DNA of 64,000 bases from an uncultured Ectothiorhodospiraceae bacterium (GTDB lineage Bacteria > Pseudomonadota > Gammaproteobacteria > Nevskiales > Oceanococcaceae): NCBI GenBank assembly GCA_937141935.1, contig CAKZQS010000052.1:62001-126000 (forward strand), read 5' to 3'. Below the pieces are notes generated by a model. It was given only the letters and a program-made list of their open reading frames with translations. It was not told the DNA's origin and ran no database searches. Shown here one piece after another: positions 1-64,000 of this stretch. The position numbers were made by a program, and so were the translations under genes. Numbering within the stretch: position 1 is the first letter of the stretch; the number at the start of each line of letters is the position of its first letter.

Positions 1-237
1 GCCGGCCGCGCCTACGACGCCGGCGCCGACTTCGCCGGCCATGTCTGTGTGCTGATGACGCTGTGGCTGGTGCTGCAGGCCGGGCTGAACCTGGGCGTCA
101 ACCTGGGCCTGCTGCCGACCAAGGGCCTGCCCTTGCCCTTCTTCAGCTATGGCGGCAGCCACCTCTGGGCCTGCCTGATCGCCGTGGCCCTGCTGCTGCG
201 TGCCGGCTACGAGACGGCGCCGGAGACGGGCCGATGA
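1..237 (+). CDS. ftsW: FtsW C-terminal fragment (SEDS glycosyltransferase)
   Basis: The window opens inside this gene; only about the last 78 residues are visible, ending at TGA 235-237. The stretch LLPTKGLPLPFFSYGGS is the characteristic C-terminal signature of SEDS proteins, followed by one last hydrophobic segment. FtsW is the septal peptidoglycan glycosyltransferase of the divisome in the inner membrane. It precedes murG here, the classical dcw order, which favours FtsW over its paralogue RodA. The stop codon overlaps the murG ATG (ATGA), so the two are probably translationally coupled. The start and N-terminal membrane segments lie outside the window. Confidence 0.93.
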   Translation, partial: AGRAYDAGADFAGHVCVLMTLWLVLQAGLNLGVNLGLLPTKGLPLPFFSYGGSHLWACLIAVALLLRAGYETAPETGR

Positions 238-1310
238 GCGTGCTGATCATGGCCGGCGGCACCGGCGGGCACATCATGCCGGGCCTGGCCCTGGCTCAGG
301 CCTTGCGCGAGCGCGGCCAGACCGTGGACTGGCTGGGCACGGCCGCCGGCATGGAGGCGCGGCTGGTGCCGCAGGCCGGGCTGCCGCTGCACACGATCAG
401 CGTGGCCGGCGTGCGCGGCAAGGGCTGGGCGGCCCGCCTGGCGCTCCCCTGGACGCTGGCGCGCAGCGTCTGGCAGGCCTGGCGCCTGCTGCGCAAGCTG
501 AAGCCGCGTCTGGTCTTCGGCTTTGGCGGCTATGCCGCCGCGCCGGGTGGGCTGGCGGCGGCGCTGGCCGGCGTGCCGCTGCTGATCCACGAGCAGAATG
601 CGCGGGCCGGCTCGACCAACCGGCTGCTGGCGCGTTTCGCCCGTGGGGTCTATGCCGCCTACCCGCACACCTTTGCCGATTCGTCGCGGGTGCGCGTCGT
701 GGGCAACCCGGTGCGCGCGCAGATTCTGGCCCTGCCGGAGCCGCAGGCGCGTGGCGTTGGCGCGCAACAGCCGCTGCGTCTGCTGGTGTTGGGCGGGAGC
801 CAGGGCGCGCAGGTGCTGAACGAGATCGTGCCCGCGGCGCTGGCGCAGCTGCCCGAGGCCCTGCGGCCACAGGTGCGCCACCAGGCCGGACGCACGCTGG
901 CGGCGGCGCAGCAGGCCTACGCCGCAGCCGGCCTGGACGCCGCGCCGGAGGCCTTTATCGACGACATGCCGGCCGCCTATGCGCAGGCGGACCTGGTGAT
1001 CTGCCGCGCCGGCGCGCTGAGCCTGGCCGAGCTGGCGGCCGTGGGTCTGGCCGCGATCCTGGTGCCGCTGCCCAACGCGATCGACGACCACCAGCGCGCC
1101 AATGCCGAGCATCAGGTCGCCGCCGAGGGCGGCTGGCTGCTGCCGCAGGCCGAGCTGAGCGCCGAGCGCCTGGCGGCGCTGCTGGGCGAGATCGCCGCGG
1201 CGCCGCAGCAACTGCAGGACAAGGCGACGGCCCTGCGCGCCAGCGCCAAGCGCCAGGCCACCGAGGCGCTGCGCGACGCGGCCCTGGAATTCATGGGAGA
1301 CCCGCGATGA
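234..1310 (+). CDS. murG: UDP-GlcNAc:lipid I N-acetylglucosaminyltransferase MurG
   Basis: MurG adds GlcNAc to lipid I to make lipid II on the cytoplasmic face of the inner membrane. The product of 358 residues has the family length. The N-terminal glycine-rich loop GGTGGH is at residues 8-13, HEQN near 119-122, and the second glycine-rich motif GGSQGAQ near 187-193, all diagnostic of MurG (GT28). The ATG at 234 is chosen because it overlaps the ftsW stop and puts GGTGGH at the usual distance from the start. An in-frame upstream opening exists but would read across ftsW. Its own stop overlaps the murC start in the same ATGA manner. Confidence 0.97.
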   Translation: MSVLIMAGGTGGHIMPGLALAQALRERGQTVDWLGTAAGMEARLVPQAGLPLHTISVAGVRGKGWAARLALPWTLARSVWQAWRLLRKLKPRLVFGFGGYAAAPGGLAAALAGVPLLIHEQNARAGSTNRLLARFARGVYAAYPHTFADSSRVRVVGNPVRAQILALPEPQARGVGAQQPLRLLVLGGSQGAQVLNEIVPAALAQLPEALRPQVRHQAGRTLAAAQQAYAAAGLDAAPEAFIDDMPAAYAQADLVICRAGALSLAELAAVGLAAILVPLPNAIDDHQRANAEHQVAAEGGWLLPQAELSAERLAALLGEIAAAPQQLQDKATALRASAKRQATEALRDAALEFMGDPR

Positions 1311-2740
1311 TCGATGCCGACGCCATCAGCAAGATGCTCGACCGGCGCCTGCGCAAGATCGCGCGGGTGCACTTCGTGGGCATCGGCGGCTCGGGCATGG
1401 CCGGCATCGCCGAGGTGCTACTGAACCTGGGCTACAGCGTCAGCGGCTCGGACCAGCGCGAGTCGCCGGCCGTGCAGCGCCTGCGCGACATGGGCGCGCA
1501 GGTGCGCATCGGCCATGCCGCCGAGGCCATCGAGGGCGTCGACGTCGTGGTGCGCTCGACCGCCGTCGGCGTCGAGAATCCCGAGGTGGCCGCCGCGATG
1601 GCCGGGCGCATCCCGGTGATCCGCCGCGCGGAAATGCTGGCGGAGCTGATGCGCTTTCGTTTTGGCATTGCCATCGCGGGCACCCATGGCAAGACCACCA
1701 CCACCAGCCTGACGGCCACGCTGCTGGCCGCCGGCGGGCTGGACCCGACCTACGTCATCGGCGGCCTGCTGAAGAGCTCGGGCGCCAACGCGGCCCTGGG
1801 CGCCGGCCCCTACCTGGTGGCCGAGGCCGACGAGAGCGATGCCTCCTTCCTGCACCTGTCGCCGATGCTGTCGGTGGTGACCAATGTGGACCTGGACCAC
1901 ATGGACACCTACGGCCAGGACCCGCAGCGCCTGCACGAGAGCTACCTGCAGTTTTTGCAGCAGCTGCCCTTTTATGGCCTGGCGCTGCTCTGCGCCGATG
2001 ACGCCGAGCTGATGGCGCTGGCCAGCCGCATCGGCCGGCCTTTTGCCAGCTACGGCTTCGCCGAGCAGGCCGACTACCGCGGCAGCGGCCTGCGCAGCGA
2101 GGGGGCCGACACGCTCTTCGAGTTCTCCGCCCGTGGCGGCGACGCCGTGCCGGTGCGCCTGGCGCTGCCCGGCCGGCACAACGCGCAAAACGCCATCGCG
2201 GCGCTGGCCGTGGCCTGCGAGCTGGGGCTGGACCCGGCCCAGGTGGCCCCGGCCCTGGCCGGCTTCAAGGGCATCGGCCGGCGCTGCGAGGTGCTGGGCG
2301 AGGTGGCGCTGCCGCAGGGCGGCAAGGCGCTGGTCATCGACGACTACGGGCACCACCCCCGCGAGCTGGAGGCCACGCTGCGCGCCGTGGCCGAGGCCTG
2401 GCCGGAGCGCCGCTGCGTGCTGGTCTTCCAGCCGCATCGCTACAGCCGCACGCGCGACCTGTTCGAGGACTTCGCGCGCGTGCTGGCCAACGCGCCGGCG
2501 CTGCTGCTCACCGAGGTCTACGCGGCCGGCGAGGCGCCGGTGGCGCAGGCCGACGGCCGTTCGCTGGCCCGCGCCGTGCGCCTGCGCGGCGGGGTGGAGC
2601 CGGTCTTCGTCGCCGAGCTCGATGAGCTGCCGGCGCAGCTCGCCCGCGTGGCCCGAGACGGTGACTTGCTGCTGTTCATGGGTGCCGGCGACATCAGCGG
2701 CCGCGCCCGCGCCATCCGCGCCGAAGGGCTGCCCCAATGA
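1307..2740 (+). CDS. murC: UDP-N-acetylmuramate--L-alanine ligase MurC
   Basis: MurC is the first of the cytoplasmic Mur ligases; it joins L-Ala to UDP-MurNAc using ATP. The 477-residue product has the N-terminal Rossmann-like domain (VGIGGSGMAG near residue 24), the ATP-binding loop GTHGKTTT at about 125-132, a central ligase domain (DESDASFLHL, NVDLDHMD) and a C-terminal domain with DDYGHHP and FQPHRYSRT. All are MurC hallmarks and no key residue is missing. The start at 1307 overlaps the murG stop, and the end overlaps the murB start. Expression is probably as part of the dcw transcript; no internal promoter stands out. Confidence 0.97.
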   Translation: MIDADAISKMLDRRLRKIARVHFVGIGGSGMAGIAEVLLNLGYSVSGSDQRESPAVQRLRDMGAQVRIGHAAEAIEGVDVVVRSTAVGVENPEVAAAMAGRIPVIRRAEMLAELMRFRFGIAIAGTHGKTTTTSLTATLLAAGGLDPTYVIGGLLKSSGANAALGAGPYLVAEADESDASFLHLSPMLSVVTNVDLDHMDTYGQDPQRLHESYLQFLQQLPFYGLALLCADDAELMALASRIGRPFASYGFAEQADYRGSGLRSEGADTLFEFSARGGDAVPVRLALPGRHNAQNAIAALAVACELGLDPAQVAPALAGFKGIGRRCEVLGEVALPQGGKALVIDDYGHHPRELEATLRAVAEAWPERRCVLVFQPHRYSRTRDLFEDFARVLANAPALLLTEVYAAGEAPVAQADGRSLARAVRLRGGVEPVFVAELDELPAQLARVARDGDLLLFMGAGDISGRARAIRAEGLPQ

Positions 2741-3636
2741 GCCTGGCGACGCTGCCCCCGTTGCGCGGCGAGCTGCGCGAGCGCGAGCCCATGGCCGGCC
2801 ACGTCAGCTGGCGCGCCGGCGGCCCGGCGGCGCTGTGGTTCCGCCCCGCCGACGCCGAGGACCTGGCGACCTTCCTGGCGGCCTACGAGGGCGAGGTGCT
2901 GCCGGTGGGCCTGGGCAGCAATCTGCTGGTGCGCGACGGCGGCTGGCCCGGCGCGGTGATCATCCTCTACGACGTCTTTACGACGCTGGATATCGACGCC
3001 CAGAGCGGCCGCGTCGAAACCGGCGCCGGCGTGCACTGCGCGACGCTGGCGACCCAGTGCGCCAAGGCCGGCCTGGCCGGCGCCACCTTCTTCGGCGGCA
3101 TCCCCGGCAGCATCGGTGGCGCACTGGCGATGAATGCCGGCGCCTGGGGCGGCGAGACCTGGGAGGTCGTGGAGGGCGTGGAGGTGCTGCATCGCGACGG
3201 CCGCCGCGAGCGGCTGGACGCGCAGGCCTTCGAGACCGGCTACCGCCACGCCCGCGGCCCGAGCGAGGCGCTAATCTACCTGGCGGCGACGCTGGCGCTG
3301 CGGCCCGGCGGGGATGTGCCGGCGCTGCGCACGGAGCTGCGCGAGATGCTGGCCGAGCGCCGCGCCAAGCAGCCCGTGGGCCAGCCCTCCTGCGGCTCGG
3401 TGTTTCGCAACCCCGAGGGCGATCACGCCGCCGCGTTGATCGAGCGTTGTGGGCTCAAGGGCCACCGCATCGGCGAGGCCGAGGTCTCGACCAAGCACGC
3501 CAATTTCATCCTCAACCGCGGCGCCGCGCGGGCCGCGGACATCGAGGCCCTGCTGCTGGAAGTGCAGCGTCGGGTCGCCGAATCCACCGGCATCCGGCTG
3601 CAGCCGGAAGTGCGCATCGTCGGGGAGGCCGCATGA
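2737..3636 (+). CDS. murB: UDP-N-acetylenolpyruvoylglucosamine reductase MurB
   Basis: MurB is an FAD enzyme that reduces the enolpyruvyl group of UDP-GlcNAc-enolpyruvate with NADPH to give UDP-MurNAc. The 299-residue protein shows the FAD-binding motifs GLGSNLLVRD and GIPGSIGGALAMNAG and the catalytic PSCGSVFRNP segment (Ser near residue 221). The C-terminal STKHANFILN stretch and the short length mark the type II MurB class lacking the extra C-terminal domain of the E. coli enzyme. It sits between murC and ddl, a common gammaproteobacterial dcw order outside enterics. Both ends use 4-base ATGA overlaps. Confidence 0.96.
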   Translation: MSLATLPPLRGELREREPMAGHVSWRAGGPAALWFRPADAEDLATFLAAYEGEVLPVGLGSNLLVRDGGWPGAVIILYDVFTTLDIDAQSGRVETGAGVHCATLATQCAKAGLAGATFFGGIPGSIGGALAMNAGAWGGETWEVVEGVEVLHRDGRRERLDAQAFETGYRHARGPSEALIYLAATLALRPGGDVPALRTELREMLAERRAKQPVGQPSCGSVFRNPEGDHAAALIERCGLKGHRIGEAEVSTKHANFILNRGAARAADIEALLLEVQRRVAESTGIRLQPEVRIVGEAA

Positions 3637-4550
3637 GCGACCTGGGTCGGGTGGCGGTGCTCTACGGTGGCTGGTCCGAGGAGCGCGCGGTGTCGCTGGA
3701 CAGCGGCGCGGCCGTGCATGCGGGCCTACTCGAGGCCGGCGTCGATGCCGTGCTGGTCGATACCACGCCGCAACGGCTGCTGGCGCTGGGCGCCGAGGGC
3801 TTCGACCGCGCCTTCATCGTGCTGCATGGCCGTGGTGGCGAGGATGGGCATGCGCAGGCGGCGCTGGAGCTGCAGGGTATCCCCTATACCGGCAGCGGCG
3901 TGGCCGCCTCGGCGCTGGCCATGGACAAGCTGCGCAGCAAGCGCGTTTGGCAGGGCGCCGGGCTGCCCACGCCGCCCTATCGCATCCTGCGCAGCGCGGC
4001 CGAGGCACAGGCCGCGGTGGAGGCGCTGGGCCTGCCGCTCTTCGTCAAGCCCTGCCGCGAGGGTTCGAGCATCGGCCTGAGCCGGGTTGACGCGGCCGCC
4101 GACATGGTTGCCGCCTACGAGCAGGCCCGCGCCGGCGACCCGCTGGTGATTGCCGAAGCCGCCGTGCTGGGTGGCGAATACACCTGCGCCATTCTTGGCG
4201 GCACGCCGCTGCCGCTGCTGAAGATCGAACCGGCGACGCCCTTCTACGACTACGAGGCCAAATACACGCTGGACAGCACGGTGTACCGCGTGCCCGAGGA
4301 GCTGGGCGCGGCGCGCATGGCCGAGCTGCAGGCGCTGTGCCAGCAGGCCTTCGAAGCGCTGGGCTGCGAGGGCTGGGGCCGAGTGGACTTTTTGCTCGAT
4401 GCGCAGGGTGCGCCCTGGCTGCTGGAGGCCAACACCGTGCCCGGCATGACCTCGCACAGCCTGGTGCCCAAGGCGGCCGCGGCGGCCGGGATGGACTTCC
4501 CCACGCTGCTGCGACGCATCCTGGAACACAGCGCGGAGCTGCGCCGATGA
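3633..4550 (+). CDS. ddl: D-alanine--D-alanine ligase
   Basis: Ddl makes the D-Ala-D-Ala dipeptide for the pentapeptide stem. The 305-residue ATP-grasp protein starts with VAVLYGGWSEERAVSL, has HGRGGEDG near residue 67, the ATP-lid region KPCREGSSIGLSRV, YTCAILGG, and the C-terminal metal- and substrate-binding LEANTVPGMTSHSLVPKAA. The length matches the short DdlB type found in dcw clusters. The start at 3633 overlaps the murB stop and the stop overlaps the ftsQ start. Position between murB and ftsQ is the canonical DdlB location. Confidence 0.97.
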   Translation: MSDLGRVAVLYGGWSEERAVSLDSGAAVHAGLLEAGVDAVLVDTTPQRLLALGAEGFDRAFIVLHGRGGEDGHAQAALELQGIPYTGSGVAASALAMDKLRSKRVWQGAGLPTPPYRILRSAAEAQAAVEALGLPLFVKPCREGSSIGLSRVDAAADMVAAYEQARAGDPLVIAEAAVLGGEYTCAILGGTPLPLLKIEPATPFYDYEAKYTLDSTVYRVPEELGAARMAELQALCQQAFEALGCEGWGRVDFLLDAQGAPWLLEANTVPGMTSHSLVPKAAAAAGMDFPTLLRRILEHSAELRR

Positions 4551-5263
4551 GCGTGGCGCAGACCGAAGTGGCGCGCTTCCCCTGGGGCGCGGCGGCGATC
4601 GTCGTGCTGCTGGCCGTGCTGATCGGCGGGCTGGTGCGCCAGGGCGCGGAGCCGCTGCGGCTGGAGCTGTATGGCGACTTCACCCGCAGCGGTGCGCCGG
4701 CGATTGCCGATGCGCTGGAGCAGGCGCGCCAGGGCGGCTTTTTTGCCACCTCGGCCGCGCAGGTCGAGGCCGCGCTGGACACGCTGCCCTGGGTGGCCGG
4801 CGCCGACATCGAATTCCTGTGGCCGGATCGGCTGGCGCTGCGCCTGCGCGAGCACGCCCCGCTGGCCAATCTCGCCGCCGGCGGCGTACTGAGCCGCCAG
4901 GGCACCGTGCTGCCGGTGCCGGCGCTGCCGGCGCTGCCCACCGTCAGCGCCACGCCGGGCCGGCTGGATGAAATTGCGGCGCTGCTGCGCGAGGTCGGCG
5001 GCGCCTGCGCCGGCTGCGCCGTGCACGGCCTGACGCTGCGCCCCGGCAACCAGCTGGCCCTGTCGCTGGGCTGGGCGCCCGAGCAGCGCGTGGCGGTGGA
5101 GCTGGGCCGGCCCGACTGGGCGCCCGCGCTGCGCCGCCTGACCGAATCGGCGCTGCCGGCGCTGCGCCCGGAACTCTCCCGGGTTGCGGCGATCGATCTG
5201 CGCTACCGCCATGCCTTCGCCGTGCGCTGGAACGCGTCGGCGACCCCCGAGGAGGATTCATGA
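4547..5263 (+). CDS. ftsQ: Cell division protein FtsQ
   Basis: FtsQ is a bitopic divisome protein that links FtsA/FtsZ-side proteins to FtsB-FtsL. The 238-residue product has a short cytoplasmic tail, one membrane segment at about residues 14-28, a POTRA domain (LELYGDFTRSGAPAIADAL onward) with the motif LPWVAGADIEFLWPDRLALRLREH, and an FtsQ domain ending in IDLRYRHAFAVRW, which is the conserved C-terminal beta-strand end. Sequence is otherwise divergent, as usual for FtsQ, so the call rests also on its place between ddl and ftsA. Both gene joints are ATGA overlaps. Confidence 0.93.
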   Translation: MSVAQTEVARFPWGAAAIVVLLAVLIGGLVRQGAEPLRLELYGDFTRSGAPAIADALEQARQGGFFATSAAQVEAALDTLPWVAGADIEFLWPDRLALRLREHAPLANLAAGGVLSRQGTVLPVPALPALPTVSATPGRLDEIAALLREVGGACAGCAVHGLTLRPGNQLALSLGWAPEQRVAVELGRPDWAPALRRLTESALPALRPELSRVAAIDLRYRHAFAVRWNASATPEEDS

Positions 5264-6504
5264 ACCGTCGCCCGGACGCCAATCTCAGCGTCGGCCTGGA
5301 CCTGGGCACCGCCAAGGTCGCCGTCGTGGTCGGCGACGTCGGCGCCGATGGCCACGTGCGCGTCGTCGGCCATGGCGCGGCGCCGTCGAAGGGCATCAAG
5401 AAGGGCGTCGTGGTCAACATCGACGCGACGACCAAGAGCATCCAGGCCGCGGTGCAGGAAGCCAACGAAATGGCCTCCTGCACGGTGCAGGCGGTGCACG
5501 CCAGCATCACCGGCAGCCACCTGGCCAGCCAGAACTCGCAGGGCATCGTGCCGGTGGCCAAGCCGCACCGCGAAGTCACGCCCAAGGACGTCGAGCGGGT
5601 CATCAGCTCGGCCTCGGCGGTGGCGATCAGCGCCGACCAGCAGGTGCTGCACGTGCTGCCGCAGGAATACATCCTGGACGACCAGGACGGCATCACCGAG
5701 CCGGCCGGCATGTCCGGCGTGCGCCTGGAGGCGCGCATCCACATGGTGACGGCCAGCAAGAGCGCGACGCAGAACCTGCACAAGTGCATCAGCCACTGCG
5801 GGCTGTCGGCCAACCGCATCGTGCTGCAGTCGCTGGCCGCGGCTTACGCGGTGCTCAACGAGGACGAGCGCGAACTGGGCGTGGTGCTGCTGGACATCGG
5901 CGGCGGCACCACCGATGTGGCCGTGTTCCAGCACGGCTCGATCCGCCATTCCGGCGTGATCCCCATCGGCGGCGACCACATCACCAACGACATCGCCGTG
6001 GCGATGCGCGCCCCCTTCAAGAGCGCCGAGGCGATCAAGGTGAAGCACGCCTGCGCCGTACCCGAGCTGCTGGACGGCGAGGAGGACACGGTGCAGGTGG
6101 AGGACGTTGGCGACCGCCCGGCCCGCCAGGTCAGCCGCCACATGCTGACCGAGGTCGTGCGCGCCCGCGTCGACGAGATATTCCGCCTGGCCCTGCGCAA
6201 GGTGCGCGAGGGCGGCTTTGACCACCCGCTGCCGGCCGGCGGCGTGGTGCTGACCGGCGGCAGCGCGAAGCTGCCCGGGATCTGCCTGCTGGCGGAAGAA
6301 ATCTTTGAGCGCCCGGCCCGTGTGGGCCTGCCGCTCAATGTCAGTGGCCTGGAGGAGGTCACGAAGGATCCGGCCTATGCCACGGCGATCGGCCTGCTGC
6401 GCTTCGGCAAGCAGGCCGGGCTGCCGAGCCCGGCCCCGGGGGGTGGCGCCAGCTTGGCCTCCCGGTGGGAGCAGTTCAAGAGCTGGCTGCAACGCAACTT
6501 CTGA
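5260..6504 (+). CDS. ftsA: Cell division protein FtsA
   Basis: FtsA is the actin-like protein that anchors FtsZ filaments to the inner membrane. The 414-residue product has the actin-fold phosphate loops (VGLDLGTAKVAVVVG near residue 11, LDIGGGTTDVAVF near 209, GVVLTGGSAKLPG near 328) and the 1C domain in between. The last residues, WEQFKSWLQRNF, form the amphipathic membrane-targeting helix typical of FtsA. The start overlaps the ftsQ stop. ftsZ follows after 34 bases with its own strong Shine-Dalgarno, consistent with higher FtsZ output. Confidence 0.97.
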   Translation: MNRRPDANLSVGLDLGTAKVAVVVGDVGADGHVRVVGHGAAPSKGIKKGVVVNIDATTKSIQAAVQEANEMASCTVQAVHASITGSHLASQNSQGIVPVAKPHREVTPKDVERVISSASAVAISADQQVLHVLPQEYILDDQDGITEPAGMSGVRLEARIHMVTASKSATQNLHKCISHCGLSANRIVLQSLAAAYAVLNEDERELGVVLLDIGGGTTDVAVFQHGSIRHSGVIPIGGDHITNDIAVAMRAPFKSAEAIKVKHACAVPELLDGEEDTVQVEDVGDRPARQVSRHMLTEVVRARVDEIFRLALRKVREGGFDHPLPAGGVVLTGGSAKLPGICLLAEEIFERPARVGLPLNVSGLEEVTKDPAYATAIGLLRFGKQAGLPSPAPGGGASLASRWEQFKSWLQRNF

Positions 6505-6538
6505 TTCAAAGCCCAAGCATCCGCAAGGAGACCAAGCA

Positions 6539-7726
<1,188 letters not shown>

Positions 7727-7734
7727 TCGGGCAC

Positions 7735-7757
7735 GGCGGGGTCCATCCGGCCCCGCC
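7735..7757 (+). terminator. Weak terminator-like hairpin after ftsZ
   Basis: GGCGGGG at 7735-7741 pairs with CCCCGCC at 7751-7757 (7 bp, extendable with a G-U pair) just after the ftsZ stop. No T-run follows, so it is at best a weak or Rho-assisted end to the dcw transcript. It lies before an independent promoter for lpxC. Confidence 0.45.
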
Positions 7758-7818
7758 AGATGGCGCTGCGCGACGGGGAGCATGGGGCTCCCCTGACCGT
7801 ACGCCGAGGTATGTTGCG

Positions 7819-7847
7819 TTGCACAAAATCCAGTCAGAGCGTATGAT
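7819..7847 (+). promoter_or_regulatory. Sigma-70 promoter of lpxC
   Basis: TTGCAC at 7819-7824 and TATGAT at 7842-7847 are separated by exactly 17 bases, an unusually good match to the sigma-70 consensus in such GC-rich DNA. Transcription would start near 7854, giving a leader of about 64 bases before lpxC. It separates lpxC expression from the upstream dcw transcript. Confidence 0.8.
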
Positions 7848-7866
7848 TCCGGCTGGATTGCCGTGT

Positions 7867-7888
7867 CCCCCGGCCTGCGGGCCGGGGG
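7867..7888 (+). promoter_or_regulatory. GC-rich hairpin in the lpxC leader
   Basis: Positions 7867-7875 and 7880-7888 form a perfect 9-bp G/C stem with the 4-base loop TGCG, inside the predicted lpxC leader and ending 29 bases before the start codon. No T-run follows, so termination is unlikely; an effect on mRNA stability or ribosome access is possible. Right after it, ATG 7891 opens an 8-codon frame ending in TGA 7915-7917, directly against the lpxC ATG. Confidence 0.5.
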
Positions 7889-7917
7889 CCATGGTCCTCG
7901 CACTCGCCAGGAACTGA

Positions 7918-8835
7918 ATGGACATACGCCAGACCACGCTGCGCAAAGCGGTGCACCTGACCGGCATCGGCCTGCACTCGGGCAACCCCGTGCGCATGGA
8001 CATGCTGCCCGCGCCCGCCGATACCGGTGTCGTCTTCGAGCGCCCGGATGGCGCCGAGGGCTGGCAGCGCATCCCCGCGCGCGCGGACCTGGTGACCGAG
8101 ACCACGCTGTGCACGGCGCTGACCTGCGAGGGCCAGCGCGTGGCCACCGTGGAGCACCTGCTGTCGGCCATTGCCGGGCTCGGTCTGGACAACGTCATCG
8201 TGCGCCTGTCCGCGCCGGAGGTGCCCATCGTCGATGGCAGCTCCGGGCCCTTCGTGTTCCTGATTCAGTCCACCGGCATGGTCACGCTGGACGCCCCGCG
8301 GCGATACATGATCATCCGCGAGGCGGTGCAGGTGGGCGACGAGGACAAATGGGCGCGGCTGGAACCCTACGAAGGTTTCAAGCTGAGCCTGGAGATCGAC
8401 TTCGACCACCCCGCCATCGAGGCCGGGCAGCAGGTCAGTGTCGAGCTCGACCCGGACACCTTTGTCCACGAACTTTCGCGCGCGCGAACCTTTGGTTTTC
8501 TGCGCGACATCGAATATCTGCGCCAGCACGAGATGGCCCTGGGCGGCAGCCTGGACAACGCCATCGTGCTGGACGACTACCGCGTGCTGAACGACGACGG
8601 CCTGCGCTATGCCGACGAATTCGTGCGCCACAAGATCCTGGATGCCATTGGCGACCTGGCTTTGCTGGGCGCGCCATTGCGCGGCCACTACACGGCCTAC
8701 AAGGCCGGCCACGCGCTGAACAACAAGATGGCACGCGCCGTGCTTGCCAACCCGGCGAGTTATGCATGGGGTACGGTGGCGGCGCCCGCGGACGGGGCGG
8801 CGCAGACGCGGGAGGCGGCGCTGGCCGCTAGTTGA
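7918..8835 (+). CDS. lpxC: UDP-3-O-acyl-N-acetylglucosamine deacetylase LpxC
   Basis: LpxC is the zinc-dependent deacetylase that makes the committed step of lipid A synthesis in the cytoplasm. The 305-residue protein starts MDIRQTTLRKAVHLTGIGLHSG and carries the zinc-ligand regions VEHLLSAIAGLGLDN (His) and FVRHKILDAIGDL (His, Asp), plus the conserved GSLDNAIVLDDYRVLN. The length is that of the family. AGGAA lies just before the ATG at 7918. The gene has its own promoter at 7819-7847. Its last 8 bases overlap the end of the oppositely oriented dciA, so the two transcripts converge. Confidence 0.98.
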   Translation: MDIRQTTLRKAVHLTGIGLHSGNPVRMDMLPAPADTGVVFERPDGAEGWQRIPARADLVTETTLCTALTCEGQRVATVEHLLSAIAGLGLDNVIVRLSAPEVPIVDGSSGPFVFLIQSTGMVTLDAPRRYMIIREAVQVGDEDKWARLEPYEGFKLSLEIDFDHPAIEAGQQVSVELDPDTFVHELSRARTFGFLRDIEYLRQHEMALGGSLDNAIVLDDYRVLNDDGLRYADEFVRHKILDAIGDLALLGAPLRGHYTAYKAGHALNNKMARAVLANPASYAWGTVAAPADGAAQTREAALAAS

Positions 8836-9139
8836 AGACGTCGGGTCGAACGAGCACGCGACAGCGCGCTAGACGCAAGTCCTCCCAATTATTTACGATT
8901 TCCACGATCTGGCGTTCCCGGTAGCGTAGATCTGCAGCCCACGCCGGGGTGTCGCAGATCAGGATCAGGCTGTCGCTATCGACGCAGCTGACCCGGGTAT
9001 GACGCGCCAGGGCGTTGGGGAGAACCTTGGAGAGGCATCGATCGATGCGCTGATGCAGAGCGACTCGGTCCCAGATCGAGTCAAGCGCCCCATCCAGGGC
9101 GCCCATCAGGGTGCGTTCGTCGCTCACGGAGAGATCCAC
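8828..9139 (-). CDS. dciA: DciA-like DUF721 protein, probable DnaB helicase operator
   Basis: This 103-residue protein matches the DUF721/DciA pattern: an N-terminal alpha/beta KH-like core with CLSKVLPNALARHTRVSCVDSDSLILICDTPAWAADLRYRERQIV, where the hydrophobic strands followed by a W/L-R-Y-R stretch are typical. DciA is the ancestral helicase loader that helps DnaB load at replication origins in bacteria lacking DnaC. A DUF721 gene between lpxC and secA, antisense to both, is the standard context in pseudomonads and relatives. It lacks the long disordered tail some DciAs have. Its start codon lies 5 bases from that of the divergent M23 peptidase gene, and its 3' end overlaps lpxC. Confidence 0.82.
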   Translation of the reverse strand: MDLSVSDERTLMGALDGALDSIWDRVALHQRIDRCLSKVLPNALARHTRVSCVDSDSLILICDTPAWAADLRYRERQIVEIVNNWEDLRLARCRVLVRPDVFN

Positions 9140-9144
9140 AGGAC

Positions 9145-10047
9145 ATGGAAAGTTTGGGAACCATAGTACGAGGGGCGGGGGCCCTTCGTCAGGCCATGCT
9201 GATCAGCGCGGTGCTGCTCGCCGTTGCGGCGGCCTTCGGGGCCGGCCGCTACACCGCCCCGGACCGGCAAATGGTGCTGGCGCTGGGGCTGGGTGAGGTG
9301 CGCGATCTGCGCGCCAACCTGGAGCGCGAGCAGCTGCGGCTGGACAGCATCAGCGAAGAAACCGTGGCCGGGCAGATGCAGCTGGCCCGCGAACTGGGCC
9401 GCATGCAGGCGAGCCTGGATCGGCTCAACGCGCTGGGGGAAACGCTGGCCGAGATGGCCATGCTGGAGCCCGAACTCTTTGACTTCAGCGCCGACCCGCC
9501 GCTGGGCGGCCCGCTGCCCGGCGAGGCGACGCTGGGCGAACTGGCGCCGGCTTATGAGGACATCGGCGCCCAGCTGGAGCTGCGCCGCCGGCAGTTGGAC
9601 ATCCTGGAGCACCTGCTGATGGTGAGCCAGTTGCAACGGCAGAGCGCCCCCTCGGGCTGGCCGGTGGTCAAGGGCTGGATTTCCTCGCGCTTCGGCGTGC
9701 GCCACGATCCCTTCAACGGCCGCCGCAGCAGCCACTACGGCCTGGATTTCGCGGCGCCGCAGGGCTCGGATGTCATCAGCGTGGCCGCCGGCATCGTCGT
9801 CTATTCGGGCAAGCGCAGCGGCTATGGCAACGTCGTGGAGATCAACCACGGCAATGGCTACGTGACCCGCTATGCGCACAACCAGCGCAACCTGGTTCGG
9901 GCCGGTGATCGCATCGAGCGCGGTCAGGTGATTGCGCACGTCGGCCGGTCCGGTCGTGCCACCGGCGCCCATGTGCACTTCGAGGTGATCATGGACGGCA
10001 AGCGGGTCGATCCGGCGCGCTATGTGGCCCAGCGCAACCGGGGCTAA
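9145..10047 (+). CDS. M23 family (LytM) peptidoglycan endopeptidase, membrane anchored
   Basis: The 300-residue product has one N-terminal membrane segment (about residues 18-36), a coiled-coil-like region at roughly 50-110 (repeated L/R/E heptads), and a C-terminal M23 peptidase domain. The zinc and catalytic residues are present: SSHYGLDFAAP near 195 and HVHFEV near 275. Such enzymes cleave peptidoglycan cross-links in the periplasm or, when inactive, activate amidases. Because the active-site residues are intact, this copy is probably active. The start at 9145 has GGAGAG at 9128-9133; an in-frame ATG at 9196 is a weaker alternative. It lies between dciA and secA, as in Pseudomonas. Confidence 0.9.
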   Translation: MESLGTIVRGAGALRQAMLISAVLLAVAAAFGAGRYTAPDRQMVLALGLGEVRDLRANLEREQLRLDSISEETVAGQMQLARELGRMQASLDRLNALGETLAEMAMLEPELFDFSADPPLGGPLPGEATLGELAPAYEDIGAQLELRRRQLDILEHLLMVSQLQRQSAPSGWPVVKGWISSRFGVRHDPFNGRRSSHYGLDFAAPQGSDVISVAAGIVVYSGKRSGYGNVVEINHGNGYVTRYAHNQRNLVRAGDRIERGQVIAHVGRSGRATGAHVHFEVIMDGKRVDPARYVAQRNRG

Positions 10048-10083
10048 GCCGGCCGCCTAGGGACGGGGCCGCCATGGCCCCGT

Positions 10084-10130
10084 TACAATGCGAGAGTTTG
10101 TCACCAGGACGGGGCGCACGCCCCGTTTTT
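10084..10130 (+). promoter_or_regulatory. secA leader: -10-like box and intrinsic-terminator hairpin
   Basis: TACAAT at 10084-10089 looks like a -10 element (the -35 region is poor). Downstream, ACGGGGCG at 10109-10116 pairs perfectly with CGCCCCGT at 10119-10126 and is followed by a T-rich run, a full intrinsic-terminator shape. It ends only 8 bases before the secA ATG. It could end readthrough from the peptidase gene, or act as an attenuator inside the secA leader. Confidence 0.6.
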
Positions 10131-10138
10131 GTTTGTCT

Positions 10139-12943
<2,805 letters not shown>

Positions 12944-12993
12944 GTCTCGGCGCAGGCCCCGGCCCGCGCCCGGCCACGGCGCGGGGCTAGGCC

Positions 12994-14202
12994 GTGGCGG
13001 TCAACTGGAATGCCGATGCGCCCTGGCAGGCCGTGCCCGGCGTCGAGCTGGCGGTGGCCCAGGCCGGCATCCGCTATCGCAACCGCGACGACGTGGTGCT
13101 GCTGCGCTTCGCCGTGGGCACGACCATGGCCGGCGTGTTTACCCGTAACGCCTTCTGCGCGGCACCGGTGCACCTGGCGCGCGCGCGGCTGGAGGCCGGC
13201 CGGGCCTGGCTGATCAACGCCGGCAACGCCAACGCCGGCACCGGCGCCGCCGGCCTGGCGGCGGCCGAGCAGAGCTGCGCGCTGGCCGCGCAGGCCCTGG
13301 AACTGACGCCGGAGGCCGTTTTGCCCTTCTCGACCGGCGTCATTGGCGAGGCCCTGCGCGTCGAGCCTTTCGACCGAGCAATGCCCGATCTGGTGGCGGC
13401 GCTGGATGCGCAGAACTGGCCGCGCGCCGCCCGCGCCATCATGACGACGGACACGCTGCCCAAGCTGCGCAGCCGCACGCTGACGCTGGCCGACGGCCGC
13501 CACCTGACGCTGACCGGCATGGCCAAGGGCGCCGGCATGATTGCGCCGGACATGGCGACGCTGTTGGCCTTCGTGGCCACCGATGCGCCGCTGGAGGCCA
13601 GCGCCACGCAGGCCGCATTGCGCAGCGCCGTGGCCGGCTCCTTCAACGCCATCTGCGTCGACGGCGACACCTCGACGAACGACGCCTGCGTCCTCGCCGC
13701 CACCGGCGCCGCGGGTGGCGCCCCGCTGCGTGGCGAGGACCTCGCCGACTTCCAGGCCGCGCTCGACGCGCTGCTGGCCGAGCTGGCCCAGGGCATCGTG
13801 CGCGACGCCGAAGGCGCCACGCGGCTGCTGACCATCGAGGTCGAACAGGCCGAGAGCCCGGCCGCGGCCCGGCAGGTGGCCGACTGCGTGGCCACCTCGC
13901 CGCTGGTCAAGACCGCCGCTTTCGCCGGCGACCCCAACTGGGGCCGGATCCTGGCGGCCGTGGGCCGCAGCGGCCTGCCGGAGCTGGACGTGGGCGCCGT
14001 GGATCTGTGGCTGGACGAGGTCTGCCTGATCGCCCAGGGCGAGCCGCACCCGGAGTACACCGAGGCCCGCGGCGCCGCCGTATGCCAGCGGCCCGAGTAC
14101 ACGGTGCGCATCCGCCTCGGCCGGGGCGCGGCCAGTGCGCGCGTGTGGACCTGCGACTACTCCTACGACTACGTGCGCATCAACGCCGAATACCGCAGCT
14201 GA
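12994..14202 (+). CDS. argJ: Bifunctional glutamate N-acetyltransferase / ornithine acetyltransferase ArgJ
   Basis: ArgJ recycles the acetyl group between N-acetylornithine and glutamate in arginine synthesis and may also acetylate glutamate with acetyl-CoA. The 402-residue precursor contains the self-cleavage site in KGAGMIAPDMATLLAF, with Thr at about residue 189 as the nucleophile that becomes the N-terminus of the beta chain. INAGNANAGTG and DPNWGRILAAVG are further family motifs. The start is GTG at 12994. It is followed without a gap by the Nudix gene (TGATG). secA-argJ-mutT is a common order in gammaproteobacteria. Confidence 0.96.
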   Translation: MAVNWNADAPWQAVPGVELAVAQAGIRYRNRDDVVLLRFAVGTTMAGVFTRNAFCAAPVHLARARLEAGRAWLINAGNANAGTGAAGLAAAEQSCALAAQALELTPEAVLPFSTGVIGEALRVEPFDRAMPDLVAALDAQNWPRAARAIMTTDTLPKLRSRTLTLADGRHLTLTGMAKGAGMIAPDMATLLAFVATDAPLEASATQAALRSAVAGSFNAICVDGDTSTNDACVLAATGAAGGAPLRGEDLADFQAALDALLAELAQGIVRDAEGATRLLTIEVEQAESPAAARQVADCVATSPLVKTAAFAGDPNWGRILAAVGRSGLPELDVGAVDLWLDEVCLIAQGEPHPEYTEARGAAVCQRPEYTVRIRLGRGAASARVWTCDYSYDYVRINAEYRS

Positions 14203-15140
14203 TGCGCCCCACCGTGCGGGTCGCCGCCGGCGTGCTGCAGCGGGCCGATGGCCGCTGGCTGGCCACGCAGCGCCCCGCCGGCAAGATCGCCGCCGGCAAG
14301 TGGGAGTTCCCGGGCGGCAAGATCGAGCCCGGCGAGAGCCCCGAGCAGGCGCTGTGCCGGGAGCTGGCCGAGGAGCTGGGCATCACGGTGCGGCCGCAGG
14401 GCTACAGCCCGCTGATTCGCATCGCGCACAGCTACAGCGACCGCGACGTGCAGATGTGGGTTTATCGCGTGCAGGACTGGCAGGGCGAGCCCGCCGGCCA
14501 CGACGGCCAGGCGCTGTGCTGGGCCGACCTGGCCCAGCTGCGGGTGCTGGACCTGCTGGGCGCCGATGGCCCGATCCTGCGGGCGCTGGCGCTGCCGCGT
14601 GCCTTGCCCATCACGCCCGCGAAGGCCGACCTGCCCGCCCTCAAGCGCCTGGCGCGGGCCTGGCAGGCGGCGGGCTGGCCGCTGGCGCGCCTGCGGCTGC
14701 CGGCGCTCGGCGATGCCGAATACCACCGGCTGGCCGCCGCCCTGATCGCGGCGCCTGGGCCCGGCTGGATATTGGATCGCGACCCGGAACAGACCCAGGC
14801 GCTGGGCGCGGCCGGTTTTCACCTGCGCGGCGCGGCGCTGGCGCAGTGCCGCGAACGACCGGTTCCGGCCACGTTGTGGCTCTCGGCGGCCACGCACGAT
14901 GCGCCGAGCTGGGTCACGGCGCGGGCGCTGGGCTGCGACTTCGCGCTGTTGGGCCCCGTGCGCGAGACGCCGACCCACCCGGGGCGCGCCGGCATCGGCT
15001 GGGCGGCCTTCGCCGACATCGTGGCGCAGGGCGGTTTGCCCACCTACGCGCTGGGCGGCCTGGATCTGGGGGCGGAGGCCCAGGCGCGTGCGCACTGGGG
15101 CCAGGGCATTGCCGGCATTCGCTGGGCGCTGCCGGACTAG
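14202..15140 (+). CDS. mutT: Nudix hydrolase (MutT-like) fused to a thiamine-phosphate-synthase-like domain
   Basis: The 312-residue protein joins two domains. Residues 1 to about 130 are a Nudix domain with a complete Nudix box (GGKIEPGESPEQALCRELAEEL onward), as in MutT, which clears 8-oxo-dGTP from the nucleotide pool. Residues about 145-312 resemble a TIM-barrel TenI/ThiE-like domain (GCDFALLGPVRETPTHPG near 250, ALGGLDL near 288). Such Nudix-ThiE-like fusions are known downstream of argJ in Pseudomonas; the role of the second domain is not settled, and it is not proof of thiamine synthesis. The ATG overlaps the argJ stop by one base. Confidence 0.9.
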   Translation: MRPTVRVAAGVLQRADGRWLATQRPAGKIAAGKWEFPGGKIEPGESPEQALCRELAEELGITVRPQGYSPLIRIAHSYSDRDVQMWVYRVQDWQGEPAGHDGQALCWADLAQLRVLDLLGADGPILRALALPRALPITPAKADLPALKRLARAWQAAGWPLARLRLPALGDAEYHRLAAALIAAPGPGWILDRDPEQTQALGAAGFHLRGAALAQCRERPVPATLWLSAATHDAPSWVTARALGCDFALLGPVRETPTHPGRAGIGWAAFADIVAQGGLPTYALGGLDLGAEAQARAHWGQGIAGIRWALPD

Positions 15141-15204
15141 GGCACCAGCGCCGCGGCACCTGCGGCTGGGTCCGGCCGGGGCGCGTTGGCGGGCGCGGCG
15201 CGCG

Positions 15205-15435
15205 CTAGTCGCGGGCCTCGTCGTCCTCGTCGCGGGTGCCGAACTCATCGAACCACTCGCCCAGGTCCAGTAGCCGGCAACGGCGCGAGCAGAAGGGGCG
15301 GTGCGGGTTGTCCGGGCCGCGCAAGGCGGCGCCGCCGCACTCCGGGCAACGGCCACGCGCGGGCGCGCCTGGATGGCCCGGCCCGCGGCCACCGGGGCCG
15401 GATTCGTGGGGCTTGGGCGGGTCGGGGTTCAACAC
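15205..15435 (-). CDS. yacG: DNA gyrase inhibitor YacG
   Basis: This 76-residue zinc-finger protein has the four-cysteine pattern CPECGG ... [15 protein letters not shown] that defines YacG. YacG binds GyrB and inhibits gyrase; it is also seen as a small partner of the coaE-zapD operon. The start codon is GTG at 15435, 4 bases after the zapD stop, with no better in-frame start. The N-terminus before the first Cys (about 28 residues, Pro/Gly-rich) is longer than in E. coli. The acidic C-terminus (DEDDEARD) is typical. It is the last gene of the pilB-pilC-pilD-coaE-zapD-yacG run. Confidence 0.92.
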
Positions 15436-15439
15436 CGGC

Positions 15440-16252
15440 TCAACACAGGGCTACTTGCAGCTCGTCAGCCACCGCCGCGCCCCCACCGTTCGCGTTGCCG
15501 TTGGCGCCGCTCGGGGCCTGTCGCAGACGGATATTCATGCGCTGGCGACCGCCGCTGATCTCCGGGTAGCACTGGCTGCTGGGGGGCAGGGCGATGCGCA
15601 GCAGGCTGGAGCGGCTGTGGCCCTGCACGGTGCACTGGCCCTGCTCCAGCGCGACCATCTTCCAGTGCGCCCGCGCGCGGATGAGCGCCAGCAACTGCGT
15701 CAGCGCCGCTTCATAGCTGGCCAGGGGCGCGGTCCAGGCACGGATGTCGGCCTGCTGAGTGCTCGCGTCCTGGTTCAGCCAGTGGGTGTAGGCTGGCATG
15801 TCCGGTGGCGCCAGGCCGCCGGGTACGGTGGCGCGCTGCATCACCGCGAGCAGCAGTTTGGGGATGCGCAGTTGGGTCGCGTCGATGCGCGCCAGCGCCT
15901 GCTTGGCCTCCTGCAAGCCGCGCAGCGTGTCCTCCAGCCGGGCGGCGTCGACATCGGGGCTGCGGCGCAGCGTCTCCAGCGTCTCGATCTCCTGCTGCAG
16001 CTGCTGCCCCAGCTCGCTCCAGCTGTCCGCGCGCGTCAGCAGGCTGAGCAGGTCGCAGACCACGGCGATCAGCGCGCGGCGCAGCTCCGGCGCGGCTTCC
16101 AGCCGCCGGAACTCGGTGAACAGGTACTCCAGACGCAGCGCAGAGCGGACCCGCTCGTTCAGCGGATGCTCATAACAAAGCAGGTGATCGGACACGTGCG
16201 GAATCGACGGCCAGGCGAGCGGGCCATTGTGCGGCCAGCCCCGTCCGGGCAT
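15440..16252 (-). CDS. zapD: Cell division protein ZapD (FtsZ-bundling)
   Basis: ZapD (DUF1342/YacF) cross-links FtsZ filaments by binding the FtsZ C-terminal peptide. The core starts with [20 protein letters not shown], the family hallmark, and continues as an all-helical region and then a beta-rich C-terminal half with [23 protein letters not shown]. The ATG at 16252 is preferred because GGGAG in the coaE end lies 8 bases upstream, giving 270 residues. A GTG at 16195 would give 251 residues, closer to the E. coli length, but lacks a visible ribosome site. It follows coaE by 4 bases. Confidence 0.9.
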
Positions 16253-16256
16253 CAAG

Positions 16257-16901
16257 TCAGCTCCCGTCGCGGCCCCCGTCGCCACTCCCGTCGGCGGCTT
16301 GGCCCCCACCCGCCAGGTCCAGATAGCGCCGGTGCAGCGCGGCCACCTGTGCCGCCAACGCCTCCGGAGGCCCGCTGTTGTCGATGACGTCATCCGCGCG
16401 AGCGAGGCGCTCTGCGCGGCTGGCCTGCGCGGCCAGCATCTGCCGCGCCAGCGTGGCATCGATATCGTCGCGCGCCTGCAGACGCGCGATCTGCACGCTC
16501 TCGGCCACGTCGACGACCAGCACGCGCTGGCACAGGCTGTCGAAGCCGCCCTCGATCAGAATCGGCACCATCATCAGCCCGTAGGGCGCCTGCAGCACCT
16601 CACGCCAGGCGTGCAGGCCGGCGCGGATGCGCGGGTGCAGCAGCCCCTCGAGTTCGCGTCGCCGCGCGGGGTCGGCGAAGACGTGCTCGCGCATGCGGCG
16701 GCGATCGAGCGCGCCTTCGGGGCTCAGAAAGTCGGGGCCGAAATGCTCGACGACCGCGGCCAGGCCTTCGCTGCCGGGGGCGACAACCTCCCGCGCCACC
16801 GTGTCGGCATCGATGACGTCGGCGCCCAGGGCGGCGAACTCGGCGGCGACGGTGGATTTGCCCGAGGCGATGCCGCCGGTCAGGCCGATGCACAGGCTCA
16901 T
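16257..16901 (-). CDS. coaE: Dephospho-CoA kinase CoaE
   Basis: CoaE phosphorylates dephospho-CoA in the last step of coenzyme A synthesis. The 214-residue protein starts MSLCIGLTGGIASGKST, containing the P-loop, and has the CoaE motifs DADTVAREV, HPRIRAGL and VVDVAESVQIARLQARD. An in-frame extension upstream (to 16988) would read into the pilD end and is rejected because the P-loop protein begins at this ATG. Three near-identical short stretches around 16899-16935 (GGCTCATC, GCGCGCTCAGG repeats) lie between coaE and pilD. The neighbours pilD and zapD are the usual ones. Confidence 0.96.
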   Translation of the reverse strand: MSLCIGLTGGIASGKSTVAAEFAALGADVIDADTVAREVVAPGSEGLAAVVEHFGPDFLSPEGALDRRRMREHVFADPARRRELEGLLHPRIRAGLHAWREVLQAPYGLMMVPILIEGGFDSLCQRVLVVDVAESVQIARLQARDDIDATLARQMLAAQASRAERLARADDVIDNSGPPEALAAQVAALHRRYLDLAGGGQAADGSGDGGRDGS

Positions 16902-16932
16902 CGGGGCGCGCTCAGGCTCATCAGGGACGCGC

Positions 16933-17784
16933 TCAGGCCAGCAGGGCCAGCAGCGTGTCCGACTCCAGCAAATGGATCCAGCCGGCAATGGCGAGGAAGG
17001 GGCCGAAGGGCATCGGCTGGTCGCGCTGCATGCGCCGCGCCAGCAGCAGCAGCAGGGCCCAGGCCAGGCCGACCACCGAGGAGAGCAGCACGATCCAGGG
17101 CAGGCTCATCCAGCCCATCCACGCGCCCAGCGCCGCCAGCAGCTTGAAGTCGCCGAAGCCCATGCCGTGTTTGCCGGTCAGCAGCAAAAAGGCCTGGTAG
17201 ACGATCCACAGGCTCAGGTAGCCGGCCGCGGCCCCGATGACCGCCTGCTCCAGCGGGACGAAGGTGCCGGAGACGTTGATCAGCAGCCCCGCCCAGAGCA
17301 GGGGCAGCACGATGCTGTCGGGCAGGAGCTGTGTGCGCTGGTCGATGACGGTCAGCGCCAGCAGCGTCCAGCCCAGGCCGATCGCCCCGACGGCCGTCCA
17401 GCCCGGCCCAAAACGCAGGCCCGCCCACACGGCCACCACCGCGGCCAGCAGCTCGACGATGGGGTACTGCCAGGAGATCGACTTACCGCAGGCGCCGCAG
17501 CGGCCGCGCAGCAGCGCAAAACCCAGCAGGGGCAGGTTTTGCCACCAGCGCAGCGGGGTCTTGCACTGCGGGCAGTGCGAGGGGGGCCAGATGATGCCGG
17601 GCGCCTGCTCCTGAGGCGGCTCCAGTTCGAGAAACTCGGCGGCATCGCGGCGCCACTGGGCTTCCAGCGCCGCCGGGACGCGCAGGATGACCACGTTGAG
17701 AAAGCTGCCGACGACGAGGCCGACGACCGCGCACGCAAGCAGCCACAGCTCCGGCTGGCCCTGCAGGGCCTCCCAGGCGCCCAC
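16933..17784 (-). CDS. pilD: Type IV prepilin peptidase / N-methyltransferase PilD
   Basis: PilD cleaves the leader of type IV prepilins and N-methylates the new N-terminus, in the inner membrane. The 283-residue protein has a first membrane segment with GSFLNVVILRVP, the cytoplasmic zinc site CPQC ... CGAC (near residues 71 and 96), several membrane spans, and both catalytic aspartates in TVIDQRTQLLPD and GMGFGDFKLLAALG. The start is GTG at 17784, 3 bases from the pilC stop. No TadV-type peptidase is visible in the Tad locus, so PilD may also process the Flp pilin and TadE/G-type proteins. Confidence 0.96.
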   Translation of the reverse strand: MGAWEALQGQPELWLLACAVVGLVVGSFLNVVILRVPAALEAQWRRDAAEFLELEPPQEQAPGIIWPPSHCPQCKTPLRWWQNLPLLGFALLRGRCGACGKSISWQYPIVELLAAVVAVWAGLRFGPGWTAVGAIGLGWTLLALTVIDQRTQLLPDSIVLPLLWAGLLINVSGTFVPLEQAVIGAAAGYLSLWIVYQAFLLLTGKHGMGFGDFKLLAALGAWMGWMSLPWIVLLSSVVGLAWALLLLLARRMQRDQPMPFGPFLAIAGWIHLLESDTLLALLA

Positions 17785-17787
17785 GAT

Positions 17788-19017
17788 TTAAACGACCGAG
17801 CCGAGCTTGAAGATCGGCAGGTACATCGCGATCACCAGGCCGCCAACCAGCACGCCCAGCACCGCCATGATCATCGGCTCCATGAGGCTCGAGAGCTGAT
17901 CGACCAAGTTGTCGACCTCGGCTTCGTAGAAGTCGGCGACCTTCGAGCACATCTCGTCCAGCGCGCCGGACTCTTCGCCAATGGCGACCATCTGCGTGGC
18001 CATCGGCGGCCAGACGCCCACCTGCTCCATCGTGACCTGCAGCTGCGTGCCGGTCATCACCTGCTCGCGCATTGTCATGACCGCCTCCTCGTAAACGATG
18101 TTGCCGGAGGCCTTGGCCACCGACTCCATGGCCTCGACCAGCGGCACGCCGGCGGCGAACATCGTCGACAGCGTGCGGGCAAAGCGCGCCACGGCGGACT
18201 TGGATTGAATCTCGCCGACGACGGGCAATTTCAGCGCGATGCGGTCGAGCAGCTTGCGAAAGGCGGGAGAGCGCTTCTTGGCCTGCGAAAAGGAAAAGCC
18301 CACCACCGCCAGGCCGCCGAGAATAGGCAGCACGTTGGCCTGCATGAACTCCGATAGTCGGATCACCATCATGGTGAATGCCGGCAGGTCCGCCCCGAAG
18401 CCCTGGAACAGCTCCTGGAACTGCGGCACGACAAAGATCAGCAGGATTGCCGTAACAATCATCGCGATCACCAGGACCGCAATCGGGTAGGTCAGGGCCT
18501 TCTTGACCTTTTTGCGCAGGGCTTCGGTCTTCTCCTTGTAGGTGGCGATGCGATCGAGCAGGTTTTCCAGCGCGCCGGAGCGTTCGCCCGCATCGACGAG
18601 GTTCACGAAGAGGTCATCGAAGTAGATCGGGTGCTTGGCCAGCGCCTCGGCGAGGCTGGCGCCGGCCTCGATATCGCTCTTGACCGACGTCAGCAGTTCG
18701 CCCATCGACGGGTTTTCGTGGCCGTTGGCCACGATCTCGAGTGCCTGCACCAGGGGCACGCCCGCAGCCATCATCGTGGCCAGCTGGCGCGAGAAGATGG
18801 CGATGTCGCCAGAGGTGATTTTCTTTTTGCCGGAGCCAAAGAGCTCGATGCGCGCCTGGACCTTGACGGCGGACAGACCCTGCTTGGTCAGCGTCAGCCG
18901 GGCCTGGGCCTCGGTCGGGGCGTCGATGATGCCCTTGATCTTCGCGCCGCCCTTGTTCAGGCCCTGGTAGTTGAAGCGCTTGAGCTTCTGATCTTTCGCG
19001 GTCGCCGCCGTGGCCAT
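17788..19017 (-). CDS. pilC: Type IV pilus inner-membrane platform protein PilC
   Basis: PilC forms the inner-membrane platform that PilB and PilT act on. The 409-residue protein has the family length and two T2SS-F domains (FSRQLATMMAAGVPLVQALEI near residue 74, FARTLSTMFAAGVPLVEAMES near 277) with membrane helices after each. The N-terminal cytoplasmic part starts about residue 14 with FNYQGLNKGGAKIKGIIDAPT, typical of PilC over GspF. pilB lies 49 bases upstream and pilD 3 bases downstream, all co-directional. Confidence 0.97.
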   Translation of the reverse strand: MATAATAKDQKLKRFNYQGLNKGGAKIKGIIDAPTEAQARLTLTKQGLSAVKVQARIELFGSGKKKITSGDIAIFSRQLATMMAAGVPLVQALEIVANGHENPSMGELLTSVKSDIEAGASLAEALAKHPIYFDDLFVNLVDAGERSGALENLLDRIATYKEKTEALRKKVKKALTYPIAVLVIAMIVTAILLIFVVPQFQELFQGFGADLPAFTMMVIRLSEFMQANVLPILGGLAVVGFSFSQAKKRSPAFRKLLDRIALKLPVVGEIQSKSAVARFARTLSTMFAAGVPLVEAMESVAKASGNIVYEEAVMTMREQVMTGTQLQVTMEQVGVWPPMATQMVAIGEESGALDEMCSKVADFYEAEVDNLVDQLSSLMEPMIMAVLGVLVGGLVIAMYLPIFKLGSVV

Positions 19018-19066
19018 CTGTGCTCCCTTCAGCTCGCCAGGACGCTGCCCGGCGGGCAGACACTAG

Positions 19067-20797
19067 TCAGTCAATGGTGACACGATTCGCTTCGGTCAGC
19101 GACGTGACCCCCTGCATCACCTTGGAGAGGGCCGAAGTGCGCAGGTCCCAGATGCCCTCCTTGGCTGACTGGTCAGCGATCTCCAGCGAGTTGCCTTCGC
19201 GCATGATGATGCGGCCCATCTCTTCGCTGACCGGCATCACCTGGTAAATCCCGACCCGGCCCTTGTAGCCGTCGGTGCACTGGTCGCAGCCAACGGCCTC
19301 GTAGATGCGAAAATCGGGGCTGCTGATCTGGGTTTCGGTAAAACCCTCCTTCAGCAGCTCTTCTTTCGGCACGTCGATGGGCTTCTTGCAGGCCTTGCAC
19401 AGCCGGCGCGCCAGACGCTGGGCGATGATCAACGTCACGCTGGTGGCGATGTTGAAGGCCGGCACGCCCATGTTCAGCAGGCGGGTCAGCGTTTGCGGGG
19501 CGTCGTTGGTGTGCAGGGTGGACAGCACCAGGTGGCCGGTTTGCGCGGCCTTGATCGCGATTTCGGCGGTGTCTAGGTCGCGAATCTCACCCACCAGGAT
19601 GATGTCCGGGTCCTGGCGCAGGAAGGCCTTCAGCGCGGCGGCGAAGGTCAGCCCGATCTTGGCGTTGACGTTGACCTGGTTGACGCCTTCCAGGTTGATT
19701 TCCGCCGGGTCTTCCGCGGTGGAGATGTTGCGGTCGGCCGTGTTGAGGATGTTGACGCCGGTGTACAGCGACACCGTCTTACCCGAGCCGGTGGGGCCGG
19801 TTACCAGAATCATCCCGTAGGGCTTGGCCAGCGCGTTCATGTAGAGCTCCTTCTGGAAGGGCTCATAGCCGAGCACGTCAATGCCCAGCTGCGCGCTGGA
19901 GGGGTCGAGAATCCGCAGCACGATCTTCTCGCCAAACAGCGTCGGGCAGCTGTTGACGCGGAAGTCGATCGCCTTGGTCTTGGACAGGATCAGCTTGATG
20001 CGGCCGTCTTGCGGTACCCGCTTTTCGGCCAGGTCCAGCTTGGACATGACCTTGACCCGTGCCGCGATACGGCCGGCCTGCGAGATCGGCGGCGACGCGA
20101 CCTCCTTGAGCATGCCGTCGATGCGGAAGCGGATGCGGTAGCGCTTTTCGTAGGGCTCGAAGTGGATGTCCGAGGCGCCCTTCTTGATCGCGTCGAGCAG
20201 CATCTTGTTGACGAAGCGCACGATCGGCGCGTCGTCGGCATCGGCCTTGGTCAGGTCGGTCGCGCCGGAACTGCCGCCCTCCTCGCCAACTTCCACGCCC
20301 TCGAGGTCGGCGTCGCCCAGATCCATCGTGCCGGCGCCCATCTGCGCCAGCGCGGCCTCCACGGCCTTGTTGAGCTTGTCGTATTCGACAACGATCGGCT
20401 CGACGGTCAGGCCCGTCTGGAACTTGATCTCGTCGATCGCATCGACCTGGGTCGGGTCCCCCACACCAAGAAACAACCGCTTGCCGCGGATGCGCAGCGG
20501 TAGCGCGTGGTGCTTCTCGACGAGCTTTTCGTCGACTTTCTCCAGGACCTCCGTCAGCACCTGGAAGGACGCCAGATCCATCAGCGGCGCGCCGAACTCG
20601 CGGCTGGCGGCCTCGGCAACGGCCCGGGACGGCGCAAGGCCCTTTTCCACGATGTGGCGCGCAAAGGGCATGCGCTCCTTGATGGCTTCCTGCTGTGCGG
20701 CACGCGCTTTGTCTTCTGCCAGCACCTTGTCGGCCACAAGCCGTCGTGCCAAGCCGCTCAGGTAACCCTTCGCCGGCTGCGCCTTCCCCTGACTCAT
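19067..20797 (-). CDS. pilB: Type IV pilus extension ATPase PilB
   Basis: PilB is the hexameric ATPase powering pilus extension. The 576-residue protein has the N-terminal MshEN-like region, Walker A GPTGSGKTVSLYTG, the Asp and His boxes, Walker B RQDPDIILVGEIRD, and the paired zinc cysteines CKACKKP and CDQCTDGYKG. The ATG at 20797 (MSQGKAQPAKGYLSG) is chosen over an upstream TTG at 20827; a purine-rich GAGAGAGA lies upstream of it. The 205-base gap to the divergent aminotransferase gene must hold both promoters, but no strong sigma-70 element is visible on either strand. Confidence 0.97.
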   Translation of the reverse strand: MSQGKAQPAKGYLSGLARRLVADKVLAEDKARAAQQEAIKERMPFARHIVEKGLAPSRAVAEAASREFGAPLMDLASFQVLTEVLEKVDEKLVEKHHALPLRIRGKRLFLGVGDPTQVDAIDEIKFQTGLTVEPIVVEYDKLNKAVEAALAQMGAGTMDLGDADLEGVEVGEEGGSSGATDLTKADADDAPIVRFVNKMLLDAIKKGASDIHFEPYEKRYRIRFRIDGMLKEVASPPISQAGRIAARVKVMSKLDLAEKRVPQDGRIKLILSKTKAIDFRVNSCPTLFGEKIVLRILDPSSAQLGIDVLGYEPFQKELYMNALAKPYGMILVTGPTGSGKTVSLYTGVNILNTADRNISTAEDPAEINLEGVNQVNVNAKIGLTFAAALKAFLRQDPDIILVGEIRDLDTAEIAIKAAQTGHLVLSTLHTNDAPQTLTRLLNMGVPAFNIATSVTLIIAQRLARRLCKACKKPIDVPKEELLKEGFTETQISSPDFRIYEAVGCDQCTDGYKGRVGIYQVMPVSEEMGRIIMREGNSLEIADQSAKEGIWDLRTSALSKVMQGVTSLTEANRVTID

Positions 20798-21002
20798 CGT
20801 TGTCGAATCTCTCTCGCAGTGCGCCAAGCATACTCACCGACGCTGACAGGGCCAATCCCAAAGGGGCCACGGAGGCGCGCTACGGGCGGGATGCAGCGCT
20901 ACTATGCGCCTTGACTCCCGCTCAGTTGGATGACCTGATGAGGGCCCCCACGGTTTACCTGGCCATTTCGCCCGCCTCTGCCATGACCGGTCCGCGCAGC
21001 GC

Positions 21003-22166
21003 ATGACGGCGGCGCAGCCCTACATCGTGTTCGGCGCCCCGGATATCGGCGCGGCCGAGGAGGCGGAAGTGCTGGCCTGCCTGCGCTCGGGTTGGCTCGG
21101 CACCGGCCCCCGTGTGGCGTCGTTCGAGGCGGAATTCGCCCGTTACAAAGGTGTGCCGGCCAGCCATGTGGCCGCCGTGAATTCGTGCACGGCCGCGCTG
21201 CACGTCAGCATGATCGCCGCCGATCTGGAGCCGGGCGCGGAGGTCATTACCACGCCCTTGACCTTCTGCGCGACCGTGAACGCCATCGTGCACGCGGGTC
21301 TGGTACCGGTACTCGCGGATGTCGATCCCCGTACGCAATGCATCGACCCGGACGCGATCGAGGCGGCGATTACCCCGCGCACGCAGGCGATCCTGCCGGT
21401 GCACTTCGCGGGGCGCCCTTGCGCGATGGACCGAATCATGGCGATCGCCAGGCGGCATGGGCTGGTGGTCATTGAGGACTGCGCCCACGCTGTGGAAACC
21501 CAGTTCCAGGGTCAGCCTGTCGGCACTTTCGGCGAGTTCGGCTGTTTCAGCTTCTATGTCACGAAGAACATCTGCACCGGCGAGGGTGGGATGATCGTCG
21601 GACATGACGAGGCGGCCATCGCGCGGGCCCGGGTGCTGGCCCTGCATGGCCTGAGCCGGGACGCATGGCACCGCTTCAGCGACTCGGGCTACAAGCATTA
21701 TCAAGTCACCGAGTGCGGCTTCAAGTACAACATGATGGATCTGCAGGCCGCCATCGGGCTGCATCAGTTGGCGAAGGTCGGCCCCGCGTGGCAGCGCCGA
21801 GAAGCGCATTGGCAGCGCTACCAGGACGCCTTTGCCGGACTCCCGCTGGGCCTGCCGACGCCGTCCTCGCCGGCGGACCGGCACGCGCATCATCTGTATA
21901 CGATTCACGTTGATGCGCAGGCGGCCGGGATCGCACGCGACGATTTTCTCTCGGCCATGCACGCGCGCGGGATCGGTACCGGCGTGCACTATCTGTCGCT
22001 CGCCGAGCACCCGTACTACCAAAGCACCTTTGGCTGGGAGCCGGAGGCGTGGCCGCAGGCACAGCGCATTGGCCGACAAACGGTAAGCCTGCCGCTGTCA
22101 CCGGCCCTGACCGAGGGCGACCTTGATCGTGTGATCGACGCGACCCACGCACTCGTCGGCGCATGA
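21003..22166 (+). CDS. DegT/DnrJ/EryC1/StrS-family PLP aminotransferase
   Basis: The 387-residue protein belongs to the sugar aminotransferase family that transfers an amino group to keto-sugar nucleotides, giving amino sugars for surface glycans. Visible features are the substrate/PLP region NSCTAALHVSMIAADLEPG, EDCAHAVE, and the PLP lysine in SFYVTKNICTGEGGM (Lys at about 188), followed by FKYNMMDLQAAIGLHQL. The exact sugar is not deducible. A weak TTGACT box sits at 20911. Its stop overlaps the start of the next, ATP-grasp, gene, so the two products probably act in one pathway. It diverges from pilB. Confidence 0.92.
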   Translation: MTAAQPYIVFGAPDIGAAEEAEVLACLRSGWLGTGPRVASFEAEFARYKGVPASHVAAVNSCTAALHVSMIAADLEPGAEVITTPLTFCATVNAIVHAGLVPVLADVDPRTQCIDPDAIEAAITPRTQAILPVHFAGRPCAMDRIMAIARRHGLVVIEDCAHAVETQFQGQPVGTFGEFGCFSFYVTKNICTGEGGMIVGHDEAAIARARVLALHGLSRDAWHRFSDSGYKHYQVTECGFKYNMMDLQAAIGLHQLAKVGPAWQRREAHWQRYQDAFAGLPLGLPTPSSPADRHAHHLYTIHVDAQAAGIARDDFLSAMHARGIGTGVHYLSLAEHPYYQSTFGWEPEAWPQAQRIGRQTVSLPLSPALTEGDLDRVIDATHALVGA

Positions 22167-23368
22167 TGCGCGTCGTCGTCCTTGCGGGCGGTAGCGAGAT
22201 CGCGGCCGTGGCACTGGTCGAGGATTTTCTGGCGGCCGGATTTGAGGTGGTCGTGGTCGCGTTGGTGGCCGACAGTGTGCTCCGGGATGCGGTTCCGGCG
22301 CGGCACTTCCACGCCTTGCCCTGGCCGCCCGAAGACCTTGAGGCCACCGCGGACCGGTTGCGGCATATCCTGCGAGAGGCCGCGCCGAATGGCGCGGGCG
22401 CGCTGCCGGTGTTCGCCACCGAGGACGGCGGTTTGCGCCTGCTGATGGAGCAGCGGGCCGCTCTTGAGGGCGTGGCCGTGTTCAGCCGGGCGGCGGCGCT
22501 GCCCGATTTCGGTGGGCTCGACAAGGCCGAGTTGTTCGAGTACCTGCGATCCGGCCCCTGCGCCGACCTCGTGCCCGCCTTCCAGGTCCTCGGGGACGCG
22601 TCCGCGCTGGAGGGGGCGCGCGAGTTGATGCCGCAGGGTTTCGTGTTGAAGCCGGCCCTGAAACCTCACTCCATGCAGGTCGGCGTGTTGCCGGCGAAGG
22701 CGCTCTGCGTCCTGCGGCCAGAGGAGCTGGCGCCGGCCCGAGAACTGTTGCAACGCAGCTGGAAGGCGAGCCCGCGCTGGATACTGCAAGCGTGGTTGCA
22801 TACGCCGCCCCAGGGCGAAACCAACGTCTGGGCCGTGCGCGATCTCGCCGGTCGCGTCCAGGTGATGTGTGTGCAGGAGCGGCGCAAGCACCCGCGACAT
22901 GGCGGCACCGGCGCATGGGTCGAGACCGCGGGGTGCGAAGGCGTTCTACGGACCGCGACCCAAAGGGTGCTTGACGCGCTGGACTACCAGGGGCTGTGTG
23001 AACTGTCGTTCCTGCAGGACGACACCGGTCGGTGGCAGCTCCTGGAAATCAACAGCCGTGCCTGGTTGCAGGTCGGCCTCGCCAGCGTCGCGGGCCTGCC
23101 CTTGCCCGCGCTGGCTGCGCGGGCCTTGTGCGGGCAGTCTGTGGACACGGTCGCCGAAGCGACGCCCGGACGCTCCTGGGTGAATGTCGAGCGGGCGCTG
23201 CTGACGGTGTTCCGCGGCGAGTACGGGAACTCGCGCTGGCGAGAGCTGAGGACAATCCTGCGGGCGATCGCCTCCGCGCACAGCCGGGCGATCTATGGCT
23301 CGAGCCTGCCCGGCGTGCGCTGGCGGTGGGCCCGTCGAATACTGCTGCGCGCCTTCACCGGGACCTGA
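22163..23368 (+). CDS. ATP-grasp ligase, probable glycan-tailoring enzyme
   Basis: The 401-residue protein has an N-terminal pre-ATP-grasp Rossmann-like domain (VVVLAGGSEIAAVALVEDFLAAG), the lysine-containing strand GFVLKPALKPHSMQ, a long central lid, and the metal-binding end LLEINSRAW, all of the ATP-grasp fold. Such enzymes join a carboxylate to an amine via an acyl phosphate. Because its start overlaps the aminotransferase stop, a plausible role is amidation of the new amino sugar with an amino acid or other acid; this is inference. The C-terminal ~70 residues are basic and may bind membrane or phosphate. No close named family is recognised. Confidence 0.75.
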   Translation: MMRVVVLAGGSEIAAVALVEDFLAAGFEVVVVALVADSVLRDAVPARHFHALPWPPEDLEATADRLRHILREAAPNGAGALPVFATEDGGLRLLMEQRAALEGVAVFSRAAALPDFGGLDKAELFEYLRSGPCADLVPAFQVLGDASALEGARELMPQGFVLKPALKPHSMQVGVLPAKALCVLRPEELAPARELLQRSWKASPRWILQAWLHTPPQGETNVWAVRDLAGRVQVMCVQERRKHPRHGGTGAWVETAGCEGVLRTATQRVLDALDYQGLCELSFLQDDTGRWQLLEINSRAWLQVGLASVAGLPLPALAARALCGQSVDTVAEATPGRSWVNVERALLTVFRGEYGNSRWRELRTILRAIASAHSRAIYGSSLPGVRWRWARRILLRAFTGT

Positions 23369-23394
23369 GAGGGTGGCTGCGAAAGCGCCCGACG

Positions 23395-24114
23395 TCAGCT
23401 CGCAGGTTTCTCGTACAGATGGATGACGTTGTGATAGCGCCAGCGCGACATCGGCGGGTCGCTCGCCAGCGCGCGCAATTCGTGCCGTGCCAGCCACCCA
23501 TGCCAGGTGCGTGGCAGCAGGCCGTAGCGCACGGCGTAGATGCCCCACCAGCGCGCACGCCGAATGACGCGTCGCTGCACCAGCTGCAGGCCGCAGGCCT
23601 CGATGGCCGCGCGCAGCGCGTCCTCGGCGATGTATCGGTTGTCGCCGATTTTCATGTTGTCCAGGACCAGTAGCCGCCCACCGGGCTTGAGCACCCGCGT
23701 GATATCGGCGTAGCCGGTGTCGATGCCCGCGAGGTGCAGCACGCGAAGCACGCTGATGAGCGTGATGACCTCCTGGCTCTGGTCCGGGAAGGGAAGGTCG
23801 GGCAAGCCACCGGGCGTAAAGGTCGCCGCGGGCACGCGCTCGCGCGCCTGCGCCAGCAAACGCTCCGAAGGGTCAATGCCGGTCACGGCATAACCGAGGT
23901 CGACCAGGGACTGGCTCACACGGCCCGCCCCGCAGCCGATTTCCAGCAGGGGTGCCCCATCCCCCGCGGCGAGGACTTCCCGCAGGGCGAGGGTCTGCAG
24001 CGTGGTGATGTATGCGTTCTTGTCGCCGCGGTGGTCGTGGGGGTCGGCGACATTGAATCCCGAATCGTCATAGTCGCGGTCGAGTTCGGCACTTCGCCTG
24101 CGATCGACTGTCAT
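23395..24114 (-). CDS. Class I SAM-dependent methyltransferase
   Basis: The 239-residue protein has the SAM-binding motif I LLEIGCGAGRVSQSLVDLG near residue 57, motif II acidic GIDPSERLL, and the later LKPGGRLLVLDN, as in class I methyltransferases. The acceptor is unknown; the neighbouring glycosyltransferases point to a lipid-linked glycan or polyprenyl substrate. The ATG at 24114 overlaps the stop of the upstream flippase-like gene (ATGA); an in-frame extension upstream is not supported. Its 3' end faces the ATP-grasp gene with 26 bases between. Confidence 0.82.
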   Translation of the reverse strand: MTVDRRRSAELDRDYDDSGFNVADPHDHRGDKNAYITTLQTLALREVLAAGDGAPLLEIGCGAGRVSQSLVDLGYAVTGIDPSERLLAQARERVPAATFTPGGLPDLPFPDQSQEVITLISVLRVLHLAGIDTGYADITRVLKPGGRLLVLDNMKIGDNRYIAEDALRAAIEACGLQLVQRRVIRRARWWGIYAVRYGLLPRTWHGWLARHELRALASDPPMSRWRYHNVIHLYEKPAS

Positions 24115-25055
24115 GGCTTGGCTTCCCGTCCAAATATCCAGGCCAATGCGGCCGTCGTGATGTCGTTGACCAGCAGCCACAGCCGCCCCGCGGCCGCGAA
24201 CAGGATTTGGTCTTCCGGCGTGTAGCTTTGCGTCAAGGCGAGAAACACGACCTCACGGACCCCCAGGCCCGAAGGTGCAATGACCACCAGAAAGCCGCAT
24301 AGCCAGGCCAGTGTATAGAGCGCGGCGAGGCGCACCCCCTCGAAGAACGCAAGCGACGACAGCGATTGACCGAAGTAGCCCCAGGCCGCGAAATACAGCA
24401 GCCAAGACAGGGCGCCCCAAGCGACACAGCCAAGAATTATCGGCGTCGGAATCTTGGCCATCTGCTGCAGTGTCCGGGCGAGCGCCAAGCTGAGCCGGCC
24501 TTGCTGCGGTAGCCGCGCCGCCAACGCGCTCAGGCCGTTACGCCAGCGAAGCAGGGCCACAAAGAGCAGGACCGCGCCCAGCGCCAACGCGGCTATGGTC
24601 GCGGGCGCAAGCAACGCGGGCAGTAGCACGGCTGCGGCGGCCACGATGGCCAGACCCAGGTGCACGAGCGCGAGCAGCGAATTCACGCTGACCACAGCAC
24701 TGCCGGCAATCAGGCCGCGCACAGCGGCAATTTGATAGGCCACACCCCAGAAGCGGCCCGGTACGTGCCGGGCGATGTTGCCGAATATCAGCAGTCTGTA
24801 GGTGACCCGGCGGGGCGTTCCCGCGGCAGACTGTGGTCCTGGCGCGACGATCAGCAGGTGAAACTGCTCGGCGGTGAGCAGCAACGCGAGCAGTGACAGA
24901 CCCCAGGCCAGCAACAGGATGTCGATCCGTGCCTCGCGAACGGAGGCGACCACCTCGGGCCAAGCCTGCGTCAATAGCGCGGCCAGCCAAGCCGTGGCGC
25001 CGATCATGAACAGGGTGGCTACGACACGCTGCCACCTGATCGGCCGGGCCCTCAC
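24111..25055 (-). CDS. Flippase-like / lysylphosphatidylglycerol-synthase-TM-type membrane protein
   Basis: The 314-residue protein is highly hydrophobic with about 7-8 predicted spans and the signature APSGLGVREVVFLALT near residue 260, which resembles the (P)GGLGvRE motif of the UPF0104 / LPG-synthase TM family. Members of this family in glycan clusters (AglD-like) are thought to help move or modify lipid-linked sugars. No aminoacyl-transfer domain is fused, so an MprF role is unlikely. It starts with GTG at 25055, overlapping the stop of the GT4 gene. Confidence 0.78.
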   Translation of the reverse strand: MRARPIRWQRVVATLFMIGATAWLAALLTQAWPEVVASVREARIDILLLAWGLSLLALLLTAEQFHLLIVAPGPQSAAGTPRRVTYRLLIFGNIARHVPGRFWGVAYQIAAVRGLIAGSAVVSVNSLLALVHLGLAIVAAAAVLLPALLAPATIAALALGAVLLFVALLRWRNGLSALAARLPQQGRLSLALARTLQQMAKIPTPIILGCVAWGALSWLLYFAAWGYFGQSLSSLAFFEGVRLAALYTLAWLCGFLVVIAPSGLGVREVVFLALTQSYTPEDQILFAAAGRLWLLVNDITTAALAWIFGREAKP

Positions 25056-26206
25056 GCGCGCCGTTCCCCGGCCGTTCCGGGGGCTGCCGATTCGCGCGCA
25101 TGCTGCACTAGCTGCGCGGCGATGGCGTCCAGGTCGAAGATTCGACCAACGGCCTCCAGGTCGTAGGGGGTGTGCTCCCGCGCGGGCTGCGTCGCGCTCC
25201 GAATTGCCGCGGCGATGGCCTCGGCGGTGGCCGCATCACACAGGCGGCCCCACCGTGATATCGCGGCCAGCTGGGGCAGGTCGCCCACCGGGGTAGCGAT
25301 AACCGGGCAGCCCAACTTCACCGCGTCGGAGAAGACAACGGGGATGCTCTCGATGCGGGAGGGAATGAGAAGAAAGTCCGCCGCGAGGATGGCCTGGCGC
25401 GCTGCCGCCTTGTCGAGAAAGCCCTTGAGTTGCACGGGACGGCCGCGCGCCTGCAGGGCCGCCACCTCCGATTTCACCCGTGCCTCCAGTGGCCCGCCAC
25501 CGGCAACGCATACGCTTTCGATGGCATGCCAATCGTCGTCTGTAAGCTGCCCGAGAGCGTCGAGCAGCAGGTCGATGCCCTTGTTCGGGTGCCAGCGCCC
25601 CAGAAAGAGCAGTCGATATGGCGGGCTGCATCGCCGATCCGGCGGCGCCCTCCCGATGGCGCGGGTGCTGGGCAGAAAATCGACAGGGCATCCGGCGAAC
25701 TCTTCGGTCTGCCGCCCCAAGGCATAGCCATCCGCGTATACCGCGATGCTCGCTCGCAGTACGCGTCTCAGCACGGCGCGCGCGCCCGGGATGCGCGACC
25801 ACGTCCAGATATCGCTGCCGAGGACCCAGCAGCTGTAGCGGCAGCGTAGCGACCACGCCCACAGGCCCGCCGGAACCGCCCACAGCGCCAGCACGAAGGG
25901 TGCGTCACATTCGCGCAGCGCGGCGCGCAATTGCGCGCGGCCGGAGGCCAGCGTGCGCAGCATCTGGAGCAGCTCGCGCGGCCTCCACGGACGCAGTGTG
26001 GAGAGTGGCGCCGCCGGCGCCCAGTAGCGATGCACCGTTAGCCCGTCCTGGCTTGCAACTGTACGTCGGTCGCCCGGGGCAATGACGCGCACCTGCTCGC
26101 CTTGCGCGGCGAGGGTCCGTGCCAGGTCCGCGACGAAGCCGCCCGCCGCCTCGCGACCATCTTCGGCTTGCGGGTAGGAGCTGGTGACGAGGATCAGGTC
26201 CGGCAT
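25052..26206 (-). CDS. GT4-family glycosyltransferase
   Basis: The 384-residue product begins MPDLILVTSSYPQAEDGREAAGGFVADLARTLAAQG, the N-terminal Rossmann fold of GT-B enzymes, and has the C-terminal GT4 signature LLFLGRWHPNKGIDLLLDALG and PSRIESIPVVFSDAVKLG (EX7E-type motif). It would transfer a sugar from a nucleotide donor at the cytoplasmic membrane face. The ATG at 26206 is chosen from homology to the GT4 N-terminus; an in-frame GTG at 26320 would add a basic, non-conserved stretch and overlap the previous gene. The 91 bases before the start hold no clear ribosome site. Confidence 0.88.
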   Translation of the reverse strand: MPDLILVTSSYPQAEDGREAAGGFVADLARTLAAQGEQVRVIAPGDRRTVASQDGLTVHRYWAPAAPLSTLRPWRPRELLQMLRTLASGRAQLRAALRECDAPFVLALWAVPAGLWAWSLRCRYSCWVLGSDIWTWSRIPGARAVLRRVLRASIAVYADGYALGRQTEEFAGCPVDFLPSTRAIGRAPPDRRCSPPYRLLFLGRWHPNKGIDLLLDALGQLTDDDWHAIESVCVAGGGPLEARVKSEVAALQARGRPVQLKGFLDKAAARQAILAADFLLIPSRIESIPVVFSDAVKLGCPVIATPVGDLPQLAAISRWGRLCDAATAEAIAAAIRSATQPAREHTPYDLEAVGRIFDLDAIAAQLVQHARESAAPGTAGERRA

Positions 26207-26297
26207 CTGGGTGCGCTGGCGAGAGGGTTTCGGGGGGCGTGGTGCGCGCCGCTCGGCGCGGTTTCGCAGCGGTGGGCGCACTGGCGTGGGGGTGAGA

Positions 26298-27038
26298 TTA
26301 CGCGTGCGCCGCGCCTTCACGCGAGACCGCGACGAGCAGGTAGCCCGTGGTCAGCGCAGGCCAGGTCGCCAACAGCGGGCTCAGGCACCAGGCCAGCACA
26401 TTGATGACCGGAACCGCGGGCACCAGGGCGAGCGCCGGGAGCAGCCGCCAGCTGCGCTCGCGAATCGCCTGCAGCAGCGTGCCAGCGAGCGCGAGATTGA
26501 GCAGCAGCGCCGCGGCGCGGAGCGGATGTCCCTGCGTGTCGATCCGCATCGGCACCAGGCCTGCGCGAGCGAGGCGCAGCTGCAGGCCGTGACGGGTCAG
26601 CCTCTGGAAGTCATGCGGCTCGTCATGTAGCGGGTAGAGCAGCGGCATGCTCAGCAGCAGCCGGCCCTCGGGCCGCAGGCAGCGCGCGATTTCGGCGAGG
26701 GCCCGATCCGGCTCGGGCAGATGCTCCAGCACTTCGAGCAGCAGTACGACGTCCAGGCAATCATCCGCAAAGGGCAAGGTTGCGGCATCGGCGAACACGT
26801 TCGGACGCGAGGCATAGGCGGCGGCCGTGGTCGGCCAGTCGAGCGCCAGGTAGCGGGCACCATCCGTGATGTAGGGGCGGGTCCACTGGTCGGCGCTGCC
26901 AATGTCGAGCACCACATCGCCCGCCGCCACGCTGTGCCGGATCCAGTCGATGCATTGCGCCGGGCCCGGCAACAGAAACTGCGGGTGCAAAGGCGTTCGC
27001 CGCAGGGGCTCGAGCAGCCTGCGCAGGGTCGGCATCAC
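26298..27038 (-). CDS. Class I methyltransferase with C-terminal hydrophobic segments
   Basis: The 246-residue protein has a SAM-binding core (DVVLDIGSADQWTRPYI near residue 42, LDWP, LLLEVLEHLPEPDRALAEIARCLRPEGRLL), a common glycan-cluster methyltransferase type. After about residue 165 it has one or two hydrophobic stretches (LLLNLALAGTLLQAI, ALALVPAVPVINVLAW), suggesting membrane association with a lipid-linked substrate. Motif I is slightly unusual (DIGSADQW rather than DxGCGxG). The start ATG at 27038 overlaps the GT2 stop (ATGA). Confidence 0.8.
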   Translation of the reverse strand: MMPTLRRLLEPLRRTPLHPQFLLPGPAQCIDWIRHSVAAGDVVLDIGSADQWTRPYITDGARYLALDWPTTAAAYASRPNVFADAATLPFADDCLDVVLLLEVLEHLPEPDRALAEIARCLRPEGRLLLSMPLLYPLHDEPHDFQRLTRHGLQLRLARAGLVPMRIDTQGHPLRAAALLLNLALAGTLLQAIRERSWRLLPALALVPAVPVINVLAWCLSPLLATWPALTTGYLLVAVSREGAAHA

Positions 27039-27943
27039 GGCTCGTCGGTCGTGCGGCGTTCCGCCGTGGGCGCTGCGTCTGTCGGGCGCACCTGCAGGTG
27101 GATGAGGGTAGTGATTTGCTCCGCGAGCAAGCCGAACAGGAAGGTCATCAGGGACGACAGGAAGAGCAGCATGCCCATGTTGGTAAAGCGCTCGTCCGCC
27201 ATGTAGGTGTACAGGTAGTAGGCCGAGCCGATCGCGAACAGCGCGGCACTCACGGGCGCGAACACCTTGAGTGGCGAGTACAGGGTGACGACCTTGAAGA
27301 TGATGGTCAGAAAGCGCAGTCCATCCCGGAGCGGACGGATGTGGCTGGGTGCGCCTGCGGCCCGGCGGCCCACGCGCACGGGCACGAAGCGCACGCTGCG
27401 GCCTGCCCGGAAATACGCCATCGTCGATGTCGTCGGGTAGGAAAACCCGTTGGGGAGCAGGGGCAGAACCGAGAGAAATTCGCGCCTGCGGAAGGCCCGA
27501 AAACCGCTGGTCAGGTCGTCAACGCGGTGGCCAACCAGCAGGCTCGCCAATCGGTTGTACACCGAGTTCGCGCCCCAGCGCGCAAAGCTGGATTGATCCT
27601 GGCGGGTCCGGCGCGCGCCCACCGCAAGATCATGGCCCTGCTGGAGCTGCTCGAGCAGTTTGGGGATGTCCGCCGGGTCGTGCTGGCCGTCCCCGTCCAT
27701 GAAGACGAGGACGGGTTGTGTCGCGGCAAGGGCGCCGCTGCGTACTGCCGCGCCGTTGCCGCGACTGTAGGGGTGCGAGACCACGCGGGCCCCCGCCGAG
27801 CCCGCATGGGCGGCTGTGGCATCGGTGGAACCGTCGTCCACCACGACGACTTCACACACATCCCCAATGCGCAGCGCACCGGTCACGACTGCGGCAATCG
27901 TGGACTCTTCGTTCTTCGCCGGGATGACTACGGAGACGTTCAT
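27035..27943 (-). CDS. GT2-family glycosyltransferase with C-terminal membrane spans
   Basis: The 302-residue protein starts MNVSVVIPAKNEESTIAAVV and has the GT-A motifs VVVDDGSTDAT and VFMDGDGQHDPADIPKL, then two C-terminal membrane spans (about 223-245 and 255-280). This matches the dolichyl-phosphate-mannose-synthase / ArnC-like class, which loads a sugar onto undecaprenyl phosphate. The product could be the donor for the GT-C protein encoded upstream at 27992-29869. Transcription order is GT-C, GT2, methyltransferase, GT4, flippase-like, methyltransferase. Confidence 0.88.
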   Translation of the reverse strand: MNVSVVIPAKNEESTIAAVVTGALRIGDVCEVVVVDDGSTDATAAHAGSAGARVVSHPYSRGNGAAVRSGALAATQPVLVFMDGDGQHDPADIPKLLEQLQQGHDLAVGARRTRQDQSSFARWGANSVYNRLASLLVGHRVDDLTSGFRAFRRREFLSVLPLLPNGFSYPTTSTMAYFRAGRSVRFVPVRVGRRAAGAPSHIRPLRDGLRFLTIIFKVVTLYSPLKVFAPVSAALFAIGSAYYLYTYMADERFTNMGMLLFLSSLMTFLFGLLAEQITTLIHLQVRPTDAAPTAERRTTDEP

Positions 27944-27991
27944 TGCAGATTAATTCGGGTGCGGTCGCCAGTTCAGGGCGCAGGGCGATGA

Positions 27992-29869
27992 CTACCGGGC
28001 GGACAGCGCCCGCAGCAGGCGCTCAATCGCATTATTGGCGGCCGGTAATGCTGCCCCCGTTCGTGACCGATAGTATGTCGCCTCCTGCGCAAGGTCGGCG
28101 GATTCCAGCAGCTGTGCCTGAAGCAGGCTGATGCCGGGCTCCTTGCGTTGTTGATAGGCACGCTCCAGGTGTTCCATCGCGGCGTCCAGATCGCGGCGAC
28201 CGATGGCCGCCAGACCCAACTCCAGGTAGGCGTGCTGCTTTGCCCGGGTATCGGCGCTGGCTTCCAGCGCCGGCATGAGCGCTTCGCCGATCTCCCCGAG
28301 CACGGCGGGCGTCAGCGATTCGCAGCTCTCAGCGACCTCGGTACGCAGATGGCGCAACGATTCCCCTGTGCCTTTCATCAGCCGGGCCTCGCGCAACTGT
28401 TCGCCACGCCGCGCGACCTCGGCGGCGGACAGCGGGCCTTGGGCGCAGGCAATCGCGAGTGCCTGCAGCTGATAGGTGGACGCCGTGGGGTCCAGCTGCC
28501 TTGCGGTCGCGTTGGCCTTCGCCGACTGCGCAATCTGGCCGGCGTTGTACAGGGTGACTGTGGCGAACTCCCAGGCGCGGGGGGATGTCAGGTGGTCCTC
28601 CAGCAGAAACCGCGACAGCGATACGGCATTGCCCCAGGCGGCAGCGGCGACCGCGGTGCCGATGCCGGCCCCGGCGATGAAGAGGGCAAGCAGCGCCATC
28701 TGCAATCGGGTTCTCAGATGCAGCAGCAGGCCCGCCAATGCGAGCAGCAGGCCCAGTGAGGGCAAATAGTTGCGGTGCTGAAACCGCAACTCCAGCGGCA
28801 GCACCGTGCTCTCCAGGGCATGCCCGAGAAAGAACCACAACAGCCCGAAGGCGATCAGGTTCGGCCGCCGCAGCAGGCTGATCAGTGCCGCCGCCAGTAT
28901 CGCGAGGACGGCCACGGCGGGCAGCCAGTCCGCGCCCGCCAGCCGGAGTTGGCGCACGGGCGTGTCATCGTGGAAGAAGTCGCCGGCGCCGGCCGTCGGA
29001 ATCACGATGTCCGCCGCGTAGCCCAGCAGCACGGCGGGTTGCGTCAGCAGCCGCTCACCCAGCGTGTAATCTCGCAGCGCATAGGCATCGGCGATGGCGC
29101 CGCTGCTCAAGGCCAGGTACAGGCCCAGCAGCAGCAGGGGCCCTGCCAGCATCACCGCGCTCCACAGGCGCAATTTCAGCGCCGCCGCCGCCGCCGCCGC
29201 GGGGCGCGCAGGCAGCGCAATCAGCAGCAGGCCCGCAAGCGCGCACAGCAGGATGCCGCTCTCCTTGGACAGCACGGCCGCCAGCAGAAGCAGCGGAAAC
29301 AGCAGCCATAGGCCCAGCAGGTGCCGGCGGCCTGGCGCGCTCGTCGTGGTGCAGCGCAGCAGCAGGGCCAGCGCCGCCACCATGCACAGGCTCGACAGAA
29401 CAGTCATCCGCTGCACGCTGTGCAGCAGCGCAGACACATGTATGGGGTGGAGCGCCCACGCCAGCGCCACCAGCGCGCCCACGACCTTTTCGCGGCCCGG
29501 TGCAAGCTGCATCGCACGCAAAAGGCCAACGCAGAGCAGCGCGATCAACGCGCCCGTGGCCAGATGCAGCAGCAGGTTGACGAGCTTGAAAGCGAATGGC
29601 GAATGCGGCCAGGAGGAGGCCTGTGCGGCGAAGCTGAGCATCGCCAGCGGGCGCCCCGTCGGGCCGGAGTGGTTGCCGAGAACCAGGCGCCACCATTCCG
29701 CGGAAAAGGTGTCGAGCGCGGCCAGCGTCTCGAGAATCCCCAGGTTCGGGTGGTCGTCAAACAGGAAGGGGCCGGACAAGCCCGGCGCATAGACGAGCGC
29801 CACAAAGCCTGCGGCGAGGCCGCAGACCACCAGGAAGAGCGGCAGCCTTGCGTTGCGGGCGCCGGTCAT
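27992..29869 (-). CDS. Large polytopic GT-C-like membrane protein with C-terminal TPR-like region
   Basis: The 625-residue protein has about 10-12 predicted spans up to around residue 430. Its first periplasmic loop contains FLFDDHPNLGILE and GRPLAMLSFAAQ, followed by HSPFAFKLVNLLLHLATGALI, as in TMTC/GT-C proteins that transfer sugars from polyprenyl donors. The remaining ~190 residues are helical TPR-like repeats (LGLAAIGRRDLDAAMEHLERAYQQ). It lies directly downstream of two pilin genes. A pilin or surface-protein glycosyltransferase is a fair inference, but no known PglL/PilO/TfpO motif is visible. The ATG at 29869 has no Shine-Dalgarno; a hairpin lies there. Confidence 0.75.
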   Translation of the reverse strand: MTGARNARLPLFLVVCGLAAGFVALVYAPGLSGPFLFDDHPNLGILETLAALDTFSAEWWRLVLGNHSGPTGRPLAMLSFAAQASSWPHSPFAFKLVNLLLHLATGALIALLCVGLLRAMQLAPGREKVVGALVALAWALHPIHVSALLHSVQRMTVLSSLCMVAALALLLRCTTTSAPGRRHLLGLWLLFPLLLLAAVLSKESGILLCALAGLLLIALPARPAAAAAAALKLRLWSAVMLAGPLLLLGLYLALSSGAIADAYALRDYTLGERLLTQPAVLLGYAADIVIPTAGAGDFFHDDTPVRQLRLAGADWLPAVAVLAILAAALISLLRRPNLIAFGLLWFFLGHALESTVLPLELRFQHRNYLPSLGLLLALAGLLLHLRTRLQMALLALFIAGAGIGTAVAAAAWGNAVSLSRFLLEDHLTSPRAWEFATVTLYNAGQIAQSAKANATARQLDPTASTYQLQALAIACAQGPLSAAEVARRGEQLREARLMKGTGESLRHLRTEVAESCESLTPAVLGEIGEALMPALEASADTRAKQHAYLELGLAAIGRRDLDAAMEHLERAYQQRKEPGISLLQAQLLESADLAQEATYYRSRTGAALPAANNAIERLLRALSAR

Positions 29870-29889
29870 GCCGTGCCCGCTAGCACGGC
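29870..29889 (-). terminator. Hairpin between pilin 2 and the GT-C gene
   Basis: GCCGTGC and GCACGGC form a perfect 7-bp stem with a 6-base loop at 29870-29889, touching the ATG of the GT-C gene. No T-run follows. It may limit readthrough from the pilin genes, or hinder translation of the GT-C gene, which has no ribosome site. Confidence 0.4.
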
Positions 29890-29920
29890 CGTCGGAATAG
29901 TTGCATCGAAGCGAATGGGC

Positions 29921-30361
29921 TCAAGTGCGGCAGCTGTGTGGCAGCAAGCTGATCGGCGCCGTACCACCGGCGCAAAGCCAGCGGATTGAGCCCTCTCCGG
30001 TCGACGGCGTCAGTACGACGGTGGTGCCGCGTAGCGGCTCCGCAACACCCGCATCCCGGAAAACCCCTGTGATCACGCCGTCGGTGACGTTGACACTTTC
30101 CGTGTAGGTACCGCTGACGGAGATACCGGTCGGGAATCCGTTGGTCCCGCTGTCGGCGCCGTCGAGGCTTCCGGTCGTCAGCCACAGCGAAAGAACTTCG
30201 CTTTTCAGGCCACTCATCAGGGACAGCATCTCCGAGGCCTGGGCACGGGCGATGTAGGTCTGATAGGCCGGAATCGCAAAGGAGGCAAGGATGCCGATGA
30301 TCGCAACGACGATCATCAACTCAATCAGTGTGAAACCTTGGTTTGCAGATCGGCTGCGCAT
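29921..30361 (-). CDS. pilA: Type IV major-type pilin 2 (PilA-like)
   Basis: The 146-residue prepilin has a 9-residue basic leader ending in Gly, then [33 protein letters not shown], the type IVa pilin N-terminus with Glu5. The globular part ends in a two-Cys loop ([17 protein letters not shown]), the D-region disulfide. The ATG at 30361 is preferred over a GTG at 30370 because GGTGA lies 5 bases upstream. It is the same length as pilin 1 but clearly diverged in the globular half. It follows pilin 1 across a strong terminator, so it is expressed by readthrough or from an unseen promoter. Confidence 0.93.
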
Positions 30362-30388
30362 GCGGTTCACCTTCGGTCGGTAGCCGGC

Positions 30389-30421
30389 AAAAAAAAACCC
30401 GTCCCAAGGGACGGGTTTTTT
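30389..30421 (-). terminator. Intrinsic terminator between the two pilin genes
   Basis: CCCGTCCC at 30398-30405 pairs with GGGACGGG at 30408-30415 across a 2-base AA loop. A run of 9 A on the plus strand (T-run for minus transcripts) lies at 30389-30397 and 6 T at 30416-30421 on the other side. It ends the pilin 1 message efficiently and leaves some readthrough for pilin 2. Confidence 0.9.
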
Positions 30422-30460
30422 CGAGATCAGCGTGTGCTGACCAGATCCTATGCGGTCCGC

Positions 30461-30901
30461 TTACGGACGGCAGTTCGACGGGCGGAACTTGGCCGGCATC
30501 GTGCCGCCGGTGCAGGTCCACTGGATCGAGCCGCCGCTGGTGACGTCCGGGGTCAGCACGATCGTGGTGCCTTGCAGGCCGGAGGCCACGGAGCCAGCGC
30601 CCTTCATCGTCGCGGTGATCACGCCGTCAGCAACAGCAACCTGCTGCGTGTAGGTGCCGGTGATGGAGGCGGCGGCCGGGATGCCCTGCGAGCCGGTGTC
30701 GGCGTTGGTGAACACGCCTTGGTTGGCGTAGATGTCAGCCACGGTCGCCTTCAGGCCGGAGGTCAGGTTCACAGCTTCCGAAGCCTGCGAACGGGCGATG
30801 TAGTCTTGGTAGGCCGGGATCGCGATGGCGGCCAGGATGCCGATGATCGCAACAACGATCATCAGTTCGATGAGCGTGAAGCCCTGCTGAACTTTTTTCA
30901 T
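30461..30901 (-). CDS. pilA: Type IV major pilin 1 (PilA)
   Basis: The 146-residue prepilin starts MKKVQQG, cleaved before [36 protein letters not shown], a classic type IVa pilin with Glu5. The C-terminal disulfide loop is [22 protein letters not shown] lies ahead of the ATG. A sigma-54 promoter at 30970-30985 fits PilR control, which makes this the likely major subunit. The mature protein is 139 residues. Its gene is 99 bases before the terminator that separates it from pilin 2. The DNA looks less GC-biased than the surrounding genes by eye, probably reflecting high-expression codon choice. Confidence 0.95.
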
Positions 30902-30969
30902 GAGTGGGTCCTCAATTGAGTAGCAAACTTGGTTGAATTGGTTGCCTTGCATGCAGGCCCGGCCTTTCA

Positions 30970-30985
30970 AGCGACAAGCGTGCCA
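30970..30985 (-). promoter_or_regulatory. Sigma-54 promoter of pilin 1
   Basis: Reading the minus strand from 30985, TGGCACG, 4 bases, then TCGCT gives the -24/-12 element of sigma-54 with exact spacing and one mismatch in the -12 half (consensus TTGCW). Transcription would start near 30959, leaving a leader of about 58 bases. Type IV pilin genes are usually RpoN/PilR dependent, and pilR lies just upstream. Confidence 0.85.
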
Positions 30986-31056
30986 ACTTTGGAAAACAAG
31001 TATAATCAGTGGCTTGGGGTTTGCGGCGCAGCGGTGATTGGTGCGCAAAGCGTCAG

Positions 31057-31079
31057 AAACTGACAAAAAATGTCAGTTT
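31057..31079 (-). promoter_or_regulatory. Palindrome at the pilR end, candidate PilR enhancer site
   Basis: AAACTGACA at 31057-31065 and TGTCAGTTT at 31071-31079 form a perfect 9-bp inverted repeat around AAAAA, with a further GTCAG copy at 31052-31056. It straddles the pilR stop and lies about 100-120 bases upstream of the predicted pilin transcription start, the right distance for an enhancer-binding protein such as PilR. An alternative is a weak pilR terminator. Confidence 0.5.
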
Positions 31080-32509
31080 TTGCCGCTATCCAGACCCAGC
31101 TTCTTGAGGCGGTAGCGCAGCGAGCGGAAGCTGATTCCCAGCCGCTCGGCGGCTCGGGTGCGGTTCCAGCGGGTGGCCTCCAGCGCGGCGAGAATGCGCG
31201 CGCGCTCCGCCGCCTGCAGATCCTCGTCGATGTTGCCGCTGGCGCTCAAGGCGCCGGCGCCGTCCGGCGGGGCGGTACTTGAGGGCGGCTGCGCCGCGAC
31301 GGTCGGAGCCGTGTCTTCGTGCGGCGTGTCGCTCAGGTGCAGGTCGGCCACGTCAATCGGGCTACCCGGGCTGCGCAGTGCGCAGGCGCGTTCCAGCAAG
31401 TTGTCCAGCTCGCGGATGTTGCCGGGGAAACCATAGCTGCGCAGCCGGTCCAGGGCGGCGTCGGTGATGCTCGGCCGCGGCATGCTGTGGCGGGAGGCGA
31501 TCCGCGCCAGCAGGTGGTTGCACAGCTGGGGCAGATCGCCCTGGCGGTCGCGCAGCGGGGGCAGCGCCAGCTCGATGACGTTCAGGCGGTAGTACAGGTC
31601 CTCGCGAAGCGTCCCGCGTTGCACCGCCTGCTGCAGCGGCCGCTGGGCCGCCGAGACGATGCGTACGTCGACCGGGTGCTCCTGGTGGTCGCCTACCGGG
31701 CGCACTGCGCGCTCCTGCAGCGCCCGCAACAGCTTCACCTGCATCGCCAGCGGCAGATCCACGACCTCATCCAGGAACAGCGTGCCGTGATCGGCGGCGC
31801 GGAACAGGCCCTCGCGGTCGCTGCTGGCGCCGCTGAAGCTGCCCTTGAGGTGGCCGAAAAGCTCGGACTCGAACAGTTCCGCGGGGATCGCACCGCAGTT
31901 GACGGCGACGAAGGGGCCGTCGCGGCGTGGGCCCTGCAGGTGAATTTCGCGCGCCACGAGTTCCTTGCCGGTCCCGGACTCGCCGCAGACGAACACCGGC
32001 GCGTGGGTGCGGGCCAGACGCTCGATCATCGCGCGCAAATCCTGCATGGCCGCCGAGGTGCCCACCAGCTGGCTGGGCGTGCGGCCGCGGTTGCCGTCGG
32101 CGGCGGTTGTTGACCCGGCCGGGCCCTGGCTCGCGCGCTGCCGCCCGGGGCGCAGCGCGTCCTCGACCAGCCGGCGCAGCAGATCCAGGTCGACCGGCTT
32201 CTCCACATAATCAAAGGCGCCGGCCTTCAGCGCGGCCACGGCATCCTGCGCCGAGCCATAGGCGGTGATCACGGTGACGGGGGTCTGCGCCTGATGCCGG
32301 CTGATCCAGCGCACAACGTCCAGGCCGCTGCCATCCCCCAGGCGCATGTCGCAAAGCACGAGGTCGAAGTCCTCGGTCTCCAGCAGCACCTCGGCTTCGC
32401 CGACACTGGCGGCGGCCTGGCTGTCGAGCCCCATGCGCCCCAGCAGGATTTCGACGGTCGCGCGGATATCCGGTTCGTCGTCGACGACCAGCACGCGCTG
32501 CCGGCTCAT
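31073..32509 (-). CDS. pilR: Sigma-54-dependent response regulator PilR
   Basis: PilR activates pilA with RpoN. The 478-residue protein has a receiver domain (VLVVDDEPDIRATVEILLG, phospho-acceptor Asp in LVLCDMRLG near 53, Lys in VEKPVD), a AAA+ domain with Walker A GESGTGKE, Walker B GTLFLDEVVDLPL, and a C-terminal Fis-type helix-turn-helix (NRTRAAERLGISFRSLRYRLKKLGL). The sigma-54 contact loop reads GSFSGA where GAFTGA is the general form; PilR proteins commonly have GSFTGA. The ATG at 32509 overlaps the pilS stop. The stop lies inside the palindrome upstream of pilA. Confidence 0.96.
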   Translation of the reverse strand: MSRQRVLVVDDEPDIRATVEILLGRMGLDSQAAASVGEAEVLLETEDFDLVLCDMRLGDGSGLDVVRWISRHQAQTPVTVITAYGSAQDAVAALKAGAFDYVEKPVDLDLLRRLVEDALRPGRQRASQGPAGSTTAADGNRGRTPSQLVGTSAAMQDLRAMIERLARTHAPVFVCGESGTGKELVAREIHLQGPRRDGPFVAVNCGAIPAELFESELFGHLKGSFSGASSDREGLFRAADHGTLFLDEVVDLPLAMQVKLLRALQERAVRPVGDHQEHPVDVRIVSAAQRPLQQAVQRGTLREDLYYRLNVIELALPPLRDRQGDLPQLCNHLLARIASRHSMPRPSITDAALDRLRSYGFPGNIRELDNLLERACALRSPGSPIDVADLHLSDTPHEDTAPTVAAQPPSSTAPPDGAGALSASGNIDEDLQAAERARILAALEATRWNRTRAAERLGISFRSLRYRLKKLGLDSGKN

Positions 32510-34113
32510 GCGCGGGCTCCGCGCGCCGCGGGCAGCCGCAGCAGCGCCTGGGTGCCCGGCGTCGCCGTGCCTTCCGGCGGGGCGCCAAACACGATTTCGC
32601 CGTCGTTGGCGCTCATCAGTTCGCGGCACAGCGTCAGGCCCAGGCCCAGCTTGCCCTCGCCGTGAAAAGCTTCGAACTGGCTTTCGGCCCCGGCCGGCAG
32701 GGGGTTGGTGCCGTTGTCAGCCACGCCGATCCACACCCGCCCGTCCGCATGCGGCCCGCAGGCCAGCAGCAGGCGCAGCCTGCTGCCGCGTGGCGGTCGC
32801 GCGTGGTGGAGGGCGTTGTCCATCAGGTTGTTCAGGCACTCCGCCAGGTGGTCCGGGTCGACCAGCGCCGCGGGGCCGGTCTCGTCCAGCGCGGTGTCCA
32901 CCGCGGGCAGGCTGTGTTCGCGCGGGGGGCGGTAATCCTGCAGCCATTCGTGCAAGAAGGCGGCGACGGCCACCGGCTCGGGGCGCGGCTGGATCGGTCT
33001 GGCCAGATCATAGATGCGCTCGATGACGCGGTTCAGGCGCCGGGTCTGGCGCTGGATCATGGCCAGCAGCGTCGTGTGCTCTTCGGGCGGGGCGTCGCGC
33101 AGCAACTGCGCGGCGTTGCTAAGCGCCGCCAGGGGGTTACGGATGTCGTGCGCCACGCCGGCGGTCAGCTGGCCCACCGCCGCCAGGCGCGCCTGCTGGG
33201 TTTGCCGGGCAATGTGCTCGGGGTCATCGACAACAATCAGCAGCAGCGGCGGCTCGCCGGGCAGGTGCACAAACTGCGGCCAGACCATGCGCCCGTTGCT
33301 CAGCGCCACCGGGCGAAAGATCGCGTTCTCCGGCCCGGCCTGAAAGGCGCGCGCCGCCGCCCACAGGGCCGGCTCGCGCTGCGCCAGCGGGCGCCGGTCG
33401 TGCTCGTGGCTCAGCAGGCCGATGCTGGCCGCGTTGCGCAGCAACACGGTGCCGCGGCTGTCGGTGACCACCACGGCGGCGTGCATGCGTTCGACGGCCT
33501 CGGCCGCCAGCGCGCGCATTTGCCCCAGCGAGGTCGAGGCCAGGCGGGCAATTTGCTCGTCGATGCGGGCGCGCTGCGCCACGGTGTGCGCGAGCAAGGC
33601 CACCATGAAGAGCAGGCCGCCCAGAATGCCGGCCTGGGCCCAGGCACCCACATGGGACGCGTCGTCCTGGTTGAGCCGCCACTCGATCGTCAGCAGCAGC
33701 AGGCTGGCCAGCGCGGCCGGCAGCGGCGCGGCGCTGCGCGGCAGGAACAGCGCGCCCATCGCCACGGGCAGCACGAACAGGGTGCCCAGGCCGCCGGCCA
33801 GGCCGCCGCTGAGGTAGGTCGCGACGGCAGCCACGGCCAAATCGCAGAGTAGGTGCGTCGTCACCAGCGCCAGCACGCCGAACAGGCGGCTGCGGTTGGC
33901 GGCCAGCAGGATCGCGCCAGCCAGCGTGTAGCCGAGCAGTACCGGGGTCAGCCAGGTCAGCGCCTCAGTGCCGATATCGGGCGGCCGCCAGGGGCTGTGA
34001 ATCAGCCACAGCAGCGCGCCGGCGATGCCGATGCGGTACAGCGCCCAGGCCTCCAGCAGGCGGTCCGCCGCGAAGCGGGCCGGTGCCGTGCCGGCGTCAG
34101 TCGTCGGGAGCAT
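32506..34113 (-). CDS. pilS: Sensor histidine kinase PilS
   Basis: PilS senses pilin levels in the inner membrane and phosphorylates PilR. The 535-residue protein has about six membrane spans (residues ~22-175), a PAS-like region (~225-330), and a kinase core with the H-box LTAGVAHDIRNPLAALSNA, N-box CLNNLMDNALHHA, and G-boxes VADNGTNPL and GLGLTLCRELM. The H-box His-Asp is a minor variant of the common His-Glu. The ATG at 34113 overlaps the preceding small gene by 17 bases. Together pilS-pilR forms the usual pair upstream of pilA. Confidence 0.95.
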   Translation of the reverse strand: MLPTTDAGTAPARFAADRLLEAWALYRIGIAGALLWLIHSPWRPPDIGTEALTWLTPVLLGYTLAGAILLAANRSRLFGVLALVTTHLLCDLAVAAVATYLSGGLAGGLGTLFVLPVAMGALFLPRSAAPLPAALASLLLLTIEWRLNQDDASHVGAWAQAGILGGLLFMVALLAHTVAQRARIDEQIARLASTSLGQMRALAAEAVERMHAAVVVTDSRGTVLLRNAASIGLLSHEHDRRPLAQREPALWAAARAFQAGPENAIFRPVALSNGRMVWPQFVHLPGEPPLLLIVVDDPEHIARQTQQARLAAVGQLTAGVAHDIRNPLAALSNAAQLLRDAPPEEHTTLLAMIQRQTRRLNRVIERIYDLARPIQPRPEPVAVAAFLHEWLQDYRPPREHSLPAVDTALDETGPAALVDPDHLAECLNNLMDNALHHARPPRGSRLRLLLACGPHADGRVWIGVADNGTNPLPAGAESQFEAFHGEGKLGLGLTLCRELMSANDGEIVFGAPPEGTATPGTQALLRLPAARGARA

Positions 34114-34312
34114 GTTCTTCGCAATAGCGGGCGGCGCCACGGGCGTAGCCCTCGTCCGCATGCAGGGCGCGGCCGCAGTGCTGGCAGCGCGCGCCGTCCT
34201 CCAGGGCGGCGCGTGGTCTGTCGGGCGCGACGGACCCACGACGCCACCACCAGCGCAGCAACAGGAAGGCAACCGCGGCCAAGATGGCCAGCCGCAACAG
34301 CACTAGGAACAT
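34097..34312 (-). CDS. Small membrane protein with zinc ribbon (PP0621-like)
   Basis: The 71-residue protein has one N-terminal membrane segment (residues ~3-20, ending RWWWRR) and a compact zinc-ribbon-like C-terminus with CQHC and YCEEH. It matches the PP0621-family pattern, small proteins commonly found just before pilS. Function is unknown. It overlaps pilS by 17 bases and is probably cotranscribed with it. It diverges from sucC across 78 bases. Confidence 0.75.
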   Translation of the reverse strand: MFLVLLRLAILAAVAFLLLRWWWRRGSVAPDRPRAALEDGARCQHCGRALHADEGYARGAARYCEEHAPDD

Positions 34313-34320
34313 GCTCGTCT

Positions 34321-34350
34321 TTGCCGCGTCCGGGGGCGATACGTTAGATT
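34321..34350 (+). promoter_or_regulatory. Candidate sigma-70 promoter of sucCD
   Basis: TTGCCG at 34321-34326 and TAGATT at 34345-34350 with an 18-base spacer would start transcription near 34357, about 35 bases before sucC. The match is moderate; no competing box is visible in this 78-base intergenic gap. Confidence 0.45.
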
Positions 34351-34390
34351 CTCTGCCCCCAAATTGCAGGGTCAGGGAACCGTCCTTTAA

Positions 34391-35554
<1,164 letters not shown>

Positions 35555-35563
35555 GGGAGTCCC

Positions 35564-36436
<873 letters not shown>

Positions 36437-36456
36437 GCGCGACTTCAGCCACGTAC

Positions 36457-36485
36457 AAAAAACCGGCCATCAGGCCGGTTTTTTT
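36457..36485. terminator. Bidirectional intrinsic terminator between sucD and bamD
   Basis: AACCGGCC at 36461-36468 and GGCCGGTT at 36473-36480 form an 8-bp stem with loop ATCA. Five further T at 36481-36485 follow on plus and a run of A precedes it at 36457-36460, so it can end both sucCD and the convergent bamD message. Confidence 0.9.
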
Positions 36486-36541
36486 ATGTCTGGCTGTTCG
36501 CCGTTCGTCGGGGCCAGCGCTGTCGGCCGGCGCCGTCGGGG

Positions 36542-37384
36542 TTAGTTCAGCGCCGGCGGCTCGGCCAGCGCCCCGGCGGCCTGCGGCGCCGCGGGCGGTT
36601 CCGGCTGACTGGCATTGGTGGCGATCAGCAGGCGCATGTCCGCCGCCTGTTCCTCCAGGCCCAGCTCCGTGTAGCAGTCCTCCATCAGCGCCAGCGTCGG
36701 CAGCGCCTGGCGGGTGTCGCGGAACAGCTCCAGGATTTCCAGGCCACGGCGCACGGCCGCCACGCAGGCGCCGCGGCCGCGGTAGTAGTCGGCGATGTTG
36801 AAGTGATGCAGCGCGATGCGCTCGCGCAGCCACAGCATGCGCCGGCGGGCATCCGCGGCGTAGACGCTGTCCGGGTAGTTGCGCAGCAGGCGCCCGAATT
36901 CCTCGAAGGCGCGGCGGGCGTCGACCGGGTCGCGGCCGCTGGCGTCGATGTTGAAGCGATCCAGGATGTCCGTCGCGCTGGCCTCGAAGTGGATCAGCCC
37001 GCGCAGGTAGAGCACGTAATCGACGTGCGGATGGCGCGGGTGGGCGCGCAGAAAGCGGTCCGCCGCGGCGATGGCCGCCTCGGTCTCGAAGGCGCGGAAG
37101 CGGGCATAGATGCCTTCCATCTGCCCCTGGGTGGCTTCGGCCGTGAAGGGGTAGCTGGCGTCCAGCCGCGCGTACAGCGACTTGGCGGTCGCGTAGTCGG
37201 CCGATTCCAGCGCCGAGCGCGCCGAGTTGTAGATTTGCCGCGCATCGGCGCGGGCCAGGCGGCGCTCGTCGACTTCGGGCTGGAAGGGGTTGGTCGGCGG
37301 CAGCTCGTCGCCCCGGCTCGCACAGCCGGCGGTGGCCAGCGCCGCCAGCATTAGAATGAGCAGGCTCGGTCGCACGCGAAACAC
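36542..37384 (-). CDS. bamD: Outer membrane assembly lipoprotein BamD
   Basis: BamD is the essential lipoprotein of the BAM complex, working with BamA to insert beta-barrel proteins. The protein has a lipoprotein signal with basic residues, a hydrophobic LLILMLAALATAGC and a lipobox-like TAGC (Thr at -3 is unusual). Five TPR-like repeats follow (IYNSARSALESADYATAKSLYARLDASYPFT, VDYVLYLRGLIHFEAS, ADARRRMLWLRERIALHHFNIADYYRGRGACVAAVRRG). No ATG fits: GTG at 37384 (280 residues) or GTG at 37375 keeps the signal peptide, while ATG 37351 would lose its basic end. It is divergent from rluD, the standard synteny. Confidence 0.93.
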   Translation of the reverse strand: MFRVRPSLLILMLAALATAGCASRGDELPPTNPFQPEVDERRLARADARQIYNSARSALESADYATAKSLYARLDASYPFTAEATQGQMEGIYARFRAFETEAAIAAADRFLRAHPRHPHVDYVLYLRGLIHFEASATDILDRFNIDASGRDPVDARRAFEEFGRLLRNYPDSVYAADARRRMLWLRERIALHHFNIADYYRGRGACVAAVRRGLEILELFRDTRQALPTLALMEDCYTELGLEEQAADMRLLIATNASQPEPPAAPQAAGALAEPPALN

Positions 37385-37387
37385 TCG

Positions 37388-38353
37388 TTGATCAATCAAT
37401 CCCACAGTATAGACAAGGCCGCCGGCGAGATTGCTTGCGCGGTTGGCGAAGATCAGGCCGGACGCCGTCTGGACCAGGTGCTGGCCGCGCATGCCTCGCA
37501 GTTCAGCCGCACCCGTCTGCAGGCCTGGATCCGTGCCGGGCACCTGCAGCTGGATGGCGCGGTGTGCACCCAGCCGCGCACGGCCGTGGAGGCCGGGCAG
37601 CAGCTCCGCCTGCGCCTGCCGGACGAGGCGCGCACGCAGCAGCGCGATGCCCCGCCGCCGCCCGCGCAGGCCGAGGACATTCCGTTGCAGATCGTGCACG
37701 AGGATGCCGACCTGCTGGTCATCAACAAGCCGGCCGGGCTGACCGTGCACCCCGGCGCCGGCCAGGCCCGCGGCACCTTGCAGAACGCGCTGCTGCACCA
37801 CCGCCCCGCGCTGGAGGCGCTGCCGCGCGCCGGCATCGTGCACCGGCTGGATAAGCTGACCTCCGGCCTCCTGGTCGTCGCGGCCCACCTCGAGGCGCAC
37901 ACGGCGCTGGTGCGCGCCCTGGCCGCACGCGAGGTGCATCGCGAGTACCTGGCGCTGGTCTGGGGCGAGGTCATTGCCGGGGGCACCATCGAGGCGCCGC
38001 TGGGCCGCGACCCGCGCGATCGCCGCCGCTACGTCGTCAGCCAGGGGGGGCGCGACGCGATCAGCCACTATCGCGTGGAGCGGCGCTATGCGCGGCATAC
38101 ACTGCTGCGCGTTCAGCTGGAGACCGGGCGCACGCACCAGATTCGGGTGCACATGCAGCACCGGCGCTGGCCGCTGGTCGGCGACCCGGTCTACGGCCGG
38201 CGCGGCGACCCGCTGCGCGCGCAGCTGCCGCGGCAGGCGCTGCATGCCACCGCGCTGGGCTTCGTACACCCCGGCGATGGCCGCGACTGCCGCTTTGAGG
38301 CGCCCCTGCCCGCGGACATCGCCAAGCTGCTGAAGAGCCTCCCGGCCGCCTGA
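37388..38353 (+). CDS. rluD: 23S rRNA pseudouridine synthase RluD
   Basis: RluD makes pseudouridines 1911, 1915 and 1917 in 23S rRNA helix 69. The 321-residue protein has an S4 domain (RLDQVLAAHASQFSRTRLQAWIRAGHLQLDG) and the catalytic motif GIVHRLDKLTSGLLVVA with the active Asp, plus the RTHQIRVHMQHRRWPLVGDPVYG element. The N-terminus before RLDQ aligns in length with E. coli RluD only if translation starts at TTG 37388; no ATG or GTG is available. It starts 3 bases from the bamD GTG on the other strand. pgeF follows with a TGATG join. Confidence 0.93.
   Translation: MINQSHSIDKAAGEIACAVGEDQAGRRLDQVLAAHASQFSRTRLQAWIRAGHLQLDGAVCTQPRTAVEAGQQLRLRLPDEARTQQRDAPPPPAQAEDIPLQIVHEDADLLVINKPAGLTVHPGAGQARGTLQNALLHHRPALEALPRAGIVHRLDKLTSGLLVVAAHLEAHTALVRALAAREVHREYLALVWGEVIAGGTIEAPLGRDPRDRRRYVVSQGGRDAISHYRVERRYARHTLLRVQLETGRTHQIRVHMQHRRWPLVGDPVYGRRGDPLRAQLPRQALHATALGFVHPGDGRDCRFEAPLPADIAKLLKSLPAA
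37406..37413. promoter_or_regulatory. Overlapping divergent -10-like boxes for bamD and rluD
   Basis: On minus, TATACT (37411 down to 37406) is a good -10 box placed to start bamD RNA near 37400. On plus, TATAGA at 37408-37413 overlaps it but lies inside the rluD reading frame, downstream of its TTG, so rluD must use another promoter or another start. Neither has a convincing -35. Confidence 0.4.
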
Positions 38354-39105
38354 TGAGCGAGGTCATCGAGCTCGGCGTGCCGGGCGTGCAGGCGCGCCTG
38401 AGCACCCGAACCGGTGGCCACAGCTCTGGCCCCTGGGCCGGCGCCAATCAGGGCCGGCTCAGCGGCGATGCCTGGCCGCTGGTTGCCGCCAACCGCGCCT
38501 GGCTGGCGCGGCGGGCCGGGCTGCCGGCGCCGGCGCAGTACCTGGCGCAGGTGCATGGCAGCGAGATCATCGAGTGGGCCGCGCGCCGCCGCTTCGTGGC
38601 CGGTGAGCCGCGCGCCGATGCCCAGCACACCGAGCGGCCGAATTACCCGCTGGCCGTGCTGGCGGCCGACTGCCTGCCCGTGCTGCTGTGCGATGCGCGC
38701 GGCGAACGGGTGGCCGCGGCGCACGCCGGCTGGCGCGGTCTGGCCGCCGGCATCCTGCCCCGCTTGTTGCGCGAGTTGCGCGCGCTGCTGCCGGCGGGCC
38801 GGGGCCTGCACGCCTGGGTCGGCCCGGCCATCGGCCCCTGCCATTTCGCGGTGGGCCCCGAGGTCGCGCGCGCCTTCGGCCCGGCGTATGCGGCCGCCTT
38901 TCGGCGCGACGAGGCGGGGCAGCTATATGGCGACCTGCCGGGCATTGCGGCGGCGCAGCTCTCTGCCGCGGGGGTGCAAACCCGCGTCGATGGGCGTTGC
39001 ACCCACTGCCGGCCCGAGCAGTTTTACTCGCACCGCCGTGAGGCCCCTTGTGGGCGCATGGCGGCGGTGATCTGGCGCGAGGGCCACAGCCGCGAAAGTT
39101 GCTGA
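38353..39105 (+). CDS. pgeF: Purine nucleoside phosphorylase/ polyphenol-oxidase-like protein PgeF (YfiH)
   Basis: YfiH/PgeF-family proteins (DUF152) act on purine nucleosides and have been reported to correct peptidoglycan misincorporation. The 250-residue protein has the zinc ligands QVHG, AADCLPVLL and AAHAGWRGLAAG, with the RTGGHSSGPW start region, and the end CTHCRPEQFYSHRREAPCGRMAAVIW. All catalytic-site residues look intact. The ATG at 38353 overlaps the rluD stop (TGATG), the conserved rluD-yfiH pairing. Older annotations call it laccase domain protein. Confidence 0.92.
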   Translation: MSEVIELGVPGVQARLSTRTGGHSSGPWAGANQGRLSGDAWPLVAANRAWLARRAGLPAPAQYLAQVHGSEIIEWAARRRFVAGEPRADAQHTERPNYPLAVLAADCLPVLLCDARGERVAAAHAGWRGLAAGILPRLLRELRALLPAGRGLHAWVGPAIGPCHFAVGPEVARAFGPAYAAAFRRDEAGQLYGDLPGIAAAQLSAAGVQTRVDGRCTHCRPEQFYSHRREAPCGRMAAVIWREGHSRESC

Positions 39106-39127
39106 TCCCCGCGGCCTTTGCCAGAAT
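39099..39127 (+). promoter_or_regulatory. Candidate promoter of the DUF1302-YCF48-MMPL operon
   Basis: TTGCTG at 39099-39104 and CAGAAT at 39122-39127 with a 17-base spacer lie at the pgeF end. It would start transcription near 39134, about 70 bases before the DUF1302 start. The match is modest and no regulator site is recognised. Confidence 0.35.
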
Positions 39128-39205
39128 CTGCGCTAGAGAACCGTAATGCCGCGTGTCGCTAGGGGCCGTGGCGATCAGAACCGACGACAATCAGGGAGAG
39201 AGACA

Positions 39206-41575
39206 GTGGCGAAAATCTTGCCGCGGATTTCAGCCGCCGCCGTTTGCGTGGCCGCAGCGATGCCGGCCCAGGCGCTGGAATTTTCGATTGGGGACGTCTA
39301 TGGGTCGGTCATCAGCTTCTTCACCGTGGGCGCGACGATGCGCATGGAAGAACGCGATGAGGACCTGATCGCCAAAATCAATCTCGACCCGGGTTTGTGC
39401 ACGCGCACCAACTGGACCACCGAGGGTTACCGCTCGACGCCGGAGCCGGTCTACCCCGGCGCGCAGGGCGACGACATCGGCAGCACCTGTAACGGTACCC
39501 AGGATCCGAACCTGAACCGCCGCTATGTCGATGCGCCGGGCAGCTTCAACATCAACGGCGACAACGGCAACATGAACTTCGAGCAGTACGACATCGTGTC
39601 GGCCGCGGCGAAGCTCAATACCAAGATCGACGTCTCCTGGAAGGGCTTCAACCTTTTCGGCCGCGGCATCTGGTTCTTCAACGAAACGCTGGTCAACTTC
39701 GACGAGACGCGTTTCGACACCACGCTGCAGCCGGAAACCCTGGCCCTGCCCGATGAGGTCGAGACCCAGTTCGGCAACGACTTCCTGTTGCAGGATCTGT
39801 ACGTGTCGACCTTCGTGCCGATCGGCGATCGCACGCTGTCGATCCGCGTCGGCCGCCAGGGTCTGAACTGGGGCGAGTCCACGGCGCTGCCGCTGAACTC
39901 GATCAACACGATCAACCCGCCCGACCAGCGCTTGGCGCGCATGCCGGGCTTCGATCTGGCCGAACTGTTCCGCCCCGTCGGCATGGCCGTGTTCGGCCTG
40001 GACCTGACGCTGAACCTGTCGATGGAGGCCTTCTACCAGTACGAGTGGGTGCCGGCCGAGATCGACGCCCCGGGCACCTTCTACTCGACCTCCGACGTCT
40101 TTGGCGGCACGGATGAGGACGGCAATTACGCGATGCTGTCTTTCGGCAAGGCGCCGGAAGACCCCTACGGTCTGTACGAATCGCAAGACAACCCCGAAGA
40201 TCCCTTCTCGCTGGGTTCGGCGGGCAGCCGCACGATCTACCGCGTCAAGGATCGCGAGCCGGATGACGGCGGCCAGTACGGTATCGCGCTGCGTTACTTC
40301 GCCGAAAACTTCAACAACGGCACCGAGTTCGCCTTCTACTTCGCGAACTACCACAACCGCCTGCCGTCGGCGAGCTTCTTCGCCGCGGACAAGACCTGCG
40401 CCGATACCGGTCCCAACGGCCCCGCGAAGAACACGCTGGAGCTGGCGATCAACTGTGGCGCCGGCCAGGGCGATATCGGCACGCTGCAACTGGCCGAGGA
40501 GCCGCTGCCGGTCGACACGGCGCAGCTTTTTGTCGAATACGCCGAAGACATCCAGATGTACGGCGTGTCCTTCAACACGACAATCGGCAACTGGGCCTGG
40601 TCCGGCGAGTACAGCTTCCGTCCGAAGATGCCGATCCAGGTGCACTCGGTCGACCTGGTCTTCGCCTCGCTGCAGCCGGCCTTTCCGACCAACAACATCA
40701 ACCTGACGGACCTGGACCTGACCACCAGCCTGCCGATCAGCGACCCGGGCCTGCTGGCGGCGCTGACCGACGCCGTGGCGCCGATCCTGTCCGGGGCGGG
40801 GCGCGAACAGATCGTGTTGCCGGGGCGGCGCATGGCCGTGCCCGACTACGTCGAGACGATCTACCGCAACAACCCCTACGACCCGGAAGACGAGTCGCGG
40901 CCGGATAACTACTACATCCGCGGCTACGAGCGCCTGCCGCTGGGCCAGCTGACCACCACCTTCCTGAACACCATCGGTGGTGACAACCCGCTGAAGGCCT
41001 CGCAGATCATCGTGATCGCCGAGGCCGGCCTGACCCACGTGCTGGACTTCCCGGATCTCAGCCGGCTGCAGTTCCAGGGTGCGGAGACCAACACGCACGC
41101 CTCCGCCGGTGCCGATGGCACGCAGAACTCGATCGAGGACAGCGCCGCGCAGACCGACGCGCTGGACACCGAGGGCAATGGTGACGAGGAGTGCGCGCGC
41201 CGCGTGTACGACGGCGGCGCCTTCTACGACCCCTACGAGGCCGAGCCCTGCCGGCAGAACCCGACCGCTCAGGACCCGGACAACTTCGGCGACGAGATCT
41301 CCTACGGCGTGCGCTTCATCAGCCTGATCCGCTACCAGGATTTCATGTTCGGCGTGAACTTCGAGCCGCTGATCGGCGTGTTCTACGACATCTCGGGCGT
41401 GGCCCCGGGTATCGGCCAGAACTTCTCCGAAGGCAACGTCACCGGCCTGTTCGGCCTGCGCTTTGACTACCTGTCGAAGTGGTTCACCGAGCTGCGCTAC
41501 ACCTACGTCGACGGCGAGGACAACGCGCGCCGCGACCGGGATACGTTAGCCTTCACACTGCGCTACGAATTTTGA
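39206..41575 (+). CDS. DUF1302 family outer-membrane protein
   Basis: The 789-residue product has a signal peptide (MAKILPRISAAAVCVAAAMPAQA) and then LEFSIGDVYGSVISFFTVGATMRMEER, the typical start of DUF1302 proteins, predicted outer-membrane beta-barrels. It has many alternating aromatic strands and ends in DTLAFTLRYEF, with the C-terminal Phe of outer-membrane barrels. Translation from GTG 39206 is supported by AGGGAG at 39193-39198. DUF1302 proteins recur beside YCF48-like and MMPL genes in bacteria that use hydrophobic compounds. It is the first gene of that trio here. A DUF1329 partner, often found too, is not in the window. Confidence 0.85.
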   Translation: MAKILPRISAAAVCVAAAMPAQALEFSIGDVYGSVISFFTVGATMRMEERDEDLIAKINLDPGLCTRTNWTTEGYRSTPEPVYPGAQGDDIGSTCNGTQDPNLNRRYVDAPGSFNINGDNGNMNFEQYDIVSAAAKLNTKIDVSWKGFNLFGRGIWFFNETLVNFDETRFDTTLQPETLALPDEVETQFGNDFLLQDLYVSTFVPIGDRTLSIRVGRQGLNWGESTALPLNSINTINPPDQRLARMPGFDLAELFRPVGMAVFGLDLTLNLSMEAFYQYEWVPAEIDAPGTFYSTSDVFGGTDEDGNYAMLSFGKAPEDPYGLYESQDNPEDPFSLGSAGSRTIYRVKDREPDDGGQYGIALRYFAENFNNGTEFAFYFANYHNRLPSASFFAADKTCADTGPNGPAKNTLELAINCGAGQGDIGTLQLAEEPLPVDTAQLFVEYAEDIQMYGVSFNTTIGNWAWSGEYSFRPKMPIQVHSVDLVFASLQPAFPTNNINLTDLDLTTSLPISDPGLLAALTDAVAPILSGAGREQIVLPGRRMAVPDYVETIYRNNPYDPEDESRPDNYYIRGYERLPLGQLTTTFLNTIGGDNPLKASQIIVIAEAGLTHVLDFPDLSRLQFQGAETNTHASAGADGTQNSIEDSAAQTDALDTEGNGDEECARRVYDGGAFYDPYEAEPCRQNPTAQDPDNFGDEISYGVRFISLIRYQDFMFGVNFEPLIGVFYDISGVAPGIGQNFSEGNVTGLFGLRFDYLSKWFTELRYTYVDGEDNARRDRDTLAFTLRYEF

Positions 41576-41580
41576 TTCGG

Positions 41581-41605
41581 GGCCGGCGCCTTGGGGGCGC
41601 CGGCC
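41581..41605 (+). promoter_or_regulatory. Perfect 10-bp hairpin between DUF1302 and YCF48 genes
   Basis: GGCCGGCGCC at 41581-41590 pairs with GGCGCCGGCC at 41596-41605 across TTGGG, 5 bases after the DUF1302 stop. There is no T-run. It is probably an mRNA-stabilising or partial-termination element that lets the barrel gene be made in excess over the downstream genes. Confidence 0.6.
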
Positions 41606-41637
41606 ACCGCACAACTCGCGACGGGGAGACAGGGACG

Positions 41638-42603
41638 ATGAACAAGCGCCTGGGGTTCTTTGCGGCATTGATGCCGGCAGCGGCGCTCGCCGTGGGCATA
41701 AGCAGCGAAATCTCGCCGCAACCGGCGGAGATGATGCCGCTGGCCGACGAGTCGGTCGTGCTCGATGTGACCGACACCGGCAAGCGCCTCGTCGCCGTCG
41801 GTGAACGCGGCCACATCCTGGTGTCGCTGGACGGCGAGACCTGGGTGCAGGCGCCAACACCGGTGCGCGCCTACCTGACCGCGGTGGATTTTGCCGACGA
41901 CAACAACGGCATGGCGGTCGGCCACGACTCCACCATCCTGCGCACCCGGGACGGCGGGCGCAGCTGGATCGTGCAGAACTTCGAGCCCGTTGTGGATCCG
42001 GAGGTCGAGAGCGACGAGCCCTTCCTCGACGTGCTGATGCTGGACACGCGTCGCGCCTGGGCCGTCGGGGCCTACGGCAAGCTCTATCGCACCGACAACG
42101 GCGGCGAGACCTGGGAGGACTTCGAGGATCCGATCCGCGAGGACGCCTGGCACTTCAACTCGATCACCCGGCTGAACAACGGCGACCTGTTCCTGGCCGG
42201 CGAGTCCGGCACGCTGGCCGTGTCCAGCGACAACGGCGACTCCTGGGAGGCCATCGAGTCGCCCTATTCCAGCACGCTCTTCGATGCGGCCGCCGTGGGG
42301 CCCGAGGGGGTGCTGATTGTCGGCTTGCGCGGCAACGCCTATTACACCGCCGACCCGCGCGGCGGCGAGTGGTCCAAGCTCGAAACCGGCGTCGAGGATT
42401 CGCTGATCGGTGCCGAACAGCTGGCCAACGGCGAGGCGATCATGGTCGGCATCAACGGCATCATCCTGCGCACCCGCGCGGCGCTGAGCCATGTCGAGCG
42501 CATCGACAACCCGCAGGGCATCACGCTGGCTGCCGTACAGCCGCTCAAGAACGCCCTCGTCGTGGTCGGCAATGCCGGCCCGCAATTGATCGCAAACCCT
42601 TAA
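41638..42603 (+). CDS. YCF48-like periplasmic beta-propeller protein
   Basis: The 321-residue protein has an N-terminal signal sequence (LGFFAALMPAAALAVG) and a seven-bladed-propeller-like repeat pattern with Asp-box motifs SLDGETWVQ, TRDGGRSWIVQ, TDNGGETWEDF and SSDNGDSWEAI. These match the YCF48/photosystem II assembly factor-like family, used in non-photosynthetic bacteria as periplasmic partners. AGGGAC precedes the ATG at 41638. It lies between the barrel gene and the RND pump gene, so it may be a periplasmic link between them; that is inference. No membrane-fusion-protein gene is present. Confidence 0.85.
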   Translation: MNKRLGFFAALMPAAALAVGISSEISPQPAEMMPLADESVVLDVTDTGKRLVAVGERGHILVSLDGETWVQAPTPVRAYLTAVDFADDNNGMAVGHDSTILRTRDGGRSWIVQNFEPVVDPEVESDEPFLDVLMLDTRRAWAVGAYGKLYRTDNGGETWEDFEDPIREDAWHFNSITRLNNGDLFLAGESGTLAVSSDNGDSWEAIESPYSSTLFDAAAVGPEGVLIVGLRGNAYYTADPRGGEWSKLETGVEDSLIGAEQLANGEAIMVGINGIILRTRAALSHVERIDNPQGITLAAVQPLKNALVVVGNAGPQLIANP

Positions 42604-42618
42604 GCGGAGCCGACCGGC

Positions 42619-45201
42619 ATGGCCAACACCCCGAACAAGAAGACCTGGACGGACCGCATCCTCGCCGTCATCGAACCGCTGGTGTACGGCCAGCGGATGC
42701 TGATGCTGGGCATCCTGATCGCGCTCACCGTGTTTTTCGGCTGGCAGGCCTCGCAAACGCGGGTCGACGCCGGCTTCGAGAAATCGATTCCGCTCGAACA
42801 CCCCTACATGAAGACGCTGAAGCAGTATCAGCAGGACTTCGGGGGCGGCAACACGGTGCTGGTGGCGCTGATCCAGGAGGACGGCGACATCTACAACGAG
42901 GAGTTTCTCTCCACGTTGAAGAATGTCACCGACGAGGTCTTCTTCCTGGAAGGGGTCGACCGTTCGCGAGTGTCCTCGCTGTTCACGCCGGATGTGCGTT
43001 TCACCGAGGTGGTCGAAGGCGGCTTCGCGGGCGGCAACGTGATCCCGGCCGAGTACGCGCCCAACGAGGAGATGTTTGACCTGGTGCGGGCCAACGTCGG
43101 CAAGGCCGGCATCATCGGCCGCTACGTCACCACCGAGCAGAACGGTGCGATGGTCTTCGCCGAACTGCTGGAAACCGACCCGGTCACTGGCGAAAAGCTG
43201 GACTACCGCGTGGTCGCCGACAAGCTCGAGGAGATCCGCCAGCAGTTCGAAACCGAGGACGTCAAGGTCCACATCGTCGGTTTTGCCAAGGTCATTGGCG
43301 ACGTCACCGACGCGGCGCTGGAAGTGGTCTTCTTCTTCATCCTGGCGCTGCTGATGACGGCCGCGCTGCTGTGGATCTATACCGCGTCCTTCAAGCTGTC
43401 GATGGTGGTGCTGGTCTGCTCGCTGGTCGCGGTGATCTGGGAGTTCGGCCTGCTCACGTCGGTGGGCTACGGGCTGGATCCCTTCGCGATCCTGATCCCC
43501 TTCCTGGTGTTATCAGTTTCGACCAGTCACGGCGTGCAGTACGTGAACGCCTGGGTCGGCGAGGTGGACAAGGGCGCCGAGCCCTTCGAGGCCTCGCTGG
43601 AGACCTTCCGCCGCCTGGCCATCCCCGGCACCACGGCGCTGATCACCGACACCGCCGGTTTCGCGACGATCTACCTGATCCCGATCGACATAATCCGCGA
43701 GATGGCCGTCAACGCCGCCTTCGGCATGCTGGCCATCATCGTCACCAACAAGGTGCTGGCGCCGATCTGGCTGACCTATGTGCGGATCGACAACATCGAG
43801 GAGTTCCGCAAGAAGCAGCTCAAGCGCGAGGAAATGGGCGATGGCCTGTGGCGCTTCATTGCCAAGATCTCGCGCCCCGTGCCAGCCGCCATCACGCTGC
43901 TGATCTCCGCGGTGCTGCTCGGCTGGTCGCTGTACAAGTACGCGGACCTGCAGGTGGGCGACTCGCAAGAGGGCGTGCCGGAGCTGCGGCCCGACTCGCG
44001 CTACAACCAGGACTCGCGCGCCATCGTCAACAACTTCGCGATTGGCGTGGACATCCTCAAGGTGATCGCCGAGGCGCCACCCGAATCCTGTATCGAATAT
44101 CCGATCATGGAGGAGATCGACCGCTTCGCCTGGCGGATGGATAACACCGAGGGCGTCAGTTCGACGATCTCGCTGCCGCAGGTGGCCAAGATCGTCAACG
44201 GTCAGTTCAACGAGGGCACGCCGAACATGGCCGTGCTGCCGCGGAACAAATACGTGATGGTGCAGGCCATCACGCCGATCCCGACCTCATCGGGCCTGCT
44301 GAACCCCAACTGTTCGGCGATGGCCGTGCTGATCTTCACCGAGGATCACCGCGCCGAGACCATCAAGCGCATCGTCAACGAGGTCAAGAAGTTCAACCAG
44401 GAGAGCGACGCGGCCTTCTTCGCCCGCCCGGACATCGAGGTCACGCCGGAGTACTGCGCCGAGAAACGCAGCCTGCGCGACAAGTCCTGGGAGGCGCGCC
44501 GCGATGCGGATCTGCTGCAGACCCGTGCCGAAGAGGTCGGCGATGTGTCCGAGGAACGCCTCGAGCAGGTGCAGGCCCGGGCGGACGAGCTGACCGACAA
44601 GCACGAGGCCATGGACCAGCGCTGCCCCATCGACTTCGCGCTGGCCACCGGCAACGTGGGGGTCATGGCCGCCACCAACGAGGTGGTGAAGGAGAAGGAA
44701 CTGGAGGTCGTCGGCTACGTCTACGTCGTCATCGTCATCTTCATGTTCCTGTCCTTCCGCACCATGTGCGGCGTGCTTTGCGTGGTGCTGCCGCTGTCGC
44801 TGGTCTCGGCGATGGCCTATGCCGTGATGGCGGTGCTGGGTATCGGCCTGAAGGTTGCCACGCTGCCGGTGGTGGCGCTGGCCGTGGGCATCGGTGTCGA
44901 CTACGGCATCTACATCTACTCCACGCTGATCGACGGGCTGGGCCGCGGACGGACGCTGGAGGAGGCCTTCTATGACACGCTGCACAAGACCGGCAAGGCG
45001 GTGATCTTCACCGGCATTGCGCTGGGTGGCTCGGTGTCGACCTGGCTGCTCTCCGACCTGCAGTTCCAGGCCGACATGGGCATCCTGCTGGTGTTCATGT
45101 TCACCGCGAACATGTTCGGCGCCATCCTGGTCATGCCGGCGCTGGCCCGCTTCCTGGTCCAGCACCGCTACCACCGCGAGCAAGCCGGCGAGGCCAGCTA
45201 G
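42619..45201 (+). CDS. RND-superfamily MMPL-type transporter
   Basis: The 860-residue protein has the RND layout: TM1 at about residues 26-45, a periplasmic loop to ~232, TM2-TM6 to ~400, TM7 at ~424-440, a second loop with coiled coil (near 620-660), and five closing spans from ~693. It matches the MMPL class, exporters of lipids, hopanoids or hydrophobic compounds. Each half carries the sterol-sensing-like membrane region (FLVLSVSTSHGVQYVNAW; VALAVGIGVDYGIYIYS, with the proton-relay-like Asp). GCGGAG precedes the ATG. It follows the YCF48 gene by 15 bases. Confidence 0.9.
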   Translation: MANTPNKKTWTDRILAVIEPLVYGQRMLMLGILIALTVFFGWQASQTRVDAGFEKSIPLEHPYMKTLKQYQQDFGGGNTVLVALIQEDGDIYNEEFLSTLKNVTDEVFFLEGVDRSRVSSLFTPDVRFTEVVEGGFAGGNVIPAEYAPNEEMFDLVRANVGKAGIIGRYVTTEQNGAMVFAELLETDPVTGEKLDYRVVADKLEEIRQQFETEDVKVHIVGFAKVIGDVTDAALEVVFFFILALLMTAALLWIYTASFKLSMVVLVCSLVAVIWEFGLLTSVGYGLDPFAILIPFLVLSVSTSHGVQYVNAWVGEVDKGAEPFEASLETFRRLAIPGTTALITDTAGFATIYLIPIDIIREMAVNAAFGMLAIIVTNKVLAPIWLTYVRIDNIEEFRKKQLKREEMGDGLWRFIAKISRPVPAAITLLISAVLLGWSLYKYADLQVGDSQEGVPELRPDSRYNQDSRAIVNNFAIGVDILKVIAEAPPESCIEYPIMEEIDRFAWRMDNTEGVSSTISLPQVAKIVNGQFNEGTPNMAVLPRNKYVMVQAITPIPTSSGLLNPNCSAMAVLIFTEDHRAETIKRIVNEVKKFNQESDAAFFARPDIEVTPEYCAEKRSLRDKSWEARRDADLLQTRAEEVGDVSEERLEQVQARADELTDKHEAMDQRCPIDFALATGNVGVMAATNEVVKEKELEVVGYVYVVIVIFMFLSFRTMCGVLCVVLPLSLVSAMAYAVMAVLGIGLKVATLPVVALAVGIGVDYGIYIYSTLIDGLGRGRTLEEAFYDTLHKTGKAVIFTGIALGGSVSTWLLSDLQFQADMGILLVFMFTANMFGAILVMPALARFLVQHRYHREQAGEAS

Positions 45202-45229
45202 GCCCGCGCGGCGCGTATTCGCACTCGGC

Positions 45230-45258
45230 GTCCCGGCCGGCTGACCGCCGGCCGGGAC
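45230..45258. terminator. 12-bp GC hairpin between MMPL and apaH
   Basis: GTCCCGGCCGGC at 45230-45241 pairs perfectly with GCCGGCCGGGAC at 45247-45258 across TGACC. It lies where the MMPL and apaH transcripts converge and overlaps the apaH stop region by one base. There is no T-run on either side, so termination may depend on Rho. Confidence 0.6.
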
Positions 45259-46082
45259 TAGCCAGGCTGCTGGTGCGCGGGACAGGGACGGCTGTAGATT
45301 CGCCGCTCGGGCCAGCGCAGCGCGCTCAGCCGACCACCCCAGACGCAGCCGCTATCCAGGCCCCAGACGCCGTGCTCCGGCCAGTACACGCGCCCCAGCG
45401 TGGACCAATGGCCGAAGGCGATCTGCAGTGCGCGATTGCGCCGCTGCGGGTGGGCGAACCAGGGCCACAGCGCGCGCGTCTTGGCGCCCGCGCCGATGCC
45501 CTCTTTGGATTCGAGTTCGAGCCGCCCCTGCGCGTCGACATAGCGCATGCGCGTCAAGACATTGACGGCATAGCGAAAGCGCGCGGCGCCGGAGAGCTGC
45601 GGCGTCCACAGATCCGGCTCGTCGCCATACATCTGCGCCAGCGCCGGCAGCGCCTCCGCGCCGCGCAGCGTTGCGGCCACGCATGCGGCCTCCTGCCGAG
45701 CCACGTCGGCGGTCCACTGCGGCGCCAGGCCCGCGTGCACCATCGTCAGACCCTGGGCCTCGACCAGCAGCGGCTGGGCCTGCAGCCAGTCGAGCAGCGC
45801 GCCGGCATCGGTCGCGCCGAGCAGCTCGCGTGCCGTGGCTCCCAGCTTCGGGACGGCCCGCCGCGCCTGCGCCAGCACGGCGAGGTCGTGGTTGCCCAGC
45901 ACGCAGCGCAGCGGCCCCCGCCAGGCGCGCAGGCGGCGTAGCATGCCCAGCGAGTCGGGTCCGCGGTTGATCAGGTCGCCGCAGATCCACAGCTCGTCGC
46001 GTGGGCCCGGCGCCAGGCTCTCGAGCAGGGCCTCGAAGTCCGGGCGGCAACCCTGCAGGTCGCCCAGTACATAGAGGCTCAT
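45258..46082 (-). CDS. apaH: Symmetrical bis(5'-nucleosyl)-tetraphosphatase ApaH
   Basis: ApaH splits Ap4A to two ADP and also decaps Np4-capped RNA. The 274-residue protein has the PPP-phosphatase motifs GDLQGC, GDLINRGPDS, GNHD, and the later MVHAGLAP and FGHWSTLG. The ATG at 46082 is chosen as the family N-terminus MSLYVLGDLQG; an upstream TTG would add non-conserved residues. In many gammaproteobacteria apaH ends the lptD-surA-pdxA-rsmA-apaG-apaH operon. Here it keeps the same strand but lies about 12.8 kb away, beyond the Tad locus, and apaG is absent. Confidence 0.96.
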   Translation of the reverse strand: MSLYVLGDLQGCRPDFEALLESLAPGPRDELWICGDLINRGPDSLGMLRRLRAWRGPLRCVLGNHDLAVLAQARRAVPKLGATARELLGATDAGALLDWLQAQPLLVEAQGLTMVHAGLAPQWTADVARQEAACVAATLRGAEALPALAQMYGDEPDLWTPQLSGAARFRYAVNVLTRMRYVDAQGRLELESKEGIGAGAKTRALWPWFAHPQRRNRALQIAFGHWSTLGRVYWPEHGVWGLDSGCVWGGRLSALRWPERRIYSRPCPAHQQPG

Positions 46083-46223
46083 CGGCCGCGAGGACCTGGC
46101 TTGCAAATGCCGCAGGGGCTCGGGATCATGAACTTGACGGCCTTTGACGAATTTTTGACATCGGGTTGCCGAGCATGGCGGTCCAAAGCCCGTAGTGGGC
46201 GATTACCGTTTGAGGAGAGTGCA

Positions 46224-46427
46224 ATGCACAGCCGCTTCGCAAGAATGTGGAAACCGGTCGCGCAGCGTCAACAGCGCGGTGCCACCGTCATCGAATACGC
46301 GCTGGTCGCCGCGCTGATCGCGATCGCCGTGGCCGCGGTCATGGGCCCGCTGGGTTCCGCGATTGGCGACAAGTTCGAGGAAGCCGAGACGACGATTACC
46401 GGCGGCGGTGGCGGCGGCGGCGAATAG
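46224..46427 (+). CDS. flp: Flp-type pilin (Tad system)
   Basis: The 67-residue prepilin has the Flp motif: QQRG/ATVIEYALVAALIAIAV, with cleavage after Gly and Glu-Tyr at +5/+6. The leader is long and basic (about 21 residues). The mature protein is short and ends in GGGGGGGE, an unusual all-glycine tail. GAGGAGAG precedes the ATG at 46224. It is the major subunit of the Tad pilus. Processing by PilD encoded at 16.9-17.8 kb is likely since the locus has no TadV gene. Confidence 0.92.
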   Translation: MHSRFARMWKPVAQRQQRGATVIEYALVAALIAIAVAAVMGPLGSAIGDKFEEAETTITGGGGGGGE

Positions 46428-46438
46428 GCCCCCCAGGC

Positions 46439-46945
46439 ATGAGCCCGATCGGCGGTAGCCGCGCCGCCCCCGAGCCTGCGCGCCCGTCGCGCCAGCGGGG
46501 CGCGACGGCCATGGAATTCGCGCTGATTTTCCCGCTGCTGTTCGCGCTGCTCTACGGCGTGGTCGTGTACTCCTATGTCTTCGTGCTGCAGGAGTCCATC
46601 ACCTATGCGGCGCAGCAGGCCGCGGCCAACGCCATCAGCGTTGACCCCGCCGTGGCCGGCGACGCCTATGTCGACACCGTGCGGACCCGCGTGCGCGCCG
46701 GCGCCCGCGCGGCGCTGGACTGGCTGCCCGAGGCGCAGCAGGAGCGCGTGCTGGGCAGCGGCGGCGAATCGGTGCAGGTCGATCTGGTCAGCGACCCGGC
46801 CGGGAGCCTGGTCGAGGTCCGCCTGCTGTTTGGCCTGGCCGGCATGTTCCCCGCGGTCAGCCTGCCCTATGTGGGCGAAATTCCACCACTGCCGGAGGCG
46901 CTGACCGCAACCGCGACCGTGCTGGTGGGGGAGTCGGGTTCCTGA
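46439..46945 (+). CDS. tadE: TadE-family pseudopilin
   Basis: The 168-residue protein has the TadE N-terminus RQRGATAMEFALIFPLLFALLYGVVVYSY with the Gly/Glu processing pattern, one membrane segment, and a periplasmic part rich in small residues. TadE pseudopilins support Flp pilus assembly or act as minor pilins. The ATG at 46439 is 11 bases after the flp stop. No TadF is seen next to it; tadG lies at the far end of the locus. Confidence 0.86.
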   Translation: MSPIGGSRAAPEPARPSRQRGATAMEFALIFPLLFALLYGVVVYSYVFVLQESITYAAQQAAANAISVDPAVAGDAYVDTVRTRVRAGARAALDWLPEAQQERVLGSGGESVQVDLVSDPAGSLVEVRLLFGLAGMFPAVSLPYVGEIPPLPEALTATATVLVGESGS

Positions 46946-47053
46946 GCCCGGACCATGCCGGCGGGCGCAATGCTATTGTGAGCGCTGCGCGTGGGGCCGC
47001 CCCGCGGCCTGGCGCCGGGGAGGCCGATTCCGCATGGCAGTGTTGAGGTCACA

Positions 47054-47953
47054 ATGAGTGGGTCGGGATTGAAATACGCCGCGCTGGCGGCTGTCGTACT
47101 CGCGGTGGTGCTGGGCGTGCTCGCCTGGCGCGCCACAATCCAGGCCACCGAGGCGGCCAAGCAGGAGGCGCTTGCCCAGGCGCGCGCCCAGCAGCCGGCA
47201 GCGCCCGAGCCGCAGGCTCTGGCCGTCGTCGCGCTGCGGCCCCTGGCGGCCAACCGCCCGGTTCCGGCGGAGGCGGTGGCCGTCAAGCCGCTGTCCGTGA
47301 CCCCCGATCGCTATTACACCGCCGTCGAGGACGTCGTGGGACGCGTGCCGTTGCTCGACGTCGACGCCGGGGCGCCCGTGACCCCGCGCTACTTCAAGGA
47401 ATCCAATGTCCTCGCGCGCCTGATCCCCGAGGGCCATCGCGCGCTGTCGCTGGAGGTCAGCGACGTTATCGCCGTCGGCGGCTTCGTGCGCCCGGGCGAT
47501 CGCGTGGACATGCTGCTGTACCTGCGCGACCAGCAACAACAGGCGCAGTCGCGCGTGCTGCTGCCCGATGCACTGGTGCTGGCCTATGAGGAACGCATCA
47601 TCGAGCGCCCCGAGGGCCTGGACGACGAGGGGCCCGGTCGCACCCAACGCGGCCGTTTGCGCACCGCGGTGGTCGCGGTGCCGGAGGACCAGCTGACCCG
47701 CGTCATGCTGGGCGCCAACGTGGGCGACCTGCGGCTGGCCCTGCGCCGGCAGGCCCCGGATCTGGCCGAGCGCGAAGGCACGCTGCCGGTGGGCGCGCCG
47801 AGCCCGACGCCGGCCGTGGCCGTCGAGCAACCCATCACCCTGGCCGAGCTGGCCCGGATCCCCACCCCCACACCCACGCGCGCGCCACGGCCGCAGGCCT
47901 ACACGGTCGACGTGTTCCGCGGCGGCGATGTCAGCCGGGAGGCCGCACGATGA
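47054..47953 (+). CDS. rcpC: Flp pilus assembly protein RcpC/CpaB
   Basis: The 299-residue protein has one N-terminal membrane span (LKYAALAAVVLAVVLGVLAWRA) and a SAF domain (VPAEAVAVKPLSVTPDRYYTAVEDVVGRVPLLDVDAGAPV), followed by the conserved RALSLEVSDVIAVGGFVRPGDRVDMLL of CpaB/RcpC. It supports the outer-membrane secretin and pilus stability. GAGG precedes the ATG at 47054. The 108-base gap after tadE is the only sizeable one in the early locus and may carry an internal promoter. Its stop overlaps rcpA. Confidence 0.92.
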   Translation: MSGSGLKYAALAAVVLAVVLGVLAWRATIQATEAAKQEALAQARAQQPAAPEPQALAVVALRPLAANRPVPAEAVAVKPLSVTPDRYYTAVEDVVGRVPLLDVDAGAPVTPRYFKESNVLARLIPEGHRALSLEVSDVIAVGGFVRPGDRVDMLLYLRDQQQQAQSRVLLPDALVLAYEERIIERPEGLDDEGPGRTQRGRLRTAVVAVPEDQLTRVMLGANVGDLRLALRRQAPDLAEREGTLPVGAPSPTPAVAVEQPITLAELARIPTPTPTRAPRPQAYTVDVFRGGDVSREAAR

Positions 47954-49284
47954 GGGCCCTGTTCCTATCCACGCTGCTGGCGCTGCTGTGCACGGTGCCG
48001 GCGCAGGCCGCCACGCCGCCGCCACCCGGCGGGGTGCTGACGGTTGAGGAGGGCACGCATCGCATTCTGCGCAGCAGCCGGGTCAAGCGCGTGGCTGTCG
48101 GCGACCCCGACGTCGCCGATGTCGATGTCGTCAGCGCCGGTGAGCTGCTGATCACCGGCAAGAGCCAGGGCGTGACCTCGCTGCTGGTCTGGCAGGCCAG
48201 CGGCGGTAGCACCGCGTACAAGCTGGTCGTCGTGCCGGTCGAGAATCCGCTGGAGCAGGCCCGTGACCCCGAGGTCGGGGCCGCGCGCATCGGCAAGGGC
48301 CGGCTGGATGGCCAGTTCAGTTCCCTGTCCGGCCACGCCCAGGCATTGGCCCGGGCTGGTGAGGACGCGCGTGACGACAGCGTGGTGACGCTGCCGGGCC
48401 AGGTGCTCACCGAAATCCGCATCGCCGAGATTTCGCGCAGCACGCTGCGCCAGTTCGGTTTCAATCTGCTGCTCAACCGCCTCGACGGCTCGGTGGCCGT
48501 CACCCGGCCGGGCACCCTCGGTGGCGCCTCGCTGGGCCCGCCGCCGAATGGCGAGAATCCCTTCACCTCGCCGGTGGTCTTCGAGTCCGACTCGGGCTTC
48601 CTGCCGCTGCGCAACGCCTTCAACATCGTGCTGGGCAATGCCAGCCGCAACGTGCTCGGCTTTTTGTCGCTGCTGGAGAACCAGGGCCTCGTGCGCACGC
48701 TCGCCGAGCCCTCGCTGGTGGCAACCAGCGGCCAGACGGCGAGCTTCCTGGCCGGCGGCGAATTCCCGGTGCCGGTCAGCCAGGGCGGCGCCAACGCCGG
48801 CATCTCCATCGAGTACAAGGAGTTCGGCGTGCGCCTGTCGCTGACGCCGACCGTGCTTGCCCGCGATCGCATCAGCCTGCGGGTGGCCCCCGAGGTCAGC
48901 GAGCTGGACTTCAGCGCCGGCGTGTCCATCGGCGGCACCTCGGTGCCGGCGCTGGCGGTGCGCCGTACGGACACGGTGATCGAGCTGGCCGACGGCGAAA
49001 GCTTTGTCGTCAGCGGCCTGGTCAGCCGCAACATGATGGCCAACGTCGACAAGGTGCCCTTCCTCGGCGAAATCCCGATTCTCGGCGCCTTCTTTCGCTC
49101 CAGTCGTTACGACCGTGAAGAGCGCGAACTGGTCATGGTGGTCACGCCGCACCTGGTCGACCCGATCCCGGCCGGGGCCGAGCAGCCCGAGCTGCCCGGC
49201 GCCGATTACGACGCCTACGACCCGGAGTTCGGCGAGCTGCTGTTCGAGGAGAAGGGCCGCTTCACGTCCGGGCTGAGCCGCTGA
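47950..49284 (+). CDS. rcpA: Tad secretin RcpA/CpaC
   Basis: RcpA is the outer-membrane secretin through which the Flp pilus exits. The 444-residue protein has a signal peptide (LFLSTLLALLCTVPAQA), an N-terminal BON-like/pilus-specific domain with VAVGDPDVADVDVV and LITGKSQGVTSLLVW, and a secretin C-domain with VPFLGEIPILGAFFRSSRYDR and ELVMVVTPHLVDP, the type II/III secretin signature. The ATG overlaps the rcpC stop. No separate pilotin is obvious, though tadD encodes a lipoprotein. Confidence 0.94.
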   Translation: MRALFLSTLLALLCTVPAQAATPPPPGGVLTVEEGTHRILRSSRVKRVAVGDPDVADVDVVSAGELLITGKSQGVTSLLVWQASGGSTAYKLVVVPVENPLEQARDPEVGAARIGKGRLDGQFSSLSGHAQALARAGEDARDDSVVTLPGQVLTEIRIAEISRSTLRQFGFNLLLNRLDGSVAVTRPGTLGGASLGPPPNGENPFTSPVVFESDSGFLPLRNAFNIVLGNASRNVLGFLSLLENQGLVRTLAEPSLVATSGQTASFLAGGEFPVPVSQGGANAGISIEYKEFGVRLSLTPTVLARDRISLRVAPEVSELDFSAGVSIGGTSVPALAVRRTDTVIELADGESFVVSGLVSRNMMANVDKVPFLGEIPILGAFFRSSRYDREERELVMVVTPHLVDPIPAGAEQPELPGADYDAYDPEFGELLFEEKGRFTSGLSR

Positions 49285-49286
49285 AC

Positions 49287-50474
49287 ATGCTCTCCGTTGC
49301 CCTGATTGCCAGCGATCCGCTGTACGCCAGCTGGCTCGCCGACGTGCTCGGCGAGGATTGCGAGCTGCATTGGCTGCGCCCCGATGACCCCGAGGACCCG
49401 GCCCTGGTGCAGCTGCAGCGGCTGGAGCCGCCGGATGCCGTGCTGGTCGAGCCCAATGCCACGCTGATCCGCGACGTCGCCAACGCAGGCGTCGCCCTGG
49501 TGGCCGCCGTGTCGATGGACAGCCCCGGCGATAACGCCATCACGCTGATCCGCTCCGGCGCCGCCGACCTCTTCGTGATGGGCCGTGACGATGGCGAGAT
49601 TCGCAGCCGTCTGGACACGCTGCTGCGGGCGCGCCTGCAGCAAGCGCTGCCCAACGAGCCCGGCAGCGGCCGCCGCCAGGCCGACCTGACGCTGCTGCTC
49701 GGCCCGGGCGGGCATGGCGACCTCAGCTTCTGCGCCGTGCACCTCGCGCTGGCCCTGCTGCAGGAGGTCGCGCCCGGCGAGCGCGTGCTGCTGCTGGACC
49801 TGGCCCTGCCATGCGGCTCGGCGCTGGTGCACCTGGACATGAGCCAGAGCTATTCGTTGCTGGACGCCGTCAACGACACCTACCGCTGCGATGCCAACCT
49901 GATCGACAGCGCCTTCGCCCGCCACGGCAGCGATGGCCTGTACCTGCTGACGTTGCCGGAAGACCAGATCGGCCCGCCGCCGGTCGGCGAGGTCGAGCTG
50001 GCCGCCTTGCTGCCGGTGTTGCGCGAGCATTTCCGCCATATCGTGCTGTGCAGCGGGCCGCATTGGCCCGCCAGCGTCTCGACCGCGCTGCTGCGCGAGG
50101 CCACCCATGCCGCCTTGGTCAGCGATGGCGGCATCGTCAGCTCGCGCGCCACGCGGGCCTTCCTGCAGGCGCTGCGGCAGGAGGATGTCGCGCTGTCCGG
50201 CCTGGGTCTGATCTGCGACTCGGCGCGTGGCGTGCAGGCGCTGGATGCGCCCAACCTGGCGCGGCTCCTGGAGCTGCCGCTGTGGGAGGATTTGCGCGGC
50301 AGCCCGCAGATGCGGGCCAAGGCCGTCAATCGCGGCGAGCCCCTGTTTCAGGTGGCGCCGCGCGACGCCACAGCGCGCAGCCTGCAATCGCTGGCCCTGC
50401 GCCTGCACCGCGGCGTGGCGCCGCAGCAGGAGGCGCCGGCCCAGGGTTTCTGGGGTCGCCTGATCGGCGCCTGA
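49287..50474 (+). CDS. tadZ: TadZ/CpaE-like ATPase-fold localisation protein
   Basis: TadZ proteins position the Tad machinery at the pole. The 395-residue product has an N-terminal receiver-like domain (residues 1 to ~115) and a ParA/MinD-like domain (LTLLLGPGGHGDLSFCAVHLA, VLLLDLALPCGSALVHLD). The Walker A reads GPGGHGDLS and lacks both lysines of a deviant Walker A, so ATP hydrolysis is doubtful. Degenerate P-loops occur among TadZ proteins. It lies 2 bases after rcpA and 10 before tadA. Confidence 0.88.
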   Translation: MLSVALIASDPLYASWLADVLGEDCELHWLRPDDPEDPALVQLQRLEPPDAVLVEPNATLIRDVANAGVALVAAVSMDSPGDNAITLIRSGAADLFVMGRDDGEIRSRLDTLLRARLQQALPNEPGSGRRQADLTLLLGPGGHGDLSFCAVHLALALLQEVAPGERVLLLDLALPCGSALVHLDMSQSYSLLDAVNDTYRCDANLIDSAFARHGSDGLYLLTLPEDQIGPPPVGEVELAALLPVLREHFRHIVLCSGPHWPASVSTALLREATHAALVSDGGIVSSRATRAFLQALRQEDVALSGLGLICDSARGVQALDAPNLARLLELPLWEDLRGSPQMRAKAVNRGEPLFQVAPRDATARSLQSLALRLHRGVAPQQEAPAQGFWGRLIGA

Positions 50475-50484
50475 GGCATCGCGC

Positions 50485-51702
50485 GTGGCCGAACTGATCA
50501 CCGCCTCGGGCTCGCGGCCACAGCGCGCCAGCGCCCAGTACCTGCGGCACAAGGCCCAGCTGCATCGCGCGCTGATCGCGCGGCTCGAGGCCGACAACCT
50601 CAGCATTGACGACTGGAGCGAGGCGCGCCTGCGGCAGTGGATTGCGCAGCAAACCCAGACCCTGGTCGCCCGCGAACGGCTGGCCGTCAACGCCAGCGAG
50701 CTGCGCCAGCTGGGCGAGGACATCCTGCATGAGCTGGTCGGCTTCGGCCCGCTGCAGCCATTGATCGAGGACCCCGAGATCGACGACATCGTCGTCAACG
50801 GGCCGCGCAGCGTGTTCGTCGAGCGCCGCGGCCGGCTCGAAGAGGCGGCGACGCAGTTCGTCGACGACGATCATGTGCTGCGGATCATCCGCCGCATCCT
50901 GGCGCCGATTGGCCGCCGCATCGACGAAAGCACGCCGATGGTCGACGCCCGCCTGCCCGACGGCAGCCGGGTCAATGCGGTCATCGCGCCGGTGGCGCTG
51001 GACGGGCCCAGCCTGTCGGTGCGCAAGTTCCGCGCGCAGCCGCTGACCGCCCAGGAGCTGGTGCGCAATGGGGCCATGAGCCAGGAGCTGGCCGACTACC
51101 TGCGCGAGCAGGTGCAGGCGCGCGCCAGCATTGTCGTGGTGGGCGGCACCGGCACCGGCAAGACTACGGTGCTGAACATGCTCTCGCGCTGGATCGCCGA
51201 GGCCGAGCGCATCATCACCATTGAGGACGCCGCCGAGCTGCGCCTGGAGCACCCGCATGTGGTGCGTCTGGAAACGCGCCCGCCCAACTTGGAGGGCGCC
51301 GGCGAAATCAGCGCCCGCGACCTGGTGCGCAACGCCTTGCGTATGCGCCCCGACCGCATCGTGCTGGGCGAGGTGCGCTCGCACGAGGTGCTGGACATGT
51401 TGCAGGCGATGAACACCGGGCATGAGGGCTCGATGACCACGCTGCATGCCAACTCGCCGCGCGACGCGATTCACCGCCTGGAGCTGCTGGCCGGTTTCGC
51501 CGGTTTCGCCGGCGACACGGCCAATTTGCACCGGCAGATCGCCTCGGCAGTGGACCTGCTGGTGCATCTGCAGCGCTTCGCCGATGGCCGCCGCCGCCTT
51601 GGCGGGGTCAGCCGGGTCGAACTCGATGGCGAGCGCATCGCGCTGCGCGAGATTTTTAGTCTCGACGCCGATGGCGTGCAAACGCAGGACCAACGCGCAT
51701 GA
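50485..51702 (+). CDS. tadA: Tad pilus assembly ATPase TadA/CpaF
   Basis: TadA powers assembly, and in some systems retraction, of the Flp pilus. The 405-residue protein has a short N-terminal all-helical region, the N2 domain with LIEDPEIDDIVVNGP, Walker A VVGGTGTGKTTVLNML, the Asp box ITIEDAAELRL, Walker B RIVLGEVRSHEV, and the His box MTTLHANSPRDA. All catalytic motifs are intact. The GTG at 50485 follows GAGG after the tadZ stop. tadB overlaps its end. Confidence 0.96.
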   Translation: MAELITASGSRPQRASAQYLRHKAQLHRALIARLEADNLSIDDWSEARLRQWIAQQTQTLVARERLAVNASELRQLGEDILHELVGFGPLQPLIEDPEIDDIVVNGPRSVFVERRGRLEEAATQFVDDDHVLRIIRRILAPIGRRIDESTPMVDARLPDGSRVNAVIAPVALDGPSLSVRKFRAQPLTAQELVRNGAMSQELADYLREQVQARASIVVVGGTGTGKTTVLNMLSRWIAEAERIITIEDAAELRLEHPHVVRLETRPPNLEGAGEISARDLVRNALRMRPDRIVLGEVRSHEVLDMLQAMNTGHEGSMTTLHANSPRDAIHRLELLAGFAGFAGDTANLHRQIASAVDLLVHLQRFADGRRRLGGVSRVELDGERIALREIFSLDADGVQTQDQRA

Positions 51703-52613
51703 TGCTGGTGCTGCTGTTTGCGATGACGCTGCTGCTGCTGGCGGCCGCCGGCCTGCTGTGGTGGCGTGCGCGCGAGCTGGGCCGCGAGCAGGCCTTTTAC
51801 CTGGGTCGGCGCGCGGGCCGCGGCGGCGTGGTGCAGGGCGGGCGACCCCAGCCGGACGTGCTCAATCGCATGCTGCAGGGCTTCGTGCTGCGCGCGGGCA
51901 TCGATGCCGAGCACCTGCCGCGCTGGTTCGCCCCGGCGCTGGGTCTGGCGCTGCTCGGCGTGCTGCTGCTGGCGCTGAGCTTCGGGCTGGTGCTGGGCCT
52001 GTTGGCGCTGCTGCTGCTGGCGCTGGCCGTGTTTATCTGGACGCTGGCGCGGGAGTCCTCGCGCCAGCACAAGATGCGTGAGCAGCTGCCGGGCTTCTTG
52101 GAGCACATGATGCGCGTGCTCAACGCCGGCAATTCGCTGGAAGAGGCGCTGGCCGCCGCCACCGCGGACTGCCCCGAGCCGCTGGGCAACATCTTTCGCC
52201 GGGTGTCGCGCCAGGTCCGGCTCGGCGCCGCCGTCGACGAAACCCTGACCGAAGTCGCCGAGCTTTCCGGCCTGAAGGAGCTGCAGGTCATGGCGCTGGC
52301 CACGCGCATCAACCGGCGCTTCGGCGGCAGCCTCAAGCGCATCTTCCGCAGTCTGGTCGCCGCGATCCACCAGCAGGATGCGGCGCGCCGCGAAATGCGC
52401 GCGCTGACGGCGGAGACGCGGGTTTCGGCCGTGGTGCTCGCGGCGGTGCCGGTGCTGATGATGCTGTACATCCTGTCGCAGAACCCCGAGTACTACGCGC
52501 AGATGTGGAGCGACCCCCTGGGCCGCGGCTTCATCTTCGGCGCCGCCCTGTTGCAGCTGGCCGGCGTGGGCATCATCTGGCGCATGCTGGCGCGCGCGGG
52601 GCAGGAGGCATGA
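51699..52613 (+). CDS. tadB: Tad inner-membrane platform protein TadB
   Basis: The 304-residue protein has three to four membrane spans (about residues 4-22, 88-125, 250-270, 280-300) and a T2SS-F domain with QLPGFLEHMMRVLNAGNSLEEAL. TadB and TadC form the platform on which TadA acts, equivalent to PilC in the other pilus system. The ATG at 51699 overlaps the tadA stop and the stop overlaps the tadC ATG. Order tadA-tadB-tadC is canonical. Confidence 0.93.
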   Translation: MMLVLLFAMTLLLLAAAGLLWWRARELGREQAFYLGRRAGRGGVVQGGRPQPDVLNRMLQGFVLRAGIDAEHLPRWFAPALGLALLGVLLLALSFGLVLGLLALLLLALAVFIWTLARESSRQHKMREQLPGFLEHMMRVLNAGNSLEEALAAATADCPEPLGNIFRRVSRQVRLGAAVDETLTEVAELSGLKELQVMALATRINRRFGGSLKRIFRSLVAAIHQQDAARREMRALTAETRVSAVVLAAVPVLMMLYILSQNPEYYAQMWSDPLGRGFIFGAALLQLAGVGIIWRMLARAGQEA

Positions 52614-53524
52614 GCGCGCCCTTGCTCGCCGTCATGGCGGCCGCCTGCCTGGCCCTGGCGCTGTTCGCCGGGCTGCTGCTGCTGGCCCAGCGCATGCGCA
52701 GCGAGAACCTGCAGCAGCGCTTCGCGGCCGTGCCCGGTGGCCGCGCGGCGCGGCGCGGTGGCAATGCCGTCTGGGCGCAGCTGGCCGAGCAGGGCCGGCA
52801 GGTCGATGCGCTGTTCGACGAGCAGGGCGAAACCGAACGCCTGCTGCTGCAGGCCGGCATGCGCAGTGCCGGCGAGCGTACCCCCTATTTCGTCGCCCAG
52901 ATCCTGCTGCCGCTGGCCGCCGTCGTTGGCAGCGTGCTGGCCATCGCGCTGAACTGGTTCGAGGGCGATACGGTCGACAAGCTGATCCGCGCCTTTGTGC
53001 TGGTGGCGCTGAGCCTGCTCGGGCCGCGCTGGTGGCTAAAGCGCCGTGCACGTGCGCGGCGCGCGCGGCTGCGTGGCGAGGTGCCGATGCTGATCCACCT
53101 GCTGGCGCTGCTCTTCGACGCCGGCCTGTCGCTGCGCCAGGCGCTGTCGACGCTGACCGCGGAGGGCGCAATGGTGCTGCCGCACAGCAGCCGCGAACTG
53201 GGCGCCGTGTTGCGCCAGCTGGAGGCCGGCGCCGAGGTCGACGAGGTCATCCGGGCCACCGCCCAGGCGCTGGAGGTCACCGAGCTGGCCAGCGTGCTCG
53301 CCGTGCTGCAACAGGTGGATCGTTACGGCGGCGAGCTGCGCGCGCCCTTGATGGACGTGCTGGAGCTGGTCGAAAAACGCCGCGAGCTGAGCCTGCGCGA
53401 GCGCGTCAGCGCCCTGTCCGGGCGCATGACCATCGTGATGGTGCTGTTCTTCTTCCCCGCGCTGCTGATTTTCGTCGCGGGCCCGGCGGTGCTGGTCATC
53501 CTGGCCGCCCTGGGGGCCAACTGA
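52610..53524 (+). CDS. tadC: Tad inner-membrane platform protein TadC
   Basis: The 304-residue protein has membrane spans near residues 4-24, 100-135 and 275-300, and a T2SS-F domain with EVPMLIHLLALLFDAGLSLRQALSTL. It is the TadB partner. The ATG at 52610 overlaps the tadB stop. The extreme end of the gene carries one copy of a 13-base direct repeat whose second copy contains the tadD start. Confidence 0.93.
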   Translation: MSAPLLAVMAAACLALALFAGLLLLAQRMRSENLQQRFAAVPGGRAARRGGNAVWAQLAEQGRQVDALFDEQGETERLLLQAGMRSAGERTPYFVAQILLPLAAVVGSVLAIALNWFEGDTVDKLIRAFVLVALSLLGPRWWLKRRARARRARLRGEVPMLIHLLALLFDAGLSLRQALSTLTAEGAMVLPHSSRELGAVLRQLEAGAEVDEVIRATAQALEVTELASVLAVLQQVDRYGGELRAPLMDVLELVEKRRELSLRERVSALSGRMTIVMVLFFFPALLIFVAGPAVLVILAALGAN

Positions 53525-53540
53525 TGTGGGCCAACTGATG
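53514..53540 (+). repeat. 13-base tandem duplication across the tadC/tadD junction
   Basis: GGGCCAACTGATG occurs at 53514-53526 and again at 53528-53540, period 14. The first copy holds the tadC stop and an ATG (53524) that opens only a four-codon frame; the second copy holds the tadD ATG at 53538. Confidence 0.92.
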
Positions 53541-54230
53541 CGCGCCGCATGGCTGTGGCCGCTGGCGCTGCTGCTGGGCTGTGCCCAGCTGCCGAGCACG
53601 GTCGAGGAGCTGGCCCGGCCGGAGGAGCGCCGTGTGCTGCATGGCGAGCTGGTCCACGACATGCTGGCGCAGGGGCGTGCCCACGCGGCCCTGGCGCACC
53701 TGGAGGAGCTGGAGCGGCAGCAGGGCGAGCTGGATGCCGACCAGCGCCTGCTGCGCGCCGAGGCCTACTACCGCATCGGCGAGACCGCCGCCGCCGCCGC
53801 CGACTATCGCAGCCTGACCGACGGCCCCAAGGCGGGGCAGGCCTGGCATGGGCTGGGCCGGATCGCGACACCCACCGACCTGCGCGCCGCCCTGCAGGCC
53901 TTCAACCAGGCCGTGGCGGCCCGCCCCACCGATGCCGCCGTCCGCAACGACCTCGGCTACGCGCTGCTGTTGGCCGGCCGCGCCGCCGACGGTTGCCGCC
54001 ACCTGTACACCGCCCATGAGCTGGCCCCGAATCAGGCCCGAGTGGTGGCCAACCTGCTGTTGTGCGAAGGTCTACGCGGTCGCCTGCAGGCCAGGGAACG
54101 CCTGTTGCAGGTGCACGGATTCTCCGCCAGCGAGCGCGAACAGCACGCGCAGCAGCTGGTCGAAATGATTGCCACGATTCAGGCGCGCCGCGCCGAAGTC
54201 GCCACCCCGCCCCCGGAGGCCGAAGGATGA
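53538..54230 (+). CDS. tadD: Tad lipoprotein TadD (TPR)
   Basis: The 230-residue protein starts with a lipoprotein signal (MRAAWLWPLALLLGC, lipobox LLGC) and has TPR-like repeats (LRAEAYYRIGETAAAAADYRSLTDGP, AVRNDLGYALLLAGRAADGCRHLYTAHELAPNQARVVANLLL). TadD is an outer-membrane-associated scaffold, possibly the secretin pilotin. The ATG at 53538 is chosen over the in-frame GTG at 53526 for the lipoprotein signal. Its start region was altered by the tandem duplication. Confidence 0.9.
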   Translation: MRAAWLWPLALLLGCAQLPSTVEELARPEERRVLHGELVHDMLAQGRAHAALAHLEELERQQGELDADQRLLRAEAYYRIGETAAAAADYRSLTDGPKAGQAWHGLGRIATPTDLRAALQAFNQAVAARPTDAAVRNDLGYALLLAGRAADGCRHLYTAHELAPNQARVVANLLLCEGLRGRLQARERLLQVHGFSASEREQHAQQLVEMIATIQARRAEVATPPPEAEG

Positions 54231-54490
54231 CCCCACACCGCTCCCGCACCGCCCGGGGCCTGCTGCTGGGCCTGTTGTTGCTGCCGCTGGCGGCCATCGC
54301 CGACGAGGCCCCGCTGCTCGGCGAGCAAACCCGCGACTGGCTGAGCCTGCAGAAGGCACAAAAGCCCGAGCAGGGCAGGCCGATGACCGGTGAGCAGGCG
54401 AAGCTGATCTACCGCCGCTATGTGCAGAGCTTCGGGCGCGAGATTCCCGAACAGCTGCGTCGTGAAGATGGACCGACGGCCAGCCAGTAG
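54227..54490 (+). CDS. DUF3613-like small exported protein
   Basis: The 87-residue protein has a signal peptide (ARGLLLGLLLLPLAAIA) and TRDWLSLQKAQKPEQGRPMTG followed by YRRYVQSFGREIPE, matching the DUF3613 pattern (TRxWLxLQ ... MPGE ... YQRYLxSF). DUF3613 genes occur near Tad loci in proteobacteria; function unknown. It overlaps tadD by 4 bases and tadG by 23. Confidence 0.75.
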   Translation: MTPHRSRTARGLLLGLLLLPLAAIADEAPLLGEQTRDWLSLQKAQKPEQGRPMTGEQAKLIYRRYVQSFGREIPEQLRREDGPTASQ

Positions 54491-56204
54491 GCCCCGCTGG
54501 CAGGGTCGGCCGCGGCAGCGCGGCGCGGCGGCGATTTTTCTGGCCGTCAGCCTGATCGCGCTGCTGACCGCCACCGGCTTCGCGCTCGATCTGGGCCTGC
54601 TGTACACGGCCCGTGCCGAGCTGCGCAAGCAGGCCGAGCTGACCGCGCTGGATACGGTGCGGGTGGCCGGCGGCTGCGTGAACCCGGATCTGAGCGGCGG
54701 CGACCGCCAGCAACTGGCGAACAGCGCGGCCGCGGCCAGTCTGGCACGCTCGGACAGCAGCGCCGCGCTGGTCGGGCCGGTGCAGCTCGGTGACGAGGTG
54801 CTGGCCGGGCCCCTGCGTCGCTTCGTGCCGACCTCGCCCACCAATGCCGACGCGGTCTCGCTGACGCTGCAGCGGCCGCTGCCGCCGCAACTGCTGCCGC
54901 TGCTGCCGCGCGAGGACGGCGCCCGGCTGACGGCGACCGCCGAGGCGACCCGAGCCGCCATCGCCTCCTTTGTCGTCGGCTCGCGCCTGGGCAGCGTCAG
55001 CCCCGGCGAGGTGGCGGTCCTCGGCCCGCTTCTCGAAGGCGTGCTGGGCAGTGATCTGCCGCTGGATCTGGTCAGTTATCAGGGCCTGGTGGACAGCTCG
55101 GTGCAGCTGGTCGACGTGGTGGCGGCCTCGGGGCTGGAGACGCTGGATGCGCTGCTCAGCGAGGACTTCACGGCCGCAGGCCTGTTGTCGACCCTGGCTG
55201 CGGCGGTGCTGGATATCGGCGACACGGTGGCCGCGGGAGCGATCCAGGCCATTGCCGATGCCGCGCCGGCCACGGCCGCCGTGCCTTTTGCCGAGACGCT
55301 GGGCCTGCCAAACGATCTGCCCGCCAGCGCCCAGGACGCGCGCGTGCAGAGCTTCGACATCGTCCGGGCGGCGGTCTTCAACGTGCAGCCGGTCTTCAGC
55401 CTGACGCCGGATATCGTGATCCCCGGCGTGCTCAGCCTGCGCCCGGAAATCACGCTGCTCAGCCCGCCGGCGCTGGGGGTGGGGCCGGTGCGCCGCAGCG
55501 AGGACGGCACGCCGCTGACCCGTGCCGTCAACCAGCAGGCCGCCGTCGCGCTGCCGCTGGAGGTCGACGTGCTGGGCCTGCCGGCGGTGCGCCTGAACCT
55601 GCGGCTGGAAGCCGCCGAGGCCGAGGCCACGCTGGTCGACACGCATTGCGCCAGCGCCGACGATCGCGAGAACCGTGTGCTGCTGATCGCGGAAACGGGG
55701 CTGGCGCGGCTGCGCATCGACGACAGCGAGCCGGTGCTGAACCTGACGATTCCGCTGCCGATCATCGGCAACGTCGGCGCGCGGGTCTACGCCAGCGCCG
55801 AGGCCGACATCGGCAGCGCCGGCAGCTTTGGCCCACGGACTTTCCGCGGGCCCTTCAGCACCGACCCGGAGGACCTCGAAGCCAACACCTGGACGGTGGC
55901 GACGCCCCTGGCGGATACCCTGCGCACGGCCACCACGTCCCTGGCGAACGACCTGAGCCTGCGCACGGAGGTGGATCTGCCGCTGCTGGGGCCGGTGGTC
56001 GGCGCCATCGTCAATCCGGTGCTCAACGCCACGCTGGCCACGACGCTCGGCCTGCTGGAGCCGGCCATCGAAGGCGTGGTCGTCGCGCTGGTGGACCCGG
56101 TGCTCGACCCGCTGGTGCGCAGCCTGGGCATCAGCCTGGGCGGCGCCGACATCACGGTGATCGACTTCGAGGTTCCGCCGCCCTCCCTCATTGCCGTCCG
56201 CTGA
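54468..56204 (+). CDS. tadG: TadG-like protein
   Basis: The 578-residue protein has the TadG-type N-terminus RPRQRGAAAIFLAVSLIALLTATGFALDLGLLYTARAELRKQAE, a processed single-span anchor. The remainder is a long periplasmic, Ala/Leu-rich region with no von Willebrand signature visible by eye. TadG-like proteins are minor assembly components of Tad pili. The ATG at 54468 overlaps the DUF3613 gene by 23 bases. The usual (a)D(a)A(A)L motif is replaced by ELTALD. The sequence after residue 120 has no recognisable domain. Confidence 0.8.
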   Translation: MDRRPASRPRWQGRPRQRGAAAIFLAVSLIALLTATGFALDLGLLYTARAELRKQAELTALDTVRVAGGCVNPDLSGGDRQQLANSAAAASLARSDSSAALVGPVQLGDEVLAGPLRRFVPTSPTNADAVSLTLQRPLPPQLLPLLPREDGARLTATAEATRAAIASFVVGSRLGSVSPGEVAVLGPLLEGVLGSDLPLDLVSYQGLVDSSVQLVDVVAASGLETLDALLSEDFTAAGLLSTLAAAVLDIGDTVAAGAIQAIADAAPATAAVPFAETLGLPNDLPASAQDARVQSFDIVRAAVFNVQPVFSLTPDIVIPGVLSLRPEITLLSPPALGVGPVRRSEDGTPLTRAVNQQAAVALPLEVDVLGLPAVRLNLRLEAAEAEATLVDTHCASADDRENRVLLIAETGLARLRIDDSEPVLNLTIPLPIIGNVGARVYASAEADIGSAGSFGPRTFRGPFSTDPEDLEANTWTVATPLADTLRTATTSLANDLSLRTEVDLPLLGPVVGAIVNPVLNATLATTLGLLEPAIEGVVVALVDPVLDPLVRSLGISLGGADITVIDFEVPPPSLIAVR

Positions 56205-56366
56205 CGCGGCCGCGCCGCCACCGGGCCGGGGGACGCCGGGGCTGAGCCGACGCCGCCGGCCGTGCGCCGCGCGCCGGCCCGCGCCCTGGCTGCCGGTACT
56301 GCTGCGGCGGCTGCTGCCTCTGCGGCGGAGCCGGCATACTGAACGCGCGACCACCGGGGGGCATCG

Positions 56367-58403
56367 ATGCTGCTGCCGCGCCTAGCCTTGATTCTGGCCT
56401 TGCTGCCGGGGCTCTATGCCCTGGCCTTGGGCCTGGGCGCCGCGCCCACGGCCGGGGCGTTGGCGCAGCGCGCCGCGTTGGAGCAGGGGTTGGCGGAGCT
56501 GGACGCCGCTCGGGTCGGCCGCGCCCGGCTGGCTGAGCTGGCGCGACGGCACGGCCTCTGGGCCATCGAAATCCGCGACCGTGCCGGGCAGTCGCTCGCC
56601 GCCTGGCAGCGCCTGCCGCTGGCCCGCAGCGGCCTGCTCGGGGCGCCCACGGCCTGGGTGCACCCCGGCAGTGGCGCGCGCGTGCTGTGGTGGTCGGCGC
56701 GTGGCGGGGTGCTCGGCGGCGCCTTGCCCTGGCTGGGTTTAGGCTGGTGCGCGCTGATGCTGCTTGCCTTGTGGAACCTGCGCCGGCCGGCCCATGCGCT
56801 TGCGCCGCAGCGCCTGCCCGCGGCCACCACGACGGCGGCGCCCACGCTGCGGCCGCGTCTGCGCGTGCTGCTCGATGCGCTGCCCGGGGCCGTGGTCGTC
56901 GCCGATGCCCAGGATCGTGTCGTGCGCATCAACGCACGGCTGGCGGACTGGCTGGGCCGCAACCCGCGCGAGCTGCGCGGCCTGCCGCTGAGCCAGGCCC
57001 TGCCGCTGCGCGATGCGGCGGCCGCGGCCGGCGCGCCGCCGCCCTGGCGTGCCGGCGAGGGGCGCCTGCCGCGCGGCGAGGAGGCGGTGCTGGAGGTGCC
57101 CGGGGGCACGCGCCGGGTCAACTGGGCCGCGGCCTATGCCCCCGATGGCAGCCTGGCGCTGGCCTTGCTCGATGCCAGCCGGCCCGAGGCCGAAAAGCGC
57201 GAAAGCGAGCTGGGCCTGCTGCGGCACATCGTGGACGCGCTGCCCGTGGGCATCCTGGTCACCGATGCCAAGGATCGCATCCGCCTGAGCAACCGCACCG
57301 CCGCGCGGCTGTTCGCCTGGGCCCCCGGCGAGCTGGAGGGCGAGGCCATCAGCAAGCTGATGCCGGTGCCGTTCTTGAACCAGCCCGACATCCAGCTGCG
57401 CGACTACCGCGCCCGCACGCCGCAGGAGGCGGCCGAGCAGCCCAAGGTCGTGGGATGGCGGCGCGACGCGACAACCTTCCCGGTCGGCCTGCAGGTGGAA
57501 GACCTGACCGACGACAGCGGCGGCCTGTTGCTGATCATCGAGGATCGCACCGAGGCACAGCAGACGGCCGCGGCGCAGTCCCGGCTGGGGCGGCTGTTCG
57601 AGCAGACGGCCGAAGAGGTGCTGATCCTCGATGCCCGCTCGTTGTATGTGCGCGAGGCCAATCGCGGCGCGCAGGAGAACCTGGGCTTCAGCCTGGCGCA
57701 GCTGCGGCGCATGACGCTGTTCCACCTGGCGCCCGAGCTCGACAGCGTGGCCACCGACCCGCAGCTCGCGCGGCTGCGCGCCGGCGAGCAGCGCGAGCTG
57801 CGCCTGAACACCCTGTTCGCGCGCCAGGACCAGACCCGCTACCCGGTGGCGCTGAGCCTGACCTGCTCGCGCGAGGAGGAGCCGCCGGTGCTGATGCTGC
57901 TGGCCCACGACGTGACCGCGCTGCGCGCCGCCGAGAGCCGCCTGGCCTGGATCAGCGGCCACGACGGCCTGACCCGCCTGCCCAACCGCAGCGCGGCGAT
58001 GGAGGAGCTGGCCCGGGCCGCCGCCGAACTGCCGCAGGCCCAGATCGCGCTGGTTGCGCTGGACGGGCTGCGCGAGCTGAACCTGGAGCATGGCCACGAG
58101 CAGGGCGATGTGGTGATCGCCAGCGTGGCCGAGCGCCTGGAGGCCGCCTTCCCGGACGCGCGGCTGATGGCGCGCTGGAGCGGCGCCGCCTTTGTGCTCC
58201 TGCTGCCCGAGCCGCCGCAGGGGCTGGATGCGGCCCTGGGCACGCTGAGCCAGCCGGTGGAGCTGCCGCAGGCGACGGCCCTGCCGGCCGTGGCGCTGGG
58301 GCTGGCGCCCCTGCGTGGGCGCCTGGAGCCCGCGCTGGCGGAGGCGGCGCGAGCGCTGGAAGAGGCGCGGCGCGGTGGCGGCGGCTGGCGCGGCGCCGCC
58401 TGA
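56367..58403 (+). CDS. Membrane PAS protein with degenerate GGDEF domain
   Basis: The 678-residue protein has an N-terminal span (LALILALLPGLYALALGLG), a short periplasmic part, a second span (~116-132), two or three PAS-like regions (~165-250, ~285-400, ~405-510), and a C-terminal GGDEF-like domain. The fold elements (SGHDGLTRLPNRSAAMEEL, ELNLEHGHEQGD) are present, but the GGDEF motif reads SGAAF. Diguanylate cyclase activity is therefore unlikely. No EAL domain follows. It is the last gene in the Tad direction, 162 bases after tadG; the gap shows no clear element. It could regulate the pilus through its PAS sensors. Confidence 0.85.
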   Translation: MLLPRLALILALLPGLYALALGLGAAPTAGALAQRAALEQGLAELDAARVGRARLAELARRHGLWAIEIRDRAGQSLAAWQRLPLARSGLLGAPTAWVHPGSGARVLWWSARGGVLGGALPWLGLGWCALMLLALWNLRRPAHALAPQRLPAATTTAAPTLRPRLRVLLDALPGAVVVADAQDRVVRINARLADWLGRNPRELRGLPLSQALPLRDAAAAAGAPPPWRAGEGRLPRGEEAVLEVPGGTRRVNWAAAYAPDGSLALALLDASRPEAEKRESELGLLRHIVDALPVGILVTDAKDRIRLSNRTAARLFAWAPGELEGEAISKLMPVPFLNQPDIQLRDYRARTPQEAAEQPKVVGWRRDATTFPVGLQVEDLTDDSGGLLLIIEDRTEAQQTAAAQSRLGRLFEQTAEEVLILDARSLYVREANRGAQENLGFSLAQLRRMTLFHLAPELDSVATDPQLARLRAGEQRELRLNTLFARQDQTRYPVALSLTCSREEEPPVLMLLAHDVTALRAAESRLAWISGHDGLTRLPNRSAAMEELARAAAELPQAQIALVALDGLRELNLEHGHEQGDVVIASVAERLEAAFPDARLMARWSGAAFVLLLPEPPQGLDAALGTLSQPVELPQATALPAVALGLAPLRGRLEPALAEAARALEEARRGGGGWRGAA

Positions 58404-58406
58404 GGC

Positions 58407-58850
58407 CTAGTCGTCCTTGGCCTCGGCCAGGTGCACCGCCAGCAAGTCGCAGCAGGAGGCGTGCAGGATGTCGTCCTCCGAGTGATTGAACCAGCAGGCG
58501 AGGCCATGTCGCTCGTGCTTGCCGAGCACGATCAGGTCGATGTCCCAGTCCTGCGCGCAGCGCGGAACCTCGGTGGCCAGGTCGCCCTGCAGCACCCGGG
58601 CATGGTCGGCGTCCACACCGGACTGCTCCGCCCAGCGCTGCATGCGCTCACGCGCCTGCGTTTCCAACTCGTCGGCCAGCACCAGCGGCGTGGCCAGCAT
58701 GGCGTCCTCGGCGCCGCTGACCGGCATGAATTCGACCACCTGCAGCAAGTGCAGGCGGGCGCCAAAGTGGTCACGGGCCTGTTGCGCGCGCTCCAGCACG
58801 CGTTCGGCGTCGGGGCCATTGCCGAGCAGGCAGAGCAGACGCTGGTACAT
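58407..58850 (-). CDS. Universal stress protein (UspA family)
   Basis: The 147-residue protein begins MYQRLLCLLGNGPDAERVLERAQQ and has LQVVEFMPVSG, and IDLIVLGKHERHGLACWF and HASCCDLLAVHL near its end, typical of single-domain Usp proteins. The ATP-binding G-x2-G-x9-G-S/T motif is not intact by eye (GKHERHGLACWFNHS), so nucleotide binding is uncertain. AAGGAG precedes the ATG at 58850. Its end is 3 bases from the convergent GGDEF-like gene. Confidence 0.88.
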   Translation of the reverse strand: MYQRLLCLLGNGPDAERVLERAQQARDHFGARLHLLQVVEFMPVSGAEDAMLATPLVLADELETQARERMQRWAEQSGVDADHARVLQGDLATEVPRCAQDWDIDLIVLGKHERHGLACWFNHSEDDILHASCCDLLAVHLAEAKDD

Positions 58851-58876
58851 CGCGGAACTCCTTGATGCGGGGCGGT

Positions 58877-59671
58877 TCAGCCGTCCCCGGCAGTATAGCC
58901 AGCCGCATCCACCGCCGAGGCCAGGCGTAGCCAGTCGGCGCAGCTCAGCACCTCGGCGCGCAGCCCCGGGTCGATGTCCACCGCCGCCCACAGCGCGGCC
59001 TCGACCCGGCCCGACAGCGCCTTGCGCAGCGTCTTGCGCCGCGCGCCAAAGGCCTGGCGCAGCAGGCCGTCCAGGCTGCGTGGCAGCTGCGGCGCCGGGT
59101 CGTGGGGCAGCACGCGAATCACCTGCGACTGCACTTTGGGAGGGGGGAAGAAGGCGCCGGGCGGCACGTCGATCAGCACCTCGACGCGCGCGCGCAGCTG
59201 CGTGGCCACCGACAGCCGGCCCCAGGCGGCGGTGCCCGGCTGCGCGGCCATGCGCTGTACCACCTCACGTTGCAGCATCAGGTGCAGGTCGCGCACCGGC
59301 GCCGGCGTGCCGAGCAGCGCAAACAGCAGCGGCGTGGAGATGTTGTAGGGCAGGTTGCCGATGACCCGCAGCGGCGTGGGCGCCAGGGTGGTCCAGTTGA
59401 CCTTCAGCGCATCGCAGGCGATCAGCTCGATGTCCTCGCGCCACCAGGGCTGCTGTGGCAGCCAGGCGATCAGGTCGCGGTCGATCTCGACGATGCTGAG
59501 CCGGCAGCCGCTGGCCGCCAGCGGGGCGGTCAACGCGCCGCGGCCGGGGCCGATCTCGACGATGTGATCCTCGGGGCGCACCGCGGCTGCGGCAAGAATG
59601 CCGTCGATGACCCGGCGGTCATGCAGAAAGTTTTGCCCGAAGCGTTTGCGCGGCGGCGCGGGGGCACTCAC
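58877..59671 (-). CDS. rsmA: 16S rRNA (A1518/A1519) dimethyltransferase RsmA
   Basis: RsmA (KsgA) dimethylates two adenines near the 3' end of 16S rRNA. The 264-residue protein has FGQNFLHDRRVID, SAM motif I VEIGPGRGALTAPL, EIDRDLI, GNLPYNISTPLLF (catalytic NLPY) and FFPPPKVQSQVIR. The start is GTG at 59671, overlapping the pdxA stop (GTGA). In many relatives apaG-apaH follow rsmA on the same strand; here usp and the Tad locus follow. Confidence 0.96.
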   Translation of the reverse strand: MSAPAPPRKRFGQNFLHDRRVIDGILAAAAVRPEDHIVEIGPGRGALTAPLAASGCRLSIVEIDRDLIAWLPQQPWWREDIELIACDALKVNWTTLAPTPLRVIGNLPYNISTPLLFALLGTPAPVRDLHLMLQREVVQRMAAQPGTAAWGRLSVATQLRARVEVLIDVPPGAFFPPPKVQSQVIRVLPHDPAPQLPRSLDGLLRQAFGARRKTLRKALSGRVEAALWAAVDIDPGLRAEVLSCADWLRLASAVDAAGYTAGDG

Positions 59672-60705
59672 GTCGTGCCTGGGTCGCTGGCCGCACCCGC
59701 ACCCGCACCCGCACCCGCACCCGGGGCCGTGTCCATGCCGGCGCACAGGCTCAGCGCCAGCGCCTCGGCCGCCTGCAGCGAGCCCGGGTCGGCCACGCCG
59801 CGGCCGGCGATATCCAGCCCGGTGCCATGGTCGACCGAGGTGCGCACGAAGGGCAGGCCCAGCGTCACATTGACCGCCTGGCCAAAGCCGGCGTATTTCA
59901 GCGTGGGCAGGCCCTGGTCGTGATACATCGCCAGCACCGCGGCATAGCCCTCGAGCCGGCGCGGCGTGAAGATCGTATCCGCCGGCCAGGGGCCTTCGGC
60001 CAGCACTCCGGCACGGCGGGCGTCGGCGATCGCCGGGGCGATGATGCGCTGCTCCTCGTCGCCGAGCAGCCCGTCCTCGCCGGCATGCGGGTTGAGCCCG
60101 CACACCGCGATGCGCGGCTCGGCCAGCCCGAAACGCGTGCGCAGGTCCTGATCCAGGATGCGCAGCGTGCACAGCAGGTCCGCGCGTTCCAGGGCATCCG
60201 GCACCGCCCGCAGCGGCAGGTGCGTGGTGGCCAGCGCCACCCGCAGCGTCGGCGCCGCCAGCAGCATCACGACCCGCGCCACGCCCGCCTCGCGCGCGAG
60301 ATATTCGGTATGCCCGGAAAAGCCGGGCTCGGCCTGCGCCAGCGCGGACTTTTGCACCGGGCCGGTGACCAGCGCGCCGGGCGCCTCGCCCAGCCAGTGC
60401 ACGGCGCGGCGCAGCGCCGCCAGCTGCATCGCCGCGTGCTCGGGGCGGCACTGGCCGGGAATGGCCGGCACCTCGGTCGGCAGGTCCTCGACGTACAGCA
60501 CGCCTGCCGGGGTAGCGACGGGGGTCGCCGGCACCGGCTGCAGCGTGATCGGCAGGCCCAGGCGTTGCGCGCTGGCCTGCAGCAGGGCGGCGTCGGTCAG
60601 CGCCACGCGGCAGCCTGGGCTGGCCTGCTGGGCAATGCGCAGCAGGCATTCATGGCCAATGCCGCCGGGCTCACCCGGCGTGTGCAGCAGCAGCGGGGCG
60701 CGCAT
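59668..60705 (-). CDS. pdxA: 4-hydroxythreonine-4-phosphate dehydrogenase PdxA
   Basis: PdxA oxidises 4-phosphohydroxy-L-threonine in pyridoxal phosphate synthesis. The 345-residue protein has the metal- and NAD-site motifs HTPGEPGGIGHECLL, SGHTEYLA, YHDQGLPTLKY and SVDHGTGLDIAG with intact His residues. The ATG at 60705 gives the family N-terminus; an upstream frame is non-conserved. The C-terminus carries an extra Gly-Ala repeat (five GA units) encoded by a hexanucleotide repeat. surA lies 22 bases upstream. Confidence 0.95.
   Translation of the reverse strand: MRAPLLLHTPGEPGGIGHECLLRIAQQASPGCRVALTDAALLQASAQRLGLPITLQPVPATPVATPAGVLYVEDLPTEVPAIPGQCRPEHAAMQLAALRRAVHWLGEAPGALVTGPVQKSALAQAEPGFSGHTEYLAREAGVARVVMLLAAPTLRVALATTHLPLRAVPDALERADLLCTLRILDQDLRTRFGLAEPRIAVCGLNPHAGEDGLLGDEEQRIIAPAIADARRAGVLAEGPWPADTIFTPRRLEGYAAVLAMYHDQGLPTLKYAGFGQAVNVTLGLPFVRTSVDHGTGLDIAGRGVADPGSLQAAEALALSLCAGMDTAPGAGAGAGAGAASDPGTT
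59693..59722 (-). repeat. Hexanucleotide repeat in the pdxA 3' end
   Basis: Five exact copies of GCACCC (plus strand) encode a Gly-Ala repeat near the C-terminus of PdxA. Unit length six keeps the frame, so copy number can change without truncating the protein. Confidence 0.9.
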
Positions 60706-60727
60706 TCGTCCCGGCGCCGGGCCGGCC

Positions 60728-62017
60728 CTAAACGGCGCCCGGTTCGGGCTGGTATTCGACGTAGGCCTCGTCGCGCAGGCGCCGGGACCAGGCCTCGAAC
60801 TCCTCGCCGACCTTGCGTCGGAAGATGGCTTGGCGCACCTGCTGGCGGCGCAGGTCATCGCTGCGATCGCGCTCGCGCCGGTCCAGCACCTCGGCGACAT
60901 GCCAGCCGAAGCTGCTGCGGAACACCGGGCTCAGCTCGCCCGGCTGCAACGCATCCAGGGCCTGCTGGAAGGCCGGGTCGAAGGCGCCCTCGGGCTTCCA
61001 GCCCAGGTCGCCGCCCTGGTTCTTGGAGCCGGGGTCCTCGGAGTGCTCGCGGGCCAGCGCGGCAAAGTCGGCGCCTTCGCGGATCTCGCGGCGCAGCTCG
61101 CGCAGCCGGTCCTGGGTGGCCTCGGCATCGCGCAGCGGGTTGGGCTGCAGCAGGATGTGGCGTGCGTGCACCTCAGGCACCAGGGCCTCGGCATTGCCGC
61201 CGCGCCGGTCCTCGAGCTTGAACAGGTGCCAGCCGCCGGGGCCGGCCAGGGGCTCGCTGACATGGCCGACATCCATCTGCGGGACCACGGTGGCCACGAT
61301 GCTGGGCAGCTCGGTGCCGCGCCGCCAGCCGAGCTGGCCGCCTTCGATGGCGGTCGAGGCGGCGGAGTGCTCGATGGCCAGTTCGCGGAAGCTGCGCCCC
61401 TGGGCATGGGCCTCGCGCAGCGCGCGCGCCTGCTCCAGCGCCGCGCGGCGCTCGTCGGCCTGGGCGCCTTCGGGCACCGGCACCAGGATGTGCGCCAGCT
61501 GGTATTCGGTGTCGGCATCGGCCAGCCCCAGGCTCAGCGCGGTATCGACATCGCGCTCGCTGACGGCGACGCGGCTCTCGACCTCGCGATTGCGCAGGCG
61601 GCCCAGCACCATCTCCTCGCGCACCTGGCGGCGCAGGTCCAGGTAGCTCAGGCCATCGGCCCGCAGCTGCCGGGCAAAGGCATTCAGGCTCAGGTTGTTA
61701 CGCGCGGCGAGGTCGGCCATCGCGCGGTCGACCATGTCCTCCTCGATTTCGATGCCGGCCTGCTCGGCGCGTTGCAGCTGCACGCGATTCAGGATCATGC
61801 GGTCGAGCAACTGGCGCTCGATCTGCGCCAGCGGCGGCAGCGGGTTGCCCTGGGCGGCGTATTGCGCCGCCAGCGTGTCGTAGGTGCTGCGCAGCTCGCT
61901 GGCCAGAATCACGTCGTCGTTGACCTTGGCCACGATGTAGTCGACGGGCTCGTTCTGGGCGTGTCCGGCGGCGCTGAGCAGCAGGGCCGCCAGCAGCAGA
62001 AGAATGCGGTGTGTCAT
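60728..62017 (-). CDS. surA: Periplasmic chaperone / peptidyl-prolyl isomerase SurA
   Basis: SurA guides outer-membrane proteins such as LptD through the periplasm. The 429-residue protein has a signal peptide (ILLLLAALLLSAAGHA), a SurA N-domain (VDYIVAKVNDDVILASELRSTY), two parvulin domains (LAHILVPVPEGAQADERR and ARHILLQPNPLRDAEATQDRL, each with GGQLGW/GGDLGW) and a C-terminal helix. The ATG at 62017 lies 8 bases after the lptD stop. Order lptD-surA-pdxA-rsmA is canonical. Confidence 0.96.
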   Translation of the reverse strand: MTHRILLLLAALLLSAAGHAQNEPVDYIVAKVNDDVILASELRSTYDTLAAQYAAQGNPLPPLAQIERQLLDRMILNRVQLQRAEQAGIEIEEDMVDRAMADLAARNNLSLNAFARQLRADGLSYLDLRRQVREEMVLGRLRNREVESRVAVSERDVDTALSLGLADADTEYQLAHILVPVPEGAQADERRAALEQARALREAHAQGRSFRELAIEHSAASTAIEGGQLGWRRGTELPSIVATVVPQMDVGHVSEPLAGPGGWHLFKLEDRRGGNAEALVPEVHARHILLQPNPLRDAEATQDRLRELRREIREGADFAALAREHSEDPGSKNQGGDLGWKPEGAFDPAFQQALDALQPGELSPVFRSSFGWHVAEVLDRRERDRSDDLRRQQVRQAIFRRKVGEEFEAWSRRLRDEAYVEYQPEPGAV

Positions 62018-62025
62018 CGGTGTAA

Positions 62026-64000
62026 TCAGAAACTCAGTGTGTCGCGGTCTACCAGTTCGCCAAAGCCCCGGCCAAACTGGCCCAGGCCCTTGAAGGCGAG
62101 CTGGACGAAGACCCCGGTGTCGAAATCGTCGGCCGAGCCGTTGACGAAGCGCCGTACGCCAGCGGTCACGCCCCAGCAGCAGCTTTGATAGCTCAGGCCG
62201 GTCAAGGTTTCCAGGCTGCGGCTTTCCTCCACCGACCAGGTCCAGCGCGCGGCGCCGCTCCAGCGGCCGCCCAGCGGCCACAGCGCCAGCGTGTCGAACT
62301 GCTCGAACAGCTCCCGCCGGAAGCGGTAGGCCAGCTGCAGGCGTTGGCCCCGGCTGCCGATGTAGCGGCCGCCGATGGTGAGCGCATCCAGCTGCTCCTC
62401 CTGGGTATTGTACTGCCCCGCGGCCCGGCCGCGGATGCCGTTGGCGGCGTCGACGTCGACCTCCGCCAGCCAGTCCGAGCTGCCCTCGCGGCTGCCCTCG
62501 GCGCCGGGCAGCGTGACCTCACTGTCGGCCAGGCGCAGTTGCAGGCCCACCCGCAGCCGCGCGCGGCGGATGCCGCTGGCCGGGTCGAGCAGGCTGCTTT
62601 CGATCGAGGGCACCAGCGTGCTTTCGTCGCTGATGCGGTCGATGCCCGAGAAGCGGTTGCTGGCGCGCAGCTGATCCAGCGAGAAGTCCGGCAGGCTGGT
62701 ATCGAAGACCGGCAGCGCATCCTGCTCGCGATGTGGGGTGTAGATGTAGTCCAGGCGCGGCTGCAGCGTTTGCACCAACCCGCCGGCCAGCGGCCGACGG
62801 AAGCGCAGCCCCGCGCCGGCGCGCAGCGTGGGCAGGTCGCGGCGCAGCGAGCGGCCGTCGTCGAGCTGGTAGTCGGTGACCCGCCACTGGCCGCCCAGGT
62901 GCACCGACCAGCCCGGCCCGTCCGCCTCCCAGCGCAGGCCGGCCAGCGCGTCGCTGCGGGTGTCCTCGCGGTCGTCGGCGCCGCTGAAACGCACGACCTC
63001 GATGCGCGCCAGCGGGCGCAGGCCATGCCAGGCCTCCAGCGGCCGATACTGCAGGGCCACCTCGGGTTCGCGGGCGAAGACCTCCGCCGTGGGCTCGCGG
63101 GTCAGCAGCTGGAAATCGACGACGCGCGTGCGCGCGAGCAGATCGGGGCTGGGGCGCCAGCTCAGTTCCAGGCGCCGTTCGAGCACGGTCGTCGCCGAAT
63201 CGCCGCCGCTCTGTCCCAGGTCGCGCAGAAAGTCGATATCGCTGACATCGGCATAGTCCAGCTCGACGCGCACGTCGCGGAACAGCCGTGCGTCGACCTG
63301 GGCATAGCTCTGCGCGCGGCGCTCGCCGGTCTTGTCGTCCTCGGCCAGGTAGCGTGCGCCGATCAGGGCCTCGCCGCGCCGCCACAGGCCGCGGGCCTCG
63401 CCGCCCAGCAGCAGGCCGCGTGCGGCCATCCACTCCGGCGTCAGCGTCAGGTCCGCCTGCGGGTGCAGGTTGAGGTACACCGGCCAGCGCAGGAAAAAAC
63501 CGGTGGAGTCGCTGCTGCCCAGCTTGGGATACAGCAGGCCGGTCTGGCGGGCATCGCCGACCGGGAAGCGAAACCAGGGGACATACAGCAGCGGCACGTC
63601 GAAAAAGCGCAGGGCGACGTTGCGCGCGGTGCCCTGGCCGCGATCCGCGTCGATTTCAATGCGCTCGCCGTGCAGGGCCCAGGCCGGGTCATCGCCGCCG
63701 CAGGTGGTGTAAACCACCTCCTGCAGGCGCAGCTCATCGGGGGCCAGTTGCAGGCCGGCCGCCCGGCCCCGCCCCCCGCTGTTTAGCATGAAGCGCGTGT
63801 CGTCGAATTCGGCCTGCTCGGCCTCCAGCGCCAGCCGGGCGGCACCCGCCTCGATTCGCGTTTGCGCGTTCTGGTAGCGCAGCGCGCCGTCCACGCGCGC
63901 CTGGCGGGCGGGGTGGTCGTAACGCATCTGCTCGGTGGCCAGGCGCTGCTGCGCATAACGCAGCAGCACACCGTCTTCCAGGGTCGAGACGCCGTGGGCA
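62026..64000 (-). CDS. lptD: LPS-assembly outer-membrane protein LptD, N-terminus outside window
   Basis: The frame is open to the window edge; only the last ~658 residues are present, from within the periplasmic OstA-like domain (LLRYAQQRLATEQMRY) through the LptD C-domain (beta-barrel) with FDVPLLYVPWFRFPVGDARQTGLLYP and HPQADLTLTPEWMAARG. The C-terminus ends DRDTLSF with a terminal Phe. LptD inserts LPS into the outer leaflet with LptE. Codon readings up to position 63999 contain no stop. Its stop is 8 bases before surA, its dedicated chaperone. Confidence 0.94.
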   Translation of the reverse strand, partial: AHGVSTLEDGVLLRYAQQRLATEQMRYDHPARQARVDGALRYQNAQTRIEAGAARLALEAEQAEFDDTRFMLNSGGRGRAAGLQLAPDELRLQEVVYTTCGGDDPAWALHGERIEIDADRGQGTARNVALRFFDVPLLYVPWFRFPVGDARQTGLLYPKLGSSDSTGFFLRWPVYLNLHPQADLTLTPEWMAARGLLLGGEARGLWRRGEALIGARYLAEDDKTGERRAQSYAQVDARLFRDVRVELDYADVSDIDFLRDLGQSGGDSATTVLERRLELSWRPSPDLLARTRVVDFQLLTREPTAEVFAREPEVALQYRPLEAWHGLRPLARIEVVRFSGADDREDTRSDALAGLRWEADGPGWSVHLGGQWRVTDYQLDDGRSLRRDLPTLRAGAGLRFRRPLAGGLVQTLQPRLDYIYTPHREQDALPVFDTSLPDFSLDQLRASNRFSGIDRISDESTLVPSIESSLLDPASGIRRARLRVGLQLRLADSEVTLPGAEGSREGSSDWLAEVDVDAANGIRGRAAGQYNTQEEQLDALTIGGRYIGSRGQRLQLAYRFRRELFEQFDTLALWPLGGRWSGAARWTWSVEESRSLETLTGLSYQSCCWGVTAGVRRFVNGSADDFDTGVFVQLAFKGLGQFGRGFGELVDRDTLSF

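Follow-up and report, generated by a model that had tools for sequence, protein, structure and literature searches.

A trio of DUF1302, YCF48-like and MMPL-type genes as a probable cut-down form of a four-part envelope system

Of particular concern here is whether a predicted outer-membrane barrel, a secreted beta-propeller and an inner-membrane RND protein, encoded side by side in a stretch of 64,000 nucleotides (the window) from an uncultured Ectothiorhodospiraceae bacterium, make up an envelope transporter by themselves, with the propeller as periplasmic link, as the sequence-only reading had it, or are parts of something larger. We use A for the DUF1302 protein, B for DUF1329, C for the YCF48-like propeller and D for the HAE3/MMPL-type RND protein; G, f and g label genomes, families and genera. 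In the window three co-directional open reading frames lie in the order A-C-D on the forward strand, with gaps of 62 bases (A-C) and 15 bases (C-D). A (AmeA type, 39206..41575) has a GTG start at 39206, a purine-rich stretch upstream and a signal-peptide-like N terminus, the last two judged by eye, ends in Phe, and matches PF06980 (Pfam, E 1.5e-141) over residues 26-809 of the longest open reading frame and positions 3-541 of the 541 in the profile. C (AmeC type, 41638..42603, 321 aa), its ATG at 41638 and signal peptide again judged by eye, matches PF14870 (E 9.8e-19), and its profile matches the solved Ycf48-like protein 2xbg (E 2.1e-31). D (AmeD type, 42619..45201, 860 aa) matches PF03176 (MMPL, E 5.4e-18); its best NCBIfam model is HAE3 TIGR00921 (E 4.9e-35), at 120.7 bits below the curated cut-off of 351.9. 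Judged by D, the closest named relative is Oceanococcus sp. BWSM_70 (L029, 84%).

Upstream on the same strand lie the genes of what we take to be an RluD-type pseudouridine synthase (37388..38353; PF00849 and PF01479), an anchor outside the transporter, and a presumed PgeF/YfiH-type protein (38353..39105; PF02578, E 5.2e-63), which served as the upstream anchor for finding the same site in relatives; downstream, on the reverse strand, is the convergent gene of a presumably ApaH-like metallophosphoesterase (45258..46106; PF00149). The direct neighbours of D are accordingly the YCF48-like protein and the metallophosphoesterase, where an MmpL5-like RND protein would have an MmpS operon partner. 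A Pfam scan of the trio and nine neighbouring proteins found no membrane-fusion protein or TolC-type channel among them, and the tripartite HAE1 efflux pump was rejected as a candidate on that ground. A promoter scan was uninformative (no promoter-like sites; 5 terminator-like ones against a shuffle mean of 2.9), and a tRNA scan of the window gave none. Open reading frames and Pfam matches bear out what the sequence-only reading had said of this stretch: three adjacent co-directional genes, an RND protein of the MMPL class, no membrane-fusion or TolC-type partner among the proteins scanned and, in the window, no DUF1329 match.

A four-part system of this kind is already known but poorly understood, and the trio is best read as a cut-down form of it. 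In the available text of PMC6394551, ameABCD of Castellaniella defragrans is described as encoding a DUF1302 protein, a DUF1329 protein of the LolA superfamily, a COG4447 (photosystem II assembly-like) protein and an HAE3-type RND protein. Deletion of ameABCD lowered monoterpene tolerance and raised the net influx of Nile Red in CCCP-treated cells, and an insertion in ameB, as cited there, impairs growth; the authors read the system as one of efflux and state that every protein of the AmeD lineage is encoded in a cassette of four genes whose order is conserved (PMC6394551). The window shares with ameABCD a DUF1302 barrel, a YCF48/COG4447-type protein and an RND protein, here one nearest to the HAE3 model, in one gene run, together with a hydrophobic-compound setting, a kinship judged by family and not from the AmeA-D sequences. 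It differs in that AmeB belongs to the cassette whereas neither the gap between A and C nor any other part of the window has a DUF1329 gene; in that ameABCD lies in a catabolic island and the trio beside housekeeping-type genes; and in an extra Cys-bearing helical hairpin in D. The link to hydrophobic compounds that had been suggested from the sequence is therefore backed in print by AmeABCD (PMC6394551), while the accompanying statement that no mechanism is established stands for the mechanism and not for the set, which that paper already describes.

In Pseudomonas putida, PP_0765 (DUF1302), PP_0766 (DUF1329), the periplasmic protein PP_2018 and the efflux transporter PP_2019 share a growth phenotype on Tween 20; in the available text, co-folding gave a strong contact for PP_2018 with PP_2019 and weak ones for PP_0766 with PP_0765 and with PP_2019, although one figure legend there rates a complex of 0765 with 0766 as highly likely (PMC10866462). 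On our own reading PP_2018 corresponds to C and PP_2019 to D. By locus number these two lie far from PP_0765 and PP_0766, and this set, with a single phenotype, is encoded apart: if the families are read correctly, A and B are split from the other two in pairs, whereas the window has A, C and D together and B apart. In a benzene-degrading consortium, DUF1329 is expressed in a set with YCF48-related and MMPL proteins, with no DUF1302 protein named in the available text (PMC13101534); the 'nanopod' cluster of ORM2a in that report has DUF1329 with YCF48 and MMPL. The vesicle-bearing nanopods of Delftia Cs1-4 contain the adjacently numbered DelCs14_1756 (DUF1302) and DelCs14_1757 (DUF1329) (PMC3110197). 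For both the ORM2a and Delftia clusters, the accessible parts of the reports do not describe the trio form, and function is unproven there too. In the literature covered, which takes in few subscription journals, we found nothing on the A-C-D form or on the series of locus states described below.

The company kept by D was followed in an even sample of 185 genomes across the class, with cut-offs chosen after the scores had been viewed (at least 300 bits for A and B, at least 150 bits for C, E <= 1e-50 for D). D occurs in 24 of them, from 21 of the 176 genera, and C in the same 24 (Fisher 1e-30, with kinship ignored); strong A and strong B are found in the same 27 genomes, which include all 24 with C and D. 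Chance neighbourhood is ruled out by this co-occurrence. The thresholds of the searches themselves admit 50 of the 185 genomes for A, 80 for B and, at E <= 1e-10, 36 for C, most of the extra matches being weak, and two genomes (G120 and G008) stand in between, with B at 225-238 bits. Counting genes of both strands up to 9 kb away from D, we find the full A, B, C and D at 25 of the 31 D loci in this sample; two loci have A, C and D, and one each has B, C and D, B and D, C and D, or D alone (G112:C12). Nineteen of the 25 complete loci are co-directional in the order A-B-C-D, two have A divergent, two have another order (G025:C4 and G091), and the last two adjoin each other in G150; G162 has A-B and C-D on separate contigs, plus one complete locus. 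Both A-C-D loci belong to the genus of the window, and that form is a minority arrangement.

A finer picture comes from the order to which the window belongs, in which the site after the PgeF-type gene, here called the slot, can be compared genome by genome. The PgeF-type gene was found in 81 of 85 genomes; 80 stretches after it were read, plus the window, and with three incomplete ones (G196, G241 and G213) left out there are 78 readable sites. These hold C-D (24), nothing (22, of which 15 in family f2), A-C-D (15), B-C-D (8), A-B-C-D (8) and A-A-C-D (1). D comes straight after C in all 56 occupied slots; of these, 24 have A and 16 have B. Forty named loci, a set that overlaps with the slots, show the same states, for example A-C-D in Oceanococcus, A-B-C-D in Abyssibacter, B-C-D in Solimonas and C-D in Hydrocarboniphaga. 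The slot is A-C-D in all four genomes of the window's family, and in the window, G025, G249 and G250 no B separates A from C. Slot states vary within genera g186, g188 and g190, and on a FastTree phylogeny of the 56 slot D proteins at least 5 changes are needed for A (shuffle mean 18.2) and at least 4 for B (14.1), counts that are rough, since in g188 the slot D of A-B-C-D and B-C-D genomes fall on two distant branches. Some slots may thus have swapped their D, and the site cannot be read as one plain line of vertical descent.

At E <= 1e-50, B is present in all 68 genomes of the order that have D, including all 40 whose slot has no B, and is missing from the 17 without D; DUF1302 and DUF1329 are families of high copy number in the genomes of this order. 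A is found in 70 of the 85 at the same threshold, and among the 32 slots without A only G200, which has D, C and B, has no A elsewhere. D itself is present in 67 of 68 genomes outside f2, and f2 is without it in 16 of 17; outside f2 the slot is empty in 7 genomes. These counts suggest that C-D is a constant core and that A and B are separable and can be encoded elsewhere. The rule of a conserved four-gene cassette given for the AmeD lineage breaks down for the related D proteins of this order, relatedness being judged by family.

In the genome of the window DUF1329 is represented by eight near-complete genes and one fragment, all outside the window: one near-complete gene lies about 70 kb beyond the window's end, on its own contig, and seven are on other contigs. 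The genome has 5 genes for A, 8 for B, 2 for C and 3 for D, and G025, of the same genus, has 7, 9, 3 and 3, respectively. A full A-B-C-D set, with A divergent, is found on C29, its D being 59% identical to that of the window; C24 carries a copy of A that is 63% identical to the window's A and falls inside the slot clade. On C19, D and B stand with a hydrolase-like protein and without C, the hydrolase-like call being weak (Pfam E 0.0018, which does not reach the cut-off; phmmer E 0.00066 to the hydrolase Ple628), and on C28 a DUF1302 gene adjoins one for an alpha/beta-hydrolase protein, whose lipase N-terminal match narrowly misses the cut-off. These hydrolase neighbours would fit ester-bound acyl compounds as substrate. 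C19, with D and B and no C, G200, with no A, and G112:C12, with D by itself, are exceptions to a need for all four parts.

The ten slot DUF1329s used for the tree, which come from families f168 and f169, fall into a single clade (support 99/96; 97/91 when eleven rows from named loci are added), which suggests that the slot of the common ancestor of the two families probably held B, with transfer as the alternative. Three of the DUF1329s in the window's genome (C52:196306, C42:149070 and C15:16766) join the slot clade, at 99/97 in one tree and 93/91 in another, in the latter of which one Abyssibacter copy stands nearer to the slot clade; each of the three pairs with one copy in G025 (100/100 each).

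The AlphaFold2 model of A (19 sequences, pLDDT 76, pTM 0.80) was compared with solved structures by Foldseek, whose alignments left out large loops and reached query TM-scores of 0.21-0.32; conclusions rest instead on a second-look comparison, limited to the chains that Foldseek had ranked. The best match there was OccK9/OpdG (4ft6; VIA Z 23.2, rmsd 3.5 over 318 residues), with which BenF-like and other OccK/OprD-type porin chains tie, and the alginate exporter AlgE gave Z 21.5. The DUF1302 profile found no match at E <= 1 among the sequences of solved structures. By its predicted fold A is an OprD/OccK-like outer-membrane barrel, so the barrel prediction holds, and an outer-membrane location is supported by that fold, by the C-terminal Phe and by published locations of DUF1302 proteins, namely the Delftia nanopods and PA3923, which is counted among the outer-membrane proteins of P. 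aeruginosa (PMC6890786). The model of D (35 sequences, pLDDT 80, pTM 0.75) matched Patched (Z 41.9, rmsd 6.1 over 714), AcrB (Z 41.7, rmsd 6.4 over 589) and MmpL3 (Z 40.8, rmsd 3.9 over 654), with NPC1 also among the matches. HpnN and BstA, which move lipid-like cargo, share the RND fold, but D falls far below their curated models: 66.3 of 751.85 bits (TIGR03480) and 23.7 of 1100 bits (NF052374) for the hopanoid transporter HpnN, and 19.9 of 1400 bits (NF045600) for the sterol transporter BstA.

Residues 603-671 of D (44425..44631) are an insertion in the second periplasmic domain (PD2), predicted in the AlphaFold2 model to be a helical hairpin (610-640 and 645-664), in which Cys613 and Cys669 lie close to the base and may form a disulfide. 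In an alignment of 35 D proteins, the 29 with 30 to 75 insertion residues all have this Cys pair and the 6 with 0 to 8 all lack it, Cys491 and Cys565 being present in all 35. Among the 56 slot D proteins the pair is found in every one of the 46 with at least 40 insertion residues, and 6 of the remaining 10 show Cys near both positions in a looser window. The hairpin is confined to the window among the slot D of its family f1 (1 of 4), and is found as well in the paralogue on C29. A search for a correlation with the presence of DUF1329 gave none: the slots of the window, G025, G249 and G250 are all A-C-D, yet of their D proteins the window's alone carries the hairpin. Mycobacterial MmpL5 is likewise an RND/MMPL protein, partner of MmpS5, with a helical insertion and a Cys pair in this domain; its coiled coil is far longer, at 196 residues against about 70, and has the disulfide at the tip where D has its pair near the base, so that the likeness is one of analogy (PMC12501195). 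By insertion length and place of the Cys pair, D is not an MmpL5-like coiled-coil RND protein.

Six slot D proteins, all from genus g184 and all in C-D slots (G199, G200, G202, G203, G205 and G206), lack both His304 and Asp761, the residues that, from RND proteins in general, are assumed to carry protons; the other slot D keep them (50 of 50, and all 49 that have a residue at the site). There is no alignment gap at the two sites in the rows inspected (those six and five others), and the reading frames are open in all six. By simple count, dN/dS is 0.22 to 0.34 for pairs among G199, G203, G205 and G206 and 0.59 for G202-G203, compared with 0.02 to 0.14 in three pairs that have both residues, which indicates selection that is weaker yet present. 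C is retained beside all six, so the C-D pair may have a role besides pumping. An alignment of the two halves of D to each other, for placing the TM4 residues, was unusable (hhalign probability 1.4).

These observations lead us to favour, at a probability of roughly 0.58, a reading that makes the trio a reduced version of an AmeABCD-like system, one that spans the envelope and handles hydrophobic cargo, probably of acyl or hydrocarbon type, with B supplied in trans and import slightly favoured. The engine would be D, driven by protons in the inner membrane; C would be its constant partner subunit in the periplasm, A the outer-membrane port and B, as a LolA-superfamily protein, the carrier between them, a role for which DUF1329 is likelier than the propeller; the B serving the window locus would most likely come from C52:196306, C42:149070 or C15:16766. 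The sequence-only reading was right in kind, and the two points at which it had laid itself open, the barrel and a co-occurrence beyond chance, both held. It was wrong in the number of parts, since the general form has four and B is missing from this locus but present elsewhere in the genome, and probably in the role it gave the propeller. Standing against the favoured reading are that the trio might work without B, that D scores below the curated HAE3 cut-off, and that the authors of AmeABCD read efflux.

That efflux, either the removal of toxic hydrophobic compounds or lipid export from the inner membrane to the surface, is the true direction seems to us quite possible, at less than even odds. 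RND proteins usually export, and the barrel of A also resembles AlgE, to which the tolerance and Nile Red results for ameABCD may be added. The lean towards inward movement of hydrophobic nutrients comes from the ranking of A nearest to OccK/OprD/BenF-type porins, which are uptake channels, from the genes for A and B outnumbering those for C and D, like many receptors on few engines, and from P. putida, in which PP_0765 and PP_0766 are required for growth on Tween 20 (PMC10866462); import is slightly more likely. A self-sufficient machine of barrel, propeller as link, and pump, with no DUF1329 at all, is the least probable of the explanations weighed: the A-C-D and A-A-C-D slots come from six genera, so that the state is no rare accident, but DUF1329 accompanies D throughout the order, the propeller and pump pair independently of A, and the 24 slots with neither A nor B show that absence from the site does not equal absence from the machine. 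Nor do we think it likely that the slot system serves envelope maintenance, moving the cell's own lipids in the manner of hopanoid or sterol transporters and not nutrients. Its housekeeping-type neighbours, the near-constancy of D outside f2 and the likeness of D to Patched and NPC1 would suit such a role; the general lack of D in f2, the empty slots elsewhere and the distance from the HpnN and BstA models speak against it.

A bolder extension of the favoured reading, which we regard as speculative and rather doubtful, is that the propeller-MMPL pair is a common engine on which DUF1302 and DUF1329 proteins from anywhere in the genome act as interchangeable front ends, the pair having in addition a role independent of the conserved membrane residues of D. 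If true, this would be an economy comparable to the sharing of a single TonB complex by many TonB receptors, and in six genomes of one genus the C-D pair would have outlived the loss of those residues from the MMPL protein.

DUF1302 and DUF1329 are uncharacterised families whose members turn up in the proteomes of hydrocarbon-using organisms. The natural series found in the slot, from A-B-C-D through A-C-D, B-C-D and C-D to none, shows which parts can be separated and which stayed together there, and it makes a vague 'envelope transporter' testable, through the binding of C to D, the service of DUF1329 in trans and the setting of substrate by the front end.

Elsewhere in the window's own genome (G000), MMPL and DUF1329 genes also occur together in runs of other composition. 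One, on contig C19 (L070:4387-9628), consists of an MMPL gene, a DUF1329 gene and a hydrolase-like gene (weak match), and is the only one of the genome's three loci with an AmeD-like RND protein (named after AmeABCD of Castellaniella defragrans) from which the YCF48-like propeller is missing. A second sort of DUF1329/MMPL set, on contig C47 (L075:994-10871), comes with a TonB engine: the run encodes LolA-like, MMPL and DUF3450 proteins, two ExbB-like proteins, ExbD and TonB, along with a long DUF1329 protein whose TPR match falls below threshold. The MMPL protein of this run carries a cyclic-nucleotide-binding domain at its C terminus and also has a sterol-sensing match.

Single genes of these families are scattered through G000 as well. 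A DUF1329 gene on C31 lies within a pyruvate dehydrogenase run (L074:3903-10464), flanked by the E2 and lipoyl-E3 genes. One DUF1302 gene directly follows a gene of the alpha/beta-hydrolase type whose lipase N-terminal match is below threshold (C28, L068:5804-9770), and another directly follows a run labelled by eye as ribosomal-protein and RNA-polymerase-alpha-like genes (C11, L069:6820-9384). In the window itself, a Flp/Tad pilus run, its extent judged by eye, lies past the ApaH-like gene (46247-52613), with RcpC, secretin and ATPase recognized by Pfam.

In G025, the second genome of the window's genus, the third cassette is reordered, running MMPL-DUF1329-DUF1302-propeller (L193, G025:C4:119000-131500). 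Family f2 has neither an AmeD-like MMPL protein nor a DUF1329 protein in 16 of 17 genomes, three of the 16 (G254, G262 and G265) having one DUF1302 protein; the absence is joint, and in one family.

The slot 3' of the PgeF-type gene, where the window's trio sits, carries all four genes in some genomes of genus g188 (L135, L143, L171 and L181) and lacks DUF1302 in others (L126, L130, L136, L137, L138 and L162). The slot MMPL proteins of these genomes fall on two distant tree branches, yet six of their slot DUF1329 proteins, placed in a separate tree, cluster together; possibly the MMPL gene has been exchanged within the slot. Six slot MMPL proteins, those of G205 (L108), G206 (L116), G203 (L117), G199 (L119), G202 (L133) and G200 (L159), have lost both conserved His304 and Asp761. 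All six frames are still open and still adjoined by the propeller gene, and dN/dS is below 1 for five of the six, the five that were measured. The six may be non-pumping MMPL proteins.
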